Part shown: positions 1 to 64,000 of the stretch, piece by piece
How the letters are laid out: every line of letters begins with the position of its first letter
Numbering within the stretch: the first letter of the stretch is position 1
Assembly (NCBI GenBank): GCA_002842095.1
Contig: PHCB01000008.1
Span: forward strand, 1 to 64,000
Origin: a candidate division BRC1 bacterium HGW-BRC1-1
Lineage (GTDB): Bacteria; Sumerlaeota; Sumerlaeia; Sumerlaeales; Sumerlaeaceae
Length of the DNA: 64,000 nt
Direction: 5' to 3'
Notes under the pieces: generated by a model
Database searches by the model: none
The model's input: only the letters and a program-made list of their open reading frames with translations
Told to the model about the DNA's origin: nothing
Program-made: the position numbers and the translations under genes

Positions 1-253
1 TGCGGGCGAAGTTGGCATCCTGGCGCTCAACGATCTGAGCCAGCGTGACCGAAGTCTCGCGCAGGTCCGGCGTGGGGGCGGCGGCCAGAGGAACCGCCGG
101 TGTGGGGGTGGCTGGTGCCGCAGCCCGCGGTGGCGCCGGAAGAGCCGACGGCGTGATGGGTTGGCTCCACGCTTCGATGGGGGCGAAAAGAAAAAGTGCG
201 ACGGCCAGAAAACCAAACGAGTTGGCGGCTGTGGGGAGGAATCGTGATTTCAT
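1..253 (-). CDS. Secreted protein of unknown function, N-terminal part only
   Basis: The frame is open from an ATG at 251-253 to the left window edge, so only the first 84 residues are visible. It starts with a basic residue pair (MKSR), a hydrophobic stretch and a likely signal peptidase I site near AWS-Q (about residue 30). No lipobox cysteine is present. An Ala/Pro-rich linker follows (residues about 32-65), then a more ordered segment ending LAQIVERQDANFAR. This is a typical layout for an exported protein whose folded domain lies outside the window. No strong Shine-Dalgarno precedes the ATG. It lies downstream of the RluD gene on the same strand, 55 bp after its stop, and may share its transcript. 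Function cannot be assigned. Confidence 0.7.
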   Translation of the reverse strand, partial: MKSRFLPTAANSFGFLAVALFLFAPIEAWSQPITPSALPAPPRAAAPATPTPAVPLAAAPTPDLRETSVTLAQIVERQDANFAR

Positions 254-308
254 GAGAAAAATGTGAAGTGCCCCGTCTCGCTTCGCAAGCGCGGAACGAC
301 TTTCAAAT

Positions 309-1289
309 TCAACGCATAATTTGGGCGGCGCCGCGCAGAGCCGTGAGGATGTCCATAAAGTCTGCCGGTGGCTCCGCTTTGAACGACATCGCCTCTCCCG
401 TGCGTGGGTGTGTGAACGCCAACTGGCGCGCGTGGAGCATCTGCCGTTGAACCGTGTGCAGCTTGGCCCGCAGCTTGTTCGCCTGGGCCGGAACGAATTG
501 CGACGCGAGAGCAAACCCGCCGCCGTAAAGTTCGTCACCCAGAAGCGGGTGCCCTTCGTGGGCCATGTGTACGCGAATCTGGTGTGTGCGGCCTGTTTCG
601 AGGCGGCACTCCACCAGCGCGAAAGACCCCATCTGCTCGATGATCTTCCAGTGTGTTACCGCGGGGCGACCGCCCTTTTTTTCGTGGACGATGGCCATGC
701 GGGTGCGACCCGAGGGATGGCGCCCGATGGGAGCTTCGATGCGTCCGGAGTTTTCGCGGTAGGTGCGCAGGGTTATTGCATGATAAACGCGTGCAATGTC
801 GTGACGGGAAAGCGCCTCGGAGAGAATGCGATGCGAGAAATCGTTGCGCGCCACCACCATCAGGCCGCTGGTGTCTTTGTCCAGCCGGTGCACGATGCCG
901 GGGCGGAAGACCCCGCCGATGCTGGAAAGCTGCCCGTCGCGCGCCAGCAGCGCGTTTACCAGCGTGCCGTCGGGTGTGCCTGCGCCGGGATGCACCACCA
1001 AACCGGCGGGTTTGTTGATGACAGCCAGATCAGCGTCCTCCCACACCACGTCCAGTTCCATCGCCTGGGGGAGGGGAGACGCCTCGATGGAGGGCGGCAC
1101 GACCACCCGAATGCGATCGCTTTCGCGCAGCAAGGTGCCGGCCTTGGCGGAGGCGTCGTTCAGGAGCACATCGCCCGAGTCGATCAGCTTTCGCACGCGT
1201 GAACGCGAGAGTTCATCCTTCAGATGCGCGCAAACATAAACGTCTAAACGTAAACCGACTTCCGGGGTGGCGACGACAAAAATTTTCAT
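309..1289 (-). CDS. rluD: RluD-family 23S rRNA pseudouridine synthase
   Basis: RluA/RluD-type enzyme that isomerises uridines to pseudouridine in 23S rRNA. An S4 RNA-binding domain occupies about residues 12-70. The catalytic domain carries HRLDKDTSG at 134-142 with the catalytic Asp at 137. Further family signatures are INKPAGLVVHPG (91-102) and RTHQIRVHMAHEGHPLLGD. Length 326 aa fits RluD. RluA, RluC and RluD homologs cannot be separated by motif alone, so the symbol is the most likely one. It starts 8 bp after the stop of the small membrane protein (1298-1660), so co-transcription is likely. Confidence 0.93.
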   Translation of the reverse strand: MKIFVVATPEVGLRLDVYVCAHLKDELSRSRVRKLIDSGDVLLNDASAKAGTLLRESDRIRVVVPPSIEASPLPQAMELDVVWEDADLAVINKPAGLVVHPGAGTPDGTLVNALLARDGQLSSIGGVFRPGIVHRLDKDTSGLMVVARNDFSHRILSEALSRHDIARVYHAITLRTYRENSGRIEAPIGRHPSGRTRMAIVHEKKGGRPAVTHWKIIEQMGSFALVECRLETGRTHQIRVHMAHEGHPLLGDELYGGGFALASQFVPAQANKLRAKLHTVQRQMLHARQLAFTHPRTGEAMSFKAEPPADFMDILTALRGAAQIMR

Positions 1290-1297
1290 TGAGCCGA

Positions 1298-1660
1298 TTA
1301 AGGGCGCGGATCGGCGGGGGCGTCAAGGGGCGACGGCGCTTTGGGGGCCGACTGCCACAGAATAGCAGATGAGGAGGCGGGGGAGGAGGGTTCCGTGTTG
1401 CCTGGTTGCAGAACTGAGGCGGGCACCGTCGGGCGGGGCTCGGGCGTGGCCACCGGCGCGGTGGGGGTGGGCGTCTCGACCGCGGTAGGCAACGCCGCGC
1501 CCAGATTATCCTGCCGAAAAACCTGCTCGATGCGACGGCTTTCCTCGCCGCTGCGATTCGCGCGCTGGTACTTCACCACCTGCAACACCGTGATGGCCGC
1601 AATGGTTGCACCCGCAATAAGGGCGGCAAAGGCGTACTTTATGATGTCTCGAGTTTTCAT
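1298..1660 (-). CDS. Small single-pass membrane protein with Pro/Thr-rich tail
   Basis: 120 aa. One transmembrane helix (about residues 9-30, YAFAALIAGATIAAITVLQV) follows a short basic N-terminus. Then come a short charged segment (NRSGEESRRIEQVFRQD) and a Pro/Thr/Ala/Ser-rich tail likely to be disordered and outside the cytoplasm. No enzymatic motif is visible. The 8-bp gap to rluD suggests one operon. Function unknown. Confidence 0.7.
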   Translation of the reverse strand: MKTRDIIKYAFAALIAGATIAAITVLQVVKYQRANRSGEESRRIEQVFRQDNLGAALPTAVETPTPTAPVATPEPRPTVPASVLQPGNTEPSSPASSSAILWQSAPKAPSPLDAPADPRP

Positions 1661-1757
1661 AAAACCTCACGCCAACTACGAACACCGCGCCGGGGAAATT
1701 CGATAAAGAGCGGGCTATTCGACAAAGGCACTGTTGGAATGTCCCTTACCGTGCCGG

Positions 1758-1802
1758 AAAGTTTGCACCCGCCGCATCCGGTCAAGTGTGGGACCGGCGC
1801 CC
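1758..1802 (+). repeat. Degenerate repeat C, copy 1 (partner 2573-2616)
   Basis: About 45 bp sharing AAGTTTG, a CCGC core and the 20-mer GGTCAAGTGTGGGACCGGCG with 2573-2616. In reverse complement its core resembles part of repeat B (2387-2470), which suggests one family present in both orientations. Confidence 0.55.
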
Positions 1803-1803
1803 G

Positions 1804-1859
1804 GGTGGCAAGAATGCCCCCCTCCTTTCTGCCAACGGAGAGGGGGCATTCCTGCCCCC
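1804..1859. repeat. GC-rich imperfect palindrome, copy 1
   Basis: The left arm GGTGGCAAGAATGCCCCC is answered by a right arm GGGGGCATTCCTGCCCCC across a loop of about 20 bp. A closely related palindrome occurs at 30013-30074. Two intergenic copies of the same arm sequence 28 kb apart point to a REP- or MITE-like dispersed element. Confidence 0.65.
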
Positions 1860-2164
1860 TGTGGATGGACCCAGGTGCTTCAACATCCATGGCGAGTAAC
1901 GGTGGATAAAAACGCAATGCCCAGAAAAACGGTTTGATCATCCCAAACGTCCACCGGCCACCGGAGGGGGCAGGCCCAATGGGAGCGTGGGTTTTCTAGA
2001 GCGTTTTCTATTCTAATGATTACAGACTCGTGGTGCGCTGGGATGTCGAATTGTGACCACCCATCCCTGTGGTAGGTGGCTACCCCAGCCTCGGCCCGGG
2101 CGCCCGATTCTACCGCCTCCCACTTGCCCACTTGCTGGCGGATGGCAACCCCGGTGCGACCGGC

Positions 2165-2219
2165 GTGCAACCGGTGTGCAACCGGTGAGCAACCGGTGAG
2201 CAACCGGTGAGCAAACGGT
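2165..2219 (+). repeat. Five-unit 11-bp tandem direct repeat
   Basis: Consecutive units: GTGCAACCGGT, GTGCAACCGGT, GAGCAACCGGT, GAGCAACCGGT, GAGCAAACGGT. Each of the first four contains the palindrome ACCGGT. The 11-bp period is close to one helical turn, so repeated sites would face the same side of DNA. No gene or origin-type protein is adjacent. Function unknown. Confidence 0.75.
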
Positions 2220-2386
2220 GCAACTGGCGCGCAATCAGCAAGCCATTATCCACACAGAGATCTATCTCAGGCCTCCACGCGGCCTCCGGTTTGCCCTGTA
2301 CGCACAGTCGCCCCAAACCCAATGCTCCAACTATTTTGAGATTCCAGGATATGTTAACACTTACATCAAAACCGCTCTAACTTGCT

Positions 2387-2470
2387 GAAATTTTGGTAGC
2401 CCGAAGAAACCGTCCTCCTGCCGCAAAGCGCCCGGCTCCGACCGGCAAGGATGCCGACCCCACACTCAAA
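2387..2470 (+). repeat. Degenerate repeat B, copy 1 (partner 2696-2780)
   Basis: About 85 bp starting GAAATTTTG and ending CCCCACACTCAAAA. It matches 2696-2780 over its whole length with scattered substitutions (for example GACCGGCAAGGATGCCG in both). Non-coding. Confidence 0.6.
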
Positions 2471-2572
2471 AACAAATGTGCCGCCATGGGGAGACCGGCT
2501 TTTATGAGATCGTATCAGTCGAACGGACTCTTGTTGTCAGTGCGATTCGTGAATCGTCTAAAGAAGCGCCAG

Positions 2573-2616
2573 AAGTTTGTGCCCGCTGCAACCGGTCAAG
2601 TGTGGGACCGGCGCCC
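2573..2616 (+). repeat. Degenerate repeat C, copy 2 (partner 1758-1802)
   Basis: Second copy of the 44-45 bp repeat. The segment GGTCAAGTGTGGGACCGGCG is identical in both copies, and the flanks have diverged. Confidence 0.55.
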
Positions 2617-2695
2617 TCGCCGGTCGCCACCAGACGCTGAGGCCTGACAACTCGGTTTTTCAGCCCCAACAGGAGCGCGGGTTTTCTAACCCGCG

Positions 2696-2780
2696 GAAAT
2701 TTTGTTGCCCGAAAAAACCGTCACCCTACCGCAAAGCGTCCCGGCCCCGACCGGCAAGGATGCCGGCCCCACACTCAAAA
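2696..2780 (+). repeat. Degenerate repeat B, copy 2 (partner 2387-2470)
   Basis: Second copy of the 85-bp repeat, 225 bp after the first, in the same orientation. It lies about 140 bp upstream of tRNA-Thr. Confidence 0.6.
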
Positions 2781-2919
2781 CGAAAAACGAAAAGCTCAGT
2801 GGAAACGCCTCCCCGCCCCATTTCGCGCGTCCCACGCTTTTCCCCCAAATGATTTCCCCCCAATCATGGTATACGCGTGTGGCACGGCCGCCAACCCAAG
2901 GCGACCCCCCGCAATGTGG

Positions 2920-2995
2920 GCTGATGTAGCTCAGCTGGTAGAGCAGCTGATTCGTAATCAGCAGGTCGTCGGTTCGAATCCGACCATCAGCTCCA
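2920..2995 (+). tRNA. tRNA-Thr (anticodon CGT)
   Basis: Complete cloverleaf. The acceptor GCTGATG pairs with CATCAGC, and the D-arm is GCTCAGCTGGTAGAGC. The anticodon stem GCTGA/TCAGC encloses loop TTCGTAA with anticodon CGT, which reads ACG threonine codons. The T-arm is GTCGGTTCGAATCCGAC. The 3' CCA is encoded at 2993-2995. It stands at the border of the AT-richer segment 3000-6100, a common position for integrated islands, but no duplicated tRNA end is visible beyond the island. Confidence 0.95.
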
Positions 2996-3083
2996 TTTTG
3001 GGTTTCTGTGGTTAATCAAATTCGGGGTCCGGCAGCATTTTGTTCCGCATATTCCAAGCCGCTTTTCCTGCGGGCGACGAGTC

Positions 3084-3881
3084 TCATGGATCAATGAAGT
3101 GATCGCTTAGTTTTTCACGGCGGGCAGAGGTCTCATTTTGTGCATTCGGTGTAACTATTGCTCTTATTGCCGCGATTTCTTCCCTTAGTGCTCTGACTTC
3201 ATCTCTGACCTCGTTATCTGCCCCAACGAACATGCTCGCTATGTATGCGGTCAAAGTTCCGTAAAGCCCTATTCCTACAACCATTAGTAATGCGGCAATG
3301 ATTCTACCTTCTGTCGTAACCGGATACAAATCTCCATAGCCCACGGTTGTGATCGTAGTGATACTCCACCACAATGCGTCTTCCGCAGATCGGATTGTCG
3401 AATTTGGGTCATTCTCAACGTGAAGAATCATCAGGGCTGCAAAGAACCAAACCAGAAATGATGTGAGTGCAACTGATGCGAACGCCCCTTTTGCACGGTT
3501 GGAGAAGATAAATGCCACAACGTATTTCATGGAACGCAACGCGCGAAGAACCCTCAACAATCGGAAAACACGCGCCAACCGTCCGATGCGTAAAGCTTCT
3601 ATTGTTGGAATGCTGGCTAGCAGATCGATCCAGTTGATCATTACGAAACGCCATTTATTGGGGGCTTTGACCAGGCGTCCAAAGAAATCCACAATGAAAA
3701 TGACGCAAATAACATTATCGAATGCTCCGATAACGCTTTCGCTCTCTTTATCTATCGAGACGAAAGTTGTCATAACAAGCAAGCCAATCACCAGAATCGA
3801 CAGGACCAGTATAACGAGTTGCCAGATAGTCAATTTAGGTGGTTGATCTTCTTGGCCGTGTATGCTTGATTCAATCTCCAT
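3084..3881 (-). CDS. Voltage-gated-type potassium channel protein
   Basis: Six-helix channel of the Kv/VIC superfamily, predicted in the inner membrane. S1 is near the N-terminus (LVILVLSILVIGLLVMTTF). S4 has regularly spaced arginines (RIGRLARVFRLLRVLRALRS, about 98-117 in this numbering). The pore helix is followed by selectivity filter TVGYGD at about 179-184 and S6 by a short charged coiled tail (EVRDEVRALREEIAAIRAI). No RCK/KTN or cyclic-nucleotide domain is present. The ATG at 3881 is used here; a GTG at 3887 is also in frame. Either start overlaps the end of the upstream DUF4041 gene, so translation is probably coupled. Base composition is AT-richer than the flanks. Whether it conducts K+ for homeostasis or as an effector of the neighbouring proteins is not known. 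Confidence 0.88.
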   Translation of the reverse strand: MEIESSIHGQEDQPPKLTIWQLVILVLSILVIGLLVMTTFVSIDKESESVIGAFDNVICVIFIVDFFGRLVKAPNKWRFVMINWIDLLASIPTIEALRIGRLARVFRLLRVLRALRSMKYVVAFIFSNRAKGAFASVALTSFLVWFFAALMILHVENDPNSTIRSAEDALWWSITTITTVGYGDLYPVTTEGRIIAALLMVVGIGLYGTLTAYIASMFVGADNEVRDEVRALREEIAAIRAIVTPNAQNETSARREKLSDHFIDP

Positions 3882-4977
3882 CAGCACCAGCAGTCAGAGC
3901 TTCAAGCTCGGGGGCCAGGGCCTCTAAATCTTCGTCTTCCATGTCGAGAGAATTTCGGTATTCGATGGCTTCAGGATCCGCTATGTAATCTACTTGACCA
4001 TGATTCTGTTGCACTAATTCGACAATTTGCTCTACATTTGCACGAAAATATTCTTTTCGGAAATTGACACGATTCACTCGCTGCAGGTTAAGACCCCGAT
4101 GAAGGGCGGCTTCGAGGGCTGGAGCGTTATCGCAAGAGATCATCATGTGAACATCAAATGGGAACGGAACGCTGGCATCACCGAGTTCTCGAACGCGATC
4201 CATTGGTTCCAGTCGTCGCGTCATGCCAACTTTGAAAACACCTTCACCGAAGGAGCCAATGTTGCTGATTACATAAATGAACCCTGCTTTTGTTAGCTGG
4301 GCTTGAGATTTCGCCCGCTCGAGTTTTGATTGAGCTTCAGCCAACTTTTCCTGAAGTCGCTGTACTTCATCATTGTGCTCGTTCTGAGCCTTTAGTAGCG
4401 CTCTCTGAAGGAGATTTTGTATCGTGAGTTCTTCATTTTCCAGCTTTTGCAATTCCCGCTGGCGCTCGGCTTCAACCCGAGCTTCTTCCCGAATACGTTG
4501 CTGAATTCGTGCTTGCTCTTGTTTCGCATACTCCTTCTTTAGCACTTCCTCGTATTTTTGTTGGAGTGCATTCATAATGCCCTTCTGGCGCTCCTCCGAT
4601 ATGGGATGGCCAGCTTTTATTGCTTTATCCATAAGCCCTTGTAAATTTTTCTTTAACGATGCAAAATTTTGTGTGGTTAATCGGGCTACCAATAATTTCC
4701 AGTATTCATTAAGAATGGAATCAATTGCCTTGTGGGAATTTGTTACGATTGCTTGTTGTTCGGCTATAATTACATTTTTACTGTTCAGTTGAACGTTTAA
4801 TATGTCGATCTGTTGCCGTTGTTGCGAATTAGCTTTTGCGGAAATTTGACCCTGAGCGATTGCTCGAATAAGATAACGAGCAACATAGTAAGCGATGGCT
4901 AATGCGACTATGGTAAAGGCGAGAAATAGCAATACAGAACCGATTTGGTAGCCGAGTTCTAAGACATCTTCCAACAC
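3871..4977 (-). CDS. Membrane-anchored coiled-coil protein with DUF4041/T5orf172 (GIY-YIG-like) domain
   Basis: 368 aa. An N-terminal transmembrane helix (about 10-36) is followed by long coiled coil (about 45-230, rich in Q/E/R/K). The C-terminal domain (about 232-325) has GFIYVISN at 232-239, FKVGMTRR at 248-255, an Arg-containing MDRVRELG helix, EAALH near 289-293 and KEYF at 308-311. These match the DUF4041/T5orf172 (MUG113) group of the GIY-YIG nuclease superfamily. GTG start at 4977 has SD AGGAGA 7 nt upstream. The gene follows the exonuclease-BRCT gene by 30 bp and overlaps the channel gene by 11-17 bp. A nuclease domain tied to the membrane by a coiled coil and coupled to an ion channel is suggestive of a sensor/effector, but that is inference. 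Nuclease activity is untested. Confidence 0.85.
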   Translation of the reverse strand: MLEDVLELGYQIGSVLLFLAFTIVALAIAYYVARYLIRAIAQGQISAKANSQQRQQIDILNVQLNSKNVIIAEQQAIVTNSHKAIDSILNEYWKLLVARLTTQNFASLKKNLQGLMDKAIKAGHPISEERQKGIMNALQQKYEEVLKKEYAKQEQARIQQRIREEARVEAERQRELQKLENEELTIQNLLQRALLKAQNEHNDEVQRLQEKLAEAQSKLERAKSQAQLTKAGFIYVISNIGSFGEGVFKVGMTRRLEPMDRVRELGDASVPFPFDVHMMISCDNAPALEAALHRGLNLQRVNRVNFRKEYFRANVEQIVELVQQNHGQVDYIADPEAIEYRNSLDMEDEDLEALAPELEALTAGADGD

Positions 4978-5007
4978 GATAATTCTCCTTTTTACAAATA
5001 GGTTTAT

Positions 5008-5934
5008 TTATAGTATTAAGACGGACTTACACGCTGCTTCTAATGGCAGCGCTTCTGCCCAAGCACACTCCGGCACGATGCAAATTTGTTTTCCCTTCTC
5101 CTTTAATTCCATGGCCTTTGCCACTTTGCCACCCCCCGCATCTCCGCCAGTCCACAAATCGTTGCCGTTTCGCCCCACAATGAGATAATCCACTTTGCAT
5201 GAGACGGCCCCTTTGATTATACCGCCCAGAGCTTCCGTGTGGTGTATGGCCAGCTCACGCTCGTAGACGAAGGCACCGGTGAAGCAGAACGCTTTTCCGG
5301 CGAAGGATATCTCGGGTGTCGGTGTGTCGTAGGCGATGCGATCCTTTGGATGGATATCCGCGCAGCATTCACCGATTTCGAACCGCTTGCTTTGGCATTC
5401 CCGGGTTGCTGGTTCGTGGCCCATAAGCCGCAGAACCAATAGCGCACATGACAAAGCATCGTAATCCGCTCGATGGTGGCGTTGCAGAGGGATTCCGTAT
5501 TCCTCGCAAAGAGCATCCAGCTTTCCACCACCCGCCATCTGCATGCTGCATCGAAAGCAAATCTCGGGAGCTTCAATGGCCCAGGCTTCGTTGCATTTGC
5601 AGAGAACGGCTTTATCAAAACCGGCATTGTGGGCATAAACTACTTTGCCCTCAATCAATGGCCATATTTCTGCCCACACAACGGGCCACGGGTCTGCATC
5701 CTCAAGTTGGCGATTAGTGAGACCGTGGACCAAGGATTGAAAGAACCCGCGGGGCGTTTCATCGGGTCGCACAAGACGATAAACTTGCCGGATTTGGTCT
5801 GGTGCATCGACAATGGCGAGGCCCACCGAGCAAGCGACTGCGTTGGATTTGTCCCAAGTTTCGAAATCGATGGCCACAAAAGGTTCGAAGGGTGGCTTCC
5901 GCCTCCGATCTTGCTTGGGCCTATAACTTTTCAC
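5008..5934 (-). CDS. DEDDh 3'-5' exonuclease (DnaQ fold) fused to BRCT domain
   Basis: About 308 aa. The N-terminal DnaQ-like exonuclease has ExoI DFET (D23, E25), ExoII HNAGFD (H102, D107) and ExoIII HRADYD (H154, D159), so the DEDDh catalytic set is complete. The C-terminal segment (about 212-300: FAGKAFCFTGAF, LGGIIKGAVSCKVDYLIVG) is a BRCT domain like those of NAD-dependent ligase and some exonucleases. The GTG at 5934 is chosen because GGGGAGGG lies 6-7 nt upstream. The longer ATG frame from 5973 lacks such a site. It is first in a three-gene minus-strand set with the DUF4041 protein and K+ channel. Likely role is DNA or RNA end trimming in repair or defence. Confidence 0.88.
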   Translation of the reverse strand: MKSYRPKQDRRRKPPFEPFVAIDFETWDKSNAVACSVGLAIVDAPDQIRQVYRLVRPDETPRGFFQSLVHGLTNRQLEDADPWPVVWAEIWPLIEGKVVYAHNAGFDKAVLCKCNEAWAIEAPEICFRCSMQMAGGGKLDALCEEYGIPLQRHHRADYDALSCALLVLRLMGHEPATRECQSKRFEIGECCADIHPKDRIAYDTPTPEISFAGKAFCFTGAFVYERELAIHHTEALGGIIKGAVSCKVDYLIVGRNGNDLWTGGDAGGGKVAKAMELKEKGKQICIVPECAWAEALPLEAACKSVLIL

Positions 5935-6106
5935 ATCCCACCCTCCCCGAATTTCGTGAAGTGATCGTTTCATTCATCCGATTCGCTACGTGGTCAAGCA
6001 CATTTGCTATCTGTCGGATTGGCGCTTGTCAGTGCCAAAGTCGCAGTGAGCTATGGCAAATCTGATTAATGGCTATGTTCCAAAACGAAGGGCATTTCGC
6101 TACCCC

Positions 6107-6757
6107 TTATAGCGTAAACCCGGAAGGGTTGCGTTGGGTCCGGATAACGTCGCCGTTGCTTACTGTGCCGTTGGTGGCGTTGTAGACGCCGTTAATCAGG
6201 TTGGTGGGGCCGACGGCTGTGGGGGAGAGGTCTTTGCGGTCGAGGTCGGGGCCGTTGGCTGACATGATCCAGGAGCCGAACGCGTTGGCGCGTGTTGTTT
6301 GGGGTTGCGTGAAAGACGCCCCGGCTGCATCGGCAAGGCGGCGGGTGTATTCCCAATTCTGGTAATAAATGTACTGCTGTTCGGGCGATGGTTCCAGGCT
6401 TGCATCGGCAAATACGTCGGAAAAGATGGTCGTTATGTAGGCGATGGGGGTGGTTACGGTTTGCGGCAGGAAGTTCTGGGCATACAGGTTATGGTTGGGG
6501 CTGGGCATGGGATAAACGATGGAGAAATCGCTGCTCATTACCGCCACCGGGAGGGGGTACTGGTTGAAATCTACATGGTAGCTTTCCACGGCCACGGCCA
6601 TGGATCGAATGTCGGATTGGGTTCGCGCCACTTTCGACCGGACTTGGGCTTCCAGAAAGTTGGGCACTGCGATGGCTGCAAGGATGGCGATGATTGCCAC
6701 TACGATTAATAGCTCGATGAGGGTGAAGCCAGGGCTGTTACGGGTCGTTTGGATCAT
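6107..6757 (-). CDS. Type IV pilin-like / type II secretion pseudopilin (GspG-like)
   Basis: 216 aa. Class III leader MIQTTRNSPG, cleaved before FTLIELL, with Gly at -1, Phe at +1 and Glu at +5. The hydrophobic helix continues to AAIAVPNFLEAQ, and an Arg/Asp-bearing helix (RSKVARTQSDIRSMAVAVES) follows as in GspG-type pseudopilins. The C-terminal part is a small extracellular domain with YNATNGTVSNGDVIRTQR. Start ATG 6757 is chosen over an upstream ATG because the leader is then of normal length and AGGTG lies 6 nt upstream. No assembly genes are nearby; such orphan pseudopilins are frequent in related uncultured phyla. Processing by a PilD-type peptidase would be expected. Confidence 0.88.
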   Translation of the reverse strand: MIQTTRNSPGFTLIELLIVVAIIAILAAIAVPNFLEAQVRSKVARTQSDIRSMAVAVESYHVDFNQYPLPVAVMSSDFSIVYPMPSPNHNLYAQNFLPQTVTTPIAYITTIFSDVFADASLEPSPEQQYIYYQNWEYTRRLADAAGASFTQPQTTRANAFGSWIMSANGPDLDRKDLSPTAVGPTNLINGVYNATNGTVSNGDVIRTQRNPSGFTL

Positions 6758-6955
6758 GGTGTTCACCTGATTCAGAATGAAGGTCCTTCCGTATGGGCGC
6801 GAAAACAAAATGTGTCAAGTGTTGGGTGTTCGCAGTTCCATGGGACAACCTTTACCGATCCCTTAAAATTGGGAAGCCTCCCCATCTTCGTCATTGACGC
6901 CGACCCGCTCGCTGAATTTTCTTGGGGGAAAATCGAAAGTGCGAAGAACCCTCCT

Positions 6956-7783
6956 TTGACCTCTCCAACTGAATCTGCCATTTCCCGGTGTTTCGCCGAT
7001 CTCAAGGCTCGCGGTGAGCGGGCGCTTGTTACGTTTCTCACGGCGGGGTTCCCGACGCTGGATCACACACCCGAACTGCTTGATGCGCTGGTGGCCGGTG
7101 GGGCGGATGTTATCGAGGTGGGCGTGCCCTTTAGTGATCCGGTGGCGGATGGTCCGACCATTCAGAAGGCCGGCGCCGAGGCTCTGGCGGCTGGAACCAC
7201 GATGGAAGGGATACTCGATTGTGTGCGGGCTTTCCGTACTCGCCATGCCACACCCATCGTGCTGTTTGGCGCATACAATCCGTTCTTCCACTATGGCATC
7301 GAGCGCTTCGTGCGCGATGCAGCGGCGGCCGGTGTTAACGGGCTGTTGATCCCCGACCTTCCCCTGGAGGAATCCGAGGAAGTTCTTCCCATGGCCAGGG
7401 CTGCGGGGCTGGATCTTATTTTTCTGGTTGCGCCGCCCACACCCCTCGAACGCAAACGTCTCATTTGTGAGAAGTCCTCGGGGTTCGTCTATTACATATC
7501 GGTCCGGGGTGTTACCGGGGCGCGGGCTTCCGCTCACTTCCAGTTGGAAAAACCTCTCGGAGAATTACGCGAAGTCACGGATCTGCCCATCGCGGTGGGC
7601 TTCGGAATTTCTCAACCCGAGCAGGCCGCCGAGGTGGCTGCCCTTGCCGACGGTGTGGTTGTGGGGAGCGGTATCATTGACCTGATCTCGAAGCACCGCG
7701 ATTCGCCGGATCTCATGGAGAAAGTCAGCGCATACTGCCGCTCGTTGAAAGATGCCATGGCAGACTGTGAGCGGCTGGGCTGA
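6956..7783 (+). CDS. trpA: Tryptophan synthase alpha chain
   Basis: TIM-barrel enzyme releasing indole from indole-3-glycerol phosphate. Family motifs: FLTAGFP, VIEVGVPFSDPVADGP (catalytic Glu and Asp), FFHYGIERFV, LIPDLPLEE, FVYYISVRGVTGAR and a phosphate-binding VGFGIS. The open frame reaches back to an ATG at 6749, but its first 69 codons are unlike any TrpA and overlap the pseudopilin start, so a TTG at 6956 (giving about 275 aa) is the likelier start. Its ribosome site is weak, so the exact start is uncertain. trpB is not adjacent. The stop codon overlaps the ATG of the next gene, indicating coupling. Confidence 0.92.
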   Translation: MTSPTESAISRCFADLKARGERALVTFLTAGFPTLDHTPELLDALVAGGADVIEVGVPFSDPVADGPTIQKAGAEALAAGTTMEGILDCVRAFRTRHATPIVLFGAYNPFFHYGIERFVRDAAAAGVNGLLIPDLPLEESEEVLPMARAAGLDLIFLVAPPTPLERKRLICEKSSGFVYYISVRGVTGARASAHFQLEKPLGELREVTDLPIAVGFGISQPEQAAEVAALADGVVVGSGIIDLISKHRDSPDLMEKVSAYCRSLKDAMADCERLG

Positions 7784-8298
7784 TGCTTCTTTTTGTCTTT
7801 CTCGACATTCTGGTGCTGGGGGTGTTGGGGGCGGCCTTGTGGAAAATTTCGCGGCTGCGCACGCCTGATCTTTACTCGAAGCGCAAAGCGTCGTTGTATG
7901 TGGTGTCTGCGTTTATATGCGTTATCTTAATGTTAATTTTGAATGTTGGGGTGATGGTTCAGGATCGCGCCGGGACGAATCTTTTCCTGCCGGGAACCGT
8001 GGCCACCAAGGCGCGCGTGTGGGTGCAGGCTAACGGCAACCCGCCCCCGCAGTCCGATGATGTGGGGCGCAATATCAAGATCGTCGGGGCGGGGATTGAT
8101 TTCTACCAAACCTACAAAAACCGCATCCCGCAGGAGATCGCCACTCGCATGGAACCTGCCGCCAAGTTGGAGTCCACCGTTACGCGTCTGTTGTCGCCGG
8201 CGGAAGAAAGAAGCTATTTCGAGGCAGCGCAGACTTTCGTCAATGCGATTGGCTCGCTGGTGCCACCGACTGAGGCTGAGGAAACCGTTAAACCCTGA
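7783..8298 (+). CDS. Two-helix membrane protein of unknown function
   Basis: 171 aa. Transmembrane helices at about 2-22 and 38-58 (LYVVSAFICVILMLILNVGVMV), then a soluble region of about 110 residues with no recognised motif. The ATG overlaps the trpA stop codon (TGATG), so it is probably translated by reinitiation from trpA. It is convergent with the RlpA-like gene. Function unknown; the link to tryptophan synthesis may be positional only. Confidence 0.75.
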   Translation: MLLFVFLDILVLGVLGAALWKISRLRTPDLYSKRKASLYVVSAFICVILMLILNVGVMVQDRAGTNLFLPGTVATKARVWVQANGNPPPQSDDVGRNIKIVGAGIDFYQTYKNRIPQEIATRMEPAAKLESTVTRLLSPAEERSYFEAAQTFVNAIGSLVPPTEAEETVKP

Positions 8299-8322
8299 GG
8301 ATCGGCGGGGTAACGCAGGGCG

Positions 8323-9033
8323 TTATTGCCCGGCCATCTTGAGGACTTCCAGCTTCACCGACGCAATGCCGCGGCTTATCATGCCTAATTGTGAGGCGGC
8401 ACCTTTGGAGAGGTCGATAATTCGTCCCTCACGGAACGGGCCGCGATTGTTCACGCGAACCACTGTTTCCTGTCCATTGTTAAGGTTGGTAACCTTGACC
8501 ATGGTGCCGAAGGGGAGGGTCCGATGCGCGGCGGTCTGCGAGTTCATGTCGTAGGTCTCTCCATTGGCGGTCTTGCCACCGTGGAAATCGGAACCGTACC
8601 AGGAAGCCTTGCCGGATTGCAGCAAGCCCGTGGACATATAAGATGGCTTGGAGGAGGAAGCCGGCTTTACCATCTTGCTCAGGGAGAATCCCGACCGAGA
8701 ATTGGAAACCTGTTGGGCAGACACTTTGTTGGTCTGCGTGCTGCGGGGGGTAGCCACTTTGGATGTGGATTTGGCGGGCCTTTGATAGAAGACCCGGCCC
8801 GTTGCCTGAGGCTGTTCATTCGATGCCACGGCTTTGGGAGTCCCAAAACGGGGGATCGACGGAGCTTCAAAGGCGAGTCCTTGACGGCTGGTGAAGCGGG
8901 GAGTGCGGGTGGTCGATGTAGCAGTTTTGGATCCATCAGTGGACTGCGTTTCAGCCGACGCCGGAGAGGCGATGACCATGGCGGCAAGGATCGCAGACCC
9001 GAATACAATCTGCCCTGCCTTACAAATCTTCAT
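8323..9033 (-). CDS. RlpA-like double-psi beta-barrel protein, altered active-site motif
   Basis: 236 aa. Signal peptide (MKICKAGQIVF to SPASA), a Ser/Thr/Lys-rich linker (about 28-138), then an RlpA-type double-psi beta-barrel: GKASWYGSDFHG, TANGE (E159), TAAH (H170), LPFGTMVKVTNL and VNNRGPF. No SPOR domain follows. RlpA proteins cleave denuded peptidoglycan strands at the septum, and the usual motif is VNDRGPF. Here the Asp is Asn (N196, codon 8446-8448), so catalysis may be lost while sugar binding remains. The inner ATG at 9033 is chosen because it begins a normal signal peptide; the frame extends to 9273 without support. It may act only as a wall-binding protein. Confidence 0.85.
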   Translation of the reverse strand: MKICKAGQIVFGSAILAAMVIASPASAETQSTDGSKTATSTTRTPRFTSRQGLAFEAPSIPRFGTPKAVASNEQPQATGRVFYQRPAKSTSKVATPRSTQTNKVSAQQVSNSRSGFSLSKMVKPASSSKPSYMSTGLLQSGKASWYGSDFHGGKTANGETYDMNSQTAAHRTLPFGTMVKVTNLNNGQETVVRVNNRGPFREGRIIDLSKGAASQLGMISRGIASVKLEVLKMAGQ

Positions 9034-9259
9034 GGTTGGAACGTTTCTCCCGTTTTGGTTTCGTTTCATACTTCGCGGTTGGGTTAGGGGAAAAGAGGGC
9101 GCAGGGTAAAGAAAAAAGTGGATTAATGAACATCGGTATTGGTTGGTCAATTCGGAATTCTGCTTGTTAATCAACTTGTTGGGTTCCCGGGGTGAGTGTT
9201 TCGAAGAGGAGAGCTTGGGCTGTGAGTCCGTAAATGGGCCGAATATCATTCCTTCGAGT

Positions 9260-10084
9260 ATGCTTTTGTGCATGGTGGCAGGTCACGATCCATACGATCC
9301 TTTGCTTGAGCATCTGGCGGATAAACCGGATGCCATGGATTACTCCATCCCCGGCGATCTGATACTTCTCTTCGGTCCGCCAGAAGCGAAACAGCCGCCC
9401 CTGCAAGGAGAGCCGACCGCCGAGCATCCTTCTCCGTGGAGGAAGATCATCGTCCTCACGCCCCGGCACCGTCGCGACTGGTACGATGGTGAAGAACTGA
9501 ACGATTATCTATTGCCGGAGGGGGCCACGGCCTGCGTCAGATTTCGCGGGGCGGATTACGATGTGACGCAGGTTGCGCCGCGCGGGTCGGCGGTGGCGTA
9601 CGAACTTCGACCGGCGGACCCCTCGCGCCTGGCGCGGCGGCTGGTTGAGTATAGTCGCTCGGCGGAGCTTCACCGGCGGGCAAGCGGGCGGGCCTTTCGG
9701 CGTGCGATGTTCTTCGCCCGCTTTCTCTGGCCGCTCTATCCATTGCTCGGGGCTTTGCCCATTGAATGGCAAACCTCCCTGGGGACGCGGGTGCCGATAG
9801 ATGTTCAGCGCATGGTTGACGTTAATCTTGTCTCGCAGGCCACGGTGGGGATCGGCCTGCTTTTTTGGCAGACAGTTCTGTTCCCGCTGGGTGCGTTCAT
9901 CAGTTCTGCTGCGCAAGGCTCGGCCCCTCCGGAGGCAACCCATCCCTATCTTTGGGTTGTCCTTGGATCGGTTTTGCTAATTGATGCCCTGATCCGCTGG
10001 CGTCTGGCCTCCAGAACCAGACGACTGACTGGCTTTATACCGGTCGAGCTGTTGTGGAGGGTGGTGGCGGGCAAGGATGAATGA
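9260..10084 (+). CDS. Membrane protein of unknown function
   Basis: About 274 aa. A soluble N-terminal part of roughly 140 residues is followed by a segment with three likely membrane helices (ATVGIGLLFWQTVLFPLGAFI; YLWVVLGSVLLIDALI; possibly MFFARFLWPLYPLLGALPI). The frame extends to 9143, but ATG 9260 or the nearby ATG 9272 is more plausible because the extra N-terminus looks untranslated. It is divergent from the RlpA-like gene and 42 bp upstream of the HD hydrolase. No family recognised. Confidence 0.65.
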   Translation: MLLCMVAGHDPYDPLLEHLADKPDAMDYSIPGDLILLFGPPEAKQPPLQGEPTAEHPSPWRKIIVLTPRHRRDWYDGEELNDYLLPEGATACVRFRGADYDVTQVAPRGSAVAYELRPADPSRLARRLVEYSRSAELHRRASGRAFRRAMFFARFLWPLYPLLGALPIEWQTSLGTRVPIDVQRMVDVNLVSQATVGIGLLFWQTVLFPLGAFISSAAQGSAPPEATHPYLWVVLGSVLLIDALIRWRLASRTRRLTGFIPVELLWRVVAGKDE

Positions 10085-10126
10085 GCGTCGCCGGCCGTCA
10101 TTTCACAAAAATCAAGAGAGGTGATC

Positions 10127-10720
10127 ATGCAGACCAACTATATTGAGCACGCACGCAATACGCTTTTTACCTATTGTCGGGCACGCTGCGGGGGAGATGA
10201 TGCGGTGCGCCGGGCTGTGGAGATGGCGGAGGTTTCACACCGGGGACAGACCCGCGACGGGGGAGAAGACTATATTATACACCCGTTGCGTGTGGCGACG
10301 CACTTTGTTGTCTTCGCGGGGGAGCCCCTGCAGGAGCAGGTTTGCGCTGCGGTGTTGCACGATGTTCTGGAAGACGACCCGTTGATGAGCACAGAGCAAT
10401 TGAAGGCGGGGTTCGGGCCCGCCGTAGCAGACGCCGTCCGCCTGTTGTCGCGCAAAACGCCCGACTCGGAAATCTCCGTGGATGCTTACCGGGAGGGACT
10501 GATGAAGGCTCCCAATTATGTGCAGGTCATCAAGTTGTGTGATCGTCTGGACAATGTTCTCAGCCTTTACACTTGTCCTGATTCCCGGAAAGTCGCCCGT
10601 TATCTCGATCAGACGGTGGCGTTTTTCACGCTTCTCGCCCAGGCTGCAGGCCGTGATGATCTTCTGTCCCTGATACTTGATGAGATAAAGCGGGTGCGTG
10701 GGCAGGTTTGCGGCCTATAA
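10127..10720 (+). CDS. HD-domain hydrolase, RelA/SpoT hydrolase-like (Mesh1/SAH type)
   Basis: About 197 aa, the size of stand-alone alarmone hydrolases. Motifs run in RelA/SpoT hydrolase order: A-HRGQTRDGGEDYIIHPLRVA (first His), AAVLHDVLEDD (the HD pair followed by ED) and IKLCDRLDNV (Asp). No synthetase, TGS or ACT domain is present. The predicted reaction is Mn-dependent removal of the 3'-pyrophosphate from (p)ppGpp or a related nucleotide. The Ser/Thr/Glu loop differs enough that another nucleotide substrate is possible. ATG 10127 is chosen with SD GAGAGG 6 nt upstream. Confidence 0.83.
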   Translation: MQTNYIEHARNTLFTYCRARCGGDDAVRRAVEMAEVSHRGQTRDGGEDYIIHPLRVATHFVVFAGEPLQEQVCAAVLHDVLEDDPLMSTEQLKAGFGPAVADAVRLLSRKTPDSEISVDAYREGLMKAPNYVQVIKLCDRLDNVLSLYTCPDSRKVARYLDQTVAFFTLLAQAAGRDDLLSLILDEIKRVRGQVCGL

Positions 10721-10809
10721 CCCATTGTTTGAAAAGCATTGACCTAATGATTCCTGTTGGTAATGTTTCGCTCCGTATCATGACACTAAATCAGGAGAGT
10801 TTTTCACGC

Positions 10810-11346
10810 ATGTCATTGTCCAGGTCCTTAGTTATCTCCGTATGTGTTTTGGGGTTGGCCGGTTGCTCCAGCACCACGAGCAATCTTGGCTCCTCTTCTC
10901 CCGCTGCGGGACCCGGCATTTCGGGTGTTGCTCCCCCTCCCCCTGCGGCATCTTCGTCGATCACGGTTGCGCCGGCGGAAATGTATAATCTGGGCGGCAG
11001 GCGGCCTACCGCCAAGGCGCCGGATTCAGGGAAAAGTGCCAAATCCACCGCAGTGGCCAAGGCCGCTGTAAAACCCGAGCCGAAAGCTGTCGCGGAAAAA
11101 GCGGTTGCCGAGGCACCAGCCCCGTCTGCGCCGGTTGCAAAGTCTGCGCCCCCCGCAGACGATTATATGGACGACGCCGGGTTGCTTGCAGCTCCGGTGC
11201 GCAAGGGTGCCGGCGATGCAAAGTCGGAACCCTCGGCCCCCGCGCCTCAATCGTCTGTTGCCCCGAGCGGTGGAAAGTCTGCCGAAATTATGCCGGTCAG
11301 TCTACCGGCGGTGGAACCCAAATTGGATGCCCGTTTCAGCAGCTGA
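10810..11346 (+). CDS. Low-complexity lipoprotein
   Basis: 178 aa. Lipoprotein signal peptide MSLSRSLVISVCVLGLAGC with the lipidated Cys at 19, followed by Ala/Pro/Ser/Lys-rich sequence with no recognisable fold (repeated KAVAEKAVAEAPAPSAP type segments). It is probably a disordered envelope lipoprotein. ATG 10810 has AGGAGA upstream; longer frames would bury the signal peptide. A strong rho-independent terminator follows at 11395-11434. Confidence 0.75.
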   Translation: MSLSRSLVISVCVLGLAGCSSTTSNLGSSSPAAGPGISGVAPPPPAASSSITVAPAEMYNLGGRRPTAKAPDSGKSAKSTAVAKAAVKPEPKAVAEKAVAEAPAPSAPVAKSAPPADDYMDDAGLLAAPVRKGAGDAKSEPSAPAPQSSVAPSGGKSAEIMPVSLPAVEPKLDARFSS

Positions 11347-11394
11347 AAGCTAATCTCTTCCGGGGGATTGTGTAGAGAGCCATTAATAATGTCG

Positions 11395-11434
11395 CCCTTT
11401 CGAGATGCTTGAATCTCGAAAGGGTGCTTTTTTG
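11395..11434 (+). terminator. Rho-independent terminator after lipoprotein gene
   Basis: Perfect 12-bp stem CCCTTTCGAGAT / ATCTCGAAAGGG with a 6-nt loop (GCTTGA), followed by TGCTTTTTTG. Confidence 0.92.
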
Positions 11435-11523
11435 TTGGTCAACAAGACTTGACGAATAATTTCCCGTTCTTCTAACATCCCTCTGCGCGTGGTGTTTTAT
11501 CGTTCACGAAGGTAGGGTTGTTC

Positions 11524-11925
11524 ATGGTCTGGTTGATGCGCGTAGCAATGATTTTGATGTTGGGAAGTTTTGGCATTTCGCTCGTGCGGGCTGAGGTGAG
11601 CGATTTCCCAACGCCCGACATAGAGATCTGGCTGTCCGAGGGGATCGGCCGTTTCGGCGATTTCGAGTTCAGTGTGCTTGGGGGAAAACCCGACCACCCC
11701 ACGCCCAGGGGGGCTTTCCAGATTGAATGGAAAAGCCGTAGCTGGTGGTCGAAACAGTTCAATGCGCCCATGCCCTATTCCCAGTTTTTCAGCGGGGGCT
11801 CTGCCATTCACGAAGGCAGCTTGAGCTACATGAGCCACGGTTGTCTCCATGTCAGCAAATCCGCTGCACGGTATCTTTATTACGCCACCCGTGAGAAGAC
11901 CACCCGGGTTTTCGTCTACCCTTGA
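11524..11925 (+). CDS. Small L,D-transpeptidase (YkuD-fold) protein
   Basis: 133 aa. An N-terminal signal sequence (MVWLMRVAMILMLGSFGISLVRA) precedes a compact YkuD-like catalytic core: TPRGAFQIEWK, AIHEGSLSYMSHGCLHVSKSAA, with His96 and catalytic Cys107 in SHGC. L,D-transpeptidases make 3-3 peptidoglycan crosslinks or attach proteins to the wall. The domain is shorter than usual and lacks the common R after SHGC(I/L)R (His here), so substrate range may differ. ATG 11524 has AGGTAGGG 6 nt upstream. Confidence 0.82.
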   Translation: MVWLMRVAMILMLGSFGISLVRAEVSDFPTPDIEIWLSEGIGRFGDFEFSVLGGKPDHPTPRGAFQIEWKSRSWWSKQFNAPMPYSQFFSGGSAIHEGSLSYMSHGCLHVSKSAARYLYYATREKTTRVFVYP

Positions 11926-12025
11926 CGCGGTTATGAATCGGCTGTTGAGTGCGTGGAGCATTGTCTGGGGCCGGGGAATTTCAAACTCCGCGCATGGACT
12001 ACGTTCAGTCAGGTAGAAGCGATTC

Positions 12026-15000
12026 GTGGATTTCGTACACCTTCACGTTCATAGCCATTATTCGATGGAAGACGGCGTTGCCTCGGTCACCGACCTTGCG
12101 CAGCGCGCTCGCAGTTTGGGCATGCGCGCACTTGCCCTCACCGATCACAACACCCTGGCTGGTGTGATCCCTTTCTCCCGCGCCTGTAACGAGGCGGGTG
12201 TTCGACCGATCATCGGCTGTGAGCTGGACGTTGCCGCCTTCGACGCCAAAGTTGCCACGTATTCGCATTACCGCATGGTGGTGTTGTGCCAGACGGAGTT
12301 GGGTTACAGGAACCTGGTCTGGCTGGTGGCTCGTGCCCATGCGAATGTTACCGCGAGGCAGAGCCGGCCCCTGCTGCGTTTCGATGACCTGAAAAACCAC
12401 GCGGCGGGTCTTCTGGTTCTTACGGGAGGCATGAACACCGAACTCTATCATCTGCTCGAGGCAGGGCGACTTGATGAAACCGAGTCCCACGTGGCCGAGT
12501 TGGTGCGCATATTCGAGCGGGCCAACGTGGTGTTTGAGGTACAGGATTTTGCCCAGCCACGACAAAAGGAAATAAACCGCCAGATTTTCGACCTCGCGGA
12601 ATTTCTCTCGATGCGGATCGTCGCCACGAACGACGTGCATTACCTGCGTCCCGAAGACGGGGTTTGTTTCGATTTCCTGAAGGGGGAACGACCGCCGACG
12701 TTCTGGGATTTCTCCGCCGCCCGCAGTCCGGAGTCCACGCGGCACCTAGCCACCAGCGATGAGATGCGTCGTCGTTTCCACTCCATGGCCAAGGCGTGTT
12801 TCGCCACCAACGAGATCGCGGAGTTGTGTGGCTTCCAGTTGAATTTTCACAAGCGCCGCTTTCCCGTTCAGGATTTCGTACGCGGGTTCGATGCGGATTC
12901 CTTCCTGTGGGACCTGACTTTTCGAGAGGCGCGCTCGCGCTACACGCAACTGAGCAACGAGATGAAGGACCGTCTCAACCTCGAGTTCGAAACCATTAAA
13001 GCAGAGGGGCTTTCCAACAACATTATGTTGCTGTGGAACGTGGCTCAGTACTGCCGCCAGAATGGCATCCACATGGGCGTGGGCCGGGGGAATATGATTT
13101 CGAGCCTGGTCGCCTATATCCTCGGTATAACGCAGATCAACCCCATGGATTACAAACTACGTTTTCTTGGGTTCGATGAGGATGAATCGGACAAGCCGGG
13201 GGAGAGGGCGCGGAGCCGCTGCCTTACGGTGGAAATCTCGAAGAAGCACACGAAGGAACTCATGGAGTTTCTGCGACAGGCGATCGGTCCCGATTCCGTA
13301 AGCGCCGTGGGCAAATATGCGCCGATGTCGCGGACCTCGCTGGCAAAGGATATCTGCAACTGGTTCAATTGCTCGACTACCATTCTGGATAAGATGGTGG
13401 ATCATCCCCGCGATGGGTACGGACGTCTTCCGGAACTCGAAAAATATTTTCCTCCAAAGCGTGGGGATGGTGTGGCGCTGCCGCATCCGGGTCTGATCAG
13501 TTTCATGCTTTCGCGACTGCTGCCCAGACCGAGGGTGCTGGATGTGATGAGCAATCACATCGCGTTGTCGGGGGAGAATCTGAACAATCTCGTCCCGCGT
13601 CAGGAAGCTTGCGATGAGATGGTCACGCAATTCGACGCCGCAGCGCTGGACGCTCTCAACATCCCCCGGTTGCTGATCGAGCCGCACCCACTACTGAACA
13701 TCATCGATTCCGCAACCGTTTGGGTCCATAAGGAAGACAATCCCAATTTTGACCCGGACAAAATTAATCTGGATGATAGCCCGACCTATGACCTTCTGTC
13801 CGAGGGACGCACGAACGGGATAGGCCCGTTCCATTCGATTTCGTTGAAGTCGTTGCTGCGCATGCACCATCCGCGGAACTTCATGGGGTTGATGAAACTC
13901 AAGAGCATGGACCGCACCGCGGCAGCGGATCACGAACCCGACGTGCGCGATCATGTGCCGGATTGTCTGCTCACGTATCGTTGCGCCTTCATCAAAGCCC
14001 ACTTCTCCCGCAGCTTTATGGCCGCATTGCTCACGCACACCCACGATGAAGACTGGAAACGGTTCACGCTTGTGCTGCGCGAGGCAAAGCAGATGAACCT
14101 CCAGATTCTGCCGCCCGACATCAACCGCAGCCAATACGAATTTTCCCACGAGCACAAAGCCATTCGCACCGGGTTGAAGGTCATCAACGGGTTGGGTTTG
14201 AAGACCTATGCCGAAATCGAACGGGTTCGGAAAAGCGGCGACTTCAACGATCTGGTCGAGCTTGTGCGCCGCACCGATGGGAGACTGGTCAATTCTTCTG
14301 TGCTGGGTAATCTTGTAAAGGCCGGTGCCCTGGATTGCTTCGGTTTCTACCGGTCCCAAATGTTGGCGATGATTGCCGAGGGGCTGAAGGTGGGCCGCGA
14401 AGATGGTTCCCAGACGAACCTTTTTGATCTGAGTGCCGACAAGGATTTCTTAAACGGTATCGACCCGCCCAACATTCCCGAAATGTCGCCGCCGGATATG
14501 ATGCGTAACGAGATCGCGGCCACCGGTTATTGCATTTCCGAGGACCAGTTGCATCTCTACAGCGATCTGATGCGACGATGCCGGGCCCTTCCCCCCACGG
14601 GGCTTACACCGCGCATGGTGGACAGCGAAGTCCACATTGCCGGTTTTCTGGATCACGTGGAAACGGAAAGCTTCCTCACCATGGAAGACCGCGAACAGGT
14701 CCTGTTGGATTTGGAAGGCCACGTGGTCAGCATGCCCCGCAAGGCAGCGAATCTTTATGCGAAGGCATTGGTGGCCAACGCTCCCGTGTTGGTGGGCGGC
14801 ACCGTGAAACGGCGCAAGGACGAGATCTACCTCAAGGGCGTAACTGCTTTCACGCTGCGCATGGTTCAGCAGATGAGCGAAGAAGTGCTGAAGATGGAGT
14901 TGAACCTTGAGGGGGAGGATATACGAACGCTGCTCTTCATTCGGCGCCTGGTGAAACTCCATCGAGGCGGCGCCACCGGGGTGACCATTATCAATGAGCC

Positions 15001-15244
15001 CTCGGGGTGGTTGGCCCGCATGTTGGCGCAATCGATTCGCAAAACGCCGGTCTTCTTCAGCCCGCCTGTTTATTACGCTCTGAAGAAGATTCTTTCCGAG
15101 GAGCGCATCGCTTTGGAGGCCGGCGAAAACGCTGATCCGGATCTGCTCCATGCGCTGTCGCCCTCGCGCTTCCCGCGCACGTCGGAAAATATAACCGCCG
15201 CCATCAAGATCATCGATCCGGCCGCGGTGGTGGATGTTTATTAG
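12026..15244 (+). CDS. DnaE-family protein (DNA polymerase III alpha homolog) with lost polymerase active site
   Basis: 1072 aa. The PHP domain is intact (HLHVHSHYS at 5-13, LTDH 38-41, IIGCE 62-66, VATNDVHYL 199-207). The DnaE palm landmark GVGRGN is at 351-356. The usual PDIDIDF, which holds two catalytic Asp, is replaced by RCLTVEI (398-404). The third Asp, in GLLKFDFLGL, falls in NIPRLLIEPH (545-554) and is absent. The conserved RPGPM element is also missing (KSMDRTAA). A helix-hairpin-helix region (about 716-770), clamp-binding motif QTNLF (796-800) and an OB-like C-terminus (about 865-960) remain. No frameshift or stop occurs. Length is close to DnaE2/ImuC, but imuA/imuB are not adjacent. 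GTG start. Likely a structural, clamp-associated protein rather than a polymerase. Confidence 0.9.
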   Translation: MDFVHLHVHSHYSMEDGVASVTDLAQRARSLGMRALALTDHNTLAGVIPFSRACNEAGVRPIIGCELDVAAFDAKVATYSHYRMVVLCQTELGYRNLVWLVARAHANVTARQSRPLLRFDDLKNHAAGLLVLTGGMNTELYHLLEAGRLDETESHVAELVRIFERANVVFEVQDFAQPRQKEINRQIFDLAEFLSMRIVATNDVHYLRPEDGVCFDFLKGERPPTFWDFSAARSPESTRHLATSDEMRRRFHSMAKACFATNEIAELCGFQLNFHKRRFPVQDFVRGFDADSFLWDLTFREARSRYTQLSNEMKDRLNLEFETIKAEGLSNNIMLLWNVAQYCRQNGIHMGVGRGNMISSLVAYILGITQINPMDYKLRFLGFDEDESDKPGERARSRCLTVEISKKHTKELMEFLRQAIGPDSVSAVGKYAPMSRTSLAKDICNWFNCSTTILDKMVDHPRDGYGRLPELEKYFPPKRGDGVALPHPGLISFMLSRLLPRPRVLDVMSNHIALSGENLNNLVPRQEACDEMVTQFDAAALDALNIPRLLIEPHPLLNIIDSATVWVHKEDNPNFDPDKINLDDSPTYDLLSEGRTNGIGPFHSISLKSLLRMHHPRNFMGLMKLKSMDRTAAADHEPDVRDHVPDCLLTYRCAFIKAHFSRSFMAALLTHTHDEDWKRFTLVLREAKQMNLQILPPDINRSQYEFSHEHKAIRTGLKVINGLGLKTYAEIERVRKSGDFNDLVELVRRTDGRLVNSSVLGNLVKAGALDCFGFYRSQMLAMIAEGLKVGREDGSQTNLFDLSADKDFLNGIDPPNIPEMSPPDMMRNEIAATGYCISEDQLHLYSDLMRRCRALPPTGLTPRMVDSEVHIAGFLDHVETESFLTMEDREQVLLDLEGHVVSMPRKAANLYAKALVANAPVLVGGTVKRRKDEIYLKGVTAFTLRMVQQMSEEVLKMELNLEGEDIRTLLFIRRLVKLHRGGATGVTIINEPSGWLARMLAQSIRKTPVFFSPPVYYALKKILSEERIALEAGENADPDLLHALSPSRFPRTSENITAAIKIIDPAAVVDVY

Positions 15245-15348
15245 GGGTTGAGGTTAGTGGTGACCGGTGGGGAATCCGTTTGCCCTGCTGCTGTAGTGTG
15301 GCACAAGACGCACCACCAACTTCAACGAACGATCATCAAGGAGCTTCC

Positions 15349-16011
15349 ATGCGACGCAAACTGAACATCCTGCTGGCTGTCAGCGTTCTGGGTATTGGCG
15401 GGTCAGCCGCAAATGCCGCCCCCTATGCCGTTTTCACCACTTCCGAGGGAACCTTCACCTGCGAACTTTTCGCCGATAAATCTCCCAAGACTGTGGAAAA
15501 TTTTGTTGGTTTGGCCAAGGGCACCAAGGAATGGCAACATCCCGGCACCAACGAAGTGATGAAAGACAAGTCGTTGTATAACGGCACGAAATTCCACCGC
15601 ACGATTTCCGGGTTTATGATTCAGGGCGGCGATCCCATGGGTACCGGACGCGGTGGCCCCGGCTACAAATTTGCAGATGAGTTCAGCGATCTTACCTTCG
15701 ACAAGCCGGGACTGCTGGCCATGGCCAATTCCGGACCCGGCACAAACGGTTCCCAGTTTTTCGTGACCGTGGGCCCGACGCCTCATCTCACCAACAAGCA
15801 CACGATTTTCGGCAAGGTCGTGAAAGGCATGGACGTTGTTTTCAAGATTTCCGAAATGCCGAGCGGCCCCAACGGCGAGGTGATTAAGCCCGTTATTTTG
15901 CAGACGGTTGAAATCGTCGATTCCTTGGACGGAGCAGCAGCCGCCCCCAAGAAAGACGAATCGAAAACAACTGCATCTGACAAGCCGACCTCCGCCCCCA
16001 AACCTGAGTAA
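15349..16011 (+). CDS. Exported cyclophilin-type peptidyl-prolyl cis-trans isomerase
   Basis: 220 aa. Signal peptide MRRKLNILLAVSVLGIGGSAANA, then a cyclophilin domain: FHRTISGFMIQGGDPMGTG, MANSGPGTNGSQFFVT and HTIFGKVVKGMDVV. Catalytic Arg (FHR) and the Q-F-F substrate pocket are present. A Lys/Ala/Pro-rich tail ends the protein. AAGGAG 6 nt before ATG 15349 fixes the start. Predicted periplasmic folding catalyst. Confidence 0.93.
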   Translation: MRRKLNILLAVSVLGIGGSAANAAPYAVFTTSEGTFTCELFADKSPKTVENFVGLAKGTKEWQHPGTNEVMKDKSLYNGTKFHRTISGFMIQGGDPMGTGRGGPGYKFADEFSDLTFDKPGLLAMANSGPGTNGSQFFVTVGPTPHLTNKHTIFGKVVKGMDVVFKISEMPSGPNGEVIKPVILQTVEIVDSLDGAAAAPKKDESKTTASDKPTSAPKPE

Positions 16012-16034
16012 TAAAAAGTAAACGGTTCAGATTT

Positions 16035-16086
16035 TCTCCGTGGTGTTGATCTGCCGGCAATTACCGGTCAGATCGCACCACGGAGA
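16035..16086. other. Long imperfect hairpin between cyclophilin and FmdB genes
   Basis: TCTCCGTGGTG, then GATCTG and CCGG, are mirrored after loop CAATTA by CCGG, CAGATC and CACCACGGAGA. That is about 22 paired bases with few interruptions. No T-run follows on the plus strand. It could stabilise the upstream mRNA, attenuate transcription or be a small mobile palindrome. Confidence 0.7.
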
Positions 16087-16111
16087 CCTCTGGATTTTCT
16101 GGAAAACGATT

Positions 16112-16348
16112 ATGCCTATTTACGAATATCGCTGCGAAGATTGCAGTGCGGAGTTTGAAACTTTGGTTTTCACGCCCCGCGATATCATGAGCATTGCATG
16201 TACCACTTGCGGTTCGGATAAGGTTTCCAAGCTCATGTCCGGCGCTTCCGTGATTCAGGGAGATTCGGGCGGAGGGTCTTGCGGTTCGGGGCCTTGCGAC
16301 TACAACCCCGGTAGCCACACCTGTGGCGGCGGATGCGGGTGCGGATAA
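16112..16348 (+). CDS. FmdB-family zinc ribbon protein
   Basis: 78 aa. Begins MPIYEYRCEDC as in the FmdB family, with two CxxC knuckles (C8/C11 and C30/C33) forming a zinc ribbon. The Gly/Cys-rich tail (GGGSCGSGPCDYNPGS to GGGCGCG) is typical of the family. FmdB proteins are small putative regulators of unsettled function. The frame is open further upstream, but the conserved N-terminus starts at ATG 16112. Confidence 0.9.
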   Translation: MPIYEYRCEDCSAEFETLVFTPRDIMSIACTTCGSDKVSKLMSGASVIQGDSGGGSCGSGPCDYNPGSHTCGGGCGCG

Positions 16349-16362
16349 TAAAGGACAAGATT

Positions 16363-16548
16363 GTGAAAAAGAAAAAAGGTTACGCACAGCAGGAAAGTCC
16401 GGAGAAAACGTCCGGACCAACGGTCGGGATTGAGCTGGGTCGCAATGAGGATTCCAACCTTCGCGAACATCTGACGGGTGGGAATCAACCCGCCGACGAG
16501 ACCAATGTGGCGCGATTTGTGACGGAGTATATCAGCGCCGGATTATAA
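16363..16548 (+). CDS. Small basic hypothetical protein
   Basis: 61 aa starting at GTG 16363 with AAGGA 8 nt upstream. The N-terminus is Lys-rich (VKKKKGYAQQ) and the C-terminus NVARFVTEYISAGL could form a helix. It follows the FmdB-type gene by 14 bp. No family recognised. The ribosome site and spacing support it being a real gene, but the short length leaves doubt. Confidence 0.5.
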   Translation: MKKKKGYAQQESPEKTSGPTVGIELGRNEDSNLREHLTGGNQPADETNVARFVTEYISAGL

Positions 16549-16567
16549 GCCCTGGCGCAGGAAATTC

Positions 16568-18160
16568 TCAGTCGGGGGCGGCCATGTTATCGGTTGCGGG
16601 CGCGCCTTTGGGGCGATAGTACATGAGCGACGTGTTGAGTGTGCGCAGTTCTTTGATGCGCACCGGCTCGTATGAAGCGGCGATGGCATCGGCAATGGGC
16701 TTGATCTTGCCTGTCTGATTTAAGTCGAGGACGACGAACGCCACCTTCTTCTCACGAAGGCTTTGAGCGATGCGCTCCGTGGTTTCAACCCCACGCCCCC
16801 GAACCTTGTCGAAGGCTTCGTTGTGGTACTTCAACTGCCAGAGAAGAATCTCGCTGTAGTCTTCCACGATCTTACGCTGGGCGAGGACTGCATAATAGGG
16901 GGGAGCGAGAACCAGGCCGTCTTCGGGCACGTTTTTGCGGATGTCTTCCGCCACCATCATCGCGCCCGCTTCATCCTGCTCGTAGGTGCGTTGCTTGAGC
17001 GTGTCGTAGGAATGGCTGAGTCCGCGTCCCAGGAGCAGAACCGTGAGGGCAGCCGTGGCCATGACCGCCGCAATGGGCGTCCAGTTACGCCATGAAATCG
17101 CGCGACGCCAGCCGGTGAGATTCTTTCGGGTGAATTCCCACAGAAAGATTCCCGCAAAGGCGGCCGTGAAGGGTTCTCCGATGGTGAAAATGTAATCCAC
17201 CGTGCCACCCTTGGAAACGTAGAGGATCGAGCACATGGCGAAAAAACCGTAAAAGGTGGCGAACTCGCATGCCTCGGGTTCACCCCGGCGGGAAAATTGT
17301 AGCAGGCCCAACAACCCCAGAACAATGAAGCCTCCTTCGAGAATGAAGACATCCATTCCCTCACGCACAACCTTGCCCCACGCGTAACTGAACAGGGTTT
17401 GCCCGGACGGAAGGAATTCTTCGCGGGGGAATGAGCCCACCTGGTTCATTATGACGTTTTCAAGATAGGCCCCTGTGCGCCATTCAAGTAGTGCGGAAAC
17501 ACCGACCAGCAGGGCCGTACACGGCAGTAAATAGGCCGCTAAAAGGCGGGGTCTGCGCACCGCCAGATATCCGGCGCAAAAGAGCGTGTAGGGGGCGGCG
17601 GTCATGTTGGTCAGAGTAGCCAAAGCCATCAGGGCTCCTGCGCCCGCCACTGCGGCGGGAGTGAATCGCAGAAACGAAACAAACGCCGCCATGATGAAGA
17701 CCATCTCAAGCGGTTCACTCTGGTAGCCCATGCTCCACCAGAAGCCCAGCGGGAGCAGAAGATAGATGGTGGCGGCCCATGCGCCCGGAGCAGAAGAGGC
17801 CGGTCGCGGATCATTCTCCGCAGGCCGCGCAAGGCGGTTCGCTGACAGATAAACCAACACAGCTGTGGCGATATGCAGCAAGAGACTGAAGGATCGGAAG
17901 GCGAGGATCATGGGGGAGCCAAGCAAGCCCGCCAGCTTTACCAGCATCATGCCTGTGTAAAGGTGCATGGGGGGTTGGGGTGCGAGAATGTCGCGGTAAA
18001 CCATGGCCCCCTGTGCCATGCGCCAGGAGATGTAGATGTAGTTTCCATCGCCGAAATCTATGTAGCCATAGTTCCAATGGATGGCCGTGATAACGGCGTA
18101 TAGTGCACAGCAGAGCACTAAAATGGCTCGCGGCAGGCGTTCGAACTGTTGCTGCGTCAT
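16568..18160 (-). CDS. GT-C type membrane glycosyltransferase
   Basis: 530 aa with about ten transmembrane helices and a C-terminal soluble domain (about 420-530). The first loop has YGYIDFGDGNYIYISWRMAQGAMVYRDI, fitting the acidic first periplasmic loop of PMT/ArnT-like GT-C enzymes that use polyprenyl-phosphate sugars. ATG 18160 is preceded by AAGGA. It starts 2 bp after the stop of the deacetylase-like gene, so the two are surely co-expressed and probably modify the same envelope glycan. Substrate unknown. Confidence 0.83.
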   Translation of the reverse strand: MTQQQFERLPRAILVLCCALYAVITAIHWNYGYIDFGDGNYIYISWRMAQGAMVYRDILAPQPPMHLYTGMMLVKLAGLLGSPMILAFRSFSLLLHIATAVLVYLSANRLARPAENDPRPASSAPGAWAATIYLLLPLGFWWSMGYQSEPLEMVFIMAAFVSFLRFTPAAVAGAGALMALATLTNMTAAPYTLFCAGYLAVRRPRLLAAYLLPCTALLVGVSALLEWRTGAYLENVIMNQVGSFPREEFLPSGQTLFSYAWGKVVREGMDVFILEGGFIVLGLLGLLQFSRRGEPEACEFATFYGFFAMCSILYVSKGGTVDYIFTIGEPFTAAFAGIFLWEFTRKNLTGWRRAISWRNWTPIAAVMATAALTVLLLGRGLSHSYDTLKQRTYEQDEAGAMMVAEDIRKNVPEDGLVLAPPYYAVLAQRKIVEDYSEILLWQLKYHNEAFDKVRGRGVETTERIAQSLREKKVAFVVLDLNQTGKIKPIADAIAASYEPVRIKELRTLNTSLMYYRPKGAPATDNMAAPD

Positions 18161-18162
18161 GG

Positions 18163-19647
18163 CTATCCTTGCGGGTGTGCGGTGGGGGCGGTTTGTTTGT
18201 ATTCGTTCATCAGTGTTTGCAGCGTGGCGAAACGAGCGCTTCCCGCCGCTGCAAAAAAGATGAATTCCAAAGTGTCCCAATAGCCGGGATAGGCCCGACG
18301 GTCGCGCATGGTGTTGTGCCAGAGGAATACAAAAGCACCGCCGGGAACATGGGATGCTTCCATGAGATTTGAGATGCGCTCGAGGGCGATGCGACTCTCA
18401 AGCTTTTCATAAACGGCCAGTGTGATGTCCATGGCGATAAGCGGAATTTCCACGATGGGTAGAACGAGGTTCTTCTCCACATCAAATGGTTGGAAGCAAC
18501 CGCTCCATCCGCAACGGAAGCCCGCGCGGTCCGCGAAGGAAAGGGATGAGTCGTATTCCAAACCGGCCTCGGCAACGGCGCGCAAGGTCTCGGGAGTGGA
18601 AAACCGCAGGTAATGCTGGCGGGAACCACGAATGGTTTTTCCCGTTGCTTTGGCAACCGCCTCTGTCTGGGTGCGAATCATGTCGGCGCTGAGATAAGAT
18701 TCATACGAAGGATGTACGCCAATCTCGTCCTTGCCGGCACGGGCTCGGGTGAGGATGCGGCGGATTTTCGGATCGTCGAGGGCATAGTCACCATCGAGTG
18801 AATGGTCGCCGCCACCCATGAGAAAGAAAGTGGAAGGCACCCCGATGCGTTCCTTGAGGGTGAAAAGATCGTCGAAGCAGTCGTAAGGATCCCGCCGAAG
18901 ACCCGCCAGCACCAGGCTGGCATTGCGAATCTCGGTGGTCGCATCGCCCGAACGGGCGAGACTGGAAAGCGCCCGACGCACACCGCGCAGCCCGCTGTAC
19001 TTTGCGAGCAGATCCACGTCATGGGTCAGAGCCACCGTGGCGCGGTTGCCCTGGCGTTGATCGGGAGCTTTTGCCCTGTCGGTCAGTTCAAGGGCCAGCC
19101 CACGCAGGCGCTCGCACCAGTGGTTGCCCAGCGGGCGGTCGTACATCGCCGGTTGGGCCGCAGAGTGGGCTGAAAGAAAGCGCCCATGGGAGTCAGGCGA
19201 AGAAGAAATGTACTCTTCGTATCGCGTTAAAAACCAGAAGGTGGCCGCAAACAGATCGAGCGTCACCACAGCCAGCCCCGGGCGTGGGCGCTGGATATGG
19301 TGTTGGAATCCCGCGTCGTCTGCCGCTGCGATAAGAGTCGCCGAATCTGCGGGCAGATCGGGCGATACAAGGTAGGTGCTGCCAAAAAAGGGCCCGCGTT
19401 CGACCGCCATCACAGGACACTCAACACCGCGAATGCTACCGTATAGCTCGGCCACGCGGGTCCGGTTGGCATAAACCAGCAGGAGGTCCGGTTGGGTCGT
19501 GATGGGATCGAGTTGCTGGGGATCGACGATGGACAGATTGAAACCGGCGGCGCGTGCGAAAGTTCCCAGAATGTAATCGATGGGGGCGTGAAAGGCGTCG
19601 TTTTCACGAACAGCCAGAAGGTTGAGTGTGGCGGTATTAGATGACAT
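18163..19647 (-). CDS. Polysaccharide deacetylase-like protein with N-terminal extension
   Basis: 494 aa. The N-terminal part (about 1-190) is of a type often fused to deacetylases. The NodB-like (beta/alpha)7 domain follows: VALTHDVDLL (catalytic Asp and metal Asp), STFFLMGGGDHSLD, EIGVHPSYESYL (metal His), RQHYLRFSTPETL, YDSSLSFADRAGFRCG and FVFLWHNTM. Predicted to remove N-acetyl groups from a surface glycan or glycolipid. ATG 19647 is used rather than 19692 because the extra residues look untranslated. Coupled to the GT-C glycosyltransferase gene. Confidence 0.85.
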   Translation of the reverse strand: MSSNTATLNLLAVRENDAFHAPIDYILGTFARAAGFNLSIVDPQQLDPITTQPDLLLVYANRTRVAELYGSIRGVECPVMAVERGPFFGSTYLVSPDLPADSATLIAAADDAGFQHHIQRPRPGLAVVTLDLFAATFWFLTRYEEYISSSPDSHGRFLSAHSAAQPAMYDRPLGNHWCERLRGLALELTDRAKAPDQRQGNRATVALTHDVDLLAKYSGLRGVRRALSSLARSGDATTEIRNASLVLAGLRRDPYDCFDDLFTLKERIGVPSTFFLMGGGDHSLDGDYALDDPKIRRILTRARAGKDEIGVHPSYESYLSADMIRTQTEAVAKATGKTIRGSRQHYLRFSTPETLRAVAEAGLEYDSSLSFADRAGFRCGWSGCFQPFDVEKNLVLPIVEIPLIAMDITLAVYEKLESRIALERISNLMEASHVPGGAFVFLWHNTMRDRRAYPGYWDTLEFIFFAAAGSARFATLQTLMNEYKQTAPTAHPQG

Positions 19648-19799
19648 AGATTGCCTATCGATTCGTATGATTAGCCTGATTGGGCAAGGCAAAAATCAGA
19701 TATGGACCGGGGTACTCTGAAGCGGGAGGGAGTTGTGGATGAAGATAATCGTTAAAAAATGCTTGTGAACCTTCGGCTGCAACTGTGGTTTCCAAGGTC

Positions 19800-20960
19800 A
19801 TGAGCCTCCACTTAAAGCCCTGTCCATTTGCAGAAGCAAAGACCATCGTCATAAAACTCGGTTCGGCAGTGCTGACCGATGCCGAAAACAATCTCGATCT
19901 TGCGGTGATGCGCGATGTCTGCGCCACGGCTGCGGAAATGATGCAACTGGGGCGTAACGTGCTTATCGTTACCTCCGGAGCCGTGGCGGCCGGGCGGGGG
20001 GCGCTGGGGTTGAAGGTGAAGCCCTCCACCATTTCGGGCAAGCAGGCGCTGGCGTCCATCGGGCAGGTTCGCGTGATGAACCATTGGGCCACGTGTTTTG
20101 CCAAACATGACATCCTCGTGGGTCAGCTCCTTCTTTCACGGGGTGATATGGAAGATCGCCGCCGATATCTGAATGCCCGATATACGCTCGAAGAATTGCT
20201 GCGGCGTCGTTGCGTGCCCATCATAAACGAGAACGATACGGTGACCGTCGACGAACTGAAGTTCGGCGACAACGACGGTCTCGCCGCGGTGGTGGCGATG
20301 AAAATGCAGGCTGATGCATTGGTTCTGCTGAGCGATGTGGCGGGGTTGTATGATGGCAATCCGAAAACGAACCATGACGCACGCTTGCTCGAAACGGTTG
20401 AAAACGTGACGCCGTCATTAATCGAAAAATTATGCGTGGTCCCCAAGGGGGGAGCCGGAGTGGGCAGCGGGGGTATGAAGAGTAAGCTGATGGCCGCCCG
20501 AGTCGCCACGGCGGCGGGCGTTGCGGTGTGTATCGTGAACGGAAAGGTGCGGGGGCAGCTTGCGGCAGTTGTTTCCGGTGAATTCGAAGGAACCTATTTC
20601 CCGCCCCATCCTCATCATTATTCGCGTCGGCGTGCGTGGATTCTGGGTGGACGGAGCGTGTTCAACCGCCGTTTGCTGGTGGACGATGGTGCCCGCGATG
20701 CGTTGGTGAAGGGGAAGAAAAGTCTACTCCCCGCAGGTATCCGTGAGGTTGAGGGACGGTTCGAACAGGGACACATCGTGGAAGTGCTGGATCTGCATGG
20801 AACCCTGTTGGGTCGCGGCATCGTCAATTATAGTTCGGATGAATTGGAAAGCATCAAGGGTCGCAAGACGGGGGAAATCCGCACAATACTCGGCGAGCGA
20901 CACTATGATGAAGCCATTCATCGGGATAACCTCGTGCTGGCCCCTGAGTTTGAAGAGTGA
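19800..20960 (+). CDS. proB: Glutamate 5-kinase
   Basis: First step of proline synthesis: ATP-dependent phosphorylation of glutamate. The amino-acid kinase domain has IVIKLGSAVLTD, VTSGAVAAGRGAL, IINENDTVTVDELKFGDND and LSDVAGLYDGNP. The C-terminal PUA domain is present (RRAWILGGRSVFNRRLLVDDGA, GIREVEG, RGIVNYSSDEL). About 386 aa, normal for the two-domain form. A GTG at 19785 is an alternative start; neither has a clear ribosome site. proA is not adjacent. Confidence 0.95.
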   Translation: MSLHLKPCPFAEAKTIVIKLGSAVLTDAENNLDLAVMRDVCATAAEMMQLGRNVLIVTSGAVAAGRGALGLKVKPSTISGKQALASIGQVRVMNHWATCFAKHDILVGQLLLSRGDMEDRRRYLNARYTLEELLRRRCVPIINENDTVTVDELKFGDNDGLAAVVAMKMQADALVLLSDVAGLYDGNPKTNHDARLLETVENVTPSLIEKLCVVPKGGAGVGSGGMKSKLMAARVATAAGVAVCIVNGKVRGQLAAVVSGEFEGTYFPPHPHHYSRRRAWILGGRSVFNRRLLVDDGARDALVKGKKSLLPAGIREVEGRFEQGHIVEVLDLHGTLLGRGIVNYSSDELESIKGRKTGEIRTILGERHYDEAIHRDNLVLAPEFEE

Positions 20961-21016
20961 TGCGAAACGGGCGGCCCGGGTTGGTTCTGATCTGCACGCT
21001 GGATGGATTGTAACCC

Positions 21017-22711
21017 TTGAGCGTGGCCGCCGCTTTCACCATACGATTTCTTCCGGATGAACGCTCAGTAGCATCGGACAAACCGATCGCGCTATCACGG
21101 GCAGCCTTTAAGGCCGGCGTCCTCCTGGAGCATCCCTGCGGTTCGAAGGCGAACTGTGGCAAGTGCAATGTTCGTTTTCTGGAAGGCGTGCCCGAACCCA
21201 CCCTCGCTGACAATCTGCTTTTCACCAACGATGAGTTGGACGCCGGTTGGAGGTTGTCGTGTCAGGCCGTGTGCCGCGCCGACTGCGTTGTTGAAGTTCC
21301 GCAGATTGCGCACGATTCGCACACAAAATCATTTAACGTCGAGGAATCGGCAACGACGGATTCTCCACCGATGGTGTGGCGACGAGATACGGACGCAGGA
21401 CGCGAGATTGTTGTTAATGGCGAAGTCACCCGGCTGGTGGATGGTCGTGACGAGTCTGATCTTATCGGCGTCGCCATCGATATTGGAACGACCACCCTTG
21501 CGGCAGCGTTGGTCAATCTGACCACGAATGAAGTGCTCGCGCAGGAGTCGCGCCTCAATCCGCAGGTTGCGTGGGGCAACGATGTCATATCGCGGATTGA
21601 TCATGCCATGCGTCATTCTGAGGGAAACGCGCAACTCCATGAGGTTCTGGTGCATGCGCTGGATGAAATGATAAACGCGATGTCGGCGGGTGCTGACATT
21701 AATCCCGCGGACGATATCCAAGCGTTAACCGTGGCGGGAAATCCGGCCATGATGCACACGTTTGTCGGAGCGGATGTTACCCCGTTGGGACTTGCCCCTT
21801 TCGAGGGTTCGTGGTGTGCAGCCAGAACCGTGATGGCTGGCGAAACAGGATTTAAAACTCTCGCACCGACAACACCTATTCTGCTGTTACCGATGGTGCA
21901 TGGTAATGTGGGAGCCGATATCGTTGCTGCGATCATCGCGGCGCGTATCGATCAGGACGATGCCCTGACTCTGATGATCGACTTGGGCACCAATTCCGAA
22001 ATTGTTCTCGGCAACCGTCACCGTTTGATCGTTACAAGCGCTGCCGCTGGTCCGGCTTTTGAAGGTGCCACCATTTCCCAGGGTATGCGGGCGTGTGAGG
22101 GGGCTATCTTTCGGGTAGATCCGGATCCCGAGGGAAACGTGGTTTCTGCTGTTTTAGGTGGGAGAAAGGCCCGGGGGATTTGTGGGTCGGGTCTGATCGA
22201 CGCGGTCGCGGCATTGCTTCGGAACGGGAAGATCAATGAGACTGGCTGGATGCAAGAGCCGGTTGAATTGGCCTCACCCTCGCAAAGCCACGATGGAAAA
22301 CCTGTCCTTTTGGTGGCAAACGACGTGAGGCAGTTGCAACTCGTGAAGGGGTCCATTCTCGCCGGAGCGCGAATGTTGATGAAGCAATGGGGATGTTCCC
22401 CCGAGGACCTCGATCGCGTGTTGGTGGCGGGGGCATTCGGTCAGAATGTGCGAAAAGAAAGTTTGCTCACCATCGGACTCATCCCGTCTGTGACGCTCTC
22501 AAAAGTCACCTTCCTGGGTAACGCGGCCGGTGTGGGTGCCCGGCTTGCGCTCACCGATCGGGAGGCATGGCAGCGCGCGATTCGCGTTGGTGAGATGGCG
22601 GAGTATTGCGAGCTTGCAGGGAATTCTGACTATGTTGAAGAGTTGGGTGAAGCGATGATGTTTCTCGACTCAGAGTCCGAAATCATTCGTGGGCTGGAAC
22701 CTGAAACATGA
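21017..22711 (+). CDS. RACo-like reductive activator of corrinoid proteins ([2Fe-2S] + ASKHA domain)
   Basis: 564 aa. The N-terminal plant-type ferredoxin domain ligates a [2Fe-2S] cluster through C41, C47, C50 and C82 (HPCGSKANCGKC, RLSCQ). A linker is followed by the DUF4445 ASKHA ATPase region: GVAIDIGTTTLAAALV, VAGNPAMMHTFVG, MIDLGTNSEIVLG, ARGICGSGLIDAVA, VLVAGAFGQNV and FLGNAAGVGA. These proteins use ATP to drive reduction of Co(II) corrinoid back to Co(I). The frame starts at TTG 21017; GTG 21023 is an alternative. Its stop overlaps the ATG of the 82-aa gene. Likely reactivates the corrinoid carrier served by the UroD-type methyltransferase and homocysteine methyltransferase downstream. 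Confidence 0.9.
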   Translation: MSVAAAFTIRFLPDERSVASDKPIALSRAAFKAGVLLEHPCGSKANCGKCNVRFLEGVPEPTLADNLLFTNDELDAGWRLSCQAVCRADCVVEVPQIAHDSHTKSFNVEESATTDSPPMVWRRDTDAGREIVVNGEVTRLVDGRDESDLIGVAIDIGTTTLAAALVNLTTNEVLAQESRLNPQVAWGNDVISRIDHAMRHSEGNAQLHEVLVHALDEMINAMSAGADINPADDIQALTVAGNPAMMHTFVGADVTPLGLAPFEGSWCAARTVMAGETGFKTLAPTTPILLLPMVHGNVGADIVAAIIAARIDQDDALTLMIDLGTNSEIVLGNRHRLIVTSAAAGPAFEGATISQGMRACEGAIFRVDPDPEGNVVSAVLGGRKARGICGSGLIDAVAALLRNGKINETGWMQEPVELASPSQSHDGKPVLLVANDVRQLQLVKGSILAGARMLMKQWGCSPEDLDRVLVAGAFGQNVRKESLLTIGLIPSVTLSKVTFLGNAAGVGARLALTDREAWQRAIRVGEMAEYCELAGNSDYVEELGEAMMFLDSESEIIRGLEPET

Positions 22712-22956
22712 CGGCGCATGCTGGTGCCGAGCGCCAAAGAGCGGTTGATCACGCGCTTGAAGATATGCGTCAGGCTCTGCTCGAAATCGGAGCGAGCATA
22801 GATGAGGCGAACAAAGATCGCTGCCCATATCGCATGGCGGACGAGACCTGCACCTTTGAGGGCGGTTGTCGCAACCGGAAGGGTGGGAACGCTGAAAATG
22901 CAATCTGTGGCGGTGACCATCTTCTGCCTGCGACGGAAAAGGAGCAATCCGGTTGA
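22708..22956 (+). CDS. 82-aa cysteine-bearing protein in corrinoid gene set
   Basis: Its start overlaps the preceding stop (ATGA) and its stop overlaps the next start by 4 bp, so it sits in a fully coupled three-gene array. A helical N-terminus (QRAVDHALEDMRQALLEIGASIDE) is followed by four cysteines in 29 residues (C39, C48, C54, C67: RCPYRMADETCTFEGGC, AICGG), which suggests a metal or Fe-S site. No known family recognised. It may be an assembly factor or small electron carrier for its neighbours. Confidence 0.65.
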   Translation: MTAHAGAERQRAVDHALEDMRQALLEIGASIDEANKDRCPYRMADETCTFEGGCRNRKGGNAENAICGGDHLLPATEKEQSG

Positions 22957-24113
22957 ACGGACGAGAACGCATTTGTGCAGCGATGCGCAGACAAACTCCC
23001 GACCGCGTGCCGGTCATGTGTCAGCTTTCGCTTGGTCATTATTTTCTGCAAACCGGATTGCCGCCGGCTGATATCTGGCACGACACGCCGACATATGTGG
23101 AAGCGTTGGTCATGCTGCAGCGGCGCTATGATTTCGATGGAATTCTGGTGAACCTTCCCGGGCGCGATCCGCGCTGGCGTGAAGCGCTGAAATTATGCAC
23201 GAAGCAAGATTCAGCCACAATTCTTCACTGGAAAAATGGTCTGACAACGACTTGTCCGCATGATGACAATCCACATGTGGCCGGGCCCGATGGGGCATCC
23301 CTTCACCCATTTTTCGAGGAGTTGATTCCTGAGGACTTGTACTACGTGGACCCTCATGATCAGTACGGTGTTTGGCCACCGCTGAACAATACGAATCCCG
23401 AAACTTTTTTCCCCGCATGGCACGAGGATGGCATTCGGCTGGCTTGTGAAATGACACAGGGAAAGGTCTCCATTCACGGAGAAATTTTCTCCCCTTTTTC
23501 TCAGTTTATGGAACTGCTCGATTACTCCAACGGCCTCATGGCGCTGATGGAGGAACCCGAAAAATGCCACGCCATATTCGAGCACCTCGCGGAGGGAGCT
23601 ATCGCATTGGGCCGCCGAAAGCGGGCTGCCGGTGCCGACGCGGTGCTGATCTCATCTGCCTTCACGGGAGCCGGTTTCATTTCGCGCGAACATTATGCGG
23701 AGTTCGAACAGCCCTACTTGAGCCGCATTGTGCAGGGGATTAAGAAGGACGATGGCGCTGCGATAGTTTATCTGCACACGTGTGGAGCCATCGGAGATCG
23801 GCTCGATCTGATGGAGCAGACGGGAATCGACGGTCTGGACACTCTCGACCCGCCACCGCTGGGAACGGTGGAGCTTGAGGCGGCCATCGCCCGGCTTGGA
23901 AATCGCATCTTCATCAAAGGGAACCTCGATCCAGTTCATTCTCTGTTGAATGGCACAGTGACGCAGGTTCGTGAGGCTTGCCATGAGAGGCTGAGTATCG
24001 CGTCACCGGGCGGTGCCTACATTTTAAGCACGGCCTGTAGCGTGGCACCGCATACTTCTCCGGAGAACATCGCTCAATTGCGTGCGGCGGTGGATGAGGT
24101 TTCGCAGCATTGA
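22953..24113 (+). CDS. UroD-family corrinoid methyltransferase
   Basis: 386 aa, uroporphyrinogen decarboxylase superfamily in the branch that includes MtaA/MtbA/CmuA. RICAAMRRQTPDRVPV opens the fold. The zinc-type residues of methyltransferases are present: HTCGAIGDRL and STACSVAPHT near the C-terminus. The context (RACo-like activator, homocysteine methyltransferase) argues for methyl transfer rather than haem synthesis. TTG start at 22953, overlapping the upstream gene. No corrinoid-binding domain is encoded in the cluster, so the carrier protein must lie elsewhere. Confidence 0.87.
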   Translation: MNGRERICAAMRRQTPDRVPVMCQLSLGHYFLQTGLPPADIWHDTPTYVEALVMLQRRYDFDGILVNLPGRDPRWREALKLCTKQDSATILHWKNGLTTTCPHDDNPHVAGPDGASLHPFFEELIPEDLYYVDPHDQYGVWPPLNNTNPETFFPAWHEDGIRLACEMTQGKVSIHGEIFSPFSQFMELLDYSNGLMALMEEPEKCHAIFEHLAEGAIALGRRKRAAGADAVLISSAFTGAGFISREHYAEFEQPYLSRIVQGIKKDDGAAIVYLHTCGAIGDRLDLMEQTGIDGLDTLDPPPLGTVELEAAIARLGNRIFIKGNLDPVHSLLNGTVTQVREACHERLSIASPGGAYILSTACSVAPHTSPENIAQLRAAVDEVSQH

Positions 24114-24212
24114 TCATATAGTTGCCTGAGGGAAATTCGTCTCCCTTGAACTTTGTTGGAAGTGTGTTAGATGGTGCTTTGCAAATCGCCAAATCACTCA
24201 AAGGAAATTCCC

Positions 24213-25115
24213 ATGAGAAAGCCTCTTCTCGACGCTGTTAAAGAACGTATACTGCTTTGCGATGGAGCCATGGGCACCATGCTGCAGAAGGCGGGTCTGC
24301 CAGCCGGCGCATGTGGCGAGGCTTGGAACGTTGACAAGCCCGAGGCGGTGAAAGCCATTCAGGGCGAATATGCCGATGCGGGCGCGGATTGCATCATTAC
24401 CAACACCTTCGGGGGGTCCAGCTATCGCCTGGCGTTGCATGGCGAGCAGGGGAGGGTGCACGAGATGAATTGTGCGGCGGCCCGTCTGGCGCGCGAGGTG
24501 ATGGGCGAGGAACGCTACGTGCTGGGAGACATCGGCCCGTTCGGAGATTTCCTGGAACCGGTGGGTGAAACTGATCCCGAAGATTTACAGCAGGCGTTTT
24601 TCGTACAAGCCCGCGCACTGGCAGAGGGCGGCGCCGATGCGATTATCATCGAGACGATGGCAGCTCTTGATGAAATCGAATGTGCCGTGAAGGGGGCGCA
24701 GCAGGCCTGCAAGTTGCCGATCATCGTCTCGCTGACTTACGATCGCATCCCCGATGGTTCGTATCGGACCATGATGGGTGTCTCTCCCGAGCAGGCGGCG
24801 AAGGAAATGTCGGACCTCGGGGTTGATGTGATCGGTAGCAATTGTGGAACGGGGATCGATATTACCGACCACGCACGCATTGCGCAGCTATACAAGGATG
24901 CGGGTGCAAAGCTGGTTATAGTCCAGCCCAACGCAGGAAGTCCACGCATGGAAGGCGGGCGCGTGGTATATGACGAAACGCCCGAGCTAATGGCGTCCAA
25001 TGTCGAGCGGTTGATCGAGGCCGGTGCGTGCATTATCGGCGGATGCTGCGGGACGACACCTCGTCACATTGCGCTGTTCCGCGCTGCCATAGATGGTGCC
25101 CACGGCAGGCAGTAA
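24213..25115 (+). CDS. Homocysteine S-methyltransferase (stand-alone MetH/BHMT-type domain)
   Basis: About 300 aa, only the homocysteine-binding barrel of MetH. Motifs: LLCDGAMGTMLQKAG, ITNTFGGSSYRL, IETMAALDEIECAV and zinc ligands in GSNCGTG and IGGCCGTTPRHI. SD AAAGGAAA lies 8 nt before ATG 24213. With the UroD-type methyltransferase and RACo-like activator upstream, a split methionine synthase that accepts methyl groups from a corrinoid carrier is plausible. A betaine or S-methylmethionine donor is the alternative. It converges on gltB with only 7 bp between stop codons. Confidence 0.9.
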   Translation: MRKPLLDAVKERILLCDGAMGTMLQKAGLPAGACGEAWNVDKPEAVKAIQGEYADAGADCIITNTFGGSSYRLALHGEQGRVHEMNCAAARLAREVMGEERYVLGDIGPFGDFLEPVGETDPEDLQQAFFVQARALAEGGADAIIIETMAALDEIECAVKGAQQACKLPIIVSLTYDRIPDGSYRTMMGVSPEQAAKEMSDLGVDVIGSNCGTGIDITDHARIAQLYKDAGAKLVIVQPNAGSPRMEGGRVVYDETPELMASNVERLIEAGACIIGGCCGTTPRHIALFRAAIDGAHGRQ

Positions 25116-25122
25116 CCCAGGG

Positions 25123-28100
25123 TCAGGCTGGCAATAGATCGAGAACGGTTTCCGCCGTTACAGCGGTGGCGTGGCACTCTTCCAATGCCCGGCGGTATTC
25201 CCGCGGGAATACCTTCACGAATTTTCCGCGGTATGCATCCCAATGATCGAGGATATGCTTTGCCCGCTGGCTTCCGGTGACCATGGCATGACGCTGCAAC
25301 AGTACCCGGACTAATTTTTGGTCCTCAGCGCTTTCGACTCCGACGAGATCGACCATGTCAGTATTGCATCGCGTGGCGAAATCGGCGGTCTCATCCAGTA
25401 CAAACGCTAATCCGCCGCTCATGCCCGCCGCGAAGTTACGTCCGGTGCGACCGAGAATCACCGCAACTCCTCCGGTCATGTATTCGCAACCGTGGTCACC
25501 CACACCTTCAACCACGGTGATGGCGCCACTGTTACGCACAGCGAACCGCTCGCCCGTCATGCCGCGGAAGTAAGCCTCGCCACTGGTTGCGCCATAGAGG
25601 CAGGTGTTGCCGGCAATGATATTATCTTCCGCCAGAAACGGTGCTGACGCCGGTGGATATACAATGATACGTCCGCCACTGAGCCCCTTCCCGACGTAAT
25701 CATTTGCGTCACCTTCCAGCGTGAGCGTTATCCCTCGACAGACGAATGCGCCGAAGCTCTGGCCCGCCGTGCCGGTGAAGTGGAGTTGAATCGTATTATC
25801 GGGAAGTCCGGCAACTCCGTGGCGGCGCGTCACTTCGCTGCTCAACATGGTGCCGGTTGTGCGGTCCACGTTTCGAATGGGACGCTCGAAATTTACCTTC
25901 GTCCCATGTTCGATTGATTCGCTGGCGAGGGCTATTAATTCGCGATCCAGCACGTTCGCAAGTCCGTGCTCCTGCTCTGTCACCTGTCGCGTGGCAACCC
26001 CGCGCGGAGGCATGGGACGGTAGAAGATCTGAGAGAAGTCCAAGCCACGGGTTTTGTAGTGCCTTAACGCATCGCCCATCACCAACATGTCGCTGCGTCC
26101 GATCATTTCCTGCACGGTGCGGAAGCCAAGCTCGGCCATAATCTCGCGCAATTCTTCTGCCATAAATCGGAAGAAATTCACGACGTGATCTGCCTCACCC
26201 GTGAACTTTTTGCGCAGTTCGGGGTCTTGCGTGGCCACACCCACGGGGCAGGTGTTCAGGTGGCATTTGCGCATCATGATACAACCCAGGGCGACCAATG
26301 GAGCCGTGGCTGATCCCCATTCTTCCGCGCCGAGCAGCGCGGCAATGGCCACATCGCGACCGGTTTTCAACTGCCCGTCCGTTTGAACGATGATGCGACC
26401 GCGCAGGTCGTTCATCACCAGAACCTGTTGTGCTTCCGCCAGACCCAGTTCCCAGGGCACACCCGCATGTTTGATGGACGTGAGGGGTGAAGCCCCGGTT
26501 CCACCGTCGTGGCCACTTATCAGCACGACATCGGCGTGAGCCTTGGCCACTCCGGCCGCCACCGTTCCGACTCCCACTTCCGCCACCAGCTTCACACTGA
26601 TGCGTGCTTTCTCGTTGGCGTTCTTGAGGTCGAAGATGAGCTGCGCGAGGTCCTCGATGGAATAGATGTCGTGATGGGGAGGCGGTGAGATCAGTCCCAC
26701 TCCCTGCGTCGAATGGCGCACGCGGGCAATGTTGGCATCCACTTTGTGACCGGGTAACTGGCCCCCCTCACCGGGTTTTGCGCCCTGTGCCATTTTGATC
26801 TGTAGCTCATCGGCATTCACGAGGTAATGGGACGTTACCCCAAACCGCCCGCTGGCCACCTGCTTGATGGCGCTTCGGCGCCAGTCGCCGTTGGCATCTC
26901 GTTCGAAACGCGCCGGGTCCTCGCCGCCCTCACCGGTGTTGCTCCGTGCGCCTATGCGGTTCATCGCAATGGCCAGCGTTTCGTGGGCTTCGGCGCTGAT
27001 GCTGCCGAAGCTCATGGCACCCGTGGCAAATCGTTTCATAATTTCCTCGGCGGGTTCCACTTCACTCAAGGGAACCGGCGTCGCGGGGCGGAAGCGGAAC
27101 AGTCCGCGCAACGTGCAGAGGCGTCGGCTCTGGTCGTTTATCAGAGTGGCGTATTCCTGATACACCGCCTTGTTATTGGTCCGCACGGCATGTTGCAGCT
27201 TGAAGATGGTGTCGGGGTTGAACAAGTGATGCTCACCCTCGCGGCGCCAGTGGTACTGTCCGCCCACATCCAGCATGTCGATGCGGTTTAGTCGCTCCTC
27301 GGGGAAAGCATTGCGGTGGCGGTGCAGGACTGCGGTGGCGATCACCCCCATCCCCACTCCCTCGATGCGTGAGGCTGTCTTGGTGAAGTATTTTGAAATG
27401 ACGTCATGGTTCAGGCCGATGGCTTCGAAAATCTGCGCGCCCTCATAGCTCTGAATGGTGGATATGCCCATTTTTGCCATGATCTTGAGAATAGCTTTAT
27501 CGGTGGCTTTGACGTAATTTTTTAAAGCGTCAGCGACGGTGAGCCCCTCGCATTCGATTGCGCCGGACTCCACCATATCGGCGATTGTCTCCATGGCGAG
27601 GTAGGGATTGATGGCTCCGGCGCCGTAGCCCACCAGCAGGGCGAAGTGATGGTTTTCGCGCGCCTCGCCGGTTTCCACAATCAGCCCGGCATGGCCGCGA
27701 AGACCCTCGCGGATCAAGTGGTGATGAACCCCTGCCAGAGCCAGCAAGGCCGGGATCGGTGCAAGCGTGGCATTCGCTTCGCGGTCGCTGATGATGATTA
27801 TGGAAGCACCATCTTTGCATGCGTTGGCAGCTTTTTCGCAGAGGTGGTCCATGGCGCGTTCCAGCCCGGCCTTGCCCCTGGCCACGGGGAAAACCGCCGA
27901 CAGGGTAACCGATTCACATTCCGGATGATCCATGAATCGAAGCTTTTCCAGCTCATCGTTTGTGATGACGGGATGGGGGAGGCGCACCATGCCGGCGTGG
28001 CCGGGGGCTTCGTCGAGGATGTTGCCCCAGCGTCCGACGTAATTGATGGTCGACATAACCAGCGCCTCGCGGGTCGAGCCGATGGGCGGATTGGTAACCT

Positions 28101-29691
28101 GCGCAAAGAGTTGCTTGAAGTAATTATAGAGCAATTGGGGGCGGTCGCTGAGGACGGCCAGTGGTGCATCGTTGCCCATGCTGCCGATGGCTTCGTCGCC
28201 GGTGCGGGCCATGGGAGCCACAAGCATCCGCAGGTCTTCCAGAGTGTAGCCGAACATCTGCTGGCGTTGGGTCAGAGTAGTGCTGTCTGCCGGTGGAGCG
28301 AGCGCTTTCGGCGGATCGGGCAGGGCGGCCAGATCGATGATGTGATCCTTCACCCACTGGCGATAAGGGCGGCGCTCGGTTATCTGCTTTTTAATCTCAT
28401 CATCGGGGATGATTCGCTGTTGCTCTGTGTCGATGAGAAGCATGCGGCCCGGTTGCATTTTACCTTTGTGCACGACGTCTTCCACGGGAATATCGAGCAC
28501 GCCGGATTCAGAAGCATAAATAACACGGTCGTCGCGGGTGATCCAATAGCGGCCGGGACGAAGACCATTGCGGTCGAGCACCGCGCCGATTTGGACCCCG
28601 TTGGTGAATGCGATGGCCGCGGGTCCGTCCCAGGGTTCCATCATGCAGGCGTGATATTCGTAGAAGGCCCGCTTGTCGGCATCCATGAATTCATTTCGGG
28701 CGTGGGCCTCGGGCACCATCATCATCATGGCGTGGGGGAGCGACCGGCCACCCATCACAAGAAATTCCAGCGCGTTGTCGAAGGTCGCCGAATCGCTGCC
28801 GGAATCATTTACCAGAGGGAAGAGCTTGTTGATCTCATCGCCAAAGAGCGTGCTTTGGATGGTTGCCTCGCGGGCGCGCATCCAATTGCGATTGCCGCGA
28901 AGGGTGTTTATCTCGCCGTTGTGGGCAATCATCCGGTAAGGGTGTGCAAGGTCCCAGGTGGGAAATGTGTTGGTGGAGAAACGGCTATGTACCAGGGCAA
29001 TGGCGCTGATAACGGCAGGTTCCTGAAGGTCGGGATAAAAAGGTTCCACCTGTTCGGGGAGGAGCAGACCCTTATAGATTACCGTACGGCTTGAGAAACT
29101 GGGAGTGTAATAGAGATCAAAGCCGGGCACTCCGCGCTCGCGGATTATGCGGTGGGCGCCTTTGCGGATGAGATAAAGGCGGCGTTCGAAATCGTCCTGA
29201 GAAATATCGCCCCGCGCACCCACGAAACATTGGCGAAAAACCGGCATGCTTTCGCGGGCCAGTTGCCCGAGACAATCCGGGTTCACGGGCAGGTCGCGCC
29301 AGCCAATGAGGTACTGGCCCTCGCCGGCGATGCTCTCGCTCAGGGCGCGCATATATTCCTCCTGCGCCCTCGTATAGCGCGAGAGGAAAAGCATGCCCAC
29401 ACCGTAGCGGCCCGGTTCGGGAAGATCGAACCCTGCCGCGCGACATTCTGTTTTATAAAATTCGTGGGGGATTTGCAGGAGGATGCCCGCCCCGTCGCCC
29501 GTCTCGGCATCGCACCCACAGGCACCACGATGACTCATGTTAACCAGAATGCGAATGGCGTCCGAGACCGTTTGATGGGTCTTGCGTCCGAGGATGTCCG
29601 CGACAAATCCCACGCCGCAGGCATCGTGTTCCTGGGCCGGATTGTATAACCCAACCTGGTTTTCGGAAGTGGTGGACTGAAAAGATGTCAT
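25123..29691 (-). CDS. gltB: Glutamate synthase large subunit
   Basis: 1522 aa, full length. The N-terminal class II glutaminase domain has Cys25 (EHDACGVGF) as nucleophile after a 24-residue propeptide. The central domain and FMN-binding synthase barrel follow ([18 protein letters not shown]), with cysteines for the [3Fe-4S] cluster in [15 protein letters not shown]. The C-terminal GXGXG beta-helix has [13 protein letters not shown] and [17 protein letters not shown]. It makes glutamate from glutamine and 2-oxoglutarate. No small subunit (gltD) is adjacent, so NADPH versus ferredoxin as donor is open. Confidence 0.97.
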
Positions 29692-30298
29692 TATAATTTA
29701 ACCAACCTGTCTGGGCCAGAGTTCGAGTTGTAACCGGGTAAGATGTGCGTGGACACATGGTTTAATAACAGCGCAGGGGGGGTGAAAAATCATATAAATA
29801 TGATAAAAGAGAGATCAAACCTCAGAAACTAAGGGATAGAGATGGCTCACGTAAAGCCGTTTAGATTATTGAATAAGAACAATAGAATGAATGGTTTATA
29901 AGATTTATCCAAATTTCTCAAGCTGGTTAAAAAGAACCATATTTGGGCTGTCCCTTTGAAAACCACGGGGAAGATTCTGTAAGCGTACATATTTCTTATG
30001 GGATACGAATCAGGGGGGCAGGAATGACCCCCTCCTGTCAGAATTCCAAAGGGGGCGGGGGCATTCCTGCCCCCGAACTCGCTGACGCGGAACCCTCTCA
30101 TCCCACTATGCACGCCGGTGGTGAATGCTCATCGGGTCGGAGCGTAAAACCTTACGTACGCTTCTTGATTTGAAATGCTCCGCCTTTTGCTTGCAGCATC
30201 AGGCGGAATTTGTTTCTGCATAGAAGTCGCAAGAGTAGTCAGAATAACCGTTGGCGTTGCGGAAGTCAGCATCGTCTCTGATCGGATTGGGAAAATTC
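29692..30298. other. Intergenic region between gltB and accA
   Basis: About 600 bp with no credible gene. It must hold the divergent gltB and accA promoters. The gltB-proximal half is AT-rich. A GC-rich palindrome related to 1804-1859 lies at 30013-30074. No riboswitch or other recognised RNA structure is visible. Confidence 0.6.
30013..30074. repeat. GC-rich imperfect palindrome, copy 2
   Basis: Left arm GGGGGGCAGGAATGACCCCC, right arm GGGGGCATTCCTGCCCCC with an internal CCTCC...AGGGGG pairing. The arms match the palindrome at 1804-1859, and the loop differs. Intergenic, as expected of a REP/MITE-like element. Confidence 0.65.
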
Positions 30299-31261
30299 AT
30301 GGCGATAACCGCCTTCGATTTTGAGAAGCCGTTGGTGGAACTTGAGCAACGGATTCAGGAAACCGAGCAACAGGAACCGCGCGACGATGTGGCCCTTGCG
30401 CAGTTGCGCGACGAGTTGGAGAAGCGGCAACGCGAGATTTACGCTCAACTCTCCCCGTGGCAGCGCGTGTTGCTGGCCCGCCATGCGGATCGTCCCCATT
30501 CCATGGATTACGTAAACGCGTTGATGACCGATTTTATCGAGGTCCATGGCGATCGTTTTTACGCCGATGACAAAGCGGTCCAGTGTGGATTTGCCACTTT
30601 CGCCGACATGCCGGTGGCTGTGGTGGCGCAACAGAAGGGGCGCGACACGAAGGAAAATCTCGTGCGCAATTGGGGCATGAGCCATCCGGAAGGTTACCGC
30701 AAGGCCATGCGCGTGATGCGGCTCGCGGAAAAGTTTGGAATGCCCATCATTGTTTTCATCGATACACCGGGAGCCTTCCCGGGCATCGGTGCGGAGGAGC
30801 GGGGCCAGGCTGAGGCCATCGCGCGCAACATCCGCGATATGTTCACACTTCAGGTTCCGGTTATTTGCGTGGTGGTGGGTGAGGGCGCCAGCGGCGGCGC
30901 ACTGGGCGTGGGCGTGGGCGACTGTGTGCTTATGCTGGAAAATTCCTGGTACTGTGTCATCTCCCCCGAGGGCTGCGCGGCAATCCTTTGGAAAGACCGC
31001 GCCATGGCCGAGCAGGCGGCGCAGCATCTGAAGCTCACGGCTCCTGATCTGATCGAACTTGGAGTCGCGGACGACATTATCCCCGAGCCGCTGGGTGGAG
31101 CTCACCGCAATCCCGACGATACTTATGTCAACGTGAAGCAGAAGCTGGAAGAATGGCTGATGAAGTTCGTCGACAAAACCGGCGATGAGCTTGTGGCGCA
31201 CCGTTATGCGAAGTTCCGTGCCATGGGACGTTACCTCGAAACGGGCAAGGAGGACGTTTAG
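30299..31261 (+). CDS. accA: Acetyl-CoA carboxylase carboxyltransferase alpha subunit
   Basis: 320 aa, the normal AccA length. N-terminal coiled segment (FEKPLVELEQRIQE), then the crotonase-like carboxyltransferase fold: HADRPHSMDYVNAL, VHGDRFYADDKA, GRDTKENLVRNWGMSHPEGYRKAMRVM (split in two conserved blocks), IVFIDTPGAFPGIGAEERGQ and VVGEGASGGALG. Transfers carboxyl from biotin to acetyl-CoA with AccD, which is not adjacent. ATG 30299 matches the family start. A rho-independent terminator follows. Confidence 0.97.
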   Translation: MAITAFDFEKPLVELEQRIQETEQQEPRDDVALAQLRDELEKRQREIYAQLSPWQRVLLARHADRPHSMDYVNALMTDFIEVHGDRFYADDKAVQCGFATFADMPVAVVAQQKGRDTKENLVRNWGMSHPEGYRKAMRVMRLAEKFGMPIIVFIDTPGAFPGIGAEERGQAEAIARNIRDMFTLQVPVICVVVGEGASGGALGVGVGDCVLMLENSWYCVISPEGCAAILWKDRAMAEQAAQHLKLTAPDLIELGVADDIIPEPLGGAHRNPDDTYVNVKQKLEEWLMKFVDKTGDELVAHRYAKFRAMGRYLETGKEDV

Positions 31262-31288
31262 TCCGTCGGTTCTAACCCAATAAATTTA

Positions 31289-31326
31289 AGGCGGGAGTCA
31301 GTTGGTCTGACATCCCGCCTTTTTCA
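31289..31326 (+). terminator. Rho-independent terminator after accA
   Basis: AGGCGGGA / TCCCGCCT stem with inner GTCA/TGAC pairing, followed by TTTTTCATTTTT. It also separates accA from the convergent cysC. Confidence 0.88.
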
Positions 31327-31355
31327 TTTTTGGACCGATATTGCAGTGCGATCGA

Positions 31356-31973
31356 TCAGCCGGCGAAGGTTCCGCGCTTTTCCAGATAGTCGATCAGCTT
31401 CTCCACGCAGGCATCGATGCTGAGCGTGTTGCTGTCGAGATGCACCTCGGGAGCCTCCGGGGCTTCGTAGGGGGCGTCGGGGCTGACGCCGGTAAAATGC
31501 TTGATCTCGCCGCGCAGGGCCTTCTCGTAGAGACCCTTCGGGTCGCGCTTGGTGCAGGTCTCGATGGAGGCATCAACGAACACTTCCACGAAATCGCCTT
31601 CCTTAACCAACTCGCGGGCGGTCTGGCGATCGGCCTTGTAGGGGCTGATAAAACTGGTAATGGCGATCACTCCGGCATCGACAAACAACTTCGAAACTTC
31701 GCCGATGCGACGAATGTTCTCGGTGCGGTCGTCGGGGGAGAAACCGAGATTTTTGTTCAGACCATGGCGGATGTTGTCGCCATCGAGAACGTAAGCCAAA
31801 TGTCCGCGCTGAATTAAAACCTGTTCCAGAGCCACCGCGATGGTGCTCTTACCGCAGGCGGAAAGACCTGTCAGCCAGACGACGCAGGGGTTATTCTTTG
31901 TTAAGGCCTGACGTTCCTCGGCGGTGACGTTTCCTGCGTGATACGTAATATTTGTCGCTTTTTGTTCAGCCAT
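31356..31973 (-). CDS. cysC: Adenylylsulfate kinase
   Basis: 205 aa. Phosphorylates APS to PAPS. P-loop GLSACGKST at 36-44 (most homologs have Gly where this has Ala39), then [26 protein letters not shown] in two conserved blocks, FISPYKADR with the usual Ser, and [22 protein letters not shown]. Internal ATG 31973 gives the family length; the frame to 32129 would overlap the aldo/keto reductase gene. No sulfate adenylyltransferase or PAPS reductase is nearby. It may serve sulfation rather than assimilation. Confidence 0.94.
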
Positions 31974-32076
31974 GATCGGTGGGGTTTTCCTGAATTTTAT
32001 GGGTACAGCCGCGAAACATCTACAGAGTTTGTAGACATTATTCAGAGAGAACCGATTGGGTGCTGTTTTTTTTGAT

Positions 32077-32964
32077 TCAGCTGAAAACCGGTTTGAGTTG
32101 GTCGGCGTAGTGGCGAAGTTCTTCCTCACTCGGGGGTTCCAGAGCCAGTGCTTCGTCGAGGAGTTCGAGGGCCATGCGCCACAACCCGTCGTGGCCGGGA
32201 GGGAGAGCGGCAGTTACGCCGGGTTGGCCGAGCGTGAAGCGCAGGCCTTGCAAGGCATCCTCGCGGCGCGTGAACGGTTCATACCAACATTTGGGATAGT
32301 CTGCTTTATCAGCGATGGCGGAGGGAGTGTCCCAAGCCCCCCGGGCCAGAGCCTTCAGGGCGAGGATGCCCAAGCCACGCTTGCGAGCCTCTTGCAGCGG
32401 TGCGGTTTCGAAGCTGCCATGAACGTGGGCCGCAAGGTTTATGGGATACAGAATGGTGTCGAACGGGAACGCTTCCATGGCGCGCAAAGCCGCTTGAGAG
32501 GAGTGAGCCGAGAACCCGAGGTAACGGATAAGCCCTTCGTCACGGGCGCGACTTAACGCATCCAATGCACCTCCGGGTTTCAGAACGGCATCCACATCTT
32601 TCTCCAGATCGGTGAGCGCGTGGAGTTGGTAGAGGTCGAAATGGTCGGTCTGCAAATTCCGCAGAGATTGTTCCAGATGTGCCCGGGCACCGGTGCCATC
32701 TCGGTGTTCGGTTTTGCAGGCGAGAAATACTTCGTTCCGATAGGGCGCCAGGGCGGGACCAAGCCGTTCTTCCGCGTCGCCATAAGACGGCGCGACGTCG
32801 TAGTAATTGATGCCGCGCTCCATGGCCTCGGCCACAAGGTTGTTCGCATCGGATTGGCCGGCTCCCATCACGAGGATGCCTCCAAACCCAATGACAGAGA
32901 GGTGTTCACCGGTGCTGCCCAAAGAACGCCGGGGGATGGTGGGAAGGGGGGGAGAAGAGGTCAT
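32077..32964 (-). CDS. Aldo/keto reductase
   Basis: 295 aa TIM-barrel oxidoreductase using NAD(P)H. The catalytic tetrad is visible: D56 ([11 protein letters not shown]), Y61, K84 (LACKTEH) and H115 (LYQLHAL). [18 protein letters not shown] is the typical N-terminus. A C-terminal segment ([16 protein letters not shown]) resembles the end of many YccK/YajO-like members. Physiological substrate unknown. It lies 103 bp upstream of cysC on the same strand. Confidence 0.93.
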
Positions 32965-33245
32965 TGGCGTATAATCTTTCTTCGCAACGAGTTGTTGGCG
33001 GGAACCGCATTTTTTGGGGTGAATTTCTAATTTTCACGCACGCGCGGCAACGTACGCAAACCCAAAATGTTAATTTTTTGCGAGTAAAGAAAGTCCTCGA
33101 CAGAGGGCGATAACGCCCCGAATTTCCCGTCTTGTGCTTCAGTGACGACTTCCTGTACGAAAAAATGTTTCTCTTACGGGATTGTTCGGTCGTGTGAAGT
33201 TCGACCTTCAATCTGGAAATATAAACCAAACAGGCACAAGAAACT

Positions 33246-33875
33246 ATGTTCAAAAGAATCCTGCCCCAATCGACCTGCTTTTATGATTTTTTCGATGATC
33301 ATATCGAACACACCATCCTGGCCTGTGAGGCCTTGTTGGAATTATCTCAACAGGGTTCCGATCGACCTGTGTTGATTCGGCGCATTAAAGACCTTGAGCA
33401 TGCGACCGATGACATAACGCACAACTGCATCGAGGCCCTGCACAAAACCTTTATCACGCCGCTGGATCGTTCCGACATTCATCGCCTCATTAAACGCATG
33501 GACGACATTGTGGATCTGGTTGATTCAGGCGTTGGGCGCATCGGCCTTTATGAATTGGTCGAGATGCGGTCCGAGGTGGAGGAAATGGCGACGTTGCTGG
33601 TTCGCTCAACCCGCGAAATCCGGGCTGCCCTCAAGGAGATGCGTGTGGCGGTCAACTCACCGAAAATTCAGGAACGATGCATCGCGATTTATCAGTGCGA
33701 AAACGAGGCCGACACAATACTGCGCAATGCGCTGATTCGTCTGTTTAAAGATGCCAAGGATGATCCTGTTCTGATCATCAAGTGGAAAGAAATTTATGAA
33801 ACCTTCGAATCTGCCACCGATCGGTGCGAGGACGTGGCCAACATCCTGCAAGGTGTTATGATCGAGGCTTCCTGA
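33246..33875 (+). CDS. DUF47 (PhoU-like) phosphate transport regulator
   Basis: 209 aa all-helical PhoU-like protein. Characteristic segments: FYDFFDDHIEHTI, IKDLEHATDDITHN, FITPLDRSDIHRLIKRMDDIVDLVD, CENEADTILRNAL and WKEIYETFESATDRCEDVANIL. DUF47 proteins almost always precede Pit transporters, as here (3 bp gap), and are thought to modulate phosphate uptake through metal-bound E/DxxxD motifs. Cytoplasmic. Confidence 0.95.
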   Translation: MFKRILPQSTCFYDFFDDHIEHTILACEALLELSQQGSDRPVLIRRIKDLEHATDDITHNCIEALHKTFITPLDRSDIHRLIKRMDDIVDLVDSGVGRIGLYELVEMRSEVEEMATLLVRSTREIRAALKEMRVAVNSPKIQERCIAIYQCENEADTILRNALIRLFKDAKDDPVLIIKWKEIYETFESATDRCEDVANILQGVMIEAS

Positions 33876-33878
33876 CCT

Positions 33879-34910
33879 ATGGACACGATGCTCATCGTTG
33901 TCATTGTGACAATTATTATCGCTCTAATTTTTGACGTCATAAACGGTTTTCACGATTGTGCCAACTCCATTGCCACGATCGTCAGCACGCATGTTCTCAC
34001 CCCGAGGCAAGCGGTTATATGGGCCGCATTCTTTAATTTCGCGGCCATGTTTTTCTTCGCCCCGACGGTTGCGCATACGGTTACGAGTATCGTTAAGATT
34101 AACTCCTCGGATGTTGCCTTCGTCTACGTTGTGTTGTCGGGCCTGCTGGGGGCGATCGTTTGGGACCTCATCACCTGGTGGTGGGGCCTTCCCACCAGTT
34201 CCAGCCACGCCTTGATCGGCGGCTTGGCAGGCGCGGGTCTTGCCCACGGCGGCACAGCTCTCATCAACTGGGAAAAGGTGATGAAGACGGTCGAGTTCAT
34301 TCCCCTGGCCCCGATCATTGGTCTGATTATGGGCTTTGCCATTATGGTTGCCGTGTTCTGGATTTTCCGGGCATGGCGGCCGGCAGCGGTTGACAAGCTT
34401 TTTCGCAAAGGCCAGCTCGTTTCGGCGGCCCTCTACTCGCTGGGCCATGGTGGCAACGACGCCCAGAAAACCATGGGTGTTATCGTGGCGGTTCTCATCG
34501 CGGGTGGAATTTTCAAGCCGGATATCAAGTTGTCGCTTTTTGACTGGCACACCTCGTGGATCATTTTGTCATGCCATCTTGCCATGGGTATCGGCACCGC
34601 TGTGGGTGGCTGGCGCATCGTGAAAACGATGGGAATGAAAATCACCAAGCTGAAACCCGTGGGTGGTTTTTGTGCGGAAACGGCGGGCGCCGCGACTCTG
34701 TTTGTGGCGACCCATCTGGGTGTTCCCGTCTCGACCACCCATACCATCACCGGTGCCATCATCGGGGTGGGCGCGACGAAAAAATTGTCGGGTATTAAAT
34801 GGGGCATCGCCAAGCGTATCGTCTGGGCGTGGATTGTCACCATCCCTCTGGCGGCCCTGATGTCGTCGTTAACCTTCTATTTTATCAAGGCCATCCATCC
34901 GCAGTTCTGA
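33879..34910 (+). CDS. pit: PiT-family inorganic phosphate transporter
   Basis: 343 aa, about ten membrane helices. The two duplicated PiT signatures are present: FDVINGFHDCANSIATIVSTHVLTP split over the first helix pair, and LGHGGNDAQKTMGVI in the second half. GLPTSSSHALIGGLAGAG and GVPVSTTHTITGAIIGVG are the matching re-entrant motifs. Symports phosphate with H+ or Na+. Operon with the DUF47 gene. Confidence 0.96.
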   Translation: MDTMLIVVIVTIIIALIFDVINGFHDCANSIATIVSTHVLTPRQAVIWAAFFNFAAMFFFAPTVAHTVTSIVKINSSDVAFVYVVLSGLLGAIVWDLITWWWGLPTSSSHALIGGLAGAGLAHGGTALINWEKVMKTVEFIPLAPIIGLIMGFAIMVAVFWIFRAWRPAAVDKLFRKGQLVSAALYSLGHGGNDAQKTMGVIVAVLIAGGIFKPDIKLSLFDWHTSWIILSCHLAMGIGTAVGGWRIVKTMGMKITKLKPVGGFCAETAGAATLFVATHLGVPVSTTHTITGAIIGVGATKKLSGIKWGIAKRIVWAWIVTIPLAALMSSLTFYFIKAIHPQF

Positions 34911-35034
34911 AGTTGGACGTGCTGTCGAGAACCGCCACCTTTGATGAATTCGAGAAGGCGATGGTACTTGGATTTGTCGGGCCTCATTACGAGGCAACCC
35001 GGCAAGTTTGTTTTCGAGAATGGTGAGTGAACCC

Positions 35035-35388
35035 ATGTTGCGCTTCCTGATGAAAAGTAAAATCCACCGGGCCACGGTTACCGATGCCGACCTGAACTAT
35101 ACGGGTAGCATCACCCTCGACCGGGATTTGATGGATGCTGCCGATCTCATGCCCAACGAGCGGGTGCAGGTGGTGAACAACAATAATGGAAGCCGGTTTG
35201 AGACTTACGTGATCGAGGGCAAGCGGGGGAGTGGGATCGTTTGCCTGAACGGAGCGGCGGCGCGATTGGTTCAGCGGGGCGATGTGATCATTGTGATATC
35301 CTATGCCATGATGAACGACGAGGAAGCGCGCGCTCACCAGCCGAAGATTGTACTGGTGGATGCTCAGAATTGCCCCACAAAATTTTAG
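35035..35388 (+). CDS. panD: Aspartate 1-decarboxylase
   Basis: 117 aa pyruvoyl enzyme making beta-alanine for pantothenate. [20 protein letters not shown] begins the family sequence. The self-cleavage site Gly24-Ser25 lies in [26 protein letters not shown] and [12 protein letters not shown] follow. ATG 35035 is the family start (the frame begins at 35008). ilvC follows by 137 bp; both pathways share precursors of CoA and branched-chain amino acids. Confidence 0.96.
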
Positions 35389-35525
35389 CGCTGTGATGAA
35401 ACGGATCGACTGCACCCATAACATTTCTGCCATTGTGTCATTTTGGTTTGACAAGGTCGGCACCCGACCCGCGCTATATCTAACGGATTTTCAGATACCC
35501 CAACATCTAAAGGACTTCTCCTTCC

Positions 35526-36596
35526 ATGGTTAAAATGTACTACGACAAGGATGCCGGCATGGGCGCCTTGAAGAATAAGACTGTCGCCATTATCGGCTAC
35601 GGCAGCCAGGGTCACGCGCAGGGTCAGAACATGCGCGACAGCGGCATCAAGGTCATTGTGGCCGAGTTGCCCGGCACGAAGAATTACGAGTTGGCGAAAG
35701 AACATGGTTTCAACCCCATGAGCGCCGCCGATGCCACCGCCAAGGCCGACATCATCCAGATTCTGCTGCCCGACGAGGCACAGGCTGGTGTGTACAAGCG
35801 GGAAATTGAACCCAACCTGAAGCCCGGCAAGGCACTGGTTTGGAGCCACGGCTTCAATATCCACTTCGGCACGATTACCCCTCCCGAGAACGTGGACATT
35901 TACATGGTCGCGCCCAAGGGGCCGGGCCATCTCGTCCGTCGTGTGTTCGTTGAAGGCGGCGGCGTTCCGGCGCTCATCGCCATTCAGCAAGATGCCACCG
36001 GCAAGGCCCGCGATCTGGCCATGGCTCACGCCTGCGCCATGGGTGCTGGTCGCGCGGGAATTCTCGAGACGACTTTCAAAGAAGAAACCGAGACGGACCT
36101 TTTCGGCGAGCAGGTTGTGCTGTGCGGCGGCCTTACCCAGTTGATCACCGCGGGTTTCGACACGCTGGTGGAAGCCGGGTACAAGCCTGAAATCGCGTAC
36201 TTCGAATGTCTCCACGAAGTGAAGCTGATCGTTGACCTCATTTATGAGAAGGGTATCGGCAACATGCGTTACTCCATCAGCGACACGGCCGAGTACGGCG
36301 ACCTCTCGCGTGGTCCGCGCATCGTGACCGACGAGACCAAGGCCGAGATGAAGAAGATTCTCAAGGAGATCCAAGACGGCGTGTTTGCCCGTGAGTGGAT
36401 CCTCGAGAATATGGCCGGCCGTCCCAGCTTCAAGGCGTTGCGCAAGCAGGCCGAGAATCATCAGATCGAGGCAGTTGGTGAACAACTGCGCGGCATGATG
36501 AGCTGGTTGAAGCAGCCGGGCGACGAGAAGAAATCTGCCCCCGCAAAGAAGGCTGCCCCGGCAAAAAAGGCTGCTAGCAAAAAGGGTAAGAAGTAA
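35526..36596 (+). CDS. ilvC: Ketol-acid reductoisomerase with Lys/Ala-rich tail
   Basis: 356 aa, class I KARI. Rossmann motif [14 protein letters not shown], then [24 protein letters not shown], the C-terminal knotted domain with [41 protein letters not shown]. About 330 residues are standard; the last 25 ([18 protein letters not shown] and onward) form a histone-H1-like basic tail not usual for KARI. AAGGA precedes ATG 35526 by 12 nt. A strong terminator follows at 36632. Confidence 0.96.
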
Positions 36597-36631
36597 TTCT
36601 AGCCCGCTTTTAAGCGAAAACAAAAATGAGC

Positions 36632-36668
36632 GGCGGCCGATCCCGTAATGGGGTCGGCCGCCTTTTAA
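36632..36668 (+). terminator. Rho-independent terminator after ilvC
   Basis: GGCGGCCGATCCC / GGGGTCGGCCGCC stem (one G-T pair) with loop GTAAT, followed by TTTTAATTTT. Confidence 0.92.
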
Positions 36669-36730
36669 TTTTCAGAGGGACTCAAATCCGTTGCACCCAC
36701 GGTGTCGAAACCTCGAACCGGGGATTCCTG

Positions 36731-37177
36731 TCAGCCGAGGCGTTCCACCATCAATGTGAACGTTCCGGTGACTTCCGTGTGCAGGCGAACGTGTACCTTG
36801 TGGGCACCGAGAGTCTTGATCGGTTCGTCCACTTCGATCTGTTTCTTATCGACGATGTAGCCTTGCGCTTTCAGCGCGTCCGCAATTTCCGGAGTGGTTA
36901 CACTTCCAAAAAGTTTTTCACCATCTCCTGCCTTGGCTTTCACCGGAATGGTAAGAGCTTCCAGTTTCTTCGCCAGTTCCTTCGCTTCCGCCGCACGTTC
37001 TGCGGCCAGTTCCAATGCCTTTTTTTTCGAGCGTTCGTAGCGCTGGATGACGGCGGGAGTTGCCACATCGGCCAAACCTTTAGGTTTCAGAAAATTCCGA
37101 AAATACCCTTCACTGACCTTCACTATGTCGCCCTGAATCCCGACGCCCTTCACGCTATCGAAGAGGATGACTTCCAT
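36731..37177 (-). CDS. rplI: Large ribosomal subunit protein bL9
   Basis: 148 aa. The N-terminal RNA-binding domain MEVILFDSVKGVGIQGDIVKVS...GYFRNFLKPKGLA matches bL9. A long connecting helix (QRYERSKKKALELAAERAAEAKELAKKLEAL) and C-terminal domain (FGSVTTPEIADALKAQG, LGAHKVHVRLHTEV) follow. AAAGGAGA lies 8 nt before ATG 37177. In many bacteria rplI follows rpsF-ssb-rpsR; here that set is 12.7 kb away on the other strand. Confidence 0.96.
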   Translation of the reverse strand: MEVILFDSVKGVGIQGDIVKVSEGYFRNFLKPKGLADVATPAVIQRYERSKKKALELAAERAAEAKELAKKLEALTIPVKAKAGDGEKLFGSVTTPEIADALKAQGYIVDKKQIEVDEPIKTLGAHKVHVRLHTEVTGTFTLMVERLG

Positions 37178-37388
37178 GATTGTTTCTCCTTTGGCGGCCG
37201 TGTTGGGCCGCTCGATGTTTATCGGTCTCGCTGTTTTATCCGTGCCAGATGCGCTGCAACGGTTTGTGCTTGCGGTTAATCTCCATACGATTTGATTGAA
37301 CCTGCCATCGTTTGGATACATTTCTCAAGGAGCGTTTAGTGCGCTGACGTGCAGATTCTCCGTGCGTCTGCTCTTTCATCTTTTTCTC

Positions 37389-38429
37389 ATGCCCTCTCAC
37401 GTCATCAAACGCTTTGTCTCCATTCTCATACTTGTGATTCTCCTCTACACGGGATTTGTTGTCTGGAGCGATGTGAGCAAGAATGTGCAAACCCTGCGCG
37501 CCTTCCCCTGGATTCATATCCCCGTGATTCTGGTTGCGGTCCTCATCAATTTCTTTTTGAGAGAATTGAAGTGGGATTTCTTCCGTCGGGCGGCCGGCAT
37601 TAACGTCCCACGTTTCGGTTCTTTTCTAGTTTTCTTCAGCGGGTTCTCCATGGCCATCTCCCCGGCCCGCATTGGCGAGTTGATCAAACCCTTTATGTAC
37701 AAGGAATACTTCGGCCAGAAAATGCGGCGGTCGGTGCCATTGGTATTTTGCGAACGCCTGTCCGACCTTTTTGGCATGATAGTCCTCGGGGCCATCACGT
37801 TAGTTCCCTTCATGCGGGCAGTGACGCCCGAGGGGGAGATGGATGTATCGACGAAAGTCGTCTATCTCTTTTTCGCCTTCTCGATAATCGCTATGATACT
37901 GCTCATGGCCATTTTGAGGAACAAGAGGCTCGTCTATGGGGGGCTAAAGCTGTTTGCCCGGGGACAACGCGGCCGCAAAATCCTACCCAAGCTGCGCCAT
38001 CTTTATCGCAGTACCTATCCGTTGCTCACGGCCCGGAATCTGATCGTTACCACATTCATCGCCACCGTGTCCTGGTTCTTCGAATGCATTGCGCTATGGC
38101 TGATCCTGCATGGTGTGGGGGCCACGACCGTAACAATCGGGCAGGCTGGTTTCATCTTTTGCATGGCGACGATTTTTGGCGGCTTTTTGTTTTTCCTGCC
38201 CGGCGGTCTGGGCGGGTTCGAAGCCAGCATGATGGCGCTATTGACGCTTCTCGGCATCGAGAACTTTCAGGCTGTTCCGGCCGTTTTTATCACCCGTGCC
38301 TGTACACTTTTTTTCAGCGTGGGTTTGGGCTTCCTGTTCATTCTGGTCACGTCCATGCGGTATCGCAAAGCTCTCGCATGGGAAGAATTTGAGGCCGCGG
38401 AAAAGCAAAGCGCGGAGCCAGAAGATTAA
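37389..38429 (+). CDS. Lysylphosphatidylglycerol synthase/flippase-like membrane protein
   Basis: 346 aa, about eight membrane helices, UPF0104/AglD-MprF flippase-type domain. Conserved features: LRELKWDFFRR, ISPARIGELIKPFM, ERLSDLFGMIVLG, FFLPGGLGGFEASMMALL and ITRACTLFFSVGLGF. Proteins of this family are found beside glycosyltransferases and lipid-modifying enzymes and are thought to move or modify lipids. The start is uncertain: ATG 37389 has no clear ribosome site and a TTG at 37296 is also in frame. Confidence 0.85.
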   Translation: MPSHVIKRFVSILILVILLYTGFVVWSDVSKNVQTLRAFPWIHIPVILVAVLINFFLRELKWDFFRRAAGINVPRFGSFLVFFSGFSMAISPARIGELIKPFMYKEYFGQKMRRSVPLVFCERLSDLFGMIVLGAITLVPFMRAVTPEGEMDVSTKVVYLFFAFSIIAMILLMAILRNKRLVYGGLKLFARGQRGRKILPKLRHLYRSTYPLLTARNLIVTTFIATVSWFFECIALWLILHGVGATTVTIGQAGFIFCMATIFGGFLFFLPGGLGGFEASMMALLTLLGIENFQAVPAVFITRACTLFFSVGLGFLFILVTSMRYRKALAWEEFEAAEKQSAEPED

Positions 38430-38433
38430 TGGT

Positions 38434-38459
38434 TTGAGCGGCGGAGGTTTCCGCCTCAA
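38434..38459. terminator. Weak hairpin between convergent genes
   Basis: TTGAG and GCGG on the left pair with CCGC and CTCAA on the right in the 74-bp gap between the flippase-like and TPR lipoprotein genes. No good T-run is present on either strand, so its role as terminator is tentative. Confidence 0.35.
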
Positions 38460-38503
38460 GGGTTGAGAACTTTACGTCCCCAACCCTCGGGCGTGATTCA
38501 AAG

Positions 38504-39703
38504 TCAGTTTCCTGCAGTGGTGGCTGCGTCGCCGGCTTCCGTGGTTGTGGCGCTGGTTGGGGAATCCTTCGCCTCGATGACAGCCGCGGTCTTGGCCATC
38601 TCGGGCACCAACGGATCTTCATAGAACTTCATCGCCAGCGTTGAAGTGTCCGGTGGGAAAGCATTTTGCAGGTCGTTCTGGGCCTTGAGGGTTTCCAGAC
38701 GGGCGACTTCGCCATCCACCTTCATTTCGGGATACTTGGTGGCAATCTCGTGCATGAAGGCCAGAGCTTCGTCGTACTTCCCGGCCCGCAAAAGGACCGA
38801 CGCATACACCTGAGTGACCGGCATAACGAAGTCGTGCCCGACCTGCCCATCCCAGAGGTTCTGCATGATTTTCAGGGCACCGTCGATATTGTTAACCCGG
38901 GTGTAGAACATCGCCAGTTGCATGGCCATTTCGGTACGGCGGTTGGCGTCCAGCTCTTCAGTGGCGTTCTTCTCGTAAATATCGGTGGCTTCTTTGACCC
39001 ATTGGCGAAGGTTCGGATAATCCTCTTTTTGGGCGTAGAAATTCGCCAGCGTTCCGGCGATCTCTTGTTTTGTGGCCATGTCCGTGGTTTCTGCGTAATC
39101 TTTAAGGTAGAGGTCCAGCGTGGCGGTGGGATTCTGATCCATCGAATAGGTTGCAGCGATCATGCGCCGGTAAAGGCCCCGTTCGGCGGGCGATGTGGTG
39201 GTTTCCCGCAGGTTCGTAAGAATCTCGCGGGCTCCCGTGGTTTGCTCGGCAGCTGTCATCATGTCCGCGCGAGCCACGGTCAGATTGAGTGACGTGCCTT
39301 CATCGTTGGCATATTTGCTCTGATAGTTATCGATGGCTTTGAAGGCTTGCTCATATTGCTGCAACTGCTTCAACACGCTGAGATAATTGCGCAGGGTGTC
39401 GCGACCGATCTGTGTGCTTTGGGGTTCCTTCTCCAGAACCGTCTCCAGTTCCGACAGGGCTTCGTCAGGACGGCCCTCGGTCATGTATATCTGGGCGAGA
39501 AGCATGTGGGCTTTTACGGTTTCGGGGTGGTCGGGGAATTTTTTGATGATCTCCCGGGCTTCAAGCGTGGCTGCGAGGGTATCTCTCTGTTGCATCAGCA
39601 CGTCGGCCCGTTCGAGACGCTCCTCCGGGGTTTTGCCGCTGCATCCGGCCAGGGTAAACGTCAGGCCCACAAGGGCCGCTAAACAAATGTGTGTTATGCG
39701 CAT
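38504..39703 (-). CDS. TPR-repeat lipoprotein
   Basis: 399 aa. Lipoprotein signal MRITHICLAALVGLTFTLAGC with Cys21. Tetratricopeptide-type helices fill the body (for example PETVKAHMLLAQIYMTEGRPDEALSELETVL in two blocks, YEQAFKAIDNYQSKY, IDGALKIMQNLWDGQ, YDEALAFMHEIATKYPEM). The tail is Thr/Ala-rich. Likely a periplasm-facing scaffold. Specific partner unknown. Confidence 0.88.
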   Translation of the reverse strand: MRITHICLAALVGLTFTLAGCSGKTPEERLERADVLMQQRDTLAATLEAREIIKKFPDHPETVKAHMLLAQIYMTEGRPDEALSELETVLEKEPQSTQIGRDTLRNYLSVLKQLQQYEQAFKAIDNYQSKYANDEGTSLNLTVARADMMTAAEQTTGAREILTNLRETTTSPAERGLYRRMIAATYSMDQNPTATLDLYLKDYAETTDMATKQEIAGTLANFYAQKEDYPNLRQWVKEATDIYEKNATEELDANRRTEMAMQLAMFYTRVNNIDGALKIMQNLWDGQVGHDFVMPVTQVYASVLLRAGKYDEALAFMHEIATKYPEMKVDGEVARLETLKAQNDLQNAFPPDTSTLAMKFYEDPLVPEMAKTAAVIEAKDSPTSATTTEAGDAATTAGN

Positions 39704-39784
39704 GATGCAAAGCTCTTCCCGGTTGTTAGTTAGATTTTTAGTTCATCGTGGAACAAATCAACATACCGGAGCCCGACAAAACTA

Positions 39785-41527
39785 ATGCAACATAGATCAA
39801 TTTGGGGTCGAGTCGGCGAGAAGTGGGAACGTTTTTCAGACCGCTTCAATCTTGGTTACAGTCGTGGCCCCGCGCTTCTACGTCGCATGGGAATCACGGG
39901 GTGCGACGTGGACCCCGACCGTCGCGGGTTCATCGTGGTGCAGATTGATGGGTTGTCCTACGGCCACTTACTGAACGCCATGAAGAAACACCGGCTCCCC
40001 TTTTTGTCGAAAATGGTGCGAACGGGTAAACTGAAGGTGCATCAGTATCAGTCGGAAATCCCCACCTCCACCCCTGCGTTTCAGGCGGGGTGTTTCTATG
40101 GGGACAATTCAAACATTCCGGGTTTTCAGTTCTACGACCGTAAGCTCCGCCGAAACTTCCGCATGGGACAGACAGAGTTCGCTTACTTGGTGGAAAAAGA
40201 GCGGGCCAACCCGGGCGTGTTGCGCGATGGCAGCGTGTTCAGTTGCATCTTCACGGGCGATGCCGAGGCACAGCTTTTTATCTTTTCCACCATGCTGGCT
40301 CCGCGCCGGTGGAAATTTGTCTTTCGTGTGTGGGATATTGTCCTGCTCTCCATCATGAACATCAGCATCTTTTTCCGGATGTTCTTTCTGGGCATTGTCG
40401 AGTTGGCGCTCGCGCTTTATGACATGGTGCGTTGGCGCATTAAGCGGGGAAAATCCAAGCGCGAGTTGGAGTTTCTGGGGGCACGGTTGGCGCTCACCGT
40501 TATCGGCCGCGAGACCATCACTCTGGGTTCTATCATCGATGCCTTCCGTGGCGTGCCTTCCATATACCTGAACTATCTGGGCTATGACGAGCATTCGCAC
40601 CTGCGCGGTCCTTCCAGTAAGGTTGCCCTGTGGACTTTGCTTGGGATCGACCGCAGCATTGCCCGCATTTACAAAGCCGCCCGTAGTTCCGAGCGGGAGT
40701 ACGATTTTTTCATATTGTCCGATCATGGGCAGGTGCCCACCACACCTTTTGAGAACAACGCCGGCATGTCGATCGGTGACTACCTTAAGCAACGCCTTGA
40801 GGGCGTGAACGTTGCCACCAACGATGACAAGGACGAACGGGCGGATCAACTGGACCGATTGACCAAAGGCATGGACCGTATGGCGGGACCCATGCCACGC
40901 CCGTTTCGGCGACCCTTGCGGGCCTATGCCAAGTTTCTGAAACGCCGGGTCAGGCCGCCTGAGGAAGCCGCGCCCGTTACTTCTCCGGGCGATGTGCTGG
41001 TGACTTCCACGGGGCCGATCGCTTATGTTTACTGGACGAAATACGACGACCCGCTAACGGCCGAAGCAATCGATGGACTGCATTCACACCTGCTCGATGA
41101 TCTCGCCCACAACGAAAATATTGGTTTCATTTCCATGCGCACCGAATCGGGGGGAGTTCTTATCCATTCCCACGAGGGACAGGCTTTGCTGGAGGACGAC
41201 AAGATCGAGGTCTCCGGGAAACTGCCCTTTGATGGTTCACTTTTCCGGGCTCATGTATTGCGGGGCGTGCAACGCGTAACACTCATGCCGAGGGCGGGTG
41301 ATATTTGCATCTGGGGCAGTTACGCGCGCAAGGGTCACATCACTTATTCCTACGAACAAGGGGCCCACAGCGGGTGCAGCGAGGACGAGATCAGCGCCTT
41401 CGTCATGGCCCCACCGAGCGTGGATTTCGACTTTTCCAACATCCATCGGCATGATCAGTTCTATGAGCTGCTTTCGCGATATGTTCCGCAGATTGAACCG
41501 GTGGAAGTCGGGGAGAAAACCGCGTAA
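39785..41527 (+). CDS. Alkaline-phosphatase-fold phosphodiesterase with membrane insert
   Basis: 580 aa, type I phosphodiesterase/nucleotide pyrophosphatase family. Metal and nucleophile residues: D55 (VVQIDGLS), the PTSTPAF nucleophile loop (93-99), D268 with H270/H272 (GYDEHSH) and D313-H314 (LSDHGQ). Between nucleophile and second metal site a hydrophobic insert (about 179-215) could form two membrane helices, an unusual place for an anchor. No signal peptide is seen, so the catalytic lobes may face the cytoplasm. Probable role in phospholipid or nucleotide headgroup hydrolysis. Confidence 0.82.
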   Translation: MQHRSIWGRVGEKWERFSDRFNLGYSRGPALLRRMGITGCDVDPDRRGFIVVQIDGLSYGHLLNAMKKHRLPFLSKMVRTGKLKVHQYQSEIPTSTPAFQAGCFYGDNSNIPGFQFYDRKLRRNFRMGQTEFAYLVEKERANPGVLRDGSVFSCIFTGDAEAQLFIFSTMLAPRRWKFVFRVWDIVLLSIMNISIFFRMFFLGIVELALALYDMVRWRIKRGKSKRELEFLGARLALTVIGRETITLGSIIDAFRGVPSIYLNYLGYDEHSHLRGPSSKVALWTLLGIDRSIARIYKAARSSEREYDFFILSDHGQVPTTPFENNAGMSIGDYLKQRLEGVNVATNDDKDERADQLDRLTKGMDRMAGPMPRPFRRPLRAYAKFLKRRVRPPEEAAPVTSPGDVLVTSTGPIAYVYWTKYDDPLTAEAIDGLHSHLLDDLAHNENIGFISMRTESGGVLIHSHEGQALLEDDKIEVSGKLPFDGSLFRAHVLRGVQRVTLMPRAGDICIWGSYARKGHITYSYEQGAHSGCSEDEISAFVMAPPSVDFDFSNIHRHDQFYELLSRYVPQIEPVEVGEKTA

Positions 41528-41534
41528 ACAAAAA

Positions 41535-41567
41535 ATCGCCGGATCGACTTGGTGTCGATCCGGCGAT
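41535..41567 (-). terminator. Rho-independent terminator for the RNase E/G gene
   Basis: Perfect 14-bp stem ATCGCCGGATCGAC / GTCGATCCGGCGAT with loop TTGGT. Read on the minus strand it is followed by a T-run (TTTTTGTTT), so it terminates the minus-strand rng transcript. It can also block read-through from the plus-strand phosphodiesterase gene. Confidence 0.9.
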
Positions 41568-41609
41568 CTGTGGAGTATTGTTTTCTGGGTCAGTCGACGC
41601 CTGCGAGGA

Positions 41610-44600
41610 TCATGACTCGTCGCTGGAAATCACGGTCATGGGAACCTTCTCACCATTGCGGGCCATGCGTTCGATGGCGTAATTCTCCACGTGGAAAACG
41701 TCGCTCATGCTGATACGAATGTCGATATTGTGGCGCTTTTTAAACGCTTCGATATCTTCCCGGCAATTCTGATCGAGATATGCGCGGATGCGTGGATTGC
41801 AGATGATGTTCAGCGAGGGTGCGGGGGAGTTCTCTTCGACGATCTGCACGATGTCGTTTTTAATGTGGAGCCAGATCTGTTGCTCGTTCAGCACAGCACC
41901 AGACCCCTGACAGTATGGGCAGTCCATGAAGATGGTCTTGCGCAGACTTCGCCGTACGCGCTTGCGCGTCATTTCCACGAGGCCGAATTCGCTGATGGCA
42001 GAGACGCTCGTTTTCGAACGATCTTTCTTCAGGAACGAGCGGAACTCGTTAAGGAGCTGTTCCTTGTTGCGGTAATCGCGCATGTCGATGAAGTCGACCA
42101 CGATGAGCCCGCCAATGTCGCGCAGTCGCAACTCGCGCGCAATGGCGCGGGCTGCTTCCATGTTGGTTTTCAGGATCATCTTCTCTTGATCATCTTTACC
42201 GATGAACTTGCCCGTATTGACGTCAATGGCGGTAAGTGCCTCGGCTTCGTCGATGATGAGGTAGCCACCGCTTTTCAGCCAAACCTTGCGGCGGGCGGCC
42301 TTCTGGATTTGCTTCTCCACCTGATACCGGCTGAAAATGTTCTCGGAGTCCTTGTAGACCTGAACCTTGTCGACCAGTGAGGGGATAAGCGTGCTCAACA
42401 CGTTGCGCAGCTTCTCGGCCTCGACGTCCGAGTCGATGATGATTTCGCTGATGGAGTCGTCGAACACGTCGCGGGCCAGACGCTTGAGAATGTTGCTGTC
42501 GTCGTAAACGCATTCCGCAGCCTTGGCTGTCTCGTTGCGTTGAGTAACGTCTTTCCATTCTCCGGTCAGGAACTGCACATCGCTGCGGATTTCTTCCTCC
42601 GAACGATCAACCCCGGCCGTGCGTACGATGAAGCCTGCCGACTCGGTGTCCATCTCGCCGTGAATCTCACGCAGGATGGACTTGAGACGTTTGCGCTCGC
42701 CGATGTCTTCGACCTTGCGTGAAACACCACCGGAGGAATCACCGGAATAGGGCAGGAAGACGAGGTATCGTCCGGGCATGGATATGTGGGACGAGATGCG
42801 CGCGCCCTTCAGGCCGATTTCTTCCTTGATGACCTGCACCATGATTTCATCGCCCTTACGCATGGCGGAAGTCACCGGAGGCAGATTACGTCGTGCCTCG
42901 AAGCGGCTTGAGCGGCCGTGGCTGCTGCGATCACGACTTCTGTCCTGGCTACGTTCCTGAGGGCGCCCCTGACTGCGTTCCGGGGTGCGTTCCTGTGTGC
43001 GTTCCGGAGTGTGTTCCTGTCCGCGATCCGTTCCACGATCAGTTCCACGGTCGGAGCCGCCACGGTCGGATCCACGCCGCGCTTCACGTTCCAGCCGACG
43101 CTTCTCTCGTTCCTGCTTCCAGCGTTCCCGGCGATTGACGCGAGCTTCACCAGCGGGGCGTTGCTGACCAGAGGTCGGCGCAGCATCAGATGCTGTTCCG
43201 TCCTCGCCTGCGGGCGGGGGGAGAAGCCCGGCCGGGGACCAGGATTCTAACTGGGCCTGGGCGGAGTCGATACCCTGAGAGGGTGAAACTGTTTGCTGAC
43301 TTTCCGCCGAGGACGATTCCCGTGTAGCGGATGGAACTCCGGATTCAGATGCTTGATCGGAGGACACGCGACTGTCAGAGGCAGGACGATCTGACTTATC
43401 AGATTGCTTCCTGCCGCCACGTCCTCCGCGTCCCCTTCCACCTCGGGCACGTTTGCGCCGTTCTTCACCTGGCGCGTCCGAGGGGTCGGATGGGGGATGC
43501 GGCTCACTCGCTTGCGGGGTGTCGACCGCAGACGACTCACCTTTCGGCGCTTTTGATGCCGCGGCAGGGCGACCACGTTTCCGGGTTGCAGGCTTGGCCG
43601 GCTCTTGCTCGGATGCCGTTGCCGGGATTTCCCGAGGCTTCTCCACCGCTGCTTCTTTTATGGGCGCTGTGGCGTCGGTATCTTTGGTGGCAGATTTTTT
43701 GGGAGCGCGCGCTACACGGGGCTTTTTCTCTGCGGCTTTTGGAGACGCAGTTGTCGCTTCAAGGGGCGGAAGAAAGGTCGATTGAGTTGGTTTGGCCTCG
43801 ACCACTTCAGCAGTTTTTTTGGCCCTGGCCGCCGGTGTCCGTTTCTTCTTTACCGGCTCTTCAACCACTGCGGGCGGAGAGGTGGGCTCGGAGACGGTTT
43901 TCGGTTTAGGCGTACGACCCTTGGGCTTGGCAGCCACAGGATCACTGGTAACAGGCTTCGCTTTTGAGGCGGCTGTTTTGGTTTCCTTTTCTGCGGCCGT
44001 TTTGCGCTTTGGTTTTTCTTTACCCTCGGGTTCCGGGAATTCAATCCACACAGGCGCTGATGATTTTGTCTCTTCGGTAGTGGCCTTGCGCGTGGCTTTC
44101 TTGCGCGGGGCTGGGGTCTTCTTTTCGGTCACATCTTGCTCGGCTGGAATTTGTTTAAGTTCTTCGTCAGTAACTTTTCGACGTGCGGCGTAATTCTGCG
44201 GACCCCGACGCTTCATGGTGCGGGGCGATTTCTTACGACGATTGTGACGTGGTGCACCGCTGCGATTACCCTGGGGCTTCTGGGCCTGCGGATATTTCTC
44301 GTTACCTGGTGCCGGTCCGTCATGATCTTCGTCGTGATCATCAACGTTTTGAGTAACCGGACGTGAGCGCATTTTGCCGAAGAAGCGTGTCTGATCATCA
44401 TTTGCATCATCGTCCATGGGTGCTTGGCGCTGACGTTGGGGGCGGACCGGACCGAAAAAATCTTCCTGGGAATCGCGTCGATCATTAGCTCTGGGCAGGG
44501 CCTCCTGTCCGGGGGAAACCGGTGGGGTCCATGCGCCTTTCACACGACGTTGTTTGCGGTCGCGACGTGCAATGGGTTGCTGGGCGTAGGGCGAATATAC

Positions 44601-45497
44601 GTCAAAGGGATTCGATCCGGCTCGGGTTCCAGGAGTCGATCCAGGCACGCCCCGGGTTGGCTCGGGCATCCACTGCTGGTTGGCATCGGTGCGCTGAGAT
44701 TGTTGATTCCCGCGGTTGTCACGATCGCGGCCCTTACCGCGCTTTTTCTTGTCGCGCCGCCCATCGTTGCGGTTCTGGCGATCAAAATTGTTTGGCCGGA
44801 TACGAGGCGAGGATTCGCCGTTTTCATATACGGGCTGTTGTTGAGATTCCGCGGCAGGGGCCGAGGCAACTTCCTCGAATGGGGCAGCGTCATCATCTGC
44901 AAATGGGGCAGCTGCATCGTCGCCCTCATTCTCAGAATCCTTATGCCGACGCTTCCCACCTCGCCGACCGCGCCTGCGCTTGCGGCGATGCTCTGCATCT
45001 TCATCGCTCTCGTCGTCGTCGTCCGAGGCTTCTGTCGGTTGAACGACACGTTCGATGGGAGAAGGAACGTCACTGGTTTCATCATCCGATAACTCGGCCA
45101 CGGTCTCGAGCTCCTCGGGCGAGGGCTGATATTCCGAGTCGGCCAGAGCAGAGATGTCGGCTGCAATTTCCTGACCGGTTTCGGCGTCTAATGCTCCATC
45201 CACCAGCGATGTCTGATCCTCGGTGGCGGCAGGAGTCACGCCGTGGAGACGGTTGTAGTGCTCTGTCAGGATATCCGGGCGGATGTCGTCGAAGTGCAGA
45301 AACGCATTTCGTTCCAGCCCGATATTAACAAAGGCGGCCTTCAGACCGGGGATCACTCCCTCGATGCGGCCCTTGTAGATGTTGTTCAAAATCGTTTTGT
45401 TGTCGAGCGACTCGATGTAAAGTTCGGTCAGCAGTTCATCTTCGAGGATGGCGACACGAATTTCGCGATTCTCGCAGTTAATAAGAATTTTCTTCAT
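41610..45497 (-). CDS. rng: RNase E/G family endoribonuclease with giant insert in the S1 domain
   Basis: 1295 aa. Residues 1-86 are the start of RNase E/G (MKKILINCENREIRVAILED, YKGRIEGVIPGLKAAFVNIG, FLHFDD). The S1 domain then breaks off and resumes near 880 (RKGDEIMVQVIKEE, KGARISSHISMPGRYLVFLP). The catalytic DNase-I-like region is complete: AIDVNTGKF (D1092), GLIVVDFIDM (D1135). The zinc-link CPYC (C1193, C1196) and small domain follow. The 790-residue insert (42861-45242) is disordered: acidic, then Arg/Lys/Gly, Ala/Pro/Lys and finally RG/ER/DR-repeat blocks. In E. coli RNase E the disordered scaffold is C-terminal; here it is inside S1. Terminator at 41535. Confidence 0.93.
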   Translation of the reverse strand: MKKILINCENREIRVAILEDELLTELYIESLDNKTILNNIYKGRIEGVIPGLKAAFVNIGLERNAFLHFDDIRPDILTEHYNRLHGVTPAATEDQTSLVDGALDAETGQEIAADISALADSEYQPSPEELETVAELSDDETSDVPSPIERVVQPTEASDDDDESDEDAEHRRKRRRGRRGGKRRHKDSENEGDDAAAPFADDDAAPFEEVASAPAAESQQQPVYENGESSPRIRPNNFDRQNRNDGRRDKKKRGKGRDRDNRGNQQSQRTDANQQWMPEPTRGVPGSTPGTRAGSNPFDVYSPYAQQPIARRDRKQRRVKGAWTPPVSPGQEALPRANDRRDSQEDFFGPVRPQRQRQAPMDDDANDDQTRFFGKMRSRPVTQNVDDHDEDHDGPAPGNEKYPQAQKPQGNRSGAPRHNRRKKSPRTMKRRGPQNYAARRKVTDEELKQIPAEQDVTEKKTPAPRKKATRKATTEETKSSAPVWIEFPEPEGKEKPKRKTAAEKETKTAASKAKPVTSDPVAAKPKGRTPKPKTVSEPTSPPAVVEEPVKKKRTPAARAKKTAEVVEAKPTQSTFLPPLEATTASPKAAEKKPRVARAPKKSATKDTDATAPIKEAAVEKPREIPATASEQEPAKPATRKRGRPAAASKAPKGESSAVDTPQASEPHPPSDPSDAPGEERRKRARGGRGRGGRGGRKQSDKSDRPASDSRVSSDQASESGVPSATRESSSAESQQTVSPSQGIDSAQAQLESWSPAGLLPPPAGEDGTASDAAPTSGQQRPAGEARVNRRERWKQEREKRRLEREARRGSDRGGSDRGTDRGTDRGQEHTPERTQERTPERSQGRPQERSQDRSRDRSSHGRSSRFEARRNLPPVTSAMRKGDEIMVQVIKEEIGLKGARISSHISMPGRYLVFLPYSGDSSGGVSRKVEDIGERKRLKSILREIHGEMDTESAGFIVRTAGVDRSEEEIRSDVQFLTGEWKDVTQRNETAKAAECVYDDSNILKRLARDVFDDSISEIIIDSDVEAEKLRNVLSTLIPSLVDKVQVYKDSENIFSRYQVEKQIQKAARRKVWLKSGGYLIIDEAEALTAIDVNTGKFIGKDDQEKMILKTNMEAARAIARELRLRDIGGLIVVDFIDMRDYRNKEQLLNEFRSFLKKDRSKTSVSAISEFGLVEMTRKRVRRSLRKTIFMDCPYCQGSGAVLNEQQIWLHIKNDIVQIVEENSPAPSLNIICNPRIRAYLDQNCREDIEAFKKRHNIDIRISMSDVFHVENYAIERMARNGEKVPMTVISSDES
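42930..43090. repeat. Short tandem repeats inside the RNase E/G insert
   Basis: The DNA encodes imperfectly repeated four-residue units (SDRG, TDRG, then PERS/QERT/PERT/QDRS types) in the minus-strand reading. The 12-bp periodicity, with units such as GTGCGTTCCTGT on the plus strand, indicates growth by slippage. Confidence 0.7.
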
Positions 45498-45933
45498 TGG
45501 AAACCGGGTAAAACCCCCGCGTCAGTATGGAGTAACTTGGCCAGTTGCGCCCTCGCTCTGCACAGTTTTAAGATTCCTGTATCCTGCGCGGCGGTCGCAC
45601 ACCCTTTCCGTTTCGGCCATTGGGTTATCTCTTGTTATAAAGACACCTGTACCCAGCGGAACATTCGTTCAAGTCACGGCTCGCATGGCCCATGACGCAA
45701 CAAAGCCCGGATTGCCGGTGGTTATTAAGCCACCTCAACCCTCTCGTTGCTTCGCGCCTCCGGTACTAAAACTGCCGTGCAAACAGGGCGCGTTGCAATT
45801 TCGTTGGTCACCATAAACCCTCATGCCCCGAATCGTGTCAATCAAGAACTGTGCTTGCGAACCACCCATATTTAGGGGGTCAATGGGCGGCGTTCTCATT
45901 GAATTCAGTCGTCAGGTTCAGACCATTCATCTC
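45498..45933. other. Divergent intergenic region rng / GT4 gene
   Basis: About 435 bp between the start of the RNase E/G gene and the chosen start of the glycosyltransferase. The plus-strand frame is open from 45823, but that part has no family likeness. No RNA element is recognised. RNase E 5' regions are often self-regulatory, which cannot be judged here. Confidence 0.5.
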
Positions 45934-47046
45934 ATGAAAGCCGTACATCACAAAGCGTTTCATCATCTTGCCGCCGCGCTGGTCCCCGCCGATGCGGTGA
46001 GCAACTGCGCAATCATGATGCACGAGATGGTTCAGGATCTCGGGTACCGATCTTTTTTATATGCTCCCCTTCGTGCCGGGGATTATGCAAAGTCAGCGCG
46101 GCGATTGTCCGATCTGGAGTCTGAGATCCGGTCCGGCGATGTTGTGGTTTATCACCACTCAACCGGAAGTGATGCCGCGGAGCTTTTCACGGGGAGGAGC
46201 AATGTCCGTAGGTTGCTGGTTTACCACAATGTTACCCCCCCTTTGCTGCTGGACCCAAACGGAGAGGCCTTCGCTGCCAACGCCCGGGGTCTGGCTCAGT
46301 TGCCCTCCCTCGTGCAGTCGGCTGATCTGAGCATCGCGTTCAGCGAATTTTCTGCCCGGGATCTTCGGCAGGCTGGTGGGTCATCAGCCATAAAAGTGGT
46401 CGCCCTCCCATTGAGCGATGCATGGTGCGACTCACTGCAATTGGTTGCGACCAAACGAGACGCGCAACGGCGACAGAACGACTCAGCGGTCCGACTGCTT
46501 CATGTGGGGCGGGTTGTTCCATCGAAGCGTCTGGAGATTGCCATAAGGGCCGCAGAATGGATCGCCCGCGATGGGGGGAATTTGCCGGTCAGCCTGACTC
46601 TGGTTGGGGACACAAACGCCGCCCCGGAGTACGTGGAACAACTTGTGGCCTATGCCGGCGACCATCCGTCAATAACCCTTAAAGTCCGCGGCTCGCTCTC
46701 GCGTGATGCCCTCGCGGAAGAGTTTGCTGCCGCGGACATTTATATCTGCCCAAGTGCCCACGAGGGATTCTGTGTGCCGTTGGTTGAGTGTATGTTTGCC
46801 GAGTTGCCTGTAATTGCGGCGGCTTGCGGAGCCATTCCTGAAACCCTCGCCGGGTCGGGGATTGTCCTGCCGGATGCCTGTGCGGAGCAGTTCGCCGAGG
46901 CCGCACGACGGTTGTTGCTCGATGCGGCACTGCGCGAGAAACTTCGAGAAAAGCAGCGGGAAGTGCGGGGGCGGTATACGATGCAGTCCTTCAAACAAGG
47001 TTGGGTGCGGATTATAGCGGGACTGCTGGAGCAGGAAACGGCTTAG
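45934..47046 (+). CDS. GT4-family glycosyltransferase
   Basis: About 370 aa, GT-B fold. The N-terminal domain begins MKAVHHKAFHHLAAALVPAD. The donor-binding half has LLHVGRVVPSKRLEIAIRAA, LTLVGD and the EGFCVPLVE signature (E-x7-E) near residue 305. Predicted transfer of a sugar from a nucleotide donor with retention, probably in surface polysaccharide synthesis. The frame extends to 45823, but the residues before M(45934) do not look like a GT4 start. It ends 11 bp from convergent queG. Confidence 0.87.
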   Translation: MKAVHHKAFHHLAAALVPADAVSNCAIMMHEMVQDLGYRSFLYAPLRAGDYAKSARRLSDLESEIRSGDVVVYHHSTGSDAAELFTGRSNVRRLLVYHNVTPPLLLDPNGEAFAANARGLAQLPSLVQSADLSIAFSEFSARDLRQAGGSSAIKVVALPLSDAWCDSLQLVATKRDAQRRQNDSAVRLLHVGRVVPSKRLEIAIRAAEWIARDGGNLPVSLTLVGDTNAAPEYVEQLVAYAGDHPSITLKVRGSLSRDALAEEFAAADIYICPSAHEGFCVPLVECMFAELPVIAAACGAIPETLAGSGIVLPDACAEQFAEAARRLLLDAALREKLREKQREVRGRYTMQSFKQGWVRIIAGLLEQETA

Positions 47047-47057
47047 TAAATTTCCTG

Positions 47058-48038
47058 TCAGTCCAGGTCTGGCTCGGGGTTTCCGTTCTTTTCAAGTCTC
47101 GCGGCCCACTTCACGTTGCGCTGCACACGCGTCCGTCCCGGGCGTAACACCGGGTTTCCTGCAAACCGCCGCTCGAACTGACTGTTGGATGTCGGCTCCA
47201 GGAATGTGGAGGCGGGCTCAACTGCGTTGAGCATTAACCCTTCCGGCAATTCTTCCATAGGTTCGTACTTGGGGTGATTATTGTAGGGACAAACGTCCTG
47301 GCAAATATCGCAGCCAAAAGCCCAGGGTGCCGCCGCGGCCTGTTCGGCGGGGGAGGGGGGCGACCGTCGTTCAATGGTCGTGTACGAAATACATAACCGG
47401 GCGTCCACCACGCCCCCGGCAGTGATGGCCTGAGTGGGGCAGGCGGTGATGCAACGAGTGCACGTGCCACACGTGCCGGGGCGCGGGCGATCTCGGGGCA
47501 ACTCTGCGGTCGTTACGATTTCTGCCAGCAGCACAAAGCTTCCCACGGTGGGAGTGATCAGCATGGTGTTGCGGCCGATGAAGCCCAAACCTGCGGCCTC
47601 TGCGAAAGAGCGTTCCAGAAGAGGAGCCGAGTCGGTGATGATGCGCCACTCATGGCCGGGGATTGTTTCCCTCAACCATGTTTCGACTTGAGCGAGGCGT
47701 TCGCGGAAAACTTCATGATAATCTTTGCCGAGAGCATAGCGTGCGATACGCACAAACCCTGTTGCGATTTCGGGCCGTGGTGGTGGCCCGGGTGGTGCAT
47801 AGCTCGCTGCAAAGACAATCACCGACTTGGCACCCGGAAGCACTGTTTCAGCATTCGATCTGTCGATATTCGGGCGGGCCATGTAACCCATTTCGCCGTG
47901 CATGTCTGCCGATAACCACTGCGCGAGGCGCAACCGATGTGCATCCTCCACCTGCGCGGGAGCGATCCCGACAGCACAAAAACCGGCGGCTACGGACCGC
48001 TGCTCCAGTTCCTCCCGAAATGTGGAATCAATCTCCAT
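47058..48038 (-). CDS. queG: Epoxyqueuosine reductase
   Basis: About 326 aa. Last step of queuosine tRNA modification, using cobalamin and two [4Fe-4S] clusters. Cluster motifs: CGTCTRCITACPTQA and CDICQDVCPYN. The N-terminal cobalamin-binding domain has GEMGYMARP, SVIVFAASYAPP, IARYALGKDYHEV and FIGRNTMLITPTVGSFVLLAE (in two blocks). ATG 48038 is preceded by AAGGG. The need for cobalamin agrees with the corrinoid genes at 21-24 kb. Confidence 0.95.
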   Translation of the reverse strand: MEIDSTFREELEQRSVAAGFCAVGIAPAQVEDAHRLRLAQWLSADMHGEMGYMARPNIDRSNAETVLPGAKSVIVFAASYAPPGPPPRPEIATGFVRIARYALGKDYHEVFRERLAQVETWLRETIPGHEWRIITDSAPLLERSFAEAAGLGFIGRNTMLITPTVGSFVLLAEIVTTAELPRDRPRPGTCGTCTRCITACPTQAITAGGVVDARLCISYTTIERRSPPSPAEQAAAAPWAFGCDICQDVCPYNNHPKYEPMEELPEGLMLNAVEPASTFLEPTSNSQFERRFAGNPVLRPGRTRVQRNVKWAARLEKNGNPEPDLD

Positions 48039-48144
48039 TCCGTAACCCTTGCAAAATATAACCCTCAAACCTCAAGTGACTATTGCGTCCGTCCACAGCA
48101 AGTTTTGGTTTGCCAGCATTCTCTCTGTCTTCATACTCGCCGCG

Positions 48145-49704
48145 ATGAATCATCCAATTTCCATAGGCGCCGTTTCCGGCGGAACTCTGCTTCCCACCGA
48201 GCAGGAAAGGGTGCGCCTGGAAGAACGCCGGCGCGTGGTCGGGCGCTACGGGTTTCTCGCCTTTCAGACCATTTTCGTCATGCTGCCTTTTGCGGTGCCG
48301 GCTCTGTGGGATTTCGTGGCGATTAAGTTTGGTCTTCAGCGCAACATCTATCTGGCCCGCTCGCCCGAGAACCAATCGTTCTTCATTCAGATGGCAGTAT
48401 GTGTGAGTGCGCTCTCTTACTGTGCCTGGCGGATCATCACCCCACCGGGGGGATTGTGCCGTAATTCCTTAACCTATCTGGCTACAGGTTTCTTTGCGGT
48501 TCAGATTTTCTCTGCATTTAATGCCAGCAGTCCCTCGTTTGCCCTTAGCGAATTAATGATGCCTGGAGCGGGTTTCGTGGCATTCCTGCTCATGACCACC
48601 ATGGAGTTCGGGCGACGGGAAATTGAAAAATTATATTTCTGTGGCGTCGTCGGAGTGCTGCTTCTTGCGGCCTATGCCGTGGCTCAAAGTCAGGGGTGGG
48701 AATTCCTGCCCTACAGCCGGTTCGCGGGAGAAGTTTCGACCGAAGAACTGGCCGAGAAACAACGCGTCAGTTCACTGTTTGGTCACCCCAACTACATGGC
48801 CTCTTATCTGGCCCCCATGATTTTCTGGTGTTTGTTCTTTGCCCTGTCGCGCTTTCCTCGCTGGATTCGCATTACCGCCGCTGCCGCGGCTCTGGCGGTA
48901 ATTCTGGCCATGGTGCTGGGTGGCACACGGGGTGGCTGGGTTGCCGTTGCAGGCGGATTCATCCCTTATTATATCCTGATTGCGCTATTGCCCAAGTTCC
49001 GCCGGTTGCTGCTTTTTGCTGCAGCGGTTGCCGTTCTGGTGGGGTTGGCCGTGCTGCTGATTCCCAACCCGTTAATCACCGTTCAGTTTGATGTGGGGGA
49101 GCGCATTGCGGGCAGCAGCGAGATCAGTGCGCGTTTTTATTATTGGATGATGGCGCTCCAAATGCTGAAGCAGAACCTTCTGACCGGCGTGGGTTATGGT
49201 CATTTCAATGTGCACTTCTGGCAAACCGTGGACGCCTTCCAGCAGGGTGCAGATAGTGAGTTCTTCCGCTATATTTTGCAGGAAGGTATACGTGGCGTGC
49301 TGCCCGGTTTTGTGCACAACGACTGGCTGCAGATTGCAACGGAATCGGGTCTCGTGGGCTTTGGCTTCTGGGCGGCCATTTGGGCTGTGCTGCTCAGCCA
49401 GATGTGGGAGGGAGGCCGCATGGTGCACCTTGCCGCGCGTCCCCTGCTGATGTCGGCCACTTTTTTTGCCAGCTTCATCACCATCGGGATTGATGGCCTT
49501 TTCAACTTCCCGCTCCATATTCCCGTCAGTAATTATCTGTTCTGGAGCAGTCTGGGGGCCTGGGTTGTTTTTCGGGCGGAGATTGCTCCCGGCAAGACCG
49601 GATACATGGCCAAACCACCGAAGCCGTCGCGCACTGAAGGAATGATTACCGGGGTCCCGAGGATGCGCTTCAAAACGCAACCCTCTCGAAAAGAACATAT
49701 CTGA
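48145..49704 (+). CDS. O-antigen ligase / Wzy-type polymerase family membrane protein
   Basis: About 519 aa, ten or more membrane helices. The large periplasmic loop holds SSLFGHPNYMASYLAP, the Wzy_C-like region ARFYYWMMALQMLKQNLLTGVGYGHF and AHN-like FVHNDWLQIATESGLVGFGFW, all hallmarks of O-antigen ligase family proteins. Either ligation of polysaccharide to a lipid core or polymerisation is possible. The frame starts at TTG 48049; ATG 48145 is the better guess. It is divergent from queG. Confidence 0.85.
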   Translation: MNHPISIGAVSGGTLLPTEQERVRLEERRRVVGRYGFLAFQTIFVMLPFAVPALWDFVAIKFGLQRNIYLARSPENQSFFIQMAVCVSALSYCAWRIITPPGGLCRNSLTYLATGFFAVQIFSAFNASSPSFALSELMMPGAGFVAFLLMTTMEFGRREIEKLYFCGVVGVLLLAAYAVAQSQGWEFLPYSRFAGEVSTEELAEKQRVSSLFGHPNYMASYLAPMIFWCLFFALSRFPRWIRITAAAAALAVILAMVLGGTRGGWVAVAGGFIPYYILIALLPKFRRLLLFAAAVAVLVGLAVLLIPNPLITVQFDVGERIAGSSEISARFYYWMMALQMLKQNLLTGVGYGHFNVHFWQTVDAFQQGADSEFFRYILQEGIRGVLPGFVHNDWLQIATESGLVGFGFWAAIWAVLLSQMWEGGRMVHLAARPLLMSATFFASFITIGIDGLFNFPLHIPVSNYLFWSSLGAWVVFRAEIAPGKTGYMAKPPKPSRTEGMITGVPRMRFKTQPSRKEHI

Positions 49705-49842
49705 AAACATTCTGCGTCCACCCCCCCAACACTCGGAATATGAGGGGGCCGGCGACTGTAGGAAAACCTTGACCTGCGATCACGGCCCAACCCGCCGTTG
49801 TCGCTCGACCCTGCCGCGACACCTTTTTTCTTCTTAAGGAAA

Positions 49843-49870
49843 CGGGTTTAATTCGCGGCTGAAAAACCCG
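49843..49870 (+). promoter_or_regulatory. Possible rpsF leader hairpin
   Basis: CGGGTTT pairs with AAACCCG across a 14-nt loop, immediately upstream of SD GAGGGGAGGTG of rpsF. In many bacteria the bS6-bS18 complex binds an rpsF leader structure to repress the operon; whether this simple stem is that element is uncertain. Confidence 0.35.
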
Positions 49871-49888
49871 AGGGGAGGTGAAATCCCA

Positions 49889-50323
49889 ATGGTAAAGTAT
49901 GAACTCGTAGTTATTTTCGACCCGTTTCTTGAAGACGCGCAACACACCGAGCAGGTGGATGCGGCCAAGGAACTCGTGGCGAAGCACGGTGGCGAAGTGC
50001 TGAACGTGGACGTCTGGGGGAAGCGCCGCATGGCGTATCAGATCCAGAAGAAACAAGAAGGCTTCTACGCCATCATCCTCTTCCAAGGCGACCTGACCGG
50101 ACCCGCACTCGCAGAAATCGAGCGCGGCCTGCGGCTCAACGAAGTCTGCCTGCGCGAGATGTTGACTCGTCTGCCCGACGAGAAACCCCCACGCAAGGTG
50201 AAGGTAAAGAAGGCCAAGCCCGCCCAGCCGCAAGGCGAGGGTTACCGCAATGATGATCGTCGCTCGTACGACGTTCGTTCGGCAGGTGACGCCGGTGCAG
50301 CTACCGCCGGCAATACTGAGTAA
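49889..50323 (+). CDS. rpsF: Small ribosomal subunit protein bS6
   Basis: 144 aa. MVKYELVVIFDPFLED, GGEVLNVDVWGKRRMAYQIQKKQEG (two blocks) and RGLRLNEVCLREMLTRLPDE match bS6. The C-terminal 40 residues are a basic/Gly tail, longer than the E. coli core. Partner of bS18 on the 30S platform. First gene of rpsF-ssb-rpsR, with a strong SD GGGGAGGTG. Confidence 0.96.
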   Translation: MVKYELVVIFDPFLEDAQHTEQVDAAKELVAKHGGEVLNVDVWGKRRMAYQIQKKQEGFYAIILFQGDLTGPALAEIERGLRLNEVCLREMLTRLPDEKPPRKVKVKKAKPAQPQGEGYRNDDRRSYDVRSAGDAGAATAGNTE

Positions 50324-50338
50324 AAAGAGGTCAAAACG

Positions 50339-50830
50339 ATGCTTAACATTAACCGCATCACGATCACCGGCCGCCTAACCCGCGACCCGGAGACCAAATA
50401 TCTCTCAACCGGTAGTGCTGTAACAACCATGGCAGTCGCCGTGAACCGTCGCTACATGGATCGCAACAACGAGTGGAAGGAAGAAACCTTCTTCATCGAC
50501 GTTGAGATCTTCGGCAAACAAGCCGAGCGCCTGGCCGAAACCCTCAAAAAGGGCCGGCCGGTCTATGTCGAAGGGCGTCTGAAAATCGACACCTGGGAAC
50601 GCGACGGACAAAAGCAAAGCAAGCCTCGCATCTCGGCCGATCGCGTGACCGGCTTCGATGTTCCGCAGCGCCAGGGCGGAGAAGGCGATGATGAAGGAGG
50701 TTCCGAAGCACCACGTTCGCGTGGGCCGAATCCTTCCTCCTCAAGTGGCCGCTCCTCCTCTGGTTCCCCTTCCGATAATCTCGACTTCGGAAACCAAGGC
50801 GGCGGCGTCGAAGACGACATACCGTTTTAA
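50339..50830 (+). CDS. ssb: Single-stranded DNA-binding protein
   Basis: 163 aa. OB fold: LNINRITITGRLTRDPETKY, VAVNRRYMDRNNEWKEETFFIDVEIFGKQAERLAE (in blocks), GRPVYVEGRLKIDTW. A Gly/Ser-rich linker leads to the acidic tip EDDIPF that recruits repair and replication proteins. Second gene of the rpsF operon, 15 bp after rpsF. Confidence 0.97.
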   Translation: MLNINRITITGRLTRDPETKYLSTGSAVTTMAVAVNRRYMDRNNEWKEETFFIDVEIFGKQAERLAETLKKGRPVYVEGRLKIDTWERDGQKQSKPRISADRVTGFDVPQRQGGEGDDEGGSEAPRSRGPNPSSSSGRSSSGSPSDNLDFGNQGGGVEDDIPF

Positions 50831-50876
50831 CCGTCTTTGAGGCAGCTTGAACCACTCACAGAGTCAGGAAAAAATA

Positions 50877-51317
50877 ATGTCAGACGAAACTAACGAAACA
50901 AACGACCAGGCAGCGGCTCCCGCACCTGAAGTCGAAGCTGCCCCGGCCCCCGCCGCGGATGCTCCGGCAGCAGCCCCCGCCGGTGCGGCCCCCGTGTCCT
51001 CGGGTCCGCCTTCGGGTCCGGCTCCCGGTGGTTACGCCGGTCGCCCCCAGTATGGTGGCGGCCAGGGTGATCAGGGTGGTCCCATGCGGCCCCGTGGTCC
51101 CCGGCGTTTTCAACGGCGCAAGGTGTGCCACTTCTGTGTCGAGAAGCTCGATTACGTGGACTACAAAGATGCGAAGTTGCTTCGCCGCTTTGTGTCCGAG
51201 CGCGGCAAGATTCTACCGCGTCGCATCACGGGAACCTGCGCCGCCCACCAGCGCATGCTGACCGTGGCCGCGAAGCGTGCCCGCATCATCGCACTCGTGC
51301 CCTTCAAGACAGATTAA
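50877..51317 (+). CDS. rpsR: Small ribosomal subunit protein bS18 with long N-terminal extension
   Basis: 146 aa. The conserved bS18 core is the last 65 residues ([42 protein letters not shown]). It is preceded by about 75 residues rich in Ala/Pro then Gly ([38 protein letters not shown]), absent from ordinary bS18 of about 75 aa. CxxC in the core may bind zinc. ATG 50877 has AGGA 7 nt upstream. Third gene of the operon; rplI is not here. Confidence 0.95.
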
Positions 51318-51368
51318 CAACCTAACAACCCACTCGACACGCCCACAATCAGCGGGCGTGTCGGGCAT

Positions 51369-51445
51369 GGGCGGATAGCTCAGCTGGTTAGAGCACCAGC
51401 CTTACAAGCTGGGGGTCCACGGTTCGAACCCGTGTCCGCCCACCA
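51369..51445 (+). tRNA. tRNA-Val (anticodon TAC)
   Basis: Acceptor GGGCGGA pairs with TCCGCCC. Anticodon stem CCAGC/GCTGG with loop CTTACAA gives anticodon TAC (valine). T-arm CACGGTTCGAACCCGTG. CCA encoded at 51443-51445. Confidence 0.95.
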
Positions 51446-51447
51446 TC

Positions 51448-51494
51448 TTTCCGACCCGTCGCAATTGCCTTGGCGCAAAGCGGCGGGTCGGAAA
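51448..51494. terminator. Long-loop hairpin between tRNA-Val and tRNA-Asp
   Basis: Perfect 11-bp stem TTTCCGACCCG / CGGGTCGGAAA with a 25-nt loop, followed by ATTTCT. It may act as a processing or termination structure after tRNA-Val. Confidence 0.55.
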
Positions 51495-51565
51495 ATTTCT
51501 CCCCGCTAAATTAACCTCTGACGCAAATAAACCAACGGCAGGTTAGTAGAAGCGAGTGTCCCAAC

Positions 51566-51644
<79 letters not shown>

Positions 51645-51654
51645 TTCAAGTTTC

Positions 51655-51698
51655 AAAGCGCCCAAAGCGAACCTTCGCGATGGGCGCTTTTTTTGTTT
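51655..51698 (+). terminator. Rho-independent terminator after tRNA-Asp
   Basis: AAAGCGCCCA / TGGGCGCTTT perfect 10-bp stem with a 16-nt loop, followed by TTTTGTTTTC. Confidence 0.9.
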
Positions 51699-51726
51699 TC
51701 CCGCAAAAAAAGGTGCCTTGCCATGC

Positions 51727-51876
51727 AATGACGCTGGTATGGCAGTCGCAAAATATTGTTGACGGTTATTAAAGCTTGTCAGATCAATATCTTTATCAAT
51801 GACGCCCCGAATCCGGTTCGGATTATTCTGGGATTTTTCAGGGATCGGCAAGGCCCGAAAAGCGAGGCTCCTCATC
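51727..51876 (+). repeat. Conserved upstream segment, copy 1 (before first paralog)
   Basis: Starts AATGACGCTGGTATGGCAGT and runs to the start codon at 51877. It matches 55048-55187 nearly throughout, including AGCTTGTCAGATCAATATCT and GCGAGGCTCCTCATC just before the ATG. Presumably it contains the promoter and leader, duplicated with the gene. A TTGACG could be a -35 box; no convincing -10 is spaced correctly. Confidence 0.8.
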
Positions 51877-54800
51877 ATGTTGCACACAGCCGTTTCGAAA
51901 ACTTTTCTTTCAATCGTTTCTTTGGTTTTCTTGTCGGGTTTGGCGGGCGCTGCTCCAACCGCACCCTTGCCTGAACCGCTGGCTCAATCCGTTTGGCCGG
52001 GTTCTCCCCGTGACCATTACGGTTTGGAGTTTGTTGGGCAGCAGTTCCTTTGGGACGACATCAAGACCTCGCTAACTCAACCCATGCTCAATGGTGAGGT
52101 GAAGGTTATCACTCCCGATGAGCAGAAAGTTTTTATCGGAGGGGCGTTCACCACGGTAGTAGACGTGCAAGCGAACCGTATAGCAAGCTGGGACGGTGAG
52201 AACTGGACTGCGTTAGGGTCGGGGGTGAACGAGGCCGTTAACACGATCGCATTGATGGATGGTGAGGTCTACGCGGGTGGGAATTTCACGGAAGCTGGGG
52301 GGCAAGCCGCCAACTACATCGCCAAGTGGGACGGGAGCATGTGGTCACCGCTGGGTGAGGGGTTAAGCGGCGAGGTCAGTAAGCTGGTCGCACTCAAAGG
52401 CAGTCTTTTTGCGGTGGGGAGGTTCTATGAAGACTCTCCAGTATACAGGTTCGGAATTGCAAAATGGGATGGCGTTCATTGGTCTTACTTCGGAGAAGAA
52501 GTCATCGTTCAAGAGGGTGAACTGGTGACTGATGGTGACAACCTTTTTGTCAGCGGATCCATTACCCTGAACAACGTCGGTTTAGTAAAATGGGACGGGT
52601 CGTCTTGGACCGAATTAGATCTGCCGCCTGGTCATTATTACTGTCCGACCAATCTCACTGAGGACCGTGGAACTATATTTGGTCAACTCGCTTTGGTTCC
52701 GGGTGATCTCCGATCGAAAATTGTTTCATGGAGGGACGGGGATTGGGACACAAACGGGGTGATCAACTATTATTTTGACTGGGGCGTTTCCTTCCAAGGC
52801 ATGGATGAAGGGGGCCTCTTGCTGGTCACGCGAGAGAATCATCTCGCCATTCCCCCGGTCGAAACGTCTTATGGGCCAGGTAGCTATGCATATGGTCTTT
52901 ACGTCGATAATCCCCCCTCAATCCCCGCCATGCACGTCCCGTCGGGCCAAGGTTATGTTCAACAAATAGGCACATCAAAAAGCACCTTGTTTCTCAGTGG
53001 CGTAAATTTCCAATCTGGCATAAGAGAGTATTTCTTTGGAGCATTTCAGCCACGAGTTAATTTGAGCAGGGCGGCGGCCTCGTCGGGTCAACCGATTGAT
53101 CTTGGACCAGATGCATTTGGCTTCTTTAAACCAGAATTGCACTGCGACGCAGCGATCGTGGATTCCGGTTCCTCAGGAATAGTCGAAATAAATCGCGGCG
53201 CGAACGTTGAGGTAGCGGGTGCACGAGTCAACGGGGCCTTCAGGGTTTCTCACCCTGGCGTTGAATTGCCCGGAGCAATGCTGAAGGTAGAATTTAGCTC
53301 GGATGATGTGGCGAAATTCCCCGGTGCCTCTCCTCAGGATTTCCGTCCGTGGCATGTGCGGTATCCGTTCGATTACCCCACGAATTTAGAATCGCTGGCG
53401 GGGGATATGCTTACCGGTACCCCAGCTCAATTCGAGCGGGTTGAAAATGGCCGAAACATCTACTCGATCCAATTTGAGCATACTGGAATTACCGGCGCAA
53501 CCTATGCAGCCCTGCCTCTGGGGGCATTGGTTGAGGATGTGCCCGAGGCGGAATCCCGCCTTCGCAACCAATTTGATTCAGTCGTCCTGGATCAAGATCC
53601 CTCCCTTGGTTGGAGAACCTTTCCACCGGCGGATCGCAGGTTGGGTGGCGCAGAATACGATTATGCCACAGGATCGCTAAGAGCCTATATTTACCCCGCC
53701 CGAAATCGCGAACGAATCGCAGGGGTCCTGTCCAACAAGGATCAGTGGTTATCCTCTTATTGGATAGAATCCGGCACGATTGTCCGTGGATTATTTCATG
53801 TTTGGTCCGGCGGACAGCTTGATCCTGAAAACCATCAGTTGGTGCCGAATTTTAATCTCCGCCTTCAGAACAGGTTTACTCAGTCCACCACCCTTGAAGT
53901 CTTTACGCACCTGAACGCTGACCCTGAAGGCACCCGATTTGGGCGTGATATTCGTCCTTCCCGCGATCCATATAATCCCTCGGTCTACCGTGTGGACTTC
54001 TTCCCCGTGAAAGTTGGATTCATTCCTCTCTTTCCCCCCTTTAGCGGAAGCGGTGGCGTGGAGATGATGATGCAGGCCGTGTCGACGGATCCACAGGATC
54101 ATGGTTTCATCGCGTTAACAGAAACGGTTCTTGCGACTTATCCTATCGAAATGGTGGGGCTGGACCAGGAACCACAGGTGGCTATGCGCGTTGAAGAAGG
54201 CACCTTGGGGGCCGACTCCATTGCCTCGCAATCGCGCTTCATCTATACTCCATCACGGATTCCGGGGGGATTTGGCAAAAAATCTCCCGCCAGATCTATG
54301 ATCAGTATTAGCTCGGGGCCCAAAGGTATCACTCTGGATACTCGCAGTGTCCCAGACAACCTGATTGGGTTGGCCAGTCTTGATCTGGTGGCCGGTGAGC
54401 CATCGGCTCGAGTGCGAGTTGAAGAAGGTAAGCTGGTTCATATTCGCTTCCACCTGACGTCCGAGCAACAATCGCTTTACCAGGCTCAGATTCGTCTGCG
54501 TGCCCGAAGCGCTAAATTTCAATGGAATCAAAAGTACGAAATTGGCGGCGCATGGGCAGGAGGGTGGGATGACCAGGCGGTTGCCCATCGCATTCTACCC
54601 GGACTCGGTGGCTATAACGAATACTCGCGACCGGGTTGCCCCCACGGCGGCTGGTACTCTCTCATCCTTTCGTCCCCCTTGGAAGCATCCATCCGTCCAG
54701 AGTTTCCTGCTGGAACGCCCATCGCTGAGCGCATGCCAGCGCTTTCGGCGCAACCCGGTCCGGGGTCTAACGCCAGTTCATGGCGAGACGTGATCCTGGG

Positions 54801-54936
54801 TATGGATCTGGTCGATACCATCTCCGATGGTGAATTTAAGAACCGCGAAAAAGGCTTGGTGACGCTGGACGCCGTTGAGATTCGCACCTTTAACCGCCCC
54901 ACGGATGAGACGGATTTTATGGGTGTTCCGCAGTAA
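51877..54936 (+). CDS. Large secreted protein with beta-propeller-like repeats, paralog A
   Basis: 1019 aa. Signal peptide MLHTAVSKTFLSIVSLVFLSGLAGA. Residues about 60-270 hold four or five repeats of about 45 aa of the type VYAGGNFTEAGGQAANYIAKWDG...WSPLGEG, as in secreted beta-propeller proteins of environmental bacteria. The remaining 700 residues contain blocks shared with paralog B: GAFRVSHPGVEL, DFRPWHVRYP, VVLDQDP, FHVWSGGQ, THLNADPEGTRFGRDIRPSR and a C-terminus ending DETDFMGVPQ. No enzyme motif recognised. The ATG at 51877 is chosen by the signal peptide and by matching the start of paralog B. Confidence 0.8.
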   Translation: MLHTAVSKTFLSIVSLVFLSGLAGAAPTAPLPEPLAQSVWPGSPRDHYGLEFVGQQFLWDDIKTSLTQPMLNGEVKVITPDEQKVFIGGAFTTVVDVQANRIASWDGENWTALGSGVNEAVNTIALMDGEVYAGGNFTEAGGQAANYIAKWDGSMWSPLGEGLSGEVSKLVALKGSLFAVGRFYEDSPVYRFGIAKWDGVHWSYFGEEVIVQEGELVTDGDNLFVSGSITLNNVGLVKWDGSSWTELDLPPGHYYCPTNLTEDRGTIFGQLALVPGDLRSKIVSWRDGDWDTNGVINYYFDWGVSFQGMDEGGLLLVTRENHLAIPPVETSYGPGSYAYGLYVDNPPSIPAMHVPSGQGYVQQIGTSKSTLFLSGVNFQSGIREYFFGAFQPRVNLSRAAASSGQPIDLGPDAFGFFKPELHCDAAIVDSGSSGIVEINRGANVEVAGARVNGAFRVSHPGVELPGAMLKVEFSSDDVAKFPGASPQDFRPWHVRYPFDYPTNLESLAGDMLTGTPAQFERVENGRNIYSIQFEHTGITGATYAALPLGALVEDVPEAESRLRNQFDSVVLDQDPSLGWRTFPPADRRLGGAEYDYATGSLRAYIYPARNRERIAGVLSNKDQWLSSYWIESGTIVRGLFHVWSGGQLDPENHQLVPNFNLRLQNRFTQSTTLEVFTHLNADPEGTRFGRDIRPSRDPYNPSVYRVDFFPVKVGFIPLFPPFSGSGGVEMMMQAVSTDPQDHGFIALTETVLATYPIEMVGLDQEPQVAMRVEEGTLGADSIASQSRFIYTPSRIPGGFGKKSPARSMISISSGPKGITLDTRSVPDNLIGLASLDLVAGEPSARVRVEEGKLVHIRFHLTSEQQSLYQAQIRLRARSAKFQWNQKYEIGGAWAGGWDDQAVAHRILPGLGGYNEYSRPGCPHGGWYSLILSSPLEASIRPEFPAGTPIAERMPALSAQPGPGSNASSWRDVILGMDLVDTISDGEFKNREKGLVTLDAVEIRTFNRPTDETDFMGVPQ

Positions 54937-54961
54937 TCGTTTTGTAATAGACACTCTCTTG

Positions 54962-55005
54962 CCCCCATCGGTCGTACCGTTATTTGTGGTCCGATACGAT
55001 GGGGG
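54962..55005 (+). terminator. Hairpin after paralog A
   Basis: CCCCCATCG pairs with CGATGGGGG, with partial inner pairing (GGTCG/CCGAT). A short T-rich tail (GAGTTTTCTCC) follows 10 nt later. Probable terminator separating the two paralogs. Confidence 0.6.
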
Positions 55006-55047
55006 ACTCTGGAGTTTTCTCCGGTGAAGCGTGGTCATATTGTTACG

Positions 55048-55187
55048 AATGACGCTGGTATGGCAGTCGCAAATTAGGGTTGACGGATTTTGAAGCTTGT
55101 CAGATCAATATCTTTATCAAGTGACGCCCCGAATCCTGTTCGGATTTTTCAGGGATCGGCGAGGCCCGAAAAGCGAGGCTCCTCATC
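55048..55187 (+). repeat. Conserved upstream segment, copy 2 (before second paralog)
   Basis: 140-bp counterpart of 51727-51876, ten bases shorter through small deletions (for example TCGGATTTTTCAGGG against a longer version upstream of paralog A). Its preservation in non-coding DNA suggests recent duplication or regulatory constraint. Confidence 0.8.
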
Positions 55188-58100
55188 ATGTTGCGCACAG
55201 CCGTTTCGAAAACTCTTCTTTCAATCGTTTCTTTGGTTCTCTTGTCGGGTTTGGCGGGCGCAGAAACGCTACCGCCGCCACCCGAGCCAGCAGCTCAAAC
55301 CGAATGGCCTGGGTCTCCTCGAGGCAGCGTCGGGATCGAGTTTGATCAACCATCGTACTATTGGGACGATTCCACAACAACGTTTTCTGAAGGTGTGCTA
55401 AACAAGGCTGTTTACGCTGTCACTCCTGTTGATGAGGGCGTGTATGTCGGTGGGGATTTCACCGCGGCTGGAACTGTGGCGGTTAACAACATCACTTTTT
55501 GGAACGGTGCGGTGTGGTCACCGTTGGGAAGTGGTGTAAACGGAGCCGTGAAAAGCATTGCCGTGATGAATGGTGACGTTTATGCCGCCGGCGATTTCAC
55601 TCAAGCCGGTGGACAGCCCGCATCCCGTATTGCCAAGTGGAATGGGAATACGTGGTCCGCTCTCGGGGATGGTTTAAATTTTACGGTTTATGCACTGGTT
55701 GTGATGCAGGGAGACTTGTATGCTTCCGGGCAATTCTCAATGTCGGGTTCAAAAGAGATGAACGGAATTGCTAAATGGGACGGATCCACCTGGACCAATA
55801 TCGGTACCGGGGTCCGTCAATATACCCAGGACCTGGTAACCGATGGGAGCAATATCTTCGTTAGCGGAACCATTTATCCGGATGGGAATGGAATCATTAA
55901 GTGGGATGGCAGTTCATGGACAGAATACCACATCGGTTATATGACCAGTCCCTACAGCCTATCGGTCAGTAACGGGATAGTCTTCGGTCTGGTTCTCCAA
56001 CATCCTGCTTATTTTTTCGTATCAGACATCATTTATTTTAAAAATAATCATTGGGAAAAGTTAGACACTTATTCCAATTTTGATAGAATGACTGACCTCG
56101 ACGTTACGGAAGATGGGATTGTCCTGCTTGGGACTTTTACTAATTCTTCAAGCATTCCATCAGAGTTAGGCAGCAAAATATATGGATTCGATTATAAGAA
56201 GCCTGAAGCGCCGTTTGTCGGGAAGATCCCTACAAGTCCGCGCAGTGGGTATTTAAACGAAGTTTTTAAGAACACCTTATTTGTCACCGGGTCCTATCCT
56301 TCCTCTCCGATCCCCCCCGCGCCTTCTTTTTTCGGTGTTCTTCGGCCGCGAGTTAATTTGAACAGAGTAGAAGCGAGGCCGGGACAACCGGTTGATATTG
56401 GAGCCGATGCTCTGGGTTTTTTCAAACCAGAGTTACATTGCAATGCGGCGATTCTAAGCCCAACTTCCAATTCTCACATTGTTGAAATCAATCGCGCTGC
56501 TCCCGTGGAAGTGGCTGGAATTCGCAGTGAAGGTGCTTTCCGTGTTTCGCACCCCGGCGTTGAGCTACACGATACCCTGTTAAAGATTGAATTCAGCGAG
56601 GATGAGGTAGCGAGCTTTGCCGGTGCTACCCCGCAGGATTTTCGCCCATGGCATGTTCGTTACCCGAATGATTATCCGGCGACGTCTGAGACAGTAGCGG
56701 GAACCATGCTTGTCGCAACGCCACCTCAGTTTGAGCGGATGGAAAATGGCCACGCAATTTATTCCATCGAGTTTAGGCATACTGGAATTTCTGGCGCTAC
56801 CTACGCTGCACTCCCGATGGGTGCTTTAGTTCAGGACCCGCCACAGGTTACCACGGAAATCAGAAACACGTTGGATTCGGTTGTTCTTGATCAAGACCCG
56901 CTTGTCGGCTGGACCTCGTTGCCGCCGCCGGATTCGCAGTTGGGTGGAGTCGCAAATGATCCGGTCACGGGTTCCCTGAAAGCCTATGTCAATGCGGTCC
57001 GCAATCGGGAGCGTATTTCGGGTGTCATTTCCAATATGGATCAATGGTTACCTTATTCCGAGGTTGGGCCTGGGTCGATCGTACGTGGGGCGTTTCACGT
57101 GTGGTCCGGTGGACAGGCTGATGTTGAGGATCACACTCTGGTTCCTAACATCAACCTTCGCTTGCAGACTCGTTTTACCCAAGCCGCCACTCTGGAGATT
57201 TTTACGCACCTGAATGCGGATCCAGAGGGTACGCGGTTTGGGCGCGACATCCGGCCCTCACGCGACGCTCAAAATCCCTCGGTCTACCGTGTGGACCTTG
57301 ATCCGGTGGATATAGACAGCGAACCGGGGCCGTGGAATCCCGGTGGGGTTCAGATGATGATGCAGGCTGTTTCTGTTGAACCCCAAGATTATGGATTCAT
57401 CGCTTTAACAGAAACGGTGCTGGGAACTTACCCCGTTGAATTATTGGGGTTGGATTTGGAACCACGGGTGGAAATGCGAGTTGAGGAGGGGACTTTGAGG
57501 GCCTCTTCCATTGAGTCGCAGACGCGGTTCATCTATACTCCATCACAGATTCCCGGAGGATTTGGGCGAAAGTCTAATTCGGGTTCATCGGTAAAAATCA
57601 TTTCAAGCCCCAACGGAATAACCATGGATACCCGCGCCGTCCCTGCCAACTTGATCGGTGTCGCTGGCATTGAACTGTCTGCGGGTGACTTGTCATCACG
57701 GGTGCGTGTGGAAGAAGGGAAGCAGGTCCATGTCCGTTTCCATCTGACCTCAACCCAAGCACCGGATAAGCAGTCTCAGATTCGCATGTGGGCGCGTAGC
57801 GCCAAGTTCCAGTGGAATCAGAAATTTGAAATAGGCGGAGCGCAGGCCGGGGGAAACCTCGACAGATATGTCGCTCAAAACATCCTGCCGGGTTTAGGTA
57901 ATCGCAATCTGGATGTGCGGCCGGGATACTCGAACGGCGGTTGGTACTCGCTCATCCTGCCTTCGCCCTTGGAAGCATCCATTCGTCCGGAGTTTCCGGC
58001 CGGTACGCCCATTGCGGAGAGGATGCCAGCCCTTGCAGCGGAACCCGGCCCGGGGTCCAGCGCTCGCTCGTGGCGTGACGTTATCGTCGGTATGGACCTG

Positions 58101-58226
58101 ATCGATACGATCACCACCAACGAGTTCAAGGGTCTCGAAAAAGGATTCGTGACGCTGGATGCCGTTGAGATTCGCACCTTTGACCGCCCCACGGATGAGA
58201 CAGATTTTATGGGTGTTCCGCAGTAA
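55188..58226 (+). CDS. Large secreted protein with beta-propeller-like repeats, paralog B
   Basis: 1012 aa, clearly homologous to paralog A along its whole length. Signal peptide MLRTAVSKTLLSIVSLVLLSGLAGA. Repeats: VYVGGDFTAAGTVAVNNITFWNGAVW in two blocks, VYAAGDFTQAGGQPASRIAKW, LYASGQFSMSGSKEMNGIAKW, IFVSGTIYPDGNGIIKWDGS. The C-terminal half is more alike between the paralogs than the propeller part (around 277-380 differs most), as if the N-terminal part contacts a variable partner. Ends DETDFMGVPQ as in A. Function unknown; an exported binding or structural protein is likely. Confidence 0.8.
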   Translation: MLRTAVSKTLLSIVSLVLLSGLAGAETLPPPPEPAAQTEWPGSPRGSVGIEFDQPSYYWDDSTTTFSEGVLNKAVYAVTPVDEGVYVGGDFTAAGTVAVNNITFWNGAVWSPLGSGVNGAVKSIAVMNGDVYAAGDFTQAGGQPASRIAKWNGNTWSALGDGLNFTVYALVVMQGDLYASGQFSMSGSKEMNGIAKWDGSTWTNIGTGVRQYTQDLVTDGSNIFVSGTIYPDGNGIIKWDGSSWTEYHIGYMTSPYSLSVSNGIVFGLVLQHPAYFFVSDIIYFKNNHWEKLDTYSNFDRMTDLDVTEDGIVLLGTFTNSSSIPSELGSKIYGFDYKKPEAPFVGKIPTSPRSGYLNEVFKNTLFVTGSYPSSPIPPAPSFFGVLRPRVNLNRVEARPGQPVDIGADALGFFKPELHCNAAILSPTSNSHIVEINRAAPVEVAGIRSEGAFRVSHPGVELHDTLLKIEFSEDEVASFAGATPQDFRPWHVRYPNDYPATSETVAGTMLVATPPQFERMENGHAIYSIEFRHTGISGATYAALPMGALVQDPPQVTTEIRNTLDSVVLDQDPLVGWTSLPPPDSQLGGVANDPVTGSLKAYVNAVRNRERISGVISNMDQWLPYSEVGPGSIVRGAFHVWSGGQADVEDHTLVPNINLRLQTRFTQAATLEIFTHLNADPEGTRFGRDIRPSRDAQNPSVYRVDLDPVDIDSEPGPWNPGGVQMMMQAVSVEPQDYGFIALTETVLGTYPVELLGLDLEPRVEMRVEEGTLRASSIESQTRFIYTPSQIPGGFGRKSNSGSSVKIISSPNGITMDTRAVPANLIGVAGIELSAGDLSSRVRVEEGKQVHVRFHLTSTQAPDKQSQIRMWARSAKFQWNQKFEIGGAQAGGNLDRYVAQNILPGLGNRNLDVRPGYSNGGWYSLILPSPLEASIRPEFPAGTPIAERMPALAAEPGPGSSARSWRDVIVGMDLIDTITTNEFKGLEKGFVTLDAVEIRTFDRPTDETDFMGVPQ

Positions 58227-58251
58227 CCGATTTATAAGAGGACCATCATAT

Positions 58252-58302
58252 TCCCTCATCACTCTCGGCAGAAATATTGCCGGGGTGGTGGGGGATTTTT
58301 TG
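58252..58302 (+). terminator. Rho-independent terminator after paralog B
   Basis: TCCCTCATCACTCTCGGC pairs imperfectly with GCCGGGGTGGTGGGGGA around loop AGAAATATT, followed by TTTTTTG. Confidence 0.8.
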
Positions 58303-58339
58303 TGAACTGTTAGTCAGAGCAAACTCGATCTCGGTCAAA

Positions 58340-58416
<77 letters not shown>

Positions 58417-58526
58417 ACGGGAGGGGAGTGGCTCTCTTGCGTGTGACGGGGTGATTTATTGTCGGCGGGCAGAGTGTATTCCCTGCCGCGGAGAGAGTTC
58501 GATAAATGAAACGGTTCAAAAAGAAG

Positions 58527-58558
58527 CGGCGGAGGTTTCGGGTGTGAAACCTCCGCCG
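58527..58558 (-). terminator. Rho-independent terminator for clpC
   Basis: CGGCGGAGGTTTC / GAAACCTCCGCCG perfect 13-bp stem with a 6-nt loop. Read on the minus strand it is followed by CTTCTTTTTG. It lies 48 bp past the clpC stop. Confidence 0.88.
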
Positions 58559-58605
58559 TGATTAGTTCTGTGTTTTCGCCGAGGGCGTTGCTTCCCGGCG
58601 TTCGG

Positions 58606-61116
58606 TTAGGGGTGTTGCACAGTTTCCGGCTCTTTTGGCGCCGGTTCTGGTTGAGATGGTGTGGTCGGCTCGAAGGTCAGTTCTTGCTTGCGGGGGTCCA
58701 GGTGGCAGGTCAGATCGCCCTCCGGGAGATTGCTCTCGATGATAAGCTGCGACAGCGGGTCTTCGATGTAGCGTTGGATGGTGCGCCGCATGGGACGGGC
58801 GCCATATTCGCTGTCGTAGCCCTTCTCCACAAGGAACTCGCGGGCGTCAGGGGATAGCTCGATGCTGATGTTCTTATCTTTCAGTCGGGCGTTCACGCGA
58901 TCCATCATGATGCCCACGATGCTCTGGATGTCAGTTCTGTCGAGGGATTTGAAGACGATGCTTTCGTCAATGCGGTTGATGAATTCCGGATTGAAGAGTT
59001 GTTTCATCGCTCCGAGCACTTTCGATTTCACGGCATTGTAATCTTCCATGTCGTCGCCGGAGGTGAAGCCCAGCGTGCCGCCTTTTTTGAGGCGCTTGGT
59101 GCCGACGTTTGAGGTCATGATGATGACGGTGTTCCGGAAGTCGACCACGTGCCCCCAGGAGTCTGTCAGGCGCCCGTCGTCGAAGACCTGGAGCAGGAGG
59201 CTGAAGACGTCCGGGTGTGCCTTTTCGATTTCGTCGAGGAGCACCACGGAGTACGGTTTCTGCCGCACCTTCTCCGTGAGCTGACCACCCTCTTCATAGC
59301 CGACATACCCCGGAGGGGCACCGAGCAGGCGGGACACGGCGTACTTCTCCATGTACTCGCTCATGTCCACACGAATGAGGGAATCCTGATCGCCGAAAAG
59401 GAACTCGGCGAGGGCCTTGGCCAGTTCGGTTTTGCCGACGCCGGTGGGGCCCAGAAAGATGAACGACGCCGTGGGGCGGTTCGGGTCTTTCAAGCCCGCG
59501 CGGGCGCGCCGTATGGCACGGGCGATGGCCGAGATGGCCTCGCTCTGGCTGACGACACGCTTGCCCAGTTCAGCTTCCATCTTGAGAAGCTTCTGCATTT
59601 CAGCTTCTTCAAGTCTGGCCACGGGGATGCCGGTCCACTTGCTGACGATGTAGGCAACATCTTCGCTGGTGATGGTTCTGTCGAAAGAGCGTTCGCTCTT
59701 GGACTTCTGCCATTCGCCAACCATGCGTTCTTTATCGCGGATCAGTTCGTCGCGCTTGTCCTTCACCTGCTGGCATTTTTCAAATTCCTGCTGGTGGGTG
59801 AGGGCGCGAAGTTGTTCCTCGTGTTCTTCGATCTTCTTTTCTACATCCCGTAGTTCCTGCGGCTTTACGTTCGCCTGAAGGCGTGCGCGGGAGCCGGCTT
59901 CGTCGATGACGTCGATGGCCTTGTCCGGCAGAAAGCGTTCGGTGATGTAGCGGTCGCTGAGATACACGGCATCCTTGATGGCCTCATCGCTGATGAGCAC
60001 GCCGTGGTGTTGCTCATAGCGTGAGCGTAGCCCGCGCATGATGTCCATGGTCTGTTCGCAGGTGGGCGGGTCGACGATGACGCTCTGGAAGCGACGCTCG
60101 AGGGCGCCGTCCTTCTCGATGTATTTCCGATATTCTTCGAGGGTGGTGGCACCGATGCACTGAATCTCGCCACGTGAGAGAGCGGGCTTCAGCATGTTGG
60201 ACGCGTCGATGGCGCCTTCTGCAGCACCGGCTCCGACGAGGGTGTGCAACTCATCGATGAAGATGAGCACATCCTTTGAGCGGCGGATTTCCTGCATGAT
60301 GGCCTTCAGGCGCTCTTCGAACTGACCCCGGTACTTGGTGCCCGCCACTACGGCGGCGAGGTCGAGGGAGAGGAGTCGCTTGTTCTGGAGGATCTCGGGG
60401 ATGTCGTCGCTGACGATCTTTTGCGCGAGCCCTTCCACGATGGCGGTTTTGCCCACGCCGGGTTCGCCCAGCAGGATGGGATTGTTTTTTGTGCGACGGC
60501 ACAGGATTTGAAGAATGCGTTCGATCTCGTCTTCACGACCGATTACCGGGTCCAGCTTGCTTTCGCGGGCCAGTTGGGTCAGGTCGCGTCCGAATGTGTC
60601 AAGGGCGGGGGTTTTGCTTTTCTCAAAGGACTCTTTGTTAATCGAGGAACCGCCGCTGGTTTTAGGCGCGGGGTTGCTGCCATCGATGACGTTGAAGACT
60701 TCGCGCTGGGCCTTTGCGAAATCCACACCGAAGTTGATCATGCACTTGGCGGCCATTGTGTTTTCTTCGCGGATCAAACCAAGAAGCAGGTGCTCGGTGC
60801 CTATCCAGTTGTGCTTCATCTGGCGGGCAATTTCTTTGGTCGCTTCCAGGACTTTCTTCGCGTCGGGGTTGGGCGAATACAGGTTCAGGCCCGGGGCCTT
60901 GCCAACGTCGAGCATTCGCTCGAGTTCGCTCTTCAACTCTTCCAGGTCAATTTCAAGGTTCGCAAGGGTCTGCACGGCCAGACCGTCGCCTTTGCGGATG
61001 ATGCCAAGCAGGTAGTGTTCGGGCCCGATGTAGTCGTGCCCAAGGCGTCCTGCCTCAGCTTTGCTGAGTTTGAGTACTTCGCGCATTCCGGGGGTGTATG
61101 GGGTTTTATCGTACAC
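58606..61116 (-). CDS. clpC: ClpC-type AAA+ unfoldase
   Basis: About 836 aa. Clp N-terminal double repeat (residues 1-140: [13 protein letters not shown] and [16 protein letters not shown]), first AAA module with [15 protein letters not shown] and [15 protein letters not shown], a UVR-like segment ([16 protein letters not shown]), second AAA module with [20 protein letters not shown] and [13 protein letters not shown], and a C-terminal D2 domain. It feeds unfolded proteins to ClpP; no clpP or mcsAB is adjacent. GTG 61116 is preferred because GGAGGG stands 7 nt upstream; an in-frame ATG at 61131 has no ribosome site. Pro/Glu-rich tail. Confidence 0.95.
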
Positions 61117-61425
61117 TCTCGGACCCTCCATCGGTCCAGGGCTGCGAGGCCCGTTTACAGATTAAGAGATAAGGCCAAGTGCTGCGGAGAAATGTTTTTC
61201 CGCTGCGCCGCCACTCTCCCGAACGGACGACATTTCAGTCGCGCTCGTTCATTGGTGAAGTTCGTTCGCCTTTTAGCCGAGGGAGGCGCTTCGACCGAAA
61301 TACTAAGGGTTAATCGACGGAGGACGGGTTATGTGCGTCCGGCGGGATTTCGGTCACCCAACATTCACTACAACAGCAGGCGCTGGTCCCATCGCGAAAA
61401 AGATTGGAAGACGCGAATTACAGCT
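61117..61425. other. Intergenic region upstream of clpC
   Basis: About 300 bp between clpC and the end of the thioredoxin-fold gene. It holds the clpC leader. No CtsR/CIRCE-type operator, hairpin terminator or small gene was recognised. Confidence 0.45.
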
Positions 61426-62955
61426 TTAGCGTGAAGAGCTCTTTTTTTCGGAATCGGATTTGGTGGATGACTTGGCGTCCTTAACCGAATTCCAGAGCGT
61501 ATAGGCTGTGTCCGCGTATCGCGAATCTTTGAATCGATCGGGGAAGTCGAAGAGCAGTTTGGCGGCTTCTTCCTTTTCTCCAAGGTCGATGGCGAGGGTT
61601 GCGCGGATGATGGTGTAATTATCTTTGTGTTTTGAGTCGGGGAACTTCGTGGGAAACTCTTTGATGCGATCGTACGCCTTGCGGCGGAGGGCGTCGTCAT
61701 CCTTGTCCACGATGAGAGAGGTCGCCCGGAGAAATGCGAGGTCGCTTTGTCCGTAGACGTTCTTCGGATCGGCCTCGTAAACCTGCTCGTACATGGCGCG
61801 CGCTTCGCGTTTGCGACCGTCACGAAGTTTTGCGGTGCCGTCCTTCATCCAGCGATTGATGTCCTCTTCGCTGGGTTTCTTGCTATCGGTTTCGGCGGGT
61901 TTTTCGGTGGTGGTTGACGGAGATTTCTCGGCTTCCGGCTTGGGTGTCAGGTCGGTGGTTGCAGGCGGAGGGGCGATGGCAACCTTGGGTGCGTTTTCCA
62001 GCATTCGGATCGTGGAAAGCGGATCGCCGCCGGTGGGCTTCGCGCTGGCTTCTTTCTCGGTCTCACGGGTTGATCCGGCGTTCAGGAGAGGCTTCGGCAG
62101 GGAATCCTGGGATGGAGCCTGGGCTACTACGATGAGACTTTTTTGTTCGCGAGCAGTGGTCGCCAGAGCCGCTGCGGGATTCTCCTGGGAGACTCCCTCA
62201 AAGCGGGGCTTGTTTTGCTGGCTGATTATTTTGGGAGATGGCGTCTGGTTGGCGGTGGGGAAACGTTCACCACTGGCCGAGGCCACATAAAAATTCGCAT
62301 CGGAGTTATTGGCGCCCAGATCTTTCTGAGTGCGCTTGACCGAGGCAATCACTTCCTCACGTTCAGCCGAGCGTCGGCGGGCCTCCACCTCGGCAAAGGT
62401 GGGGGGCGGTGGTTGGGCTGAATTGATTGAGGGGGGCTTCGTGGCCGGTGCTTTGACTTCCGGCGCGGGAGTTTGGGCCGAAGCCACTGCGCGTTCAGGC
62501 TCTCGGGTTATAGTGGGCGGAGGAACGTATTTAGCGAGAACGCCGTCGAGCTTGTTGGCCAGCGCGTTGGAACTCATAAACCCTGTGTTGCGGGTGATGA
62601 TCTTTCCCTCGGGGGAGAGCGTCATGATGGTGGGAAGCCCGCTCACTTTATAGCTCGAAATCAGATCAGGGTTTTCATCGCTGTCCACATAAACGGGAAT
62701 GAATTGTTCGAGACGCCCTTGAATGCCGGGGTCCGGAAAAGTTTGTTGCTCCATCTGTCGGCAACCGGGGCACCAGGAGGCTGAAAAATCGGCCAGTATG
62801 GGTTTGCCCGTGCGTTGCGATTCAGCCATGGCGGCCCGTAAATCCTTGCCCCAGCCCGCTGGAGAAGCGGTTGAAGTCGACGGAGAGAACGCTAAGAGAG
62901 AGATTAATAACGCTGTAACAGGCGCGAACCGGCAGGGGAATACGATCATTATCAT
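61426..62955 (-). CDS. Exported thioredoxin-fold protein with disordered linker and helical C-terminus
   Basis: About 509 aa. Signal peptide MIMIVFPCRFAPVTALLISLLAF, then a thioredoxin domain (residues about 33-135) with active site WCPGC (C62, C65) and cis-Pro in SGLPTIMTL. A Pro/Thr/Ala/Lys-rich linker (about 145-370) and a TPR-like helical C-terminus (INRWMKDGTAKLRDGRKREAR in two blocks, YEQVYEADPKNVYGQSDLAF) follow. Suggests a periplasmic thiol reductase or disulfide enzyme tethered to a protein-interaction module. The frame runs to 63246, but the signal peptide fixes the start near 62955. Confidence 0.82.
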   Translation of the reverse strand: MIMIVFPCRFAPVTALLISLLAFSPSTSTASPAGWGKDLRAAMAESQRTGKPILADFSASWCPGCRQMEQQTFPDPGIQGRLEQFIPVYVDSDENPDLISSYKVSGLPTIMTLSPEGKIITRNTGFMSSNALANKLDGVLAKYVPPPTITREPERAVASAQTPAPEVKAPATKPPSINSAQPPPPTFAEVEARRRSAEREEVIASVKRTQKDLGANNSDANFYVASASGERFPTANQTPSPKIISQQNKPRFEGVSQENPAAALATTAREQKSLIVVAQAPSQDSLPKPLLNAGSTRETEKEASAKPTGGDPLSTIRMLENAPKVAIAPPPATTDLTPKPEAEKSPSTTTEKPAETDSKKPSEEDINRWMKDGTAKLRDGRKREARAMYEQVYEADPKNVYGQSDLAFLRATSLIVDKDDDALRRKAYDRIKEFPTKFPDSKHKDNYTIIRATLAIDLGEKEEAAKLLFDFPDRFKDSRYADTAYTLWNSVKDAKSSTKSDSEKKSSSR

Positions 62956-63131
62956 GATCCGTGAACGGAAGATGCCTTTCAAAAGCATGATAAGTCTTTG
63001 CATTTCAAGCAAAACACGAGGGTTTGAAAGCTCGAAAGTCAAAAGGTTCCTGAGGAGGTAAAAGCATCCGGGGAAAAGATTTTGGCGGAGGGGAAAAAGA
63101 TGGGGAGAATCTGATCGGATGTTGGGCCCGG

Positions 63132-64000
63132 TCAATGGTTCCACACCTCGAATCCACCCCGTAGATTTCTTACGGGGTGCAGTCCGGCGTTGCGCAGGAT
63201 GGCGGCAGCCTGGGCGCTGGTGCGTCCGGTCTGGCAATAAACGCATGTCTCTGCAACTTTTTGAGAAGTCAGGGTTTCGAGCTGGTCATTGAGGTTATTG
63301 AACGGTATGTTCATCGCCCCGGGGATGTGGGAGGATGCGTATTCGCAAGCGCTTCTGAGATCTATCAGCAGAAAATCGGGGGGGAGATCTCCCGGGGAAC
63401 CGGCGAGTCTCGTGCGTAGCTCGGCCACCGAAATGTCATCGGGCCGTGCCTCCACTTGCTCGGCCGAGCAAAATTGATCGTAGTCGACAAGTCCTTCAAT
63501 GGTAGGCTGATCTCCGCACAGAGGGCACGACGGGTTGCGTTTAATGCGGATGGTACGCGTGGACATCTCCAGAGCATCGAAAAGGAGTAGTCTGCCTGCG
63601 AGAGACTGCCCAATTGACAGGACCAATTTGATGGCTTCGGTCGCTTGCAGTAGGCCAATCACTCCGGGAACGATGCCGAGGACACCGGCTTCGGCGCAGG
63701 TAGGCACCGCACCGGGAGGGGGAGGCTCGGGGAAAAGGCATCGGTAGCAGGGTCCGTGGTCGCGCCAGAAGACCGAGGCCTGGCCATCGAATTGCTGAAC
63801 GCTACCGAATACATTGGGCTTTCCCAGAAGGAAACAGGCATCGTTGGAAAGGTATCGGGTGGCGAAGTTGTCGGTCCCGTCGATGATGACGTCATACTCC
63901 TCCATTACTTCGAGGGCGTTGTCGGCGGTGAGTCGGACGGGGTAGGTGACAACCCTCACATCGGGGTTGAGGGCGTGGATGCGATCGCTGGCGCTTTCGG
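63132..64000 (-). CDS. moeB: MoeB/ThiF-type adenylyltransferase with C-terminal rhodanese domain, partial
   Basis: The 5' end lies beyond the window; the frame is open to 64000. The visible part has the E1-like core: IDGTDNFATRYLSNDAC, FGSVQQFDGQASVF, a CYRC zinc pair with a second pair in CPLCG, and VPGVIGLLQATEAIKL. After a linker comes a rhodanese domain (about 180 residues from the visible start) with LLIDLRSACEYASSHIPGAMNIP and active site CQTGRTS. Such fusions adenylate the C-terminal Gly of MoaD/ThiS-like proteins and pass sulfur to it. The exact sulfur-carrier partner is not shown here. Confidence 0.92.
   Translation of the reverse strand, partial: ESASDRIHALNPDVRVVTYPVRLTADNALEVMEEYDVIIDGTDNFATRYLSNDACFLLGKPNVFGSVQQFDGQASVFWRDHGPCYRCLFPEPPPPGAVPTCAEAGVLGIVPGVIGLLQATEAIKLVLSIGQSLAGRLLLFDALEMSTRTIRIKRNPSCPLCGDQPTIEGLVDYDQFCSAEQVEARPDDISVAELRTRLAGSPGDLPPDFLLIDLRSACEYASSHIPGAMNIPFNNLNDQLETLTSQKVAETCVYCQTGRTSAQAAAILRNAGLHPVRNLRGGFEVWNH

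Follow-up and report, generated by a model that had tools for sequence, protein, structure and literature searches.

At positions 12026–15244 (forward strand) of the window analysed here, a 64,000-nucleotide stretch from the candidate division BRC1 bacterium HGW-BRC1-1, lies a gene whose product is a full-length homolog of DnaE, the alpha subunit of DNA polymerase III, but lacks the residues that make DnaE an enzyme. This locus raises the question of whether a C-family polymerase has here been put to a use other than DNA synthesis, and if so, to which.

A DnaE homolog without a polymerase active site

The gene opens with a GTG start codon at 12026 and its stop codon ends at 15244, giving an uninterrupted translation of 1072 aa, and a preliminary description had read it as an intact frame in which all three polymerase aspartates were lost. 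This reading was borne out by aligning the protein with the genome's own intact DnaE1 and with 28 relatives (E. coli numbering for DnaE). RCLTVEI (13217–13237, residues 398–404) takes the place of PDIDIDF, with D401, D403 and D405 replaced by C399, T401 and E403, while RLLIEPH (13667–13687, residues 548–554) takes the place of KMDFLGL, with K553 and D555 replaced by R548 and L550; no alignment with three acidic residues at the catalytic positions was obtained. The D401/D403/D555 triad is retained in none of the 29 members of the dead DnaE family, no member having more than one of its aspartates, vs. ~166 of ~166 full-length C-family controls (79 cellular, 80 viral, and 7 DnaE2-type proteins, the host's own DnaE1 not counted), and hence the loss is not attributable to chance. 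The only control proteins without a full triad were partial frames.

The loss extends to the fingers. RPGPM had been noted as missing, without the deletion being recognized as such; in fact, the fingers remnant (13691–14005, residues 556–660) lacks ~104 residues spanning RPGP to the FNKSH region, with the junction near residues 630–640. Between the same landmarks, the protein has 55 aa vs. 159 aa in DnaE1, and all 29 family members have 46–67 aa, so that the complete fingers of an active C-family enzyme (RPGP plus FNKSH region) are lacking.

Domain architecture and predicted structure

The remaining layout comprises PHP, palm, thumb, helix-hairpin-helix (HhH), clamp motif, OB fold, and a DnaE1-type C-terminal domain (CTD). 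Pfam matches cover the PHP domain (PF02811), DNA_pol3_alpha (PF07733), the finger domain (PF17657, a partial match of residues 557–632 to profile positions 2–77 of 166), and HHH_6 (PF14579), and NCBIfam DnaE models give strong matches, concentrated in residues 2–630, yet below their cut-offs. Sequence and fold over PHP, Pol3, (HhH)2, and OB thus identify the protein as a C-family homolog of the DnaE type by descent. An AlphaFold2 model (pLDDT 83.8, pTM 0.79), whose 36-row alignment consists mostly of active DnaE1 relatives and therefore biases it towards their fold, is closest to Pol III alpha of Taq (Foldseek, 2hpi, E 2.4e-61) and E. coli (VIA, 4jom, Z 43.5, 761 residues, rmsd 4.6). Based on this model, the fold matches, and the divergence ratios given below, the palm and thumb region (12836–13690, residues 271–555) has kept its fold while losing its catalytic residues.

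Downstream of the fingers remnant, several features point to interactions with DNA and the sliding clamp. The HhH domain (14099–14362, residues 692–779, PF14579) is a probable contact to duplex DNA, and the wider region of residues 661–790 is more basic than in DnaE1, with a mean net charge of +4.8 in the dead family vs. −3.5 in DnaE1 (Wilcoxon p = 0.0003). It is followed by QTNLF (14411–14425, residues 796–800), a consensus beta-clamp-binding motif of the QxxLF type at the DnaE position, exactly where the preliminary description had placed it. In the model, this predicted clamp contact sits in a flexible loop of low pLDDT (residues 794–810), as expected, and across the family F800 is nearly invariant, the Q varies, and some members (L014, L015, L016) carry degenerate motifs. 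The OB fold (14576–14851, residues 851–942) matches both the M. tuberculosis DnaE1 OB (VIA Z 11.6, 96 residues) and the profile of the class DnaE1 OB. The CTD after it (14852–15163, residues 943–1046), a trait of DnaE1, is homologous to the C-termini of DnaE1 from the class and elsewhere (hhalign probability 96.5%, E 7e-10, 86 columns). When folded alone, the C-terminal part reached a pLDDT of 90.6 and its PDB matches were carried by the OB fold; since none of the PDB matches listed was a clear solved-structure match beyond the OB fold, the CTD assignment rests on the profile comparison. In characterised DnaE1 proteins, the CTD binds tau.

Distribution, origin, and selection

As the preliminary description had pointed out, a pseudo-polymerase presupposes another replicative polymerase in the same genome, and a search for a second, intact dnaE found one. 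The host genome (3.77 Mb, 94.8% complete) encodes a separate DnaE1 on another contig (G000:C18), in a 1218-aa frame with PDIDIDF and KMDFLGL. Across 386 genomes searched with a profile of the C-terminal half, the dead DnaE family was restricted to the class Sumerlaeia (Ca. Sumerlaeota), with strong matches (E ≤ 1e-116) in 35 of 39 class genomes and in none of the 347 others, where matches were only DnaE1-like (best E ~1e-78) and mostly started after the deletion point. The class genomes without a match are G006, G018, and G035 (66–82% complete), together with G028, which has a 148-aa piece, and the gene is absent from G039 (87% complete), the one genome covered that lies outside the class but within the phylum. 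Frames are intact in nearly all members, which span 14 families of the class and come mostly from draft assemblies of many contigs. Outside the phylum, a degenerate-pattern scan built on a six-member alignment, the class-wide alignment being too divergent, returned only ordinary DnaE. Viral contigs likewise yielded only ordinary DnaE (≤31% identity, the full-length ones with the triad), the dead homolog had no match in PADLOC, and its PHROGs matches were limited to DNA polymerase families and unknowns.

In a 73-row tree, whose root is not settled, 27 dead proteins form one clade (support 100) and the Sumerlaeota DnaE1s another (97), with DnaE2-type proteins clustering apart from both. The dead family thus has a single origin. 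By this placement, and given the separate intact DnaE1, the dead homolog is not the genome's replicative alpha subunit, and it likewise falls outside DnaE2/ImuC, with which it does not group and from which it is set apart by its CTD. Among the DnaE1s of the tree, the subclades that make up the dead family (f1; f12; f2 with f6; f7 with f13) are seen again, as is expected under vertical descent from the ancestor of the class.

Purifying selection is evident from dN/dS, which came to 0.11 and 0.10 in two pairs from the same genus and to 0.20 in the pair G000–G005, for which dS is near saturation. To locate this constraint, divergence was compared with that of DnaE1 for the same genome pairs, domain by domain, as ratios of uncorrected identities (ranges over close, middle, and all pairs). 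The palm diverges fastest relative to DnaE1 (1.5–1.7, and 1.9–2.6 for its second part), alongside elevated ratios for PHP (1.3–1.4), thumb (1.4–1.6), and fingers remnant (1.3–1.5). Ratios are 1.0–1.2 for HhH, 1.0–1.2 for the clamp–OB linker, 0.8–1.1 for OB, and 0.7–0.9 for the CTD, which is thus more conserved than DnaE1's own. These ratios indicate relaxed constraint on the catalytic core but not on the C-terminal interaction half. Several residues, including R286, D296, G429, W446, R548, C653, and R685, are conserved in the dead family alone, which speaks for a separate function.

Regulation and gene neighborhood

The LexA box of the host's family (f1) is TAGAACN4GTTCTA. Exact GAACN4GTTC sites were found upstream of lexA in 6/6 genomes, polY in 4/6, and recA in 3, as well as upstream of an imuB-like gene of G005. 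No exact box was found within 700 bases upstream of any of the seven f1 dead genes, a result that covers this family and is compatible with other damage regulation. In the window, the corresponding region (11326–12025, forward strand) has no GAACN4GTTC within one mismatch, and G007 has a single one-mismatch site ~420 bases upstream (chance expectation, 0.26 per stretch). Neither E. coli-type nor alpha-proteobacterial LexA boxes were found at lexA or recA, and the GAACN4GTTC type, a Gram-positive-type LexA box, fits f1. The LexA motif apparently varies across the class, other families being without GAACN4GTTC at lexA (upstream regions L198–L227, L228–L257). The host carries two LexA-family genes (G000:C5:232616-233257 and G000:C1:104117-104710).

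Clustering of gene neighbors across 23 neighborhoods revealed no conserved partner of the dead gene and only local synteny within families, which in f1 involves a PPIase and membrane proteins. Except in G005, none of the 23 contigs clustered contained a DNA-metabolism partner. The G005 locus (L113:3339-8102, G005:C132) comprises an imuB-like PolY gene with an exact LexA box upstream and, after it, a DnaE2-type polymerase whose triad is intact; this pair is convergent to the dead dnaE, ~40 bases apart. Another C-family protein with the triad (~1113 aa; L190, G012:C34:21000-24800) groups with the DnaE2-type proteins of Desulfosarcina and G005. Within the window itself, positions 5008–5973 (reverse strand) encode a DnaQ-like nuclease in which a weak BRCT match comes after an exonuclease domain of the DEDDh type.

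Alternative explanations

An active polymerase with a rearranged, non-canonical site, hidden by misalignment or rebuilt from substitute acids, appears very improbable. Most members have an acid where E403 stands (D405 in E. coli), and in several, just one of the three triad positions is acidic; yet the D403 position is Asp in no member, position 550 is occupied by L, T, R, V, N, and similar residues, the central fingers are deleted throughout, and the alignment at the catalytic sites is anchored by near-invariant neighbors. Among candidate substitute acids in the palm, E403 alone is widely conserved, and it is insufficient for a two-metal site. The opposite reading, in which the gene is a decaying relic of an old DnaE duplication, would account for the lost catalytic site and an eroding PHP site, but is scarcely credible against intact frames across 14 families, the low dN/dS, and the family-only conserved residues, all of which agree with the earlier view that this is not a decaying pseudogene. 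More attention is due to the PHP domain (12038–12547, residues 5–174, PF02811), since the polymerase part could be a mere carrier that delivers a PHP nuclease or phosphoesterase to the clamp, as the preliminary description also suggested. For this there is precedent in inactivated PolX proteins that act through their PHP domain, i.e., non-canonical PolX exonucleases (PMC9226535, PMC12926913), and close relatives of the protein keep seven or eight of the nine PHP metal residues. The description of the metal site as preserved was too strong, however. The site reads HHDHERGDH, its last two residues (D203, H205) lying just beyond the domain, and retains 7/9 of the active nine-residue consensus HHDHEH[C/H]DH (PMC12926913). 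No dead-family member has all nine (best 8/9, in G010), compared to 17/17 DnaE1 proteins of the same genomes, and about half of the family has lost the site outright (L009, L013, L015, L018–L022, L024, L026, L027, and L029–L031). These proteins are still long, with the shared deletions and the rest of the protein in place, and the PHP domain diverges faster than its DnaE1 counterpart. Without the nine-residue site of an active PHP exonuclease, delivery of a PHP activity to the clamp is quite unlikely.

Unlikely, too, is an SOS translesion adaptor, i.e., an ImuB-like dead polymerase that brings PolY or DnaE2 to the clamp. ImuB, too, combines a clamp motif with a dead polymerase, and the G005 neighborhood places the gene next to just such a pair of polymerases. 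Set against this, the exact LexA box that marks lexA, polY, and the imuB-like gene of G005 is found at 0/7 f1 dead genes, no imuA/imuB or PolY cassette is present in 22/23 neighborhoods, and the host genome (94.8% complete) has no match to the Y-family polymerase domain (PF00817), which is present in 36/39 class genomes. The retained CTD is likewise typical of DnaE1 and not of DnaE2, being absent from every DnaE2 (PMC3919608). The preliminary description had envisaged a pseudo-polymerase that loads on the clamp to regulate replication or translesion synthesis; the conserved pseudo-polymerase with its clamp motif stands, while the translesion part of the proposal is weakened by the missing LexA box and cassette and by the DnaE1-type CTD.

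A probable non-catalytic replisome factor

The dead DnaE homolog is a pseudo-polymerase, and the reading we favor, and consider probable, is that it works as a constitutive, non-catalytic, clamp- and DNA-binding factor of the replisome, preferred over a PHP nuclease or an SOS adaptor because there is neither a complete PHP site nor a LexA box. On this reading, a single loss of the two-metal site and of the fingers core, no later than the ancestor of the class Sumerlaeia, befell an ancient DnaE paralog of full DnaE1 architecture, which has been retained alongside the working DnaE1 ever since. We infer from its motifs and domains that the protein would bind the sliding clamp through the QxxLF-type motif and DNA through HhH and OB, and domain homology suggests that the CTD probably binds the clamp-loader tau subunit. 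Its action would most likely be constitutive and take place within the replisome or on clamps already loaded, where it would serve as an adaptor or occupy a place without synthesising DNA. Its possible jobs include holding the clamp or primer end, handing over or recruiting factors, or filling one polymerase position; its exact position in the replisome and a role in handover are matters of conjecture. With similar caution, we tentatively suggest that replisomes across the class could include an inactivated Pol III alpha as a permanent and perhaps essential component, structural or regulatory in nature, that takes a tau or clamp position without making DNA. The presence of a dead alpha subunit next to a live one throughout the class asks what a replisome does with a non-synthesising polymerase, and it would offer a natural separation of clamp, DNA, and tau binding from catalysis.

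Relation to known inactivated polymerases

The B, X, and Y families have known inactivated members that serve structural or accessory purposes. If the present interpretation is correct, the Sumerlaeia proteins would represent the first inactivated group to be described within the C family; in the open-access literature, we found neither such a DnaE or C-family group nor a paper joining Sumerlaeota with DNA polymerase III. The Asp triad has been reported as absolutely conserved in the C family (PMC3919608), an invariance that is partly by construction since an intact active site was an inclusion criterion, and a 2026 survey of complete genomes (PMC12926913) does not mention Sumerlaeota, so that dead C-family proteins could have been missed.

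Compared to DnaE1, the protein shares every domain and its top-matching structures (4jom from E. coli, 2hpi and 4iqj from Taq) but is without the triad, the ~104 fingers residues, and a complete PHP site, has a more basic HhH region, and is additional to an intact DnaE1. It resembles DnaE2/ImuC as a second DnaE copy beside DnaE1, with PHP inactivation also seen in most DnaE2s (PMC12926913); however, DnaE2 is active, lacks the CTD, is usually accompanied by imuA/imuB or PolY, and is SOS-regulated, whereas the dead homolog, predicted to be inactive, has the CTD, stands alone, and shows no LexA box. Non-canonical PolX (PMC9226535) is similarly a PHP-bearing polymerase with a lost polymerase site, but its PHP exonuclease is kept and active, while the PHP site is incomplete in every dead-DnaE member. 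The nearest bacterial functional parallel is ImuB, which, like other inactivated Y-family proteins (iPolY), is a catalytically dead polymerase homolog with a clamp-binding motif; having a Y-family fold, a RecA-NT motif, and an SOS cassette, it embodies the same idea without homology, and its hallmarks of SOS control and cassette are not shared by the dead DnaE. Overall, the nearest functional parallel is found in eukaryotes, where the non-catalytic C-terminal half of Pol epsilon (Pol2) is an inactivated replicative module that serves the replisome structurally (PMC6265327, PMC9022971). That module belongs to the B family, is fused to an active polymerase, and binds the CMG helicase, whereas the dead DnaE is a separate C-family protein, which, if our tentative suggestion holds, would play the corresponding part in bacteria.
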